From an uncultured Bacilli bacterium (GTDB lineage: Bacteria > Bacillota_I > Bacilli_A > RF39 > UBA660): a DNA stretch of 32,991 nt. Of the stretch, positions 1-32,991 are shown piece after piece (the first letter of the stretch is position 1; every line of letters begins with the position of its first letter). A program made the position numbers and the translations under genes. The DNA is taken from positions 1 through 32,991 of the forward strand of contig CALVQE010000009.1 in NCBI GenBank assembly GCA_944355355.1, in the 5' to 3' direction. The notes beneath the pieces are model-generated. The model did no database searches. It saw only the letters and a list, made by a program, of their open reading frames with translations, and was not told the origin of the DNA.

Positions 1-74
1 TTCCCTAACACTTCGTCGATACCTACGCGTGTAGTGGACTTTCACCACCTAGCAATATGCCATGCACGGCACAC
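1..74 (-). mobile_element. 5' end of a group II intron (IIC-like), cut by the window edge
   Basis: Read on the minus strand from base 74, the sequence opens with GTGTGCC, then GCATGG, then GGTGGTGAAAGTCCACTA, which is the start of domain I of a bacterial group II intron. From memory, the Oceanobacillus iheyensis group IIC intron also opens GTGTGCC..GCATGG, followed by a GTGAGAGTCC segment. The element starts a few bases past the T-run of a terminator (78-103), the usual target of IIC introns. The rest of the ribozyme and any reverse transcriptase lie outside the window, so it could be full length or a fragment. Confidence 0.75.
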
Positions 75-77
75 TCT

Positions 78-103
78 AAAAAATAGACTTTAAAAGCCTA
101 TCT
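78..103 (-). terminator. Rho-independent terminator of the ftsEX-M23 operon
   Basis: On the minus strand, right after the M23 stop codon, ATAGGC pairs with GTCTAT (one G-U pair) around an AT-rich loop and is followed by a run of six T. It closes the ftsE-ftsX-M23 transcript and is the apparent insertion target of the intron at 1-74. Confidence 0.7.
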
Positions 104-1351
104 TTAATACATATCATAACGAGATGTAAAACGCCATCCATATGCATTTGGAAAACCGGGAGGTGTAATAACATTGCTTCTTGAAACAGAATAACCATTA
201 TAAAAACCTGTAGCTACACCGAAATGCAAATGAGCACCAGTCGTACAAGTATCATAACCGCCATATGCCGATGAAGTACTAGGACCCCCGCCAACATAAC
301 CAATAATTGTATTTTGATCTACCACGTCGCCAATGTCAACAGCAAAACTAAGCAAATGATAATAATAAGTCGTGTATGCCTGACCATTTACAACAACGTC
401 AATATAAAGCATATTTCCCCCGCAGTAATAACGTTCAACCTTACCTGACACAACCCCAGCAGCCGCAGCATAAACCGGTGTGCCTTCCGCATTACCACCG
501 ATATCCAAAGCATTATGATAACTTCCCCAACGATATCCAACTTCACTTGTAATTACCCCATATGTAAGCGGTTTTAACCAAGAATCATTCGTTACAAAGT
601 TACCAGATCCACCGGATGAATTATTATTCTCAGGCGGTTTTACACAATCCACACTGACAATCGCGTCATCCCCCTTATCACTTGCATATAACTCACAATT
701 TTTAATTGCCGAATCAAGCTTAGTTTTTAAAGACTCGATCTGTGTATCAATATCCAAAGCATACTTATCATAATTAGCAATATCATTATAACGAGCTTCA
801 ATAACTCGTTTATATTCCTGAGCTTGCTCTTCCAATTCCTTTTGCTTATTTTCTTCCTCAACCTTTAACTGTTCATTATGTTCAATCTCTTTTTCCAAAT
901 TATCCATAGTCGTCTGAATACTACCAGAAATTTGCTCAACCGCCGCAATTCTCGTAATAAGATCTGTCATATTAGAAGCCCCCGAAACATACTCTACATA
1001 TGCATTTTCTCCTTGCATCTGTTGCAAATAAAGCAATACATTTTTAGCATCCTCGGTCAGTTTTTCAATTTCTTGATTAGAAGCATCGATACTTGCTTGA
1101 ATCCGTTCCATCTCTGCTTCAGAAGCATGCATATCTTCTTCAACCTCACGTATTGCAGCCTCTTTCTCCTCAATCTCTGCCTTAGCTTCTTCACTCATAG
1201 CCTCATAAGAAGCTTTCTCATCCAACTTAGCTTGATACTGTGCTTTTAATTCTCCAAGAGTTGGTTGCTCTTCCGAAGCCGAAACTATAGGAACATAGAA
1301 ACATTGAGCAAAAACCAAAATTGCCAAAACCACTCTAAACTTCTTCATCAT
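104..1351 (-). CDS. Secreted coiled-coil M23 (LytM) peptidase, FtsEX-linked cell-wall hydrolase
   Basis: Predicted peptidoglycan endopeptidase of 415 residues. A signal peptide (about residues 1-25, charged start then hydrophobic, ending VSASEE) is followed by a long Glu/Lys-rich coiled coil (about 30-225), a Ser/Gly/Asn linker, and a complete M23 domain (about 262-390). Its zinc ligands and catalytic residues are visible: HxxxD at H279/D283, a histidine at 332 and HLH at 374-376. Coiled coil plus hydrolase is the layout of EnvC-, PcsB- and CwlO-type partners that FtsEX activates across the membrane. The gene overlaps ftsX by ATGA, so it is translationally coupled. A second ATG immediately follows the first and could be the start. 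The FtsEX link rests on gene order and architecture. Confidence 0.9.
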   Translation of the reverse strand: MMKKFRVVLAILVFAQCFYVPIVSASEEQPTLGELKAQYQAKLDEKASYEAMSEEAKAEIEEKEAAIREVEEDMHASEAEMERIQASIDASNQEIEKLTEDAKNVLLYLQQMQGENAYVEYVSGASNMTDLITRIAAVEQISGSIQTTMDNLEKEIEHNEQLKVEEENKQKELEEQAQEYKRVIEARYNDIANYDKYALDIDTQIESLKTKLDSAIKNCELYASDKGDDAIVSVDCVKPPENNNSSGGSGNFVTNDSWLKPLTYGVITSEVGYRWGSYHNALDIGGNAEGTPVYAAAAGVVSGKVERYYCGGNMLYIDVVVNGQAYTTYYYHLLSFAVDIGDVVDQNTIIGYVGGGPSTSSAYGGYDTCTTGAHLHFGVATGFYNGYSVSRSNVITPPGFPNAYGWRFTSRYDMY

Positions 1352-2241
1352 ATCTTTAAATACTTTCTAACCGCTCTCCAAGAACCAAACATACCCACAA
1401 TACAACCAATCGCAAGTAATATAAGTGAAACATAAAGTACAAATGGGAACGGTTTAACAAGAGTAATAATTCGCGTAAATACATAACCACCTGTTTGATT
1501 ATATAAAATAGTATATCCATAAACACTAGCCGCAATTGGAATAATACTACCAAACACACCTAAAATAAAACCTTCAAAAATAAATGGTAATTTAATAGAA
1601 GTATTACTAGCCCCAACAAGTCTCATAATCTCAATCTCTGTTTTTCTTGAGAAAATCGTTAACTTAATCGTATTACCAATTAAAAATGCCGTTACACAAA
1701 TAAGTGCAATAACCATAATAATCGTACCTAAACTAACTGCATCAAAAATACCTATAATATTTTCAACCATACCTTCGCCATATTCAGCACTACTAACAAA
1801 ATCATATTCCCGTAACTTATCAGCAGTCTCACTCAAATCATCAACATTTTTAACCGTAACAATAATAGAATCAAGCAATGGATTTTCTTCCAAATAATCT
1901 AAAGTTGTCTCTAAAGTATCACTCTCTTGCTTCATCTCAGCTTTCCACTCTTCCTTAGTTTTAAGCTGAAAATTATCTACATTATCCATCGTCTTCAAAT
2001 CATTTTGAATCTCTGTCTTCTGTTCCTCTGTAGTCTCTCTATCTAAATATACTACAATAGTAAGCTCTCGCTCCAAAGTATTCGTAACCTCACGCACATT
2101 ATAAGAAAGAAAAATAGCCACAGCTACCAAAACAAGCGTAATCGTCGTACATAAAATACTTGCCATTGACAAAGGCAAATTACGAAAAACACTTTTAAAA
2201 GAATCTCGAATACTTCGACTAAGAATCCTTAACGCTCTCAT
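1348..2241 (-). CDS. ftsX: Cell-division ABC transporter permease FtsX
   Basis: Membrane subunit of FtsEX, which turns ATP hydrolysis into activation of a cell-wall hydrolase. The N-terminus is basic, then one membrane helix (about 28-48), a large extracellular domain rich in Asp/Glu/Lys (about 50-165), and three more helices, the FtsX layout (FtsX/MacB-type permease domain at the C-terminus). I chose the ATG at 2241, 297 residues, because it begins [15 protein letters not shown], the usual FtsX start, with AAGG-type ribosome sites upstream. An in-frame ATG at 2271 would add ten residues and overlap ftsE more deeply. The chosen start overlaps the ftsE end by 23 bases, and the stop overlaps the M23 start (ATGA). 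Confidence 0.92.
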   Translation of the reverse strand: MRALRILSRSIRDSFKSVFRNLPLSMASILCTTITLVLVAVAIFLSYNVREVTNTLERELTIVVYLDRETTEEQKTEIQNDLKTMDNVDNFQLKTKEEWKAEMKQESDTLETTLDYLEENPLLDSIIVTVKNVDDLSETADKLREYDFVSSAEYGEGMVENIIGIFDAVSLGTIIMVIALICVTAFLIGNTIKLTIFSRKTEIEIMRLVGASNTSIKLPFIFEGFILGVFGSIIPIAASVYGYTILYNQTGGYVFTRIITLVKPFPFVLYVSLILLAIGCIVGMFGSWRAVRKYLKI

Positions 2242-2929
2242 GTACCTTATAACTTCCTTTCTTTGTATCACTAGCTAAAACACCATTTTCAATAACCAAA
2301 ACTCTCTTCTTCATCTTATTAACAAGTTCCTTATCATGTGTAGCCATAATAATTGTCGTTCCAAGAGTCTGATTAATATTCTCCAAAATCTTCATAATTC
2401 CCTTACTTGTTTCTGGATCCAAATTACCAGTCGGCTCATCACAAATGAGTAACTTAGGATTATTGACAATAGCCCTTGCAATAGCCACCCGTTGCTGCTC
2501 TCCACCAGAAAGCTCACTAGGCAAATTTCTCGTTTTTTCCTTTAACCCAACCGCATCAATAGCCTTAAGTACCTTAGGACGTATTTCACTCTCAGGAATA
2601 CCCAAAGTCTCTAAAGCAAAAGCTACATTCTCGTAAACCGTAAGCTTAGGAAGAAGTTTAAAATCTTGGAAAACAACCCCTAACTTTCTTCTTAACTTAT
2701 ACACCTTAGAATTTCTTAACTTAGCTACGTCGATGCCTCCAACAATAACACTTCCCTTAGTTGGTTTTTCCTCACGATATAACATCTTAATAAAAGTACT
2801 TTTACCACTACCAGTCGTACCAATAACGAAGACAAACTCGCCTTTATCAATTGTAACACTCAAATCCGCTACAGCCGTTGTCCCATTTTTATATATCTTA
2901 TAAGCATGCTCAACTTTAATCAACTTCAT
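2219..2929 (-). CDS. ftsE: Cell-division ABC transporter ATPase FtsE
   Basis: Cytoplasmic ATPase of FtsEX, 236 residues. Walker [10 protein letters not shown] is at 37-45, the Q-loop at VFQDFKLLP (about 87-95), the ABC signature LSGGEQQR at 140-147, Walker B LLICDEP with D164/E165, and the H-loop in MATHDKE. The start ATG has GAGGTGG upstream. It is the first gene of ftsE-ftsX-M23, downstream of an extended -10 promoter (2958-2966). All catalytic motifs are intact. FtsE is told from other short ABC ATPases by its length, the FtsX partner and the close similarity of the segment after Walker A to known FtsE. Confidence 0.95.
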
Positions 2930-2957
2930 TTACTTCCACCTCATATTCTAGATACAC

Positions 2958-2966
2958 ATTATATCA
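2958..2966 (-). promoter_or_regulatory. Extended -10 promoter of ftsEX
   Basis: The minus strand reads TGATATAAT, a TGnTATAAT extended -10, about 30 bases before the ftsE start. The -35 region 17 bases upstream is weak (TTTATT, 2981-2986) and lies inside the yitT 3' end. Confidence 0.55.
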
Positions 2967-2977
2967 TATTTTATCCC

Positions 2978-3871
2978 CTAAATAAATGGTAAATTCCGCC
3001 TTTTCATACCACCATGAACCTCATAACAATCATTAATAACAAAAAAAGCACGTGGATCAATCTCTAAAACAATTTCTTTAAACAAATAATAATCCTTGTT
3101 TGGCACAACACACATCAAAACTGTATTTTTTGACTTTGAATAGCCACCTTCAGCCTCCAAAATAGTCACTCCCGTATCCAAATCATGCAAAACATAATCC
3201 CTTACTTCTTCCCATTTCTTCGTATAAATAAAGAATAACTTAGAATCCGAAATACCAATAATTAACTTATCCATTAAACTAGAATACAAAATCAAAATCA
3301 AAATCGCATACACCATATTATTAAGACCAAAAGCAATTCCACCTAACAAAATAATACTGATATGCGTAAACAAAGAACTTTTTCCCTCAGAAACATGAAA
3401 ATACTTATTAATAATTTTCATAATAATATCTGTCCCACCAGTATTAAAACCAAACTTCAAAACAAGTCCCGATCCAACACCTTGCAAAAGTGAAATAATC
3501 AAAATAAGCAAAACAATATTATCAATCTGAATATATTCTAGCAACGTCGTAGCTAAAGGCGCCGTAAAAGTAATCATAATAGGATACAAGACCCCTCCAA
3601 CAACCGAAGCAGTTGTACTCTTAAGCCCCAACAAGAAAAAACTTACCACCAGCAAAAGAGCAGTTGCCACATAAATAAAAACCTGTGAATTCCACCCAAA
3701 AAAGTGATTAACGACTAAAGATAACCCTGTTAACCCTCCGATAACAAATTGATTAGGTGTCAAAAAAAGATTATAATTCAAAGCCAATAAAAAAAGGCCA
3801 ATAATTAAAAACACAATTCGTGTACATAAATTTCGTTCTAAAACAGTTTGCTTAATTTTCTTTAAGTTCAT
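2978..3871 (-). CDS. YitT family membrane protein (DUF161 + DUF2179)
   Basis: Integral membrane protein of 297 residues. About five or six hydrophobic helices fill residues 15-205, with the conserved GxxxGLS-type loop near FVIGGLTGLSLV and a GTDI loop in FNTGGTDIIMKI. The C-terminal 90 residues are a soluble DUF2179 domain (TGVTILEAEGGY, then RAFFVINDCYEVHGG). This two-part layout is typical of the YitT/YqfU family, whose substrate is unknown. I chose the ATG at 3871, six bases after an AGGA; a TTG two codons upstream sits too close to it. It is transcribed away from gerQ, from a promoter at 3897-3925. Confidence 0.88.
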   Translation of the reverse strand: MNLKKIKQTVLERNLCTRIVFLIIGLFLLALNYNLFLTPNQFVIGGLTGLSLVVNHFFGWNSQVFIYVATALLLVVSFFLLGLKSTTASVVGGVLYPIMITFTAPLATTLLEYIQIDNIVLLILIISLLQGVGSGLVLKFGFNTGGTDIIMKIINKYFHVSEGKSSLFTHISIILLGGIAFGLNNMVYAILILILYSSLMDKLIIGISDSKLFFIYTKKWEEVRDYVLHDLDTGVTILEAEGGYSKSKNTVLMCVVPNKDYYLFKEIVLEIDPRAFFVINDCYEVHGGMKRRNLPFI

Positions 3872-3896
3872 AACCAATCCTATTCCTTATAAACTA

Positions 3897-3925
3897 ATTA
3901 TAACGAACTTCTAAATAAAAAGCAA
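3897..3925 (-). promoter_or_regulatory. Promoter of yitT
   Basis: TTGCTT (3920-3925), a 17-base spacer and TATAAT (3897-3902) on the minus strand give a plausible housekeeping sigma promoter 25 bases before the yitT start codon. Confidence 0.6.
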
Positions 3926-3929
3926 TAAA

Positions 3930-3938
3930 CATACAATA
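3930..3938 (+). promoter_or_regulatory. Possible sporulation-type -10 element upstream of gerQ
   Basis: CATACAATA fits the mother-cell sigma-E -10 consensus CATACAnT and also CATAnnnTA of sigma-K. B. subtilis gerQ is a mother-cell gene. No good -35 is visible, and the predicted transcript start would fall on the ribosome site, so this is weak. Confidence 0.3.
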
Positions 3939-3955
3939 GATTGAGGTGAAGAAAA

Positions 3956-4309
3956 TTGAACGGAAGTTTTTTTAGTAATCCGACATTTCCAAATGCAACA
4001 AATAACATCATAAGTCCCCCAGGAAATATCAGTGCTCAAAGCTCCCTTCCTTTAGAACAAAGCCTTATCGAAAACATCCTAAGACTAAATAAAGGAAAAA
4101 AAGTAAAAGTATACGCATCTTATCCAGATTCCAATGAATGGCGAGATAAAATCTATACAGGTATCATTGAACAAAGTGGTCGTGATCATCTGATCTTATC
4201 CGATCCATCTACTGGTTTGTGGTATCTCATTCGTATGCTTTATGTAAACTACATTGAATTTGACGAACGAATTAACTACAATCCAGATTACTCAGACACT
4301 TTTGATTAA
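3956..4309 (+). CDS. gerQ: Spore coat protein GerQ
   Basis: Small spore-coat protein of 117 residues. The N-terminal third is rich in Asn, Pro and Ser (low complexity); the conserved core begins near residue 35 with SLIENILRLNKGK, followed by the GRDHLILSDP and TGLWYLIRMLY segments that mark GerQ. In B. subtilis GerQ is crosslinked into the coat by transglutaminase and is needed for the cortex hydrolase CwlJ to work in germination. The start is TTG at 3956, set by GAGGTGAA five bases upstream; no ATG is better placed. Together with ku and a ligase nearby it is the clearest sign of sporulation in the window. A terminator overlaps its 3' end. Confidence 0.88.
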   Translation: MNGSFFSNPTFPNATNNIISPPGNISAQSSLPLEQSLIENILRLNKGKKVKVYASYPDSNEWRDKIYTGIIEQSGRDHLILSDPSTGLWYLIRMLYVNYIEFDERINYNPDYSDTFD

Positions 4310-4323
4310 AAAAGTGTCTTTTA
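4294..4323 (+). terminator. Terminator of gerQ
   Basis: AGACACTTTT pairs with AAAAGTGTCT around a short loop and is followed by TTTT. The left arm lies inside the last codons of gerQ and the stop codon lies in the loop. Confidence 0.8.
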
Positions 4324-4477
4324 TTACATCAAACCACAAACTAAACCTTAAAAACATTTACTATAGCCTAAAAAATAAATTAATAATATATACAAACAGA
4401 ACTTTAAGTTTAAAAACTATAGCTTTATAGAGATGTTCATAAAAGCTTAAATTTCATAAAATAATAATGGTGGTTGT

Positions 4478-4759
4478 ATGAACTTGTATTTAAATGAAAG
4501 AAAAAATGATATCTTCTGTGTAATTGGCCGCAACGTAAAATTCTATCGCAGTGCCTATAATCTCACCCATCCCCATGAAAACATTACGCAAGCTAAATTA
4601 GCTGAAATGGTAGGAATTACAACAACACAAATAGCAAACCTTGAAAATGAAACAGGAAAAGGAGTATCCGTTCCAGTCTTATATAATATAGCCAAAGTCT
4701 TAGAAGTATCCATGGACAAACTATGTTCCACAGAAAAAGCCCTAGTCAAAATTGACTAG
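4478..4759 (+). CDS. XRE family helix-turn-helix protein
   Basis: Single-domain Cro/C1-type DNA-binding protein of 93 residues. The helix-turn-helix is in residues 35-65: TQAKLAEMVGITTTQIANLEN, with the following helix from SVPVLYNIAKVLEVSMDKL. There is no effector or membrane domain. GGTGG lies a few bases before the ATG at 4478. The 130 bases upstream hold no strong promoter that I can identify. Its 3' end overlaps the end of the convergent ligase gene by 18 bases. Its target is unknown; the Ku/ligase pair and its own gene are the nearest candidates, and that is only a guess from position. Confidence 0.85.
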   Translation: MNLYLNERKNDIFCVIGRNVKFYRSAYNLTHPHENITQAKLAEMVGITTTQIANLENETGKGVSVPVLYNIAKVLEVSMDKLCSTEKALVKID

Positions 4760-4768
4760 AGCTTTTTT
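4735..4768. terminator. Bidirectional terminator shared by the XRE and ligase genes
   Basis: AAAAGC-CCTAGTCAA and TTGACTAG-A-GCTTTTTT form a long stem with A-runs on the left and T-runs on the right, so it can end transcription both ways. It is built from the overlapping 3' ends of two convergent reading frames. Confidence 0.8.
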
Positions 4769-5632
4769 AAATCGAATAAACACCGGATGTCTAAGTCCTC
4801 CTTTTGAACCACGTTCCAAAAACTCAACCTCTGCCCACAATTTCAAAGCCACAAAATGTACTTCTTCCGAAAAATTATTTTCCTTAAAAGAACACTTTTT
4901 CCTTTCTATTCTAGTAAGTAATACAAAAAGTTCATTCTTACGAGAAACAAAAACCTTGCCCACATAAATCAACTTACCATCTTTATATTCCCCTAAATAA
5001 AGCGAAAAAACACTTTTCGAAACCGTATAACCATAACCGCCTATCACAAACCATTCCCGCTTTAAATACTTAACCTTAACCCATTCCAAGCTGCGTGTAT
5101 TAATAAAATACAAACTATCCCTTTTCTTAGCAACCATTCCCTCTAGTTGATTCGAAACAATCTTTCGGAAAAATTTCTTACCATTACCTACAACAAAAAA
5201 AGTCTTTACAAAACAATCCGTATCCCTAAACTTATCTAATATTTTTTTTCTTTCCTCTAAAGGAACCCTCGTCAAGTCCTTTCCGTCATACAAAAGATCA
5301 AAACAAACAAACACAACAGGAATAGCTTCATTCTTTCCTAAAATTCTTTTTTGAAGCATTGAAAAATTAGGTTTTCCATCCTGAAAACAAACGATTTCCC
5401 CATCAAACACAGTTGGCCTGTCCACAAGATCCTTAATTTTTTGTAACTCTAAAAACTTGCTCGTAACATCCTTACCATGACGATTTTGAATTCTCACTGA
5501 TTTTGGACTAGCAAAAACCACAGCCCTCATCCCATCAAACTTCATCTCAAAAAAATAATTCTCATCATCAAAAGGTTCCTTCACCTCCGATAAAAGCATA
5601 GGCTGAAAAGAAGAATGCAAAAACAGATTCAT
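4742..5632 (-). CDS. ATP-dependent DNA ligase, stand-alone LigD-type ligase domain
   Basis: ATP-dependent DNA ligase of 296 residues for sealing breaks in end joining. Motif I is MKFDGMRA with the adenylated lysine at K31; then the RNRHGKD-like segment, FDGEIV (motif III region), FDLLYDG, EGMVAKK (motif IV) and WVKVKY (motif V). The last 90 residues form the OB-fold. Unlike LigD of Bacillus, Pseudomonas or mycobacteria there is no polymerase and no phosphoesterase domain, so it would close ends but not fill or trim them. It starts by ATGA overlap with ku. Motifs are intact, so activity is expected. Pairing with Ku is the reason to favour end joining over another repair role. Confidence 0.9.
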   Translation of the reverse strand: MNLFLHSSFQPMLLSEVKEPFDDENYFFEMKFDGMRAVVFASPKSVRIQNRHGKDVTSKFLELQKIKDLVDRPTVFDGEIVCFQDGKPNFSMLQKRILGKNEAIPVVFVCFDLLYDGKDLTRVPLEERKKILDKFRDTDCFVKTFFVVGNGKKFFRKIVSNQLEGMVAKKRDSLYFINTRSLEWVKVKYLKREWFVIGGYGYTVSKSVFSLYLGEYKDGKLIYVGKVFVSRKNELFVLLTRIERKKCSFKENNFSEEVHFVALKLWAEVEFLERGSKGGLRHPVFIRFKKALVNFD

Positions 5633-6372
5633 GATCTTAAACTCTTTTCTAAAGCCTTCATTAAATCATTAGCTTTAAAAGATGTCTTCTTCCTCTTACG
5701 CTTTACCTTTTCTCCCTTTAATTTATCCCCAATAGCTTTACTAACATTATCTTGATATTCATCTTTATACAAAGCTGGTTCAAACTTTCCCTTCATCTGT
5801 GAAATTAACTTAATAGCTAAATTAAGTTCCTGAGCCTCTACTTTAACCTTTTCTAAAGTACCCTCAAAAGAAATCTCCTCATCAAAATACAACGTAGTTA
5901 AAACCATTCCCTCATTCACTGACCTTATAATCGCATAATAAAACTTACTATGCAAAACCGTCTTACACAAAGCCACCAAATTACTTTTCTCCAAAGCCTT
6001 GCAAAACAAAGAATAAGCTTTACTCTTTTTTTCAGGTGTCAAAAAATAACTCTTTTCAAAATAAGCGGGATCAATCTCTTTCAAAGAAACAAAAGAAACA
6101 ATATCCAATACCCCATCATTCTCAGGTTTTAACCGATTAAGCTCTTGCTTAGAAAACACAATATGAACATCTCTTTCATACTCAAACCCCTTAACAATAT
6201 CCACTTCCTTCACATCAACCTTACAATGTGGACAATACTTCACATACTTAATCCTTTTTAAACACTTCTTATGAAGTTGATGAAAAGAAGCATCATTATT
6301 ATGAACAATCGAATTCATAACTACCGGGATATTAACTAACCCAAAAGAAATCGTACTATGAATATTAGGCAT
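5629..6372 (-). CDS. ku: Bacterial Ku, DNA end-binding protein of end joining
   Basis: Ku homologue of 247 residues that would ring double-strand ends and recruit the coupled ligase. The start SISFGLVNIPVVM is the typical Ku N-terminus (W/SISFGLVNIPV). A probable zinc site follows: HKKC then CPHC (about residues 34-50), as in other Firmicute Ku proteins. VKGFEYE and the beta-barrel core continue to about residue 205, with the conserved ELNLAIKLISQM helix near 185. The tail is very basic (KGEKVKRKRKK), as in many bacterial Ku, where it binds DNA. The start has GGTGA five bases upstream. Only 42 bases separate it from clpC and most of these belong to a terminator; see the possible promoter at 6387-6418. 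Confidence 0.93.
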   Translation of the reverse strand: MPNIHSTISFGLVNIPVVMNSIVHNNDASFHQLHKKCLKRIKYVKYCPHCKVDVKEVDIVKGFEYERDVHIVFSKQELNRLKPENDGVLDIVSFVSLKEIDPAYFEKSYFLTPEKKSKAYSLFCKALEKSNLVALCKTVLHSKFYYAIIRSVNEGMVLTTLYFDEEISFEGTLEKVKVEAQELNLAIKLISQMKGKFEPALYKDEYQDNVSKAIGDKLKGEKVKRKRKKTSFKANDLMKALEKSLRS

Positions 6373-6386
6373 AAAATCACCAACAT

Positions 6387-6418
6387 TAGTATAGCCAAAA
6401 AAATCAAGAAAAATTCAA
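6387..6418 (-). promoter_or_regulatory. Possible ku promoter embedded in the clpC terminator
   Basis: The minus strand holds TTGAAT-N19-TATACT, which also reads TGAATT-N18-TATACTA, close to the forespore sigma-G consensus as I recall it (TGAATA/CATACTA). B. subtilis ku and ligD belong to the sigma-G regulon. The predicted start would leave a leader of only about ten bases, beginning near the ribosome site, which argues for caution. Confidence 0.3.
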
Positions 6419-6428
6419 TTTTCTTGAT
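6397..6428 (-). terminator. Terminator of clpC
   Basis: ATCAAGAAAA and TTTTTCTTGAT pair around TTGAA, followed by seven T on the minus strand. The left arm includes the last clpC codons. It should limit readthrough from clpC into ku. Confidence 0.8.
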
Positions 6429-8547
6429 ACTCAGCTTGTTTATTATATTTCAATATCAAATTGCGAATATGTCTTAACCCATAACGTTCAATTTCTCCTT
6501 CGCAAATTAAATCTAATGGTTTAATCTTTGGATTTTTTAACTCCCTTTCAATAAACTCTAATGCCACTTCCCTCGTAATAGGTTGATACTCCACAACCGC
6601 GTCAATTCGCCCTAAAAGCTCCTTAGAAAACACCCCATCAAAATTAGAACCAGCCGAAGTTGCAAAACCAACACTCTTCTTAACTTGAGCATTACTTGTC
6701 AAAAAGATATACGTATGATCAAACCGAATTTTATTACCCCTTGAATCCGTTACAAAGCCCTCATCCAAAATCTGTAAAAGCAAATTTAATACCTGAGGAT
6801 GAGCTTTCTCAATCTCATCAAACAAAACCGTTGTAAAAGGTTGTTCACGAAGTGTTTCTAAAACATAAGGTTCCTGATACCCAACATATCCTGGAGGTGC
6901 GCCAATAAGCCTGTGAACACTCTCTAAAGAAGAATACTCACTCATATCAATCCGAAGCATTTTCATTTTCAACGCGTCACTAAAAACTTTAACCGTCAAA
7001 GTCTTACCAACACCACTACCTCCAACAAGCAAAAAACTTGTTCCCTTACGTTTTTCAGCCCACAAAACATCCAATATTTTTTGAATTGCTTCTTCCTGCC
7101 CCAAAACATTTTCTGATAACTTTTTCTTTAAAAGTTCAAACCTTTCCATAAAAGGAACTCTTAATAAAGCCTTAGTCTTACTTTCAATAACCTCCAAAAT
7201 ATCATCCTTACAAATTGAAGCCATACCCTCGTTACTATCCTGTTCACTTTTCAAAGAATGCTCCAAATTAGCCTCTTTCATAGCCATTTCAAAATCTCCA
7301 TTTTTAATGCACTTTTCCTTACGTTTTTTCACCGCTTTTAATAAAGAACTCTTACTTGTATGTTCACAATTTTTTAAGCGAATTCTCGCACATACCGAAT
7401 CAATAAGTTCAATTGTTTTATCTGGATTGCACTTTGTAAATAAATACTCCTCACTAAGCACATAAAAATCATGAAGGTTTTCTTCCGTAATACAAACCTT
7501 ATAATGATTCTCAATCGTTGGTTTAACAGCCTTCAAAATCTCCATCATATCCTCTTCATTAGGTTCCTCAATTAAAATACGTTCAAACCTTCGATCCAAA
7601 GCCCTATCCTTTTCAATAAACTCATGATACTCCTCTAAAGTTGTCGCCCCAATAATCTTAATATCCCCTCTAGCTAAATAAGGTTTTAAAATATCCGAAG
7701 CCGCGATTGCTCCTTCAGCACCACCAGCATTTACCATCGTATGAATCTCATCAATAAACAAAATAATATTTTGTTCCTTTATAACCTCTTTAATAATCTT
7801 ATTAAGACGTTCCTCAAATTCACCACGATACTTAGTCCCAGCCACCAAAGACCCCATCTCAAGAGAAATCACCTCCATATTTTGAAGCTCAATAGGTACA
7901 CTTTTATTCTTAATTCTTCGGACAAGCTCCTCAACCAAAGCCGTTTTACCAACCCCAGCCTTACCAATCAAAAGCGGATTATTCTTTTGCCTTCTAAGTA
8001 ACGTCTCACAGAGCATCTCCATCTCTTTATCTCGCCCAACAACCTTTTCTCGCATCTTCACCACATCATTCATACGAACACCAATCTTTAAAATCTCTAA
8101 ATTCTTATTTGAAAGTTCCCTAGAAACAGGAGTCTTCTTAACACTTTGATACATCTCCTTTGTAGGAACATCCATCTCTAAAAAAATGCGATACGCAATC
8201 CCTTCACCTTCCTCTAAAATAGCTTTAAAAAGGTGAATAGGCAAAATAACACCTTTATTATTATCCTTAGCCTCCATACCAGCAATCTCTATAACCTCTT
8301 TCAACATAGGCGTATACAAATTAATATCCGTTGCCTTACTAGCCATACCAACCGTATCTATAAGAGCTTGCCGAAAATCATCATAAGTAACACCATATTC
8401 CATAGCAAGCGTACGAACCTCTTCATCAAAAGAAAGCAAAGCAAGCATCAAATGTTCCGTTCCCACATATGGATGTCTAAGCACATACCGTTCCTTCTCA
8501 GCTTTCTTCAGAATAATCGAAACCTCATACCCAAAATTATAGAACAT
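6415..8547 (-). CDS. clpC: ClpC/ClpA-type Hsp100 AAA+ unfoldase
   Basis: ATP-driven protein unfoldase of 710 residues. Two Clp N-terminal repeats (about 1-140) carry GTEHLMLALL. D1 has Walker A GKAGVGKTALV, Walker B ILFIDEIHTM and an arginine finger in DRRFER. A short middle segment keeps a UVR-like stretch (KNGDFEMAMKEANLE). D2 has GGSGVGKTLTV, GAPPGYVGY and VLFDEIEKAHP. The SVGF tripeptide in D2 matches the [LIV]G[FL] loop that docks on ClpP, so it likely feeds a protease. It is about 100 residues shorter than B. subtilis ClpC, mostly from the middle domain. The start at 8547 follows an exact AAGGAGGA; an in-frame ATG at 8568 lacks one. The ribosome site lies inside a strong hairpin (8548-8601). 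Confidence 0.9.
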   Translation of the reverse strand: MFYNFGYEVSIILKKAEKERYVLRHPYVGTEHLMLALLSFDEEVRTLAMEYGVTYDDFRQALIDTVGMASKATDINLYTPMLKEVIEIAGMEAKDNNKGVILPIHLFKAILEEGEGIAYRIFLEMDVPTKEMYQSVKKTPVSRELSNKNLEILKIGVRMNDVVKMREKVVGRDKEMEMLCETLLRRQKNNPLLIGKAGVGKTALVEELVRRIKNKSVPIELQNMEVISLEMGSLVAGTKYRGEFEERLNKIIKEVIKEQNIILFIDEIHTMVNAGGAEGAIAASDILKPYLARGDIKIIGATTLEEYHEFIEKDRALDRRFERILIEEPNEEDMMEILKAVKPTIENHYKVCITEENLHDFYVLSEEYLFTKCNPDKTIELIDSVCARIRLKNCEHTSKSSLLKAVKKRKEKCIKNGDFEMAMKEANLEHSLKSEQDSNEGMASICKDDILEVIESKTKALLRVPFMERFELLKKKLSENVLGQEEAIQKILDVLWAEKRKGTSFLLVGGSGVGKTLTVKVFSDALKMKMLRIDMSEYSSLESVHRLIGAPPGYVGYQEPYVLETLREQPFTTVLFDEIEKAHPQVLNLLLQILDEGFVTDSRGNKIRFDHTYIFLTSNAQVKKSVGFATSAGSNFDGVFSKELLGRIDAVVEYQPITREVALEFIERELKNPKIKPLDLICEGEIERYGLRHIRNLILKYNKQAEYQEN

Positions 8548-8601
8548 AAAAAAATCCTCCTTAATCATCCTATGATAATCATGGAAAAATAGAAGGATTT
8601 T
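8548..8601 (-). promoter_or_regulatory. Hairpin with T-run that hides the clpC ribosome site
   Basis: On the minus strand AAAATCCTTCT (8601-8591) pairs over 11 bases, with one G-U, to AGGAGGATTTT (8561-8551). Seven T follow and run straight into the clpC ATG at 8547. The right arm contains the whole AGGAGG. The 29-base loop holds a smaller hairpin (ATGA-TTA-TCAT). It could be the terminator of the upstream PPC gene, a translation switch for clpC, or both. Confidence 0.6.
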
Positions 8602-8607
8602 TATTCA

Positions 8608-9030
8608 CTAAAACAAAAATAAATTTAAACCAATATTCTCATCAAACTTACGATCAATACTTCCGTGTAGCACCGTAACAATAATCTCACAAGTTGCCGA
8701 AATAAAACACTTTACCAAATGACCACCATAAGTTGTCAAACTAGCATCACTAAAATTAATATGACAATGTAAATACACCTCGCCATCCTTCCGACTAATA
8801 TTCCCAAGCAAAGAAGTAATTTCAAACATTCCTTCCTTTACCGTTGTTTTATATTCCTTAGTATCCGTATTAAAAAGGCCAATCTCAACCTTATTACTAG
8901 CGCCAATACCAGTAATCTCCCCAGCTAAAATATTCTCCTTCATAGCCAAAAGACTTAACTGCTCTAATACTTCTTCTCCCTTTTGAATACGAACCACAAT
9001 ATGATTCTCATCTATTTTCTTATATTCCAT
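8608..9030 (-). CDS. PPC (DUF296) domain protein
   Basis: Single PPC-domain protein of 140 residues, the fold of archaeal and bacterial DUF296 proteins and of the trimerising part of plant AT-hook proteins. Visible family marks are GEITGIGASNKVEIGLF near residues 38-54, VYLHCHINFSD (about 86-96, with the family's histidine pair) and the YGGHL turn. The histidines are often a metal site in this family. There is no AT-hook or other DNA-binding part, so a DNA-binding role is not shown. GGAGG is about 11 bases before the ATG. It lies between the transporter terminator and clpC; I see no promoter in the 60-base gap, so readthrough may feed it. Confidence 0.85.
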   Translation of the reverse strand: MEYKKIDENHIVVRIQKGEEVLEQLSLLAMKENILAGEITGIGASNKVEIGLFNTDTKEYKTTVKEGMFEITSLLGNISRKDGEVYLHCHINFSDASLTTYGGHLVKCFISATCEIIVTVLHGSIDRKFDENIGLNLFLF

Positions 9031-9056
9031 AAATCACTTTTCCTCCTTCAACACTT

Positions 9057-9085
9057 AAAAACCCATCTTACAAGATGAGTTTTTT
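9057..9085. terminator. Terminator of the YfcC-type transporter gene
   Basis: AACTCATCTT and AAGATGGGTT pair around GTA on the minus strand, followed by TTTTT. A-runs and T-runs flank both sides, so it could work in either direction, though only minus-strand genes surround it. Confidence 0.8.
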
Positions 9086-9090
9086 CTTTA

Positions 9091-10572
9091 TTACAAATAT
9101 GCTAGTAAAGCAAAAATAACAAGTAAGCAAACTAACATACCTACAAAGAACTTCCAGATATAAGATAACCATTTCTTATAAGGAATCTTCATATAAGAAA
9201 GACCAAATAACAAGAAGACACTAATAGGTGTAATAAATTGGATTAATCCATAAATCGTTGTAAAGATCAAGAACATAACATTGCCCTCGACACCACTGAA
9301 ACTGCCAACATAATAAGCATAAGTATAGCCAATAAATGCAAAATCAGTATTAAAGAATGAAGCAATCATAGCTTGAATTGTACCAATAAATGGATTAAAG
9401 CCATCCACAAGTTCACCAACTGCATTGACGATTGTTGGAATAAATGGTGACCAATAAATAAATACAAAGACTAAATAAGCAAGTACTAAATACAAAGTAG
9501 GTCTAACCATTTTCTTAATTCCATCCCAAGCATTTGCAAAGAAATCATTAAACTTCATACGTGAAACAAAAGCAATGATTACAGTCATAATACCTATAAC
9601 GATAGAAAAATCAAATAAATACCATGAACCAAATGCTGGAGCAATATCAGCTTGTAATACATTGGATACACCACCAAGTAAAGCTTGGAAAATAGGTATA
9701 CCACCTAGTTCAACTTCCATCATTTTCTCATGAAATTCTTCAAAAATTTCAATTCCAAAAATAGTCGTTCCAGTTAAAGACGTATTCCAATACGTAAAAC
9801 CTAAAACCATAAAAATGAAAACAATTACAAAACACGTAACAATTGGCCAAATTTTATGTTTCTTCTTTTTACTGTCGTCTTCAACATAAAAAGCATCATC
9901 TTGTAAATCTTCTTTCGCCCCTTCACCATTTAAGCTCTTTTTAATAGCCATAACGTTAAAGAAACTAAACAAAACATAGGCAAGTACAAAAATACCAATT
10001 CGTACAGCTAGTTCCGTTAAAATAGTTACATCTGAACCAGCGTAAGTCAAATAACTTACAAAAGCATCAAGCCCTTCTGTTCCAATCGTAACACCTAAAA
10101 CACCAACTAAAATAGAGCCAAAAGTCGTTGCAAGTGCACTTATTTTACTCAAGCCCATCTTTCTTAAAACTGTAATCAAGAATGGCATAAATACAATAAG
10201 CACCATCGTATTATTAAGCATTGAAGCTAAAACAGCAATAATTAAAGAAATCACTAAAGAAATAATAATTTCTTTATTCTTACCAAACTTAGCAAAACGA
10301 TTTACCATTTCCTTATAGCCATTTGTTTTAGAAACAACACCATAAAAAATACCAACAACTAGTAAAAAAGCAATTTGCATATAGTAATTTTGTAAAGCAT
10401 AAGAAAATCCATAAAAAATAGAAGCTAACCCAAGTTGACTAACCTCACCATCAACAAAGCTACCACCTGTTGAATATGAGCCAGTTGGAATAATCCATGA
10501 CAATACAAAAATAACAAGTAATACTAAAGAAATGATTTTTACTAGATCATGCTCTTTAAACAATTTCTTCAT
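9091..10572 (-). CDS. YfcC/DcuC-type membrane carrier
   Basis: Secondary transporter of 493 residues with roughly 12 hydrophobic helices and a charged cytoplasmic loop near residues 215-240 (EDLQDDAFYVEDDSKKKKHK). The first helix ends in VLSWIIPTGSY, the usual YfcC/AbgT-like opening, and the repeated MLNNTMVLIVFMPFL and SPFIPTIVNAVGELVDGFNPF hairpins fit the C4-dicarboxylate carrier superfamily (DcuC, YfcC). Related proteins move carboxylates, peptides or arginine/ornithine; the substrate cannot be read here. I chose the ATG at 10572, with GGAGGAGGA upstream; the in-frame GTG at 10587 overlaps that site. It has its own promoter and terminator, and an XRE gene directly behind it. Confidence 0.85.
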   Translation of the reverse strand: MKKLFKEHDLVKIISLVLLVIFVLSWIIPTGSYSTGGSFVDGEVSQLGLASIFYGFSYALQNYYMQIAFLLVVGIFYGVVSKTNGYKEMVNRFAKFGKNKEIIISLVISLIIAVLASMLNNTMVLIVFMPFLITVLRKMGLSKISALATTFGSILVGVLGVTIGTEGLDAFVSYLTYAGSDVTILTELAVRIGIFVLAYVLFSFFNVMAIKKSLNGEGAKEDLQDDAFYVEDDSKKKKHKIWPIVTCFVIVFIFMVLGFTYWNTSLTGTTIFGIEIFEEFHEKMMEVELGGIPIFQALLGGVSNVLQADIAPAFGSWYLFDFSIVIGIMTVIIAFVSRMKFNDFFANAWDGIKKMVRPTLYLVLAYLVFVFIYWSPFIPTIVNAVGELVDGFNPFIGTIQAMIASFFNTDFAFIGYTYAYYVGSFSGVEGNVMFLIFTTIYGLIQFITPISVFLLFGLSYMKIPYKKWLSYIWKFFVGMLVCLLVIFALLAYL

Positions 10573-10591
10573 TTTATCCTCCTCCACGAGT

Positions 10592-10619
10592 ATTATAGCA
10601 CAAAAGCATAGAATTTAAA
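10592..10619 (-). promoter_or_regulatory. Promoter of the YfcC-type carrier
   Basis: The minus strand reads TTTAAA (10614-10619), 16 bases, then TGCTATAAT, an extended -10 (TATAAT at 10592-10597). It sits 20 bases before the start codon. Confidence 0.65.
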
Positions 10620-10623
10620 GTGC

Positions 10624-10647
10624 TTTTCATACCATTTTTGATGAAAA
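10624..10647. repeat. Inverted repeat upstream of the carrier promoter
   Basis: TTTTCAT and ATGAAAA are separated by ten bases, centred about 16 bases above the -35 of the carrier gene and just downstream of the XRE stop codon. There is no T-run, so a terminator is less likely than an operator. Binding by the neighbouring XRE protein is inference. Confidence 0.4.
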
Positions 10648-10657
10648 TTAAGTGAAA

Positions 10658-10921
10658 TTAATGATAAACTTTTTTATACTTTGTAATTCTTCCATCCACA
10701 CGTTCACAATATTCAAACAATTCCTTAACCTCAACACCTAAAGCCTCAGCAATATCAAAAACAGTTTGCAACTGCACTCCCTTACGCGCATTTTCTAACT
10801 GACTAACATAATTTGCCGTCTTATTAATCATCTCAGCAAACTCCTCTTGAGTCAAACCCTTAGCTAAACGATACTTTTTAATATTATTTGCCAAATTAAG
10901 CATTTCCCTTTCATGACTCAT
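10658..10921 (-). CDS. XRE family helix-turn-helix protein next to the carrier
   Basis: Single-domain Cro/C1-type regulator of 87 residues. The helix-turn-helix lies near residues 20-55: KGLTQEEFAEMINKTANYVSQ then LENARKG, with the support helix from VQLQTVFDIAEALGVEVKELF. The start at 10921 is set by GGGTGA five bases upstream; an in-frame ATG at 10939 has no ribosome site. It lies upstream of the YfcC-type carrier and reads in the same direction, and an inverted repeat lies in the 70-base gap. Regulation of the carrier is likely from position but not shown. It is separated from lysS by a terminator. Confidence 0.85.
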   Translation of the reverse strand: MSHEREMLNLANNIKKYRLAKGLTQEEFAEMINKTANYVSQLENARKGVQLQTVFDIAEALGVEVKELFEYCERVDGRITKYKKVYH

Positions 10922-10992
10922 AATATTCACCCATTTCATTGTATCGAAGATTAGGGATAGATAACATTGACCATGGGTAAAAGTTATAAAAG

Positions 10993-11022
10993 AAAAACCC
11001 TAAGTAAAATCGTACTTAGAGT
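10993..11022 (-). terminator. Terminator of lysS
   Basis: CTAAGTA and TACTTAG pair around CGATTT on the minus strand and are followed by GG and TTTTT, directly after the lysS stop. Confidence 0.8.
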
Positions 11023-11027
11023 GAATC

Positions 11028-12488
11028 CTAATCCCTTGGCTTCATCAAAGGAAATAACACAACATCTTTAATATTTTCACTAGAAGTCAAAAGTTGAATC
11101 AAACGATCTATACCCATACCCCAACCACTAATAGGAGGCATACCATACTCCATAGCATGAATATAATCATAATCCATTGGCATAGCTTCTTCATCACCAT
11201 TAGCTTTTAACCTTGCTTGCTCTTCCAAACGACGCTCCTGCTCCTGAGGATCAACAAGTTCAGAATAAGCATTAATAAGTTCAGCTCCATTAATAACAAG
11301 TTGGAAACGATCCGTAATTTCTGGATCATCATCATTAGCTCTTGCCAAAGGACTTAAACTAATTGGATGTTCAACCAAAAAGACCGGATTAACCAAATGA
11401 GGTCGCGCAACCTTTTTATAAAGTTGATCAACTAAATTACCATAACCTAGATTTTCTAAAGGAACTTCTGAATCAATTTCAATATTCAAAGCTCGAATTT
11501 GTTCTAAAAGCTTTTCCTTTGTATTATAGACATGAATATCAATATTACCATACTGTAAAATCAAATCACGGAAACTTACACTAGGCCACTCCCCACTTAA
11601 ATCAACCATCTTATCGCCAACCTGGACACACAAAGTCCCAAACAATTTTTCAATAATAGTCTGTAACATTTTCCGTAACAAAACCATATTATCTTTATAA
11701 TTTAAATAAGCCCCGTATCCTTCAATCATCGTAAAATCCTGTAAATGAGTACCATCCATTCCCTCATTACGAAAACAACGTGCAATCTCAAAAACCTTAG
11801 TAAAACCACCAACAATAGCTCTTTTTAAATAAGTTTCCGGTGCAATACGCAAATAAAGATCAATATCTAAAGCATTATGATGTGTAATAAAAGGTTTAGC
11901 CGTAGCGCCACTAGCCTTATTATTTAAAATAGGTGTTTCAATTTCAACATAACCCAAATCATTTAAATAATTTCTAAGCTCGCGTATAAAAGCACTGCGA
12001 AACAAAAACTTCTTCTTCTCATCATCATTCATAATCAAATCAACATAACGTTCCCGATAAATCATTTCTTGATCTTCAAGGCCATGAAACTTTTCAGGAA
12101 GTGGTCTAAGTGCTTTACCTAAAAAAGTTATTTCACTCGCCCGAATAGTCTTTTCTCCAGTATGGGTCGTAAAAACTTCTCCAACAACACCAATAAAATC
12201 ACCTAAATCATAATTCTGTTTAAATTCCTGATAAGGCTCTTCACCAATCATATCCATCTTAACAGAAATTTGAATTCTTCCACCAATATCACCAATAGTT
12301 AAAAAACTCATCTTTCCCATCTTACGCATCAAAACAATACGACCAGCCACACGTACACCAGTAGTCTCATCAGGCAACTCTTTGGCATCCTTAATTTCCG
12401 TATTAACTTCAAATCTTTCTGGATAAGGATTTTGAATATTTTTTAACTTTTCCCTTCTAACCAATTCTTGTTCCGTAAATTCTCGCAT
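11028..12488 (-). CDS. lysS: Lysyl-tRNA synthetase, class II
   Basis: Charges tRNA-Lys with lysine in the cytoplasm; 486 residues, normal length. The N-terminal anticodon-binding OB domain (about 45-145: VRVAGRIVLMRKMGKMSFLTI) leads to the class II core: motif 1 near EIETPIL, motif 2 CFRNEGMDGTHLQDFTMIE (about 238-256) and motif 3 GWGMGIDRLIQLLT (about 455-468). Motif 2 reads THLQDFT where E. coli and B. subtilis have HNPEFT, so this belongs to a distinct branch of class II LysRS. AGAGAGGA precedes the ATG at 12488. It is transcribed alone, from its own promoter through a T-box leader (12510-12715). Confidence 0.95.
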   Translation of the reverse strand: MREFTEQELVRREKLKNIQNPYPERFEVNTEIKDAKELPDETTGVRVAGRIVLMRKMGKMSFLTIGDIGGRIQISVKMDMIGEEPYQEFKQNYDLGDFIGVVGEVFTTHTGEKTIRASEITFLGKALRPLPEKFHGLEDQEMIYRERYVDLIMNDDEKKKFLFRSAFIRELRNYLNDLGYVEIETPILNNKASGATAKPFITHHNALDIDLYLRIAPETYLKRAIVGGFTKVFEIARCFRNEGMDGTHLQDFTMIEGYGAYLNYKDNMVLLRKMLQTIIEKLFGTLCVQVGDKMVDLSGEWPSVSFRDLILQYGNIDIHVYNTKEKLLEQIRALNIEIDSEVPLENLGYGNLVDQLYKKVARPHLVNPVFLVEHPISLSPLARANDDDPEITDRFQLVINGAELINAYSELVDPQEQERRLEEQARLKANGDEEAMPMDYDYIHAMEYGMPPISGWGMGIDRLIQLLTSSENIKDVVLFPLMKPRD

Positions 12489-12509
12489 AAAATATTCCTC
12501 TCTTTCTAA

Positions 12510-12715
12510 ATAAAAAAACAGTTATCATCCCCTAAAGGACGAATTAACTGTTAAATCCGCGGTACCACCTTATTTCATGTTTCCATGCACTTTCTAGTTT
12601 TAACGGTCCAACCGATCCACTCCAATAGCTTTATTCCTTTAATACACTTTAATAAGTTCCACCAACCCTTATCTCTCTAGAAAAGCCATAAAAAAGTACT
12701 CCTATCTTCCTCGTG
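12510..12715 (-). promoter_or_regulatory. T-box riboswitch leader of lysS
   Basis: The minus strand carries the T-box core AAGGTGGTACCGCGG (12571-12557), the upstream AGGAAGATAGGAGTA and AGAGAG/GGTTGGTGGAA stem I elements (about 12710-12655), and a competing terminator: AACAGTTA-TTCGTCC paired to GGGGATGATAACTGTT and followed by seven T (12552-12512). AAGG in the T-box can pair with CCTT as the antiterminator. A lysine codon AAA at 12632-12630, followed by a purine, lies in the likely specifier loop (GGAATAAAGC). The T-box UGGU would pair with an A discriminator, as in tRNA-Lys. Uncharged tRNA-Lys should raise lysS expression. Confidence 0.93.
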
Positions 12716-12726
12716 TTTCTGTAATT

Positions 12727-12755
12727 AATATACTTATTATTTCAGAAAAAGTCAA
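12727..12755 (-). promoter_or_regulatory. Promoter of the lysS T-box transcript
   Basis: TTGACT (12755-12750), 17 bases, TATATT (12732-12727) on the minus strand. The -35 begins four bases after the nrtR stop codon, and the predicted start leads straight into stem I of the T-box. Confidence 0.8.
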
Positions 12756-12758
12756 CGA

Positions 12759-13586
12759 TTAATCACGTCTCCTCATTTTATAACGATACAAATAAGAAGG
12801 TCTGTGCCCAGCTCCTGTCTCCATCAAATTTGTTTTTTCTACTTTGTCAGCAATAATTCTTCGAAAAGCGGGATCAAGAAGTTTCTTATGTAAAATAACT
12901 TCATAAACCCTCTGAAGCTCTCCAAGTGTAAAATACTCAGGCATCATATTAAAGACAATATCCGTATAACTAATCTTATTTTTAAGCCTTTCGATTCCAC
13001 TCCAAACAATAAGAGGATGATCAAACGCTAAAGAATCATTGGAAACAATTTCAAAATGATAACGATCCGTTGTTTTTTCCTGTAATATTTTCTTAATCTC
13101 AAAAGAAAAATTTTCTTCATCACTAGATAAATAGACTTTCACATGATCATCTTCTTCTAAATAATCAAGATCAAACCACTTGGCACTTTCATGAATCTTC
13201 TCAGGCAAGCGATTTTTATCTACTAAAGCAATATAAGAAGCAGACAATACTCGCATACGTGGATCACGATAAACACCACCAAAAGTATATAACTGCTCTA
13301 AATAAATATCATGTAAATTTGTCTCTGTTGCTAAAATTCTTTTTGGAGCATCTTCTAATTCCTCATCCATCCTTAAAAAACCACCTGGCAAACACCACTT
13401 ATCTTTAAAAGGATAATCGCATCTTTTCACCAGTAAAATACTCATAGATTTCTTCTTGCTTTTTCGATAATTTGTTGGAGCCTCATCACTAATACTAACC
13501 AGTAAAATATCAGTTGTCACTGAAGGCCTATCAAATTCATTTGGATCATAATGAGCTAAAAACTCCTCTTCACTTTTATACGCCAT
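12759..13586 (-). CDS. nrtR: NrtR-family Nudix-like regulator of NAD metabolism
   Basis: Transcription factor of 275 residues with an ADP-ribose-binding Nudix-like domain (about 20-165) and a winged-helix domain (about 200-270; EYFTLGELQRVYEVIL, then DPAFRRII). The Nudix box starts at G69 and keeps R83 and E88, but two metal-binding positions are lost (I84 and T87 where Glu is expected), as in NrtR proteins that bind rather than cut their ligand. In characterised NrtR, ADP-ribose binding releases DNA and switches on NAD genes. It is the last gene of the NAD operon, and GGAG is present before the ATG. No terminator follows before the lysS promoter. Target sites are not proven; palindromes near 20203 and 20251 are the best candidates. 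Confidence 0.88.
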   Translation of the reverse strand: MAYKSEEEFLAHYDPNEFDRPSVTTDILLVSISDEAPTNYRKSKKKSMSILLVKRCDYPFKDKWCLPGGFLRMDEELEDAPKRILATETNLHDIYLEQLYTFGGVYRDPRMRVLSASYIALVDKNRLPEKIHESAKWFDLDYLEEDDHVKVYLSSDEENFSFEIKKILQEKTTDRYHFEIVSNDSLAFDHPLIVWSGIERLKNKISYTDIVFNMMPEYFTLGELQRVYEVILHKKLLDPAFRRIIADKVEKTNLMETGAGHRPSYLYRYKMRRRD

Positions 13587-13596
13587 ACCATCAACT

Positions 13597-13618
13597 CCAT
13601 TAATATTGTACCATTAAT
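13597..13618. repeat. Direct repeat CCATTAAT upstream of nrtR
   Basis: Two copies of CCATTAAT (13597-13604 and 13611-13618), 14 bases apart, flank a TGGTACAAT extended -10-like sequence on the minus strand. It could be an internal promoter with a regulator site, but the transcript would begin on the ribosome site. Confidence 0.3.
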
Positions 13619-13640
13619 TCCAAATTTTTTCATAAATAAG

Positions 13641-14102
13641 TCATAACAACGCCAAAATCTTTTGCAGGACAAACGATATTAAAGCCTCCTTATTATCATT
13701 TCTTTTTTTCTCTTGAGCAAGATACGTAAATTCATAAAATGTATTCTGATAATAAACTGCAACAAAAACAACATGATCTTCTCCGTACAAATTATACTTA
13801 TCGACACGATTTAACTTTCCTGTAATACCAACACCAATAGAAGAATGACTAAAATCACTGATACTTCGTGCCATCTCACGCGCTGTTTTCCTACTATAAA
13901 CCGTATACTTTTCAATAACTTCTTGTGGTACTCCCATTTTCATTTTAAATTCATTACTATAGGTCACTGCACTAAACTGCAAAATTTCACTAGCACCTTC
14001 CACGTTTGTAATAGCATTAGCAAACCCACTAGCACTTTCCATAAAAGCGATACCAAGTTTCTTCTCTATTAACTTTTTAACTAACTGTTCAACATTATCC
14101 AT
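13641..14102 (-). CDS. CinA C-terminal-type protein, probable NMN amidohydrolase PncC
   Basis: Stand-alone CinA C-terminal domain of 153 residues, normal length for PncC, which converts NMN to NaMN and ammonia. The core is recognisable: MESASGFANAITNVEGAS, SAVTYSNEFKMKMGVP, YTVYSRKTAREMA and GVGITGKL. The active-site segment is altered: the usual AESCTGG reads MESASGF here, so Thr is Ser, and the second Gly is Phe. The usual GP..G loop after GITG is also replaced by KLNRV. Activity is therefore less certain than family membership. It starts a few bases before the nadD stop region ends, with GGGAGTGA upstream, and sits among NAD genes, which supports the PncC reading over a competence role. 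Confidence 0.75.
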   Translation of the reverse strand: MDNVEQLVKKLIEKKLGIAFMESASGFANAITNVEGASEILQFSAVTYSNEFKMKMGVPQEVIEKYTVYSRKTAREMARSISDFSHSSIGVGITGKLNRVDKYNLYGEDHVVFVAVYYQNTFYEFTYLAQEKKRNDNKEALISFVLQKILALL

Positions 14103-14106
14103 AAAA

Positions 14107-14667
14107 TCACTCCCTATATAATTGATATTTTAAAATATAATCTGAAATTGTCTTTGGAACAAAAGCCGAGATAGATTCATTTCGTCTTAATTTCTCACGT
14201 ACTAAAGTAGAAGAAATATTAGAATGTTCAAAAGGAATAATCGTTGCATCAAAACTGTGATCAAATATAGAGCTTTCTCCTCTTGTCAAAACAAATAAAG
14301 GAAACCTAGCAATCACTTCAGGATGCTTCCACTTATGGATATAACTCAAATTATCCATTCCGCAAATGAAATAAATATCATCATGAGGATAACAACTTTG
14401 ATAGTATTCTAAAGTTTGATACGTATACACCGGATACCCCTTCATTTCATAAGAACTAATCGTGACATAATCCAAATCGTAAAACAAAAGAGATAACATA
14501 TCTAAACGATATTGATTCTTCACTAAATTGTTTTTATATTCATAATGAGTCCCCGTTGGCACAACAATCACTTTATCTACATATCCCTTAGCTTTTAACA
14601 TTTCTACAATTTGCCTATGTACTTTATGAGGAGGATTAAAACTGCCTCCAAAAATTCCTATTCTCAT
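14107..14667 (-). CDS. nadD: Nicotinate-nucleotide adenylyltransferase
   Basis: Joins NaMN and ATP to give NaAD, the penultimate step to NAD. It has 186 residues, typical length. The nucleotide-binding start GIFGGSFNPPHKVH (residues 4-17) and the C-terminal ISSTLVR (151-157) are the two NadD signatures; ICGMDNLSYIHKWKHPEVI (about 101-119) is the substrate-binding region. The family HxGH at residues 14-17 reads HKVH, a Gly-to-Val change in a very conserved motif. The start overlaps the radical SAM stop by ATGA. Gene order with nadE and pncB supports the call. Confidence 0.93.
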   Translation of the reverse strand: MRIGIFGGSFNPPHKVHRQIVEMLKAKGYVDKVIVVPTGTHYEYKNNLVKNQYRLDMLSLLFYDLDYVTISSYEMKGYPVYTYQTLEYYQSCYPHDDIYFICGMDNLSYIHKWKHPEVIARFPLFVLTRGESSIFDHSFDATIIPFEHSNISSTLVREKLRRNESISAFVPKTISDYILKYQLYRE

Positions 14668-15365
14668 TTTACTTCATCCCAATCTTTATAAACCTTACCA
14701 TCACAGCGAAATATCGCATAACGTCCCGCTGCATCCATACAACATGCATCAAAGAAAATAGATTTTTTTCCACTATATTCTAAAACATCCTCTTTTAATT
14801 TCAGTACACTCTCATCATCCAATTTATGAAGATAAATCCACTTATCCACTTCAGTATTTCCCTCCTTACTACCTTGTAATACTTTAAAGGTAACTTGAGA
14901 AACCGTATCAGGAATTTTTTCTAAAATGTCCTGCAAAGATTTATGAGCAAAAGAATCTGTAAGAATAATAACATAGCGATTCTTCTTCCCACACCCATGA
15001 ATCTTATCTAGAAGCGAAAATGAAGAAATGCTATAAGCTACAATATCTACTTCTTCATAAAGACGATTTGGCAAATAATGCCTTGTTTGAATTTCAATCG
15101 TAACATCTTTTCTCTTTGCCCGAACAATATCTAAAACATCTTGAACACACTTAGGCGTTTGCATCGGCTCATTCGTTCCTGTAATCACAACCGTTTTTAA
15201 ATCTTTATTTTCTTCTAAAACTTGCTCTAAAGACCTTTTCCAACTTTCAAAGTCATCTTGATAAACATTTTGAAAATGATTAAAGTGACGATGCGTTCTA
15301 GAAATACAAAAGGGACAATGATACATACAAGGTTCACTTGGTGTAACTACTTGTAAACTTTTCAT
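14664..15365 (-). CDS. Radical SAM protein of unknown function in the NAD operon
   Basis: Small radical SAM protein of 233 residues. The cluster motif CMYHCPFC (C13, C17, C20) would hold a 4Fe-4S cluster. VVITGTNEPMQTP (about 59-71) fits the GxxEP SAM-binding strand. The rest keeps the strand/helix rhythm of a partial barrel, and a C-terminal group of three cysteines (FFDACCMDAAGRY, then FRC) could hold a second site. I cannot assign a substrate; it is not clearly QueE, PflA or NrdG. The start at 15365 overlaps nadE by ATGA, with GGAGG upstream; a longer in-frame start at 15392 is less likely. Tight coupling on both sides (nadE and nadD) implies a job tied to NAD supply. Confidence 0.8.
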   Translation of the reverse strand: MKSLQVVTPSEPCMYHCPFCISRTHRHFNHFQNVYQDDFESWKRSLEQVLEENKDLKTVVITGTNEPMQTPKCVQDVLDIVRAKRKDVTIEIQTRHYLPNRLYEEVDIVAYSISSFSLLDKIHGCGKKNRYVIILTDSFAHKSLQDILEKIPDTVSQVTFKVLQGSKEGNTEVDKWIYLHKLDDESVLKLKEDVLEYSGKKSIFFDACCMDAAGRYAIFRCDGKVYKDWDEVK

Positions 15366-17281
15366 GAGTGATCCCTCCAAATACTTGCACAAGCATCACT
15401 AGGCACTCGTGTGTCTCCTCTAGGAGAAACACTAACCGTTCCAACTTTTACCCCATCCGGCATACAATTACGCTTAAATTGTTGACTAAAAAATCTCTGA
15501 AAGAAAAAATCCAACCATTTATGAATCTCTTCCTTAGAATACATCCCCTGAAAAGCATGATTTTCTAAAAATTCAATTTTCTTTGGGCTAACCCCATAAC
15601 GCAAAAAGTGATAAATCGTAAAATCATGCAAAATATAAGGACCAACAACACTTTCCGTTTTCTGCATAATATTTCCTTTAGCATCAGGTGGCAATAATTC
15701 TGGACTAATTGGCGTATCTAAAATATCTTGCAACGTCTTTTTTATCCTTTCATTTTCTTCTTTCCAAGCAAAGTATTCAACCAAATATCTGACCAACGTT
15801 TTAGGAATAGAAGTATTGACTGCATACATAGACATATGATCTCCATTATAAGTACACCACCCAAGCACAAGTTCAGACAAATCCCCAGTTCCAATGACGA
15901 GTGCCTGATGTAAGTTAGCAAGATCCATCAATACCTGCGTTCGCTCACGAGCTTGCGTATTTTCGTAAGTGACATCTTTTTTAGAACTATCAAGCCCAAT
16001 ATCTTTAAAATGTTGTAAACTAGCCTCTTTAATAGATATTTCCATTCCACTTACCCCATAAGTTTCAATAAGCTTTAATGAATTTTTAAGTGTTCTCTTG
16101 CTTGTTCCAAAACCAGGCATAGTCACCGCAATACAATTTTTATTAGGAATATCTAACATCTTAAAACTCTCCATAATAACTAAAAAAGCAAGCGTTGAAT
16201 CAAGTCCTCCGGAAAGTCCAATCACACACTTTTTTATACCTGTAGCCTTCATCCTTTTAGCCAAACCTGAAGCTTGAATACGAATAATCTCTTCACATCG
16301 CATCTGCCTATCTTGAATATTTTTAGGTACAAATGGCATCATAGAATACTTTCGCAAAAAATCTTGATTTGTATCAATAATAGTTATAGGTATAATACGC
16401 GACTTTAAAAGATCTTGAGCAAAGAAACTCTTGTTTTTTCTTCGATCACTTACAATCTTCCCAATATCTACATCTTCAATAATATGATTTGTTTCAAACA
16501 AAAATCTTTCATTTTCTTGCAACAACGTTCCGTTTTCAAATATTCCCGCGAAACCCGAAAAAACCAAATCCGAACTAGATTCATTCACGCCACTAGAAGC
16601 ATAAACATAACTACAAATATTTTTAGAAGACAACATTTTAAGTAAATTTTTACGATATTCATACTTGCCAATCACTTCGTTACTTGCCGATAAATTAAAG
16701 ATCATCGTCGCACCATTCAAAGCTAGACTCGTACTTGGTGAATTTGATACCCATGCATCTTCACATATTTCAATACCAAATCGAATTTCATTATTTTCAG
16801 TATCCTGAAACAACAAATCATTACCAATAGGTATAACCTCACCATCAAAAACAATCTCTGTTACTTTTAAATGACTAGCTGAAGAAAACCATCTGGCTTC
16901 ATAAAACTCTTGATAATTTGGAATGTAAGTTTTAGGAACAATTCCTAAGATACTCCCTTTTCCAACTACTATAGCACAATTATAAAGTTCACTTCCAACA
17001 AGAAAAGGAAGCCCTACAATAACATAAATATTTTTATCTTTCGTAGCCTGTTTTATTTTCACTAAACCATCTCTTGCGCTTTCTAAAAGCAAATCCTGTA
17101 AAAATAAATCCCCACATGTATAACCCGTCAAACAAAGTTCTGGAAAAAGAGCAATTTGCACGCCCTTACTTTCCAAAATATCCATCTCCTTTAAAATCAC
17201 TTCCGTATTAAACACCGGATTAGCAACCTTTAACTCTGGAACAACAGCAGAGACCCGAACATATCCAAATTCTTTATTCAT
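15362..17281 (-). CDS. nadE: Glutamine-dependent NAD+ synthetase
   Basis: Amidates NaAD to NAD using glutamine and ATP; 639 residues, the long two-domain form. The N-terminal nitrilase-type glutaminase shows the catalytic triad E48 (ALFPELCLTGY), K117 (VPKTYIPNYQEFYE) and C173 (EICEDAW). The C-terminal synthetase has the PP-loop LSGGLDSTLAFL (S357-S362), TGDLSELVLGW and YNGDHMSMYAVN. GGGGTGA lies upstream of the ATG. It follows pncB by 12 bases and overlaps the radical SAM gene. All catalytic residues are present. Confidence 0.96.
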   Translation of the reverse strand: MNKEFGYVRVSAVVPELKVANPVFNTEVILKEMDILESKGVQIALFPELCLTGYTCGDLFLQDLLLESARDGLVKIKQATKDKNIYVIVGLPFLVGSELYNCAIVVGKGSILGIVPKTYIPNYQEFYEARWFSSASHLKVTEIVFDGEVIPIGNDLLFQDTENNEIRFGIEICEDAWVSNSPSTSLALNGATMIFNLSASNEVIGKYEYRKNLLKMLSSKNICSYVYASSGVNESSSDLVFSGFAGIFENGTLLQENERFLFETNHIIEDVDIGKIVSDRRKNKSFFAQDLLKSRIIPITIIDTNQDFLRKYSMMPFVPKNIQDRQMRCEEIIRIQASGLAKRMKATGIKKCVIGLSGGLDSTLAFLVIMESFKMLDIPNKNCIAVTMPGFGTSKRTLKNSLKLIETYGVSGMEISIKEASLQHFKDIGLDSSKKDVTYENTQARERTQVLMDLANLHQALVIGTGDLSELVLGWCTYNGDHMSMYAVNTSIPKTLVRYLVEYFAWKEENERIKKTLQDILDTPISPELLPPDAKGNIMQKTESVVGPYILHDFTIYHFLRYGVSPKKIEFLENHAFQGMYSKEEIHKWLDFFFQRFFSQQFKRNCMPDGVKVGTVSVSPRGDTRVPSDACASIWRDHS

Positions 17282-17293
17282 AAAAATTCACCC

Positions 17294-18760
17294 CTAACGA
17301 ACTCTTTTTAAAGACATTCCTTGATGTTTCGCAAGCATAAGTAATTCCTTTTTCTTTTTCATAAGATCCACAGTCATATCTACAAAATATTTCTGTGGCT
17401 TATCATAACGTCTTACTTCCTCCGGAATTGTCTTCATTTGAGCCTCACAATAAACTTGTTTAGCGTAAATATCTGGATCATCATAAACAACCATTCCATC
17501 TAAGAAAATAGGAACCTGAAGTTCACGAACCATATAATCTCGAATCGTCGTTTGATTTAAATTATTCACTGGATCAATCAAAGTAAATTCATCTTTTGGA
17601 ATCTCTTCATCATAAAATGCTAAAACATCGCCAAGTGCTAAATTACTTTCTCTATCATAAAAACGATAAACTCTTTTATACCCAGGAGTAATTGCTTTGG
17701 CTTCATCATTACTCGCTTTTATTTTTGAAATAAACTCTTCATTTTCATTTTTTTGTAAAGCCACATTTTTATAAACAACACCAACGCGAGCATAATTAGG
17801 TAACACAATATTGTCACCTACTCCAAAAAAGTCTATTGGTGCCCCCTGTTCTAATAAAGATCGAATAGCCTTTTCATCTAATCCATTTGAAACACAAATT
17901 TTCGCATCACTTAGTCCTGCCTCATCAAGCATCTTCCGTGCTTCTTTAGATAACTTAGCAAGATCCCCTGAATCAATACGAATAGCTTGTAGGCTATATC
18001 CCTGTGGAATTAAATATTCTTTAGCCACTCGAATCGCATTAGGTAGTCCACTCGTTAAAACATCATAAGTATCCACAAGTAATGTACAAGCATGAGGATA
18101 AGCCTTAGCATAAGCCAAAAACGCATCATATTCTGAGTCAAAAGAGGTAATATAACTATGTGCGATTGTCCCACTGACAGGGATACCATAAATCTCTCCC
18201 GCCAGTACATTGGAAGTAGATTTACAACCTCCAATAAAACTACATTTACTTGCATAAAGACCTGCTATTGGAGACATGCTCCGGCGAAGACCAAACTCGC
18301 TAATTGCCATACCATTACTTGCCTCACTAATTCTTTTCGAAGCAGTTGTCCACGAAATATGAGAATTTAAATAACTTAATAACACAGTTTCAATAAGTTG
18401 TGCTTCTATCAAAGGAGCCTTCACCGTTACAAGAGGTTCTCCACCAAAAACAACCGTGCCATCTGGAATAGCATAAATACTGCCGTGAAAGCGAAAATTT
18501 TTTAAATATTCTAAAAAAGGCTCTGTAAACAAATGCAGACTTCTAAAATACTCAATATCTTTTTCTGTAAAATGAAAATCTTTAATCACTCGAATCACTT
18601 CATCTAATCCACCCATAATCGCATATCCAGAATCAAAAGGCATTTTTCGAAAAAAGGCATCAAATACAGCAATCTCTTGCATTTTATTCTCATTAAAATA
18701 TCCTTGCCCCATTGTAAGTTCATACAAATCAGTTGCCATTGCTAAATTAAGTTCATTCAT
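17294..18760 (-). CDS. pncB: Nicotinate phosphoribosyltransferase
   Basis: Makes NaMN from nicotinic acid and PRPP with ATP; 488 residues, as in Bacillus-type enzymes. MATDLYELTMGQGYF near the start, SEFGLRRSMSP (about 153-163), SGTIAHSY with the family histidine, and IRIDSGDLAKLSKEARKMLD (PRPP-binding part of the barrel, about 262-281) identify the family. AAAGGAGATGG precedes the ATG. It lies one base after pncA and 12 bases before nadE, so the two salvage steps and the last step are made together. Confidence 0.96.
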   Translation of the reverse strand: MNELNLAMATDLYELTMGQGYFNENKMQEIAVFDAFFRKMPFDSGYAIMGGLDEVIRVIKDFHFTEKDIEYFRSLHLFTEPFLEYLKNFRFHGSIYAIPDGTVVFGGEPLVTVKAPLIEAQLIETVLLSYLNSHISWTTASKRISEASNGMAISEFGLRRSMSPIAGLYASKCSFIGGCKSTSNVLAGEIYGIPVSGTIAHSYITSFDSEYDAFLAYAKAYPHACTLLVDTYDVLTSGLPNAIRVAKEYLIPQGYSLQAIRIDSGDLAKLSKEARKMLDEAGLSDAKICVSNGLDEKAIRSLLEQGAPIDFFGVGDNIVLPNYARVGVVYKNVALQKNENEEFISKIKASNDEAKAITPGYKRVYRFYDRESNLALGDVLAFYDEEIPKDEFTLIDPVNNLNQTTIRDYMVRELQVPIFLDGMVVYDDPDIYAKQVYCEAQMKTIPEEVRRYDKPQKYFVDMTVDLMKKKKELLMLAKHQGMSLKRVR

Positions 18761-18761
18761 A

Positions 18762-19346
18762 TTAAGCCATCTCCTTTACTAAACGAATTCCGCTACTTTC
18801 CATAACACGATATCCAAAATTGTTTGCTTCCTCTCTTTCATGAACTTTAGGAATATGAAAAGTTTCTATAGCATTTTTTGGTACGACAATATCCACATCT
18901 ACATTCCACTCATCCATAAAATTTCTTAAAGCAACTGCAAAATTCATAATACAAATATCCGTACAACAACCCGTAATAATAACTCTTTTTATATTTTTCA
19001 TTTGGAGTAACATCTCCATCATTCCTGGTGCAAATAAAGCACATGTAGAATTCTTATAAAAAACTCTATCAGCATACGCTTCAAAGATTCTTAATTCTTG
19101 AATTGTTTTTTGTTCTTCTAAAGTATTACAATGCCCTGCATATCTTTTTAATTCTACACTTTCTTCAGTATGTTTATCATTTACAAAAAACAAACTACTT
19201 TTTCTTTTCAATCCCCCTTTAATAATCTCTTTAATATTTGGAACAATATTTTTAATCATTGGATCAGCAAGGGCCCCTTCCTCACAAAATCCATTATTCA
19301 TATCAATCACAAAGATTGCTTCTTGTACTTCTTCTAAATTTTTCAT
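18762..19346 (-). CDS. pncA: Nicotinamidase (isochorismatase family)
   Basis: Cysteine hydrolase of 194 residues predicted to deamidate nicotinamide to nicotinic acid for PncB. The catalytic triad is visible: D15 in FVIDMNNGF, K98 in YKNSTCALF and C132 in TGCCTDIC. The cis-peptide and metal region (NDKH, about 56-59) is also present. Isochorismatase-fold proteins have other substrates, but position directly before pncB makes nicotinamidase the best reading. GGAGAG lies six bases before the ATG. The 55-base gap upstream has ATATTAACA, which resembles the promoter palindromes. Confidence 0.88.
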   Translation of the reverse strand: MKNLEEVQEAIFVIDMNNGFCEEGALADPMIKNIVPNIKEIIKGGLKRKSSLFFVNDKHTEESVELKRYAGHCNTLEEQKTIQELRIFEAYADRVFYKNSTCALFAPGMMEMLLQMKNIKRVIITGCCTDICIMNFAVALRNFMDEWNVDVDIVVPKNAIETFHIPKVHEREEANNFGYRVMESSGIRLVKEMA

Positions 19347-19401
19347 ATCTTTCTCTCCTCTTTCTTTTTAATTATTTGTTAATATCATTTTTTAAAAAAA
19401 T

Positions 19402-20103
19402 TTACTTTCTTTCTAATTTATAACTTAAATAAGCAATTTTTGAATTCGCATCACGTATACCAATTTCTCTCATTAAAGCTTCCTGTTGTATTTTAAGTTC
19501 TAATTCTCTTCTCTCCATTTCAAAGAGTTGAGAATTGATCCTTAAAAGCTTTAATAATAAATTTTTCAAAAACTGTCTAACCCTAGTAGGAATACTACGA
19601 CGCCCAAACATTAATTCATCAATATCACGTTTGGTAAGCAAAACATAGTTTAAATTTTCATCAGCATCTAACTTAGGCTCACCCACTTTTTTACATCCTT
19701 CTGCCAAATACGTTGTAATAACTCCCTTACTGCATCCCTGATCTTGATAATGATCCTCAAGTTTAGAAATTTTTTGCGGAGAATATCCCGTTTCTTCCAT
19801 AAGTTCTCGAACCGCGGTCATTTCACCAACTTCATTTAACTCAGCCATTCCAGCTGGAAACTCAATCGCAACAATTTCCCATGTATTAGGCCTTGCTTGC
19901 ACAACTACCAAAAATTTATGATCACAAGTAATAGCTAAAATTACTGCAGCATCTCCACTATCTCCTTTCTTTGTAATTTGATCATTGATCATTTCTCTCC
20001 CATTCTTCAAAGTAACCTTATAAGTATTCTTTCCTATATAACCTTGCTGAATAGACGAAACTAACTCTTTTTCTTTCGTTTGATATTCCTCTAATGATTT
20101 CAT
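19402..20103 (-). CDS. ADP-ribose pyrophosphatase-type Nudix hydrolase
   Basis: Nudix hydrolase of 233 residues, probably cutting ADP-ribose to AMP and ribose 5-phosphate. The Nudix box is complete: G85-x5-E91-x7-R99E100-x2-E103E104-x-G106. The start MKSLEEYQTKEKEL resembles B. subtilis NudF (MKSLEE, from memory), which supports this start. After the catalytic domain (to about 170) there is an unusual basic, heptad-like tail of about 60 residues (NLLLKLLRINSQLFEMERR onwards), absent from NudF. The gene leads the NAD operon; ADP-ribose is the ligand of NrtR enzymes, so it may reset the regulator. There is no ribosome site at its ATG: the start overlaps the stop of a small upstream ORF. Confidence 0.88.
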   Translation of the reverse strand: MKSLEEYQTKEKELVSSIQQGYIGKNTYKVTLKNGREMINDQITKKGDSGDAAVILAITCDHKFLVVVQARPNTWEIVAIEFPAGMAELNEVGEMTAVRELMEETGYSPQKISKLEDHYQDQGCSKGVITTYLAEGCKKVGEPKLDADENLNYVLLTKRDIDELMFGRRSIPTRVRQFLKNLLLKLLRINSQLFEMERRELELKIQQEALMREIGIRDANSKIAYLSYKLERK

Positions 20104-20129
20104 CAGAATTTTTTTGTTTCAGAATTCAT
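20103..20129 (-). CDS. Eight-codon upstream ORF (MNSETKKF) coupled to the Nudix gene
   Basis: AGAAGG lies five bases before an ATG that opens eight codons and ends at TGA, whose A is the A of the Nudix ATG (TGATG). The Nudix gene lacks its own ribosome site, so ribosomes probably load here and reinitiate. The codons ACA-AAA-AAA form an A-AAA-AAA slippery run in the correct register; a -1 shift would fuse this peptide to the Nudix protein. An error in the length of the A-run is also possible. Confidence 0.5.
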   Translation of the reverse strand: MNSETKKF

Positions 20130-20197
20130 ACATTCCTTCTTTATGTTTTTATCATTTTGTGAATAACATTCACTAAAAATTTAACAGTTTGGCCACC

Positions 20198-20208
20198 TGT
20201 TATTAACA
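20198..20208. promoter_or_regulatory. Palindrome TGTTAATAACA at the NAD operon start site
   Basis: A perfect inverted repeat TGTTA-A-TAACA spans from the last base of the -10 to about the transcription start. A regulator bound here would block RNA polymerase. NrtR is the obvious candidate, by inference only. Confidence 0.5.
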
Positions 20209-20236
20209 TTATATGAATAACACAGTTGTTTGTCAA
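20208..20236 (-). promoter_or_regulatory. Promoter of the NAD salvage operon
   Basis: TTGACA (20236-20231), 17 bases, TATAAT (20213-20208) on the minus strand: a full consensus promoter. The predicted start near 20201 gives a leader of about 70 bases to the upstream ORF. Such a strong promoter normally needs repression. Confidence 0.9.
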
Positions 20237-20243
20237 TATCTTT

Positions 20244-20258
20244 TTAACAAAATGTTAA
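20244..20258. promoter_or_regulatory. Palindrome TTAACA-TTT-TGTTAA above the NAD operon -35
   Basis: A perfect inverted repeat with the same half-site as the palindrome at 20198-20208; their centres are 48 bases apart and they flank the promoter. This suggests paired operators. Confidence 0.5.
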
Positions 20259-20300
20259 TAACTTTTGCAAATCTTCTTTTTCAAACTGAAACCAAGAAAA

Positions 20301-20337
20301 CTCTGCAGTGCTCTGCAAAACTCTGCAGAATCTCTGC
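20301..20337. repeat. Four phased CTCTGC (GCAGAG) repeats
   Basis: CTCTGC occurs at 20301, 20311, 20321 and 20332, a spacing of 10, 10 and 11 bases, close to one helical turn. Copies one and three extend to CTGCAG. The block lies 65-100 bases above the NAD operon -35 and behind the ligA terminator, in otherwise AT-rich DNA. Confidence 0.8.
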
Positions 20338-20398
20338 GGAACCATTAATTTTTATCTTACAATCCATATAGGCTTTCAAACCATTCGGCAAAATAAGA

Positions 20399-20425
20399 CA
20401 AAAAAAATCCCGTTTTACCAGGATT
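20399..20425 (-). terminator. Terminator of the pcrA-ligA operon
   Basis: AATCCTG pairs with CGGGATT around GTAAAA on the minus strand and is followed by eight T, seven bases after the ligA stop. Confidence 0.85.
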
Positions 20426-20432
20426 CTTTCTC

Positions 20433-23339
<2,907 letters not shown>

Positions 23340-23343
<4 letters not shown>

Positions 23344-23762
23344 TTTCTTTTCTCCTTTCTTCTTTCCAACATCAATTGATCCTGTTGATTTAACTCTTCT
23401 AATTGATTCATCAAATCATCTATCGAAACACATAACTTTTTACCATATCCAGTTGCTATCTCAAAATTTTGAAAAGGCTCTTTATACCCTCCAACTCTTT
23501 TTCGCTCAAACAAAGTAGATACATACCTTTTTTGATGTATATCATAACGTAAAAAAAGAAAAGTAAAAGGACTTAATAAATCATAAACACTAAAATCATC
23601 TAAGCTAGCTATAGGTTGATAAGAAGAAATTTCTTGTAACGCATTACTATCATTTAAACTTGCCCAAGAAAAAGAAAGAACATTTTCCTTCTTAGAAAGT
23701 ACTACTCCAAAATGAACAATCGCATATCGATACAAATCAATTTCTAAAGCATCAAACCCCAT
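23340..23762 (-). CDS. Unknown protein between pcrA and the nucleotidyltransferase
   Basis: Soluble protein of 140 residues that I do not recognise. It has no membrane segment or signal peptide. The first 120 residues are aromatic-rich and mixed strand-like (DLYRYAIVHFGVVL, FTFLFLRYDIHQKRYVSTLF); the end is a charged helix (DDLMNQLEELNQQDQLMLER, then KEKRK). It is tightly coupled on both sides: the start shares TAATG with the pcrA stop and the end overlaps the next gene by ATGA. Placement suggests work with one of these partners, but no function can be inferred. Confidence 0.8.
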
Positions 23763-25846
23763 TAAGCGCCTAACTTTCTAACACTCTTATGATTTTTCAT
23801 CAATTTTCGAATTCCATATTGCTTACCAAAAGCAATAGTTAAAATAGACTTATCCACAGCAACAACAACCCCTCTGCCGTAAATTGTATGCATAACCACG
23901 TCGCCAACTTGATATTCTACATCACTATTTTGATACATTTCTTCTTTATTTATAACCTGAGAAGAAGCAATATCTTTCCTTTCAATTAACTGCTCATCAA
24001 TTTCATCTAAAAAACGACTAGGCATAAACCGATTAGTATGTCCATAAAGCATCCGACTACGAGCATTAGTAAGATATAATCTTTCCTTAGCTCTTGTAAT
24101 ACCCACATAACAAAGTCGTCTTTCTTCTTCAATTCCACCTGCTTCATTTAAAGTATTTTGATGTGGAAAAATACCATCTTCCATTCCTGACAAGAAAACA
24201 ACGGGAAACTCAAGTCCTTTTGCACTATGCAAAGTCATTAAAGTAACAACATCCTCATTAGTCTGATGCTCACTAATGTCGGCAATTAAACTAATCTCAT
24301 CCAAAAAGTCCCCCAAATCAACACTACCAGTAGTCTCCTCAAACGTCGCCGTAATACTTTTAAATTCCATCAAATTATCTAACCGAAGCTCATTCTCTAA
24401 ATTATCAACATTTTCAAGCTCAGCTCTCATTCCAGACTTTGTCAAAACATCATCAACTAACTCTGTTAAAGACAAAGACTTAGCATCATTTTGTAATTCT
24501 AAAATGAGATCTTTAAAACCCTGTTCCTTTCCTCCAGAAATAGCTTCAAACATGCTTGTTCCATCGCTTAAAGCCTTTTGTTCTAGTCGCTCAATACTCG
24601 TATTTCCAATACCTCTTTTCGGAGTATTAATAACCCTTCTAAGAGAAATATCATCACTAGGATTCAAAAGCAACTTCAAATAACAAACCAAATCTTTAAT
24701 CTCTTTTCGTGAATAAAAATAATAACTTCCAACAACCTTATAAGCAATATTTGCCTTTAAAAACTGTTCCTCCAAAGCTCTTGACTGAGCATTTGTCCGA
24801 TAAAAAACCGCAATATCTTTCTTCTGATATCCCTCATCTAACAAAGAACGGATCTCTTTAATAATATAATTCCCTTCATCTTTCTCATCCATACTCCTGT
24901 GATACTGTATCTTTAAGCCCTCACCATGATGACTCCTTAAATTCTTTTCCTTACGCTCTTTATTATTGCGAATAACCGAATTAGCCGCATCTAAAATCAT
25001 CTTCGTACTTCGATAATTATCTTCCAAAGAAATAACTTTCGTATTAGGATAATCCCGTTCAAAATTTAAAATATTCTTATAATTAGCCCCTCTAAACTGA
25101 TAAATAGATTGATCAGGATCTCCAACCACAAACAAATTCTTTCTTTTTGAAGCAAGCAATTTAACTAACTTATACTGAACCTCATTCGTATCTTGATACT
25201 CATCAATCAAAATATAACGATAACGATTCTGATACATCTCTAATACTTCTGGATGATGTAAAAACAACTCTACTGGTAATCTAAGCAAATCATCAAAATC
25301 AAACGAATTGTTCTTTTTTAAACGCATATTATATTCCAAATAGACTTCATATGCAATCTTCTCTAAATCATCAATAAAATACTTTTCCACCTCGGCATTA
25401 GACAACATCTCATTCTTAATAAAACTAATCTTACTCCGTACAAAATAAGGACTAACTTCCTTAGAATCATAACCCTTATCTTTTAAAATCTTCCGAATCA
25501 AACTTGTTACATCCTCAGTATCCAAAATCGTAAAATTACGTTGCATTCCAAGTAACTCTACATTTTCCCTTATAATACGCATCCCAAAAGAATGAAATGT
25601 TCCAATAAAAGAATCCAACTCAGAAACCATATTAAGAATTCTTTCTTTCATTTCCTTAGCAGCCTTATTTGTAAAAGTAATTGCTAAAATCTGATAAGAA
25701 GGAACACCTTCCATAATCAAATTAGCAACTCTAGTCGTAAGTACCTTCGTTTTACCAGAACCAGCCCCAGCAATAACTAAACAAGGACCATCCTTATGTA
25801 AAACAGCTTCTCTTTGTAATTCATTTAAATTCGTTGTATCAATCAT
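23762..25846 (-). CDS. pcrA: UvrD/PcrA-type DNA helicase
   Basis: 3'-5' superfamily 1A helicase of 694 residues for repair and replication restart. Motifs in order: Q motif LNELQREAV, Walker A AGAGSGKT (26-33), TFTNKAAKEMKER (Ia), ILIDEYQDTN (II), GDPDQSIYQFRGA (III), LEDNYRST (IV), TLHSAKGLEF (V) and GITRAKERLYL (VI). The C-terminal 50 residues are the Tudor-like PcrA domain (VGDVVMHTIYGRGVV). The ATG at 25846 is chosen; a TTG three codons upstream overlaps the ribosome site. It leads the operon with ligA, the standard Firmicute pairing. Confidence 0.96.
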   Translation of the reverse strand: MIDTTNLNELQREAVLHKDGPCLVIAGAGSGKTKVLTTRVANLIMEGVPSYQILAITFTNKAAKEMKERILNMVSELDSFIGTFHSFGMRIIRENVELLGMQRNFTILDTEDVTSLIRKILKDKGYDSKEVSPYFVRSKISFIKNEMLSNAEVEKYFIDDLEKIAYEVYLEYNMRLKKNNSFDFDDLLRLPVELFLHHPEVLEMYQNRYRYILIDEYQDTNEVQYKLVKLLASKRKNLFVVGDPDQSIYQFRGANYKNILNFERDYPNTKVISLEDNYRSTKMILDAANSVIRNNKERKEKNLRSHHGEGLKIQYHRSMDEKDEGNYIIKEIRSLLDEGYQKKDIAVFYRTNAQSRALEEQFLKANIAYKVVGSYYFYSRKEIKDLVCYLKLLLNPSDDISLRRVINTPKRGIGNTSIERLEQKALSDGTSMFEAISGGKEQGFKDLILELQNDAKSLSLTELVDDVLTKSGMRAELENVDNLENELRLDNLMEFKSITATFEETTGSVDLGDFLDEISLIADISEHQTNEDVVTLMTLHSAKGLEFPVVFLSGMEDGIFPHQNTLNEAGGIEEERRLCYVGITRAKERLYLTNARSRMLYGHTNRFMPSRFLDEIDEQLIERKDIASSQVINKEEMYQNSDVEYQVGDVVMHTIYGRGVVVAVDKSILTIAFGKQYGIRKLMKNHKSVRKLGA

Positions 25847-25866
25847 GACTATCAAACCTCTAAAAC

Positions 25867-25875
25867 ATTATAACA
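25867..25875 (-). promoter_or_regulatory. Extended -10 promoter of the pcrA-ligA operon
   Basis: TGTTATAAT on the minus strand (TATAAT at 25867-25872), 20 bases before the pcrA start. The -35 (TTTCTT at 17 bases) is weak, as is usual with an extended -10. Confidence 0.6.
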
Positions 25876-25944
25876 ATTATTATCAAGAAAAGAAAGACGA
25901 TTCACTCTAAATCACCACATATTTTTTGTTAGCCACCATATAAA

Positions 25945-27227
25945 CTACTCCACATATTTAATCATAGTATTTAAATCTTCATCAGTACCACTCATAAGAT
26001 CAAACAAATAATCACCAACAAGCATATCCATTTTATCCGCATCCGCTAACAAGCGTTTCACAGACCTTTCCTTAATCTTTGCAAAAACAGCTAAACCATC
26101 ATCATTAGGTAAACCCAAATATATTTTTTGGGGTTTCAAATAATTAATTAAATAAGGAGAATGACTAGTCATAATAATTTTAGTGTTCTTAGAAAAAGAT
26201 TTTAAAGCAATTAAATATCTTTGGAGTATTTTAGGATTCAATGAATTTTCAGGCTCCTCTATACCAACCAAAGCATAATGATTAATGTCTGCTAAAACTA
26301 GCGTAGTAAATATAAGCAAAACTCTTCTAACCCCATCCGACATGTCAGAAAACTCTATATTGCTTACAATATTTCTATCCTTCGCTACTAAAAAATATAT
26401 ATTATTAGCTACCATATAAGTATCATTTTCCATACTCTCATTATACTTATCAAAATTCATATTATATTCAATCGGCTCTATATCAACTATAAATGGAAAG
26501 ATATCTTTTATAGTATTAACAATCAGCTTAAACTTATCTGGAAATTCTTTTTACAATTTAAATAATATCCTCGGTACATTTGTATCATCCCCCAAACTAT
26601 AATCAAAATAATTTTTACGAATCATACCTTGTATATTATACTCATTCATCGTATTAAAATGTTTATCAACATAAACATTAATGTTATTGATCGCTTTTAC
26701 AATTTCTAAATAATAAAGATTATCATATGCTAAAATTTTATTATAACCAATTCATTATCATATATATTTATTTTCTTATTGCAAGATCCAGTAGCAGAAG
26801 ATTTATAAAATACATTTTTGCTATCCTTGCTGATATAATTAGTATATTTCTGTGAATCACCTTCCTTCATTTTAAGAAATTCACTTAATATTTTAGAACC
26901 TTTTTCATCATTCATTTTCCACCTAAACGTATATCCATAAAGAACATATATATCTTTATTCCCATTAGAAATAGTACATTCAATCTCAAAAGAAAAATCT
27001 TTAAATAAATTTTTTGAATTAAGCGGTTTGTAAGGCGAATAATTCATCATTCTATCCTTTGTTTCAACGTTCTCACGAATAAAATCCATACCGAAAACAA
27101 TGGCATCCAAACAATTAGATTTACCATAACTGTTAATCGACAGCAAACTTATCATATCATCTATTTCGATGTTCACACGATTAATATTTTTAAAACCCCC
27201 AATTGTTATTCCTTTAAGCTCAACCAT
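25945..27227 (-). pseudogene. Broken AAA ATPase gene (AAA_15/RloA-like)
   Basis: Remains of a gene of about 425 codons. The N-terminal part (27227-26730) has ITIGGFKNINRVNIEI and the P-loop NSYGKSN. A single-base shift near 26735-26750 moves the frame; the protein continues as ILAYDNLYYLEIVKAINNI and on to a TAA at 26551-26553. Beyond the stop the same frame goes on (EFPDKFKLIVNTI) into an intact C-terminal part with DMSDGVRRVLLI, VGIEEPENSLNP (Walker B) and MTSHSPYL. This is the layout of SMC-like ATPases, some of which take part in phage defence. GGAGG and a near-consensus promoter (27266-27294) are still present. No RloB-like partner is seen. Confidence 0.85.
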
Positions 27228-27265
27228 AATTTCATCCCTCCAATAAGAAAAAATGTCTATAATCA

Positions 27266-27294
27266 ATTATATTAACCGTTCAAAAAATAATCAA
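27266..27294 (-). promoter_or_regulatory. Promoter of the broken AAA ATPase gene
   Basis: TTGATT (27294-27289), 17 bases, TATAAT (27271-27266) on the minus strand, about 40 bases before the ATG. It remains near consensus although the gene is broken. Confidence 0.7.
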
Positions 27295-27358
27295 ATTTTT
27301 AATAATTATTTTAGTACGCTATTGCAAAAGGTTCACTAAACAAAAAGAATTTAAAAGC

Positions 27359-27790
27359 TTAACTCTTAAATTCCAAAGGTATCTCACGTTCTTTGCACCA
27401 TTCTTTAAAAACAGAGTAATAATAATCAAAAGAAAAATCTCTAAATTCATCATATAAATGATTGCTTTCCAAAACTTCATAAAACTTATCCATGTAATCA
27501 TGATATTTTAATGCAGAAAACAATTTTTTTCTAAGCTCTTTGTCCTCAATCATTTCTTTAACGTAATAGGACATTATCTCTTTATGACAAATAAATTCGT
27601 AACTAGGCAAAGAATAAATATGAAGCGATTCTAAAGAAGGTAATTTTTGATAGTCTTCCTCATTTGGATTTTCTGGCAAATACTTTTTTAAATAATCAAA
27701 AGGATTCACAATTTCCATCGTATCAATCTTTAAAAAACAACTCTCTCTATAGTGAATATGCATTATAACATCCAACACTGTATACTCCAT
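27359..27790 (-). CDS. UPF0158 family protein
   Basis: Soluble protein of 143 residues. The C-terminal half has the UPF0158 (PF03682) pattern: a helix KEIMSYYVKEMIEDKELRKK, then LFSALKYHDYMDKFYEVLES, an F/Y-rich turn, and FKEWCKEREIPLEF at the end. The function of the family is unknown. AAGG lies eight bases before the ATG and the gene begins ten bases after the gpmI stop, so it is probably in the gpmI transcript. I see no convincing terminator behind it. Confidence 0.75.
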   Translation of the reverse strand: MEYTVLDVIMHIHYRESCFLKIDTMEIVNPFDYLKKYLPENPNEEDYQKLPSLESLHIYSLPSYEFICHKEIMSYYVKEMIEDKELRKKLFSALKYHDYMDKFYEVLESNHLYDEFRDFSFDYYYSVFKEWCKEREIPLEFKS

Positions 27791-27800
27791 TATAACACCC

Positions 27801-29309
27801 TTATCTACTTTGATTCTTTAATAAACTCTTTGTTTCACGCATCTCCTTAGGTGGTGTAATTTCCATATATTGAAGAACCGTTGGAGCAACATTCGTTAAA
27901 TCACCATGACTTTCTAACTCTATCTTTTCATCCGTAATAATAAATGGTACAAGACTAGTCGTATGTGTTGTAACAGGATTTCCCTTTTCATCAAGCATCT
28001 GATCAGCATTACCATGATCAGCTAACACAACTAAAGTATAAAAATTCTCTTGAGCCTTTTCATAAATTAATTTCAAACACAAATCCACCGTCACACAAGC
28101 TTTAATAGTTGCATCCAAATTGCCAGTATGTCCAACCATATCTGGATTAGCAAAATTTACTAAAATAAAGTCATAATCTTTGTCCATACAACTAACACAT
28201 TTTTTCGTAACCTCTACTGCACTCATCTCAGGTTTCGAATCATAAGTTGCAACCTTAGGAGAAGGAATCAAAAACTTCTGACATCCTTCCAAACTCGCAT
28301 TACTTTCACCATCAAAGAAATAAGTAACATGAGCATATTTTTCTGTTTCAGCAATGCGTGCTTGTGTTAAAGATAACTGTGACAAATAAACACCCATAGG
28401 GTTCTTAATTTCCATGCGATTTAACAAATTTTTAGCTTTAATTTTATTATCAATTGGCAAAAAAGAATACGCAAACACATGATGATCATTTATCGGAAAA
28501 TCTTGAAAGTTATTACTTGCAAATGCACTCATGATTTGTTTGGCACGATCAGTTCGATAATTTGTCCATAAAAGAATATCACCATCAGAAATAGGTGCAA
28601 AATCATTAGTTTTAATTGGTGGTAAAAACTCATCAGTTACATTTCTCTCATAACATTTTTGAATCACTTGAGGAATACTAGTTGCTAAAGCCCCTTTACC
28701 AGAAACAAGCAAATCATAATAACGTTCTGTTCGATCCCAATTCTTATCACGATCCATCGCATAATAACGACCACAAATAGAAGCAATCTTACCAACACCA
28801 GTTTCTTTAATCTTTTCTTCTAACATTGAAATATAAGTATACAATGAGTGAATATCAGTATCGCGGCCATCACTAATTACATGAATAAAAACATTAGAAA
28901 TTCCTTCACGACTAAAAATTTCCAACAATCTTAATAAATGCGCAATATTCGCATGTACTTTCCCATCACTAAGTAATCCAAGCAAATGAACACGTTTACC
29001 TTCTTTAGCTAAATTTAAAAATTCTTCAAACGTTTCATTTTCATGATAATTACCATTCAAAAAATTTAAAATTAACTCATTAGACTGTAAAATCTTATGC
29101 CCAGCTCCAATTGTCATATGACCGACTTCACTATTACCAAACTGACCATGCTCAAGTCCAACAGCTTCTTCACTAGCCTCAAGTAAACTATGAGGATACT
29201 TCTTCCATAACTCTAAAAAATTCGTTGGTGGAGCCATCATAACAGCATTACCTAATTTGTTATCACTAAGCCCAAAACCATCCAAAATAACCATACATAT
29301 TTTTTTCAT
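27801..29309 (-). CDS. gpmI: 2,3-bisphosphoglycerate-independent phosphoglycerate mutase
   Basis: Manganese enzyme of glycolysis that interconverts 3- and 2-phosphoglycerate; 502 residues. The metal site D10 (VILDGFG), the phosphorylated serine S60 (GNSEVGHMTIGAG), the inserted phosphotransferase domain (HVISDGRDTD, then GRYYAMDRD) and the C-terminal metal ligands (NFANPDMVGHTG, VLADHGNAD, TTHTTSLVP) are all visible. In spore formers this enzyme is also pH-sensitive and controls spore 3-phosphoglycerate, a known family property. The ATG at 29309 is chosen, six bases after AAAGGA; an ATG two codons upstream abuts that site. Confidence 0.96.
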   Translation of the reverse strand: MKKICMVILDGFGLSDNKLGNAVMMAPPTNFLELWKKYPHSLLEASEEAVGLEHGQFGNSEVGHMTIGAGHKILQSNELILNFLNGNYHENETFEEFLNLAKEGKRVHLLGLLSDGKVHANIAHLLRLLEIFSREGISNVFIHVISDGRDTDIHSLYTYISMLEEKIKETGVGKIASICGRYYAMDRDKNWDRTERYYDLLVSGKGALATSIPQVIQKCYERNVTDEFLPPIKTNDFAPISDGDILLWTNYRTDRAKQIMSAFASNNFQDFPINDHHVFAYSFLPIDNKIKAKNLLNRMEIKNPMGVYLSQLSLTQARIAETEKYAHVTYFFDGESNASLEGCQKFLIPSPKVATYDSKPEMSAVEVTKKCVSCMDKDYDFILVNFANPDMVGHTGNLDATIKACVTVDLCLKLIYEKAQENFYTLVVLADHGNADQMLDEKGNPVTTHTTSLVPFIITDEKIELESHGDLTNVAPTVLQYMEITPPKEMRETKSLLKNQSR

Positions 29310-29333
29310 ATTCATTCCTTTTCTTTCGTATCT

Positions 29334-29342
29334 ATTCTAACA
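29334..29342 (-). promoter_or_regulatory. Likely extended -10 promoter of gpmI
   Basis: TGTTAGAAT on the minus strand lies 25 bases before the gpmI start and just below the yihY terminator. No clear -35 is seen. Confidence 0.45.
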
Positions 29343-29351
29343 CAAAGAAAA

Positions 29352-29378
29352 ACAAAAAGGAAGAAAACCTTCCTTCTC
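29352..29378 (-). terminator. Terminator behind the yihY operon
   Basis: AAGGAAG and CTTCCTT pair around GTTTT on the minus strand and are followed by TTTTTG and more T. It separates the yihY transcript from gpmI. The 112 bases between it and the yihY stop hold no gene. Confidence 0.8.
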
Positions 29379-29490
29379 AGTATTACTTTTGAATCCGTAT
29401 TCTCTTAAATCACGCGATCAAACCATAGATGCACGAATAATACTGGTGTGCATAATCTTAGTATTAGAAATAATTACAATTTTACAATAC

Positions 29491-30315
29491 CTATTTTTTC
29501 CAACTTTCCACATCATCCGTATTAATTGCAATTCCAATCGTAATAATGTAGGCTATAATATAGAACCAAAACATTAAAACCACAAAATGAGAAAGTCCTC
29601 CATAAAGCACATCATAATGAGCAACATTATTAACATATAAAGAGTAAATTACCGTACTCAAAACTAGTCCTAATGTCGTAAACAAAGAACCTTTAGTCGT
29701 ACATCTACTTGGCACATTATCATCAGGAGCTAGCGTATAAATAATTTTCACTAAAAGAAAAATCAAAAACCATGAAATAGGCCCCTTTGACAAATTTACT
29801 ATATAAGTAAGTAGATTCGTTACCCCCGTACTTATATTAACATATTGAATCAATTCAATAAATTTATCACCAAAAACAGGCACAAGTAGCAAAAACACAA
29901 TCAAAAGAACAAGAATAAACGTCATAACAAGCCCTTTAATTTTCCTTCTTAAAAAGTTTGTATTTTCAATATGATAAAGCTGATTAGAAGTTACAATAAT
30001 TGAACTTGCCCCTCCACTTGCTGCATACATTGCTACAAAAAGAGGAATCAAAACTTCCGGAGAAAAATGAATATCATCAATCATCGGAATAATTAAATTA
30101 GCAATTTCACTTCCAAAAGCTTTCATCACAAAGTCTCGCATAAAATCAATCGAAACATTAAACAACGAAGCAAAATAAATAATTAAAGTAACTGTCGGAA
30201 CAATTGCCAGAACTAAAAAGAAAGCTAACTGTCCAGGTAAAATAAGCATATCATTACGAGAAAGTGTCTTCCACATTCTATGCCAAAAATTTCGGATTCT
30301 CATTTTTAATTTCAT
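29491..30315 (-). CDS. YihY/BrkB family membrane protein
   Basis: Integral membrane protein of 274 residues with six hydrophobic helices. The family marks are the opening NDMLILPGQLAFFLVLAIVPTV (about 21-42; AA.LAYF.l.ai.P in the family), AASGGASSIIVTSNQLY (about 98-114) and the late YGGLSHFVVLMFWFYI. The exact role of the YihY/BrkB family is unsettled; the old ribonuclease BN name was an error. It overlaps the sensor gene by ATGA, so it is co-translated with it. The ribosome site is weak, which fits coupling. Confidence 0.85.
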   Translation of the reverse strand: MKLKMRIRNFWHRMWKTLSRNDMLILPGQLAFFLVLAIVPTVTLIIYFASLFNVSIDFMRDFVMKAFGSEIANLIIPMIDDIHFSPEVLIPLFVAMYAASGGASSIIVTSNQLYHIENTNFLRRKIKGLVMTFILVLLIVFLLLVPVFGDKFIELIQYVNISTGVTNLLTYIVNLSKGPISWFLIFLLVKIIYTLAPDDNVPSRCTTKGSLFTTLGLVLSTVIYSLYVNNVAHYDVLYGGLSHFVVLMFWFYIIAYIITIGIAINTDDVESWKK

Positions 30316-32324
30316 CTCGCGTCTTTTCCTTTTTGTTTCTTAATATCATCAACACATTCATTAATTGCATCTTCAACAGATTTCAAATCACTATCAATCA
30401 TACTATACGTAATACAAGCTCCATAATCATAAGGTAAATTTTTAAAATCCTTATTCAACTTATGAATATAACTCGTAATCTGTTTTTGATTATACCCAAC
30501 CATATAAATAATAAATTCGTTTCCATTAGTTCTGATAATATCTGTATTATCAAGCTGAGTCTTAATCAAACTATTGGCGGCCCCTTTAATCTGTCTGTCT
30601 CCCTCTTCATAACCTAAAGTATCATTAATTTCTTGAACACGATTCAAATCAATCATCACAACACATTGAGGATAAATAGTATTTTTATTCCAACTAGAAA
30701 GACTTTCATTAAGATAATTTCTATTCTTTAAAGAAGTTAACTGATCAATAAACTTAAGCTTATCTTCTTTTCTAATTTTTTTCTGCATACGAATTCTCTT
30801 ACTAGAACGATAAATTAATAACAAAATCAAAATAATTAAAATAACAGAATACAAAGCATACTTAGCCAAACTACTTAAGAAAGAACCCTTACTTTCAGTT
30901 ACAGAAGCAGAATAAATTCCTTTTTCAATAAAAGTACCTTGATCAATATAATTCATATACTTAGCCAATAACAAATTAAACGTTTCACTACCAGTTGATT
31001 TCAAAGAATAATTTACGTTTAGCTCAGCAATATAACGAGAATGATACTTCTTTAAAGAAGAACGTCTCAAATATTCCCCAACTTGATCATCCATAACAAC
31101 TAAATTATTTTCATCCTTAAGTACCTTACTAAGCTCATCTTTCTTGTAAGTAACTAAATTTAATCCATTAATAGACGCTAAATTTTGATATAACAAAGAA
31201 TTTTCTTCAACATACAATGGCGTATCACCTAAAGTAGTTAACGAAGAAATAACGATCGGATTAGACTCATGAGCATAAATAGCATAACTAAGAGGAAGAT
31301 TAATATCGACAATAGATCCAGCCGTAAACGAAGTATTATAATTAAAATACAACGAAATATTTCCATTATTCATATCTCTTAACATTCTACGCTCATTACT
31401 ATAACGTTTATACTCAATATCTAAATTTAAAAACTTTGCAAATGCCCCAACATACTCAGACAAAATTCCACCAAACTCGCCATCACCATACACTTCATAA
31501 GGTAAATTAGTCATAAAGCCATAAGTAACAGTAGTTTTTCTCATCTCATCAACCATTGCATCTGTAACATTTAAAGCCCCTTGAAACAAAGCAAGTTCCT
31601 GAGCATACAACTCAGTCTCTAAAGCGTCTTCTGACCACTTAGCAAAATATTTTCGCATAATACGAAACAAAACTGAATCATTACTATCTCTCAAAACAAA
31701 ATAACGTTTCAAATCACTAAAATGATGAACAATCCATAAATTCTTTTCCAAAATTGTATCCATATTTTCCATTCTTGGTACAATAACATAAGAAACATTG
31801 CCACTATCCAACGCATTAAATAACTCATCAGAAGAAGAATAAAGAGTTAAAGCGCCTGAACCACCTAAATAATTTTTCACTACATCATTAAATGTACTTA
31901 AAACGCCAATTTTTTGTGAAGCTAAATCCTCTAATCCAATACTAACTTCATTTTTCTTGGAAACCAAAACATAATGATCTTCATAAAATGGCACATCGAG
32001 ATCCAAAAGTGCATTTGTCACAGTTAAACTAAGACCATCAGGACTCTCGCTACCAGTCACAGTAATAGGATTAAACTGCAAACTATATTCCTCACTAAAA
32101 TCATTCAAAAAAGAATAATATACTCCATTGCCTAAATTTCCAAACAAATTAGCATCATTTAAAACATATACATTTTGAACAACATTGGCATTTTCTGTAA
32201 TCCATAAACGTTCACTAGAAGATAAACGATTTTCATCCCGTAAAAGAAAGTATCCTCCAATAACAGCAATAAGAACAACTAAAACACAAAGTAAAATAAC
32301 AATCTTTTTCTTTTTTCTTTTCAT
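30312..32324 (-). CDS. Membrane sensor: periplasmic-binding-like domains plus degenerate GGDEF
   Basis: Sensor-like protein of 670 residues. One membrane helix near the start (about 8-27) and one near 485-505 enclose a large extracellular part that looks like two solute-binding (SBP_bac_3-like) domains: FNPITVTGSESPDGLSLT onwards and TYGFMTNLPYEVYGD onwards. The cytoplasmic part (about 520-665) is a GGDEF domain: DQLTSLKNRNYL and VVMIDLNRVQEINDTLGYEEGD are typical, but the active-site loop reads NGNEF (600-604) instead of GG(D/E)EF. Cyclase activity is therefore doubtful; it may bind nucleotide or signal through YihY. No EAL or HD domain is present. GAGGAG precedes the ATG. Confidence 0.82.
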   Translation of the reverse strand: MKRKKKKIVILLCVLVVLIAVIGGYFLLRDENRLSSSERLWITENANVVQNVYVLNDANLFGNLGNGVYYSFLNDFSEEYSLQFNPITVTGSESPDGLSLTVTNALLDLDVPFYEDHYVLVSKKNEVSIGLEDLASQKIGVLSTFNDVVKNYLGGSGALTLYSSSDELFNALDSGNVSYVIVPRMENMDTILEKNLWIVHHFSDLKRYFVLRDSNDSVLFRIMRKYFAKWSEDALETELYAQELALFQGALNVTDAMVDEMRKTTVTYGFMTNLPYEVYGDGEFGGILSEYVGAFAKFLNLDIEYKRYSNERRMLRDMNNGNISLYFNYNTSFTAGSIVDINLPLSYAIYAHESNPIVISSLTTLGDTPLYVEENSLLYQNLASINGLNLVTYKKDELSKVLKDENNLVVMDDQVGEYLRRSSLKKYHSRYIAELNVNYSLKSTGSETFNLLLAKYMNYIDQGTFIEKGIYSASVTESKGSFLSSLAKYALYSVILIILILLLIYRSSKRIRMQKKIRKEDKLKFIDQLTSLKNRNYLNESLSSWNKNTIYPQCVVMIDLNRVQEINDTLGYEEGDRQIKGAANSLIKTQLDNTDIIRTNGNEFIIYMVGYNQKQITSYIHKLNKDFKNLPYDYGACITYSMIDSDLKSVEDAINECVDDIKKQKGKDAR

Positions 32325-32327
32325 AAA

Positions 32328-32819
32328 TTACTCCTCAGTTGTTATAGGTGTATTATTATTCCAAATAATTTGTAGCTGACTTTCACCAATATTCTTAGCA
32401 CCCATAACAATAAAGCCCTCTTGATTCTCCGTACCTTCACTAACTAAAGTATAATGAATATCATAATTTGTTAAATATTCTTCAGGTATAACACTTAAAG
32501 TACCATTGGCAATTTCCTTAGCTTTTTCCATAGTAACATTTTCAAAAGTAGCTCGAATATAAATAATTTTTCCTTGAGTTCGAACTTCAACATTTGTTAC
32601 CGTTTCATTTTCTTGAAACTTAGCAATAATAGCATTCTTATCCTCATCTTTTAAAGGAATATCACTAATACTATCTAATCGATCTCCATAATTAGAATTA
32701 CCATTACCAACAAAATACTTCACACAAACAACAAGCATAATAATAAAACAAATAATAACTATAGCTGCTAACACAAACAAAACACGATTCTTATTCCACA
32801 TATCTTTAATTTTTTTCAT
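32328..32819 (-). CDS. Membrane-anchored extracellular protein of unknown function
   Basis: Protein of 163 residues that I do not recognise. A basic start (KKIKDMWNKNR) and one helix (about 13-36) point to an inside-anchored, outside-facing protein; it has no signal cleavage site or lipobox. The outer part is a small alpha/beta domain: DEDKNAIIAKFQ, VTNVEVRTQGKIIYIRATFE, TMEKAKEIANGTL, DIHYTLVSE and GFIVMGAKN, ending in an acidic tail. AGGTGATG precedes the ATG. It ends three bases before the sensor gene start and is the first gene from the promoter at 32845-32873, so it may work with that sensor. Confidence 0.82.
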   Translation of the reverse strand: MKKIKDMWNKNRVLFVLAAIVIICFIIMLVVCVKYFVGNGNSNYGDRLDSISDIPLKDEDKNAIIAKFQENETVTNVEVRTQGKIIYIRATFENVTMEKAKEIANGTLSVIPEEYLTNYDIHYTLVSEGTENQEGFIVMGAKNIGESQLQIIWNNNTPITTEE

Positions 32820-32844
32820 TTCATCACCTGACTTTTGTATTCTT

Positions 32845-32873
32845 ATTATACATGATAATAAAAATTTTTTAAA
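32845..32873 (-). promoter_or_regulatory. Promoter of the sensor/yihY operon
   Basis: TTTAAA (32873-32868), 17 bases, TATAAT (32850-32845) on the minus strand, 25 bases before the first gene. Confidence 0.7.
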
Positions 32874-32991
32874 GTACCTATCTATTTAAAGCAGGTTAAA
32901 GACATGAATAAAATAAGAAAAAAATATTGACAACCGATAAATAAAAGGCTTGAAGGTTAAAATTTGAGTAAAAATCCTAAAAATTTGACAT

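Follow-up and report, generated by a model that had tools for sequence, protein, structure and literature searches.

A three-gene set in the analysed window (the whole stretch of 32,991 nucleotides) encodes a membrane sensor, GGD, whose degenerate GGDEF domain has lost the catalytic acid of diguanylate cyclases and kept most residues that contact GTP. We read GGD as a non-cyclase, GTP-binding receptor that would convey an outside signal to the cell envelope, probably via the adjacent BrkB/YihY-family membrane protein, and give this reading a probability of about one half. In the family of GGD carriers, which we take to be the GTDB order RF39, the altered domain is retained together with the same two neighbours, BrkB and the small anchored protein SML. 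Such retention points to a switch that reads GTP more than to a non-functional remnant.

A tightly packed three-gene set

The initial annotation had proposed a set of SML, GGD and BrkB/YihY genes, and all three open reading frames (ORFs) were found in that place, all on the minus strand (Table 1). SML and GGD are separated by 3 nt, and the GGD stop overlaps the BrkB start by 4 nt. The promoter-like site is weak evidence, as such matches are common by chance in this AT-rich DNA (24 found in a consensus scan vs 20.3 expected); for terminator-like hairpins, the number found was 1 vs 1.0 by chance, but the one found does lie in an intergenic gap. Position 32873, the end of the range originally annotated (29491-32873), is the start of the promoter-like site. 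The BrkB protein matched PF03631 with E=1.4e-38 (133.5 bits, cut-off 33.7) and TIGR00765 with 74.5 bits (cut-off 73.15), and was the sole PF03631 match found in the host genome (G000). A literature search, judged by title and the start of the abstract, found no paper settling the function of the BrkB/YihY family.

Table 1. Features of the three-gene set in window coordinates
Feature	Position	Strand	Description
SML ORF	32328-32819	minus	163 aa
GGD ORF	30312-32324	minus	670 aa; sensor with degenerate GGDEF output
BrkB/YihY-family membrane protein	29491-30315	minus	274 aa; PF03631 and TIGR00765
Promoter-like site TTTAAA-17-TATAAT	32845..32873	minus	immediately upstream of SML; consensus scan
Terminator-like hairpin	29353..29379	minus	between BrkB and the iPGM gene
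GGD TM1	32241..32306	minus	residues 7-28, limits inferred; model helix 3-28 after lysine/arginine-rich start
GGD first Venus-flytrap domain	31575..32219	minus	residues 36-250; predicted structure
GGD second binding-protein domain	30885..31562	minus	residues 255-480; predicted structure
GGD TM2 into long signalling helix	30687..30881	minus	residues 482-546; single model helix
GGD GGDEF-fold domain	30318..30752	minus	residues 525-669; start overlapped by long helix
NGNEF signature loop	30513..30527	minus	GGD residues 600-604; motif positions 1 and 3 altered

GGD joins two predicted binding-protein domains to a GGDEF fold

In the predicted structure, GGD consists of a transmembrane helix, two binding-protein domains, a second transmembrane segment with a long helix, and a GGDEF fold. 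The binding-protein domains anticipated by the initial annotation are thus present as a pair in the model, although SBP_bac_3 stayed below its cut-off on GGD (E=0.053). The first domain aligned with 5eyf (Z 16.8, rmsd 3.5 over 207 residues, model residues 37-247), and the second with VFT2 of BvgS, 3mpk (Z 18.7, rmsd 3.0 over 220 residues). Pfam GGDEF (PF00990) matched residues 525-629 with E=2e-16, and the corresponding model resembled 4urq (Z 16.8, rmsd 2.1 over 136 residues) and the GTP-bound 5llx (Z 16.6, rmsd 1.8 over 134 residues). EAL, PAS and DHH-DHHA1 had no Pfam match in the 670 residues, DHH-DHHA1 being searched up to E=1.

Foldseek ranked 4q0c and 9ilw first and second, reflecting the tandem Venus-flytrap periplasmic part of BvgS and EvgS. 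EvgS has a histidine kinase as its output. The same output is given for BvgS in PMC5431781, whereas GGD carries a GGDEF fold. Closer in composition is 5GZS, the Vibrio cholerae protein CdgH, described as a diguanylate cyclase that binds L-arginine in the first of its domains (PMC5431781). Both proteins place tandem binding-protein (PBPb) domains outside and combine them with GGDEF, and 5gzs aligned over 396 residues with Z 18.1; in contrast to CdgH, GGD has no catalytic acid, and the rmsd of 6.5 over the domain pair indicates a different domain arrangement.

The signature is altered family-wide while guanine contacts are kept

According to excerpts of two sources (PMC12943098, PMC7288161), D327 and E370 of PleD serve the metal, N335 and D344 the guanine, and E370, K442 and R446 the phosphates. 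We compared these positions among 153 distinct orthologues, which remained from 182 loci once incomplete, broken and duplicate copies had been removed. The loci comprised 30 of the same genus, 28 best family matches, 40 from hand-chosen genomes, the best 80 of one scan and 4 more, a choice that favours relatives of the window; the 29 canonical GGDEF proteins used for alignment were picked by motif, and their motif shows nothing in itself.

The broken cyclase signature noted at the outset is real. NGNEF is, however, not the conserved form: it is a local variant, present in 20 of 153 orthologues, of a family-wide DGNEF (111/153), and the standard GGDEF, looked for among close homologues, occurs in 0/153. 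The catalytic third position (PleD E370, N602 in the window) is N in 136 orthologues, T in 13, D in 3 and S in 1, and the position of PleD G368 is never Gly. Conversely, the positions of N335, D344, R366, G369 and E371 are invariant (153/153), that of K442 is K in 152/153 and that of D327 is D in 148/153. The window protein itself keeps D559, N567, D576 and K665 (PleD D327, N335, D344 and K442) along with R598, G601 and E603, so that the rest of the domain is indeed well kept. It has lost the Gly at position 1 and the acid at position 3 of the signature, a basic residue at the R446 position (Ala in the window, Lys in 70/153 orthologues) and the RxxD inhibitory site, where it has L591 and T594; across the orthologues, R occurs at the R359 position in 3/153 and D at the D362 position in 0/153, and the K332 position is Q in 99/153. 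The RxxD site is common, not universal, in active diguanylate cyclases.

This loss is selective, with contact residues invariant and the E370 and G368 positions changed, which favours reading GGD as a GTP receptor. Because guanine and most phosphate contacts persist without the catalytic acid, the residue pattern fits a domain that binds rather than makes a nucleotide, lending partial support to what had been suggested from the window alone. GTP affinity could nevertheless be poor, given the lost metal and phosphate ligand E370, the Ala at R446 and the predominant Q at K332. Chance or decay as the origin of NGNEF was rejected: the whole family has the degenerate signature in fixed form, and the GGDEF domain, with a mean pairwise identity of 0.634 vs 0.324 and 0.304 in the sensor domains, is the most conserved part of the protein.

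That the fold merely dimerises and docks on a partner, binding no nucleotide, is rather unlikely, as a scaffold alone would not need N335, D344, R366 and E371 in 153/153 and K442 in 152/153 orthologues; it would, on the other hand, accommodate the loss of the acid and first Gly and the Ala at R446 in the window, and non-synthesising GGDEF proteins such as FimX are known from excerpts of PMC12943098 and PMC7288161. The GTP-receptor reading has a precedent by analogy in Caulobacter CC3396, whose degenerate GEDEF domain binds GTP and activates an EAL domain, as far as described in the portions available of PMC12943098, PMC7288161 and PMC4823724. By its residue pattern, GGD may likewise have kept a degenerate GGDEF as a GTP-binding regulatory domain. 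CC3396 differs in regulating an EAL domain in its own chain and in keeping the position-3 acid, whereas GGD has no EAL match.

Slow hydrolysis of ATP or GTP, driving or timing a switch as in B. subtilis YybT (also known as GdpP), is an improbable account of GGD. The positions of D327, E371 and K442 are kept, and YybT provides a precedent with a degenerate GGDEF of the same class (excerpts of PMC12943098 and PMC7288161), but the PAS and DHH-DHHA1 domains of YybT have no Pfam match in GGD.

GGD occurs with little sign of c-di-GMP signalling

Our searches matched GGD in 162 of 169 family genomes, in G093 and G222 only at the strength of the GGDEF domain; outside the family, among the matches listed, the GGD profile match starts at position 405 of 674 at the earliest. 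G000 has exactly one GGDEF match. Hand counting gave the same for 197 of the 291 family genomes, with two or three matches in 78 and none in 16; in at least G093, the single match is not GGD. No c-di-GMP pathway was seen in the host in searches for GGDEF, EAL, PilZ, HD_5 and riboswitch: G000 had no match to EAL, PilZ, HD_5 or the c-di-GMP-I riboswitch, the riboswitch search being positive in 0/14 control genomes. Across the family, PilZ was found in 0/145 genomes, EAL in 16/145, HD_5 in 16/117 and the c-di-GMP-I riboswitch in 6/117, again with 0/14 controls positive. Since some genomes of the family have an extra GGDEF, EAL, HD_5 or riboswitch, c-di-GMP may be in use in some of its members.

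These data bear on two further explanations. Continued synthesis of c-di-GMP or another dinucleotide by the altered active site is very unlikely: although the guanine contacts are intact and SGDEF (L101), DGDEF and NGDEF each occur in one orthologue, the position-3 acid is limited to these 3/153, a pattern published for active enzymes, [G/A/S]G[D/E]E[F/Y], has D or E there (PMC8835794), and the host gave no match to EAL, PilZ, HD_5 or the c-di-GMP-I riboswitch. The three orthologues with D at position 3 do speak against the non-cyclase reading, and SGDEF fits the published pattern. Least probable is a c-di-GMP receptor acting through the inhibitory site. Degenerate GGDEF domains count among c-di-GMP receptors (excerpts of PMC7288161), but RxxD is gone, and with a single GGDEF match in most genomes no second GGDEF protein was found as ligand maker.

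According to excerpts of PMC12943098, PMC7288161 and PMC4823724, the degenerate GGDEF domains described there belong to proteins that act as c-di-GMP enzymes or receptors. A literature search found no paper on RF39 and GGDEF, and, judged by title and the start of the abstract, none on a degenerate or tandem-flytrap GGDEF matching the SML-GGD-BrkB unit. GGD stands out in that its degenerate GGDEF is near-universal in a family where most of the genomes sampled show just one GGDEF match and lack a PilZ match, and in pairing a fixed altered signature with a fixed genetic partner. A GGDEF domain acting as a plain GTP receptor can thus be tested here with little c-di-GMP background.

The neighbourhood is conserved across the family

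Gene order was compared in three overlapping sets of loci. In 68 family loci from 66 genomes (G150 and G216 occurring twice), SML adjoins GGD in 67, BrkB does so in 66, and both do in 65. Median spacing is 4 nt between SML and GGD and -4 nt between GGD and BrkB (169 loci), and the gene preceding SML differs, being LigA in 40, GatB in 21, TypA in 11 and another gene in 41 (120 loci). Joint adjacency, short gaps and the variable preceding gene argue for the trio as a unit. Neither of the two outcomes named at the outset as counting against the proposal, a standard GGDEF in close homologues or a neighbourhood that is not conserved, was thus observed. Hand counting placed BrkB beside GGD in about 126 of the 134 genomes; it is on another contig in five of the 134 (G082, G105, G108, G165, G191) and about 1.7 kb away in G129, while G143 and G160 yielded no adjacency call either way. 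In G076 and G177, both of which have GGD, no BrkB was found.

That SML and BrkB are neighbours by inherited position only, sharing no function, carries a minor share of the probability. The genomes with BrkB on another contig fit this explanation, as do the SML relatives of other families, which lie after GatB and have no GGD beside them. Yet the trio is intact where LigA or GatB no longer precedes it, its ORFs touch or overlap, and the eight genomes without GGD, among 145 searched, are also without BrkB, although an assembly gap could delete adjacent genes jointly. The single sensory unit envisaged in the initial annotation is matched in gene layout by a conserved and packed trio, and needs qualifying in that SML is not specific to the sensor and BrkB is sometimes elsewhere or not found.

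In 21 of 120 loci, one of the next four downstream genes encodes a sulfatase-fold protein, with PF00884 in both of those tested, and no sulfatase was among the genes scanned downstream of the window trio (one 143-aa ORF lay outside the scan). We did not count the sulfatase as part of the unit, 21/120 loci being too few to define one, and an LtaS-like role would have to be inferred from these neighbours only.

A possible route from outside signal to envelope

If GGD is a GTP receptor, its two extracellular Venus-flytrap domains, perhaps with help from SML, would sense a ligand or the state of the envelope. The signal would pass via TM2 and the long helix to a putative dimer of the GGDEF fold, which may bind GTP or another guanine nucleotide without condensing it. 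The occupied vs the empty state could then be read by a partner in the membrane or the cytoplasm, for which the co-translated BrkB/YihY protein is the likeliest candidate, so that an envelope function would be tuned to both the outside signal and cellular GTP. More tentatively, and at clearly longer odds, the family, made up of small-genome Bacilli, may have turned a standing GGDEF protein into a GTP/ppGpp receptor with conserved DGNEF that directly gates a BrkB-family protein, forming a c-di-GMP-independent link between signal and GTP at the envelope. The pairing with GGD gives work on BrkB/YihY proteins a definite starting point.

SML predates the trio

SML, modelled with a mean pLDDT of 81.8, is predicted to have an N-terminal hydrophobic helix (about residues 12-37) and a small alpha/beta domain, which from its topology would be extracellular. 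It had no Pfam match over the cut-off and no NCBIfam match. Among solved folds, the CamS C-terminal domain ranked first (Z 9.3, rmsd 3.3 over 96 residues), and such domains took ranks 1, 2, 3 and 6 (4hn3 9.3, 3ib5 8.7, 2qx2 8.2, 3n2q 7.1), other folds reaching Z 6 to 8. These ranks, and the frequent position of SML beside LigA or GatB, raised the candidate that SML is a displaced CamS. PF07537 (CamS), however, had no match in the window SML up to E=1 and none in G000, and was not among the families listed (25 of 112) for the other 58 SML members; hhalign of SML against 27 CamS proteins gave a probability of 0.9%, and against one CamS 3.1%, over a different part of the chain.

Outside the family, SML matches were found in 22 genomes, the relatives having 201-286 aa (E 3e-12 to 5e-4), with one further match inside a 1126-aa frame. 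In six of the seven such loci examined, the exception being L265, the relative follows GatB, and the GGD and BRK profiles matched no ORF of at least 90 aa in any of the seven. We therefore dropped SML as a sensor-specific part of a unique unit: with relatives after GatB in other families, SML is older than the trio. The order there is CamS, a 95-98-aa ORF, GatA, GatB and then the SML relative, and CamS and SML are both present in G185 and G223; this gene order, the coexistence and the lack of support from profile comparison weaken the displaced-CamS candidate. SML resembles the CamS lipoprotein in the ranking of C-terminal domain folds given above and, through its relatives in 4/7 other-family loci, in operon neighbourhood, and differs in showing no significant sequence similarity and in consisting of a hydrophobic anchor helix plus a single small domain. 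This small membrane protein is thereby linked to an operon, LigA-CamS-GatAB, that is present in other families of its class.

Conservation of the three-gene unit

The window comprises the entire contig C9 of a 1.37-Mb draft genome (G000) and carries at its end the genes for a small anchored protein (SML), a sensor with a degenerate GGDEF domain (GGD) and a BrkB/YihY membrane protein (BrkB). SML is separated from GGD by 3 nt, and the GGD and BrkB reading frames share 4 nt; across 169 loci, where start codons were assigned mechanically, the median gaps were 4 nt (range -80 to 25) and -4 nt (range -86 to 278), respectively. The trio is thus packed for co-expression.

Features of the window, with related features at other loci
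Feature	Position	Strand	Remarks
SML	32328-32819	-	163 aa; ORF reading, window's end
GGD	30312-32324	-	670 aa; ORF reading, window's end
BrkB/YihY protein	29491-30315	-	274 aa; ORF reading, window's end
Terminator-like hairpin			after BrkB
2,3-bisphosphoglycerate-independent phosphoglycerate mutase gene			beyond trio and hairpin
AAA-type ATPase gene	25945-27266	-	two pieces
N-terminal piece	26730-27266	-
C-terminal piece	25945-26460	-	AAA_21
LigA, 300-aa ORF, PcrA/UvrD-type helicase	20433-25855	-	at least 3.6 kb downstream of trio
NAD-dependent LigA	20433-22439	-
T-box leader	12532-12720	-	Rfam, 99.5 bits; ahead of the synthetase gene listed next
Class II tRNA synthetase gene	11028-12488
ATP-dependent DNA ligase	4742-5632	-
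GGDEF + HD_5 frame	G093:C4:144135-145157		736 aa; genome without full GGD or BrkB match
Sulfatase-fold protein loci	L103 10740-12830; L179 9042-11006		within four genes after trio

The initial annotation had suggested that the three genes may form one sensory unit, and their neighbourhood is indeed conserved. Among 68 family loci, SML adjoined GGD in 67 (the miss being a contig edge) and BrkB did so in 66; the corresponding numbers were 77 (three contig edges) and 79 (one edge) for 80 named loci, and 29 (one contig edge) and 30 for 30 same-genus loci. The gene ahead of SML varied over 120 loci, with LigA in 40, GatB in 21, TypA in 11, other genes in 41 and contig ends or one nucleotidyltransferase in the rest, although many of these loci are related and do not represent 120 independent events. 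Since this upstream gene varies, the trio is tested as a unit and not as a mere position.

PF03631 matched in 134 of 145 genomes, as a single match over the cut-off except in G134 and G173 (two pieces each), and BrkB adjoined GGD in about 126 of the 134, as read from the listed places; it lay on a contig other than that of GGD in G082, G105, G108, G165 and G191. The eight GGD-less genomes among the 145 (G060, G070, G075, G093, G132, G139, G170 and G179) also lacked BrkB, a shared absence that is weaker than it looks, as an assembly gap can remove adjacent genes together. BrkB was missing, with GGD or a piece of it present, in G076, G104 and G177. Of 120 loci, 21 encode a sulfatase-fold protein no more than four genes after the trio; in several of them it is followed by a relative of a 207-aa unknown.

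Tandem flytrap domains and a degenerate GGDEF domain

The AlphaFold model of GGD (59 sequences; mean pLDDT 88.2, pTM 0.71) begins with an N-terminal helix. Binding-protein domains follow at residues 36-250 and 255-480, then a single long helix (482-546) that contains TM2 and continues as signalling helix, and finally the GGDEF fold. Foldseek placed at the top the tandem flytraps of BvgS and EvgS, together with the GlnPQ tandem and 5gzs; the last is the structure of the periplasmic region of CdgH, a V. cholerae cyclase (PMC5431781). VIA-align superposed GGD on 5gzs (Z 18.1, 396 residues, rmsd 6.5) and BvgS VFT2 (Z 18.7, 220 residues), and the GGDEF part on 4urq (Z 16.8, rmsd 2.1, 136 residues) and GTP-bound 5llx (Z 16.6, rmsd 1.8, 134 residues). 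The fold model and these matches therefore bear out the binding-protein domains named initially, despite a weak SBP_bac_3 match (E 0.053) being all that Pfam returned for the sensor region.

The broken signature of the window, NGNEF, has counterparts elsewhere. Copies from the same genus and from the wider family mostly read [D/N/S]-G-[N/T]-E-[F/Y] at this loop, and 153 distinct full-length orthologues comprised 111 DGNEF, 20 NGNEF, 13 DGTEF, three SGNEF, two DGNEY and one each of SGDEF, NGDEF, DGDEF and DGSEF, with standard GGDEF in none. The SGDEF orthologue (L101, genome G220) matches a published pattern of active cyclases (PMC8835794). With PleD equivalences assigned by motif in this analysis, an acid occupied the E370 position in 3/153, whereas N335, D344, R366, G369 and E371 were invariant; K442 was Lys in 152 and D327 Asp in 148. 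PMC12943098 and PMC7288161 assign guanine contacts to N335 and D344, phosphate to K442 and metal to D327, and R366 and E371 are named here by position only. The K332 position was Gln in 99 and Lys in 33. At R446, close to where the C-termini become ragged, Lys occurred in 70, Glu in 24, Asn in 16 and Asp in 11 (Ala in the window), and the RxxD inhibitory site was lost. Over 1500 random pairs, mean pairwise identity reached 0.634 in the GGDEF domain, against 0.324 and 0.304 in the two sensor domains. This pattern is the reverse of decay, with the guanine pocket retained and the catalytic acid excluded. One same-genus copy (L015/L137) carries an in-frame TGA yielding 575 + 85 aa and is either genuinely broken or misassembled.

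GGD in a family with few visible c-di-GMP components

Of 169 family genomes, 162 contained a GGD match, as did 142 of the 147 genera; in G093 and G222 the match reached only GGDEF-domain strength. Among 296 genomes sampled from the class, the matches listed outside the family start at profile position 405 of 674 or later. They span no more than the final stretch of the second sensor domain, the TM with its linker, and the GGDEF part. Near-universal inside the family, with the listed outside matches confined to its C-terminal part, full-length GGD looks like an ancestral trait of this one family. Named relatives came from MAG or uncultured records of Bacilli and related bacteria, one of them a Candidatus Caccenecus.

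We surveyed GGDEF, EAL, PilZ, HD_5 and the c-di-GMP-I riboswitch. The draft genome G000 had one GGDEF match and none for the other four. In family drafts 51 to 99% complete, GGDEF matched in 275/291, exactly once in 197 and two or three times in 78 (hand count). EAL matched in 16/145, HD_5 in 16/117, PilZ in 0/145 and the riboswitch in 6/117, the last under strict filters that gave no match in any of 14 control genomes; a missing match in such drafts is not proof of absence. Given the EAL, HD_5 and riboswitch matches, and further GGDEF proteins of canonical type in some genera, some genera may run their own c-di-GMP signalling, and most sampled genomes show no sign of it. The open frame in G093 is a possible real c-di-GMP enzyme.

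Proposed mechanism

A receptor is the best-supported picture for GGD. A ligand or SML would act on GGD outside the cell and close the flytrap, closure would shift the GGD dimer via TM2 and the long helix, and the GGDEF pair would hold GTP without condensing it, a state that a partner could read. Precedents are the ligand-driven change of the flytrap dimer in CdgH (PMC5431781) for the sensing step, and the GTP read-out by the degenerate GGDEF of CC3396 (PMC12943098, PMC7288161, PMC4823724) for the GTP step. BrkB is a candidate for this partner, judging by its gene order, overlap and co-occurrence with GGD. As a degenerate GGDEF receptor, GGD would be set apart by its near-universality in the family, its own signature, its fixed operon and the mostly missing visible c-di-GMP partners. 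The initial observation is confirmed; its interpretation, nucleotide binding in place of synthesis within one sensory unit, is partly supported.

Likely origin of SML, and neighbouring genes

Neither NCBIfam nor, over its cut-off, Pfam matched the window SML. The SML model (mean pLDDT 81.8, pTM 0.60) ranked the CamS C-terminal domain 1, 2, 3 and 6 among solved folds (Z 9.3, 8.7, 8.2 and 7.1), only modestly above other folds. An SML profile matched 44 of 198 class genomes, namely 22 of 25 listed family members and 22 genomes of other families, the latter weakly and mostly in proteins of 201-286 aa. In seven of these outside loci, taken for closer inspection, the protein has a hydrophobic stretch, followed in six by a [Y/L]G-x-R motif; the relative directly followed GatB in 6/7, CamS lay upstream in 4/7, and the next gene encoded 441-460 aa in 6/6 where seen (RlmD in the one examined). 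G185 and G223 read CamS, GatA, GatB, SML, GGD, BrkB, sulfatase, which may be the old order. A likely history is that SML was part of the LigA-CamS-GatAB operon, that GGD and BrkB joined behind it in the family ancestor, and that several lineages then relocated the trio together.

Elsewhere in the window, the AAA-type ATPase gene looks broken by a frame change, since its pieces lie in different frames, and ATP- and NAD-dependent ligases occur together. At L128 and L129, a PcrA-nucleotidyltransferase-LigA block stands directly in front of SML.
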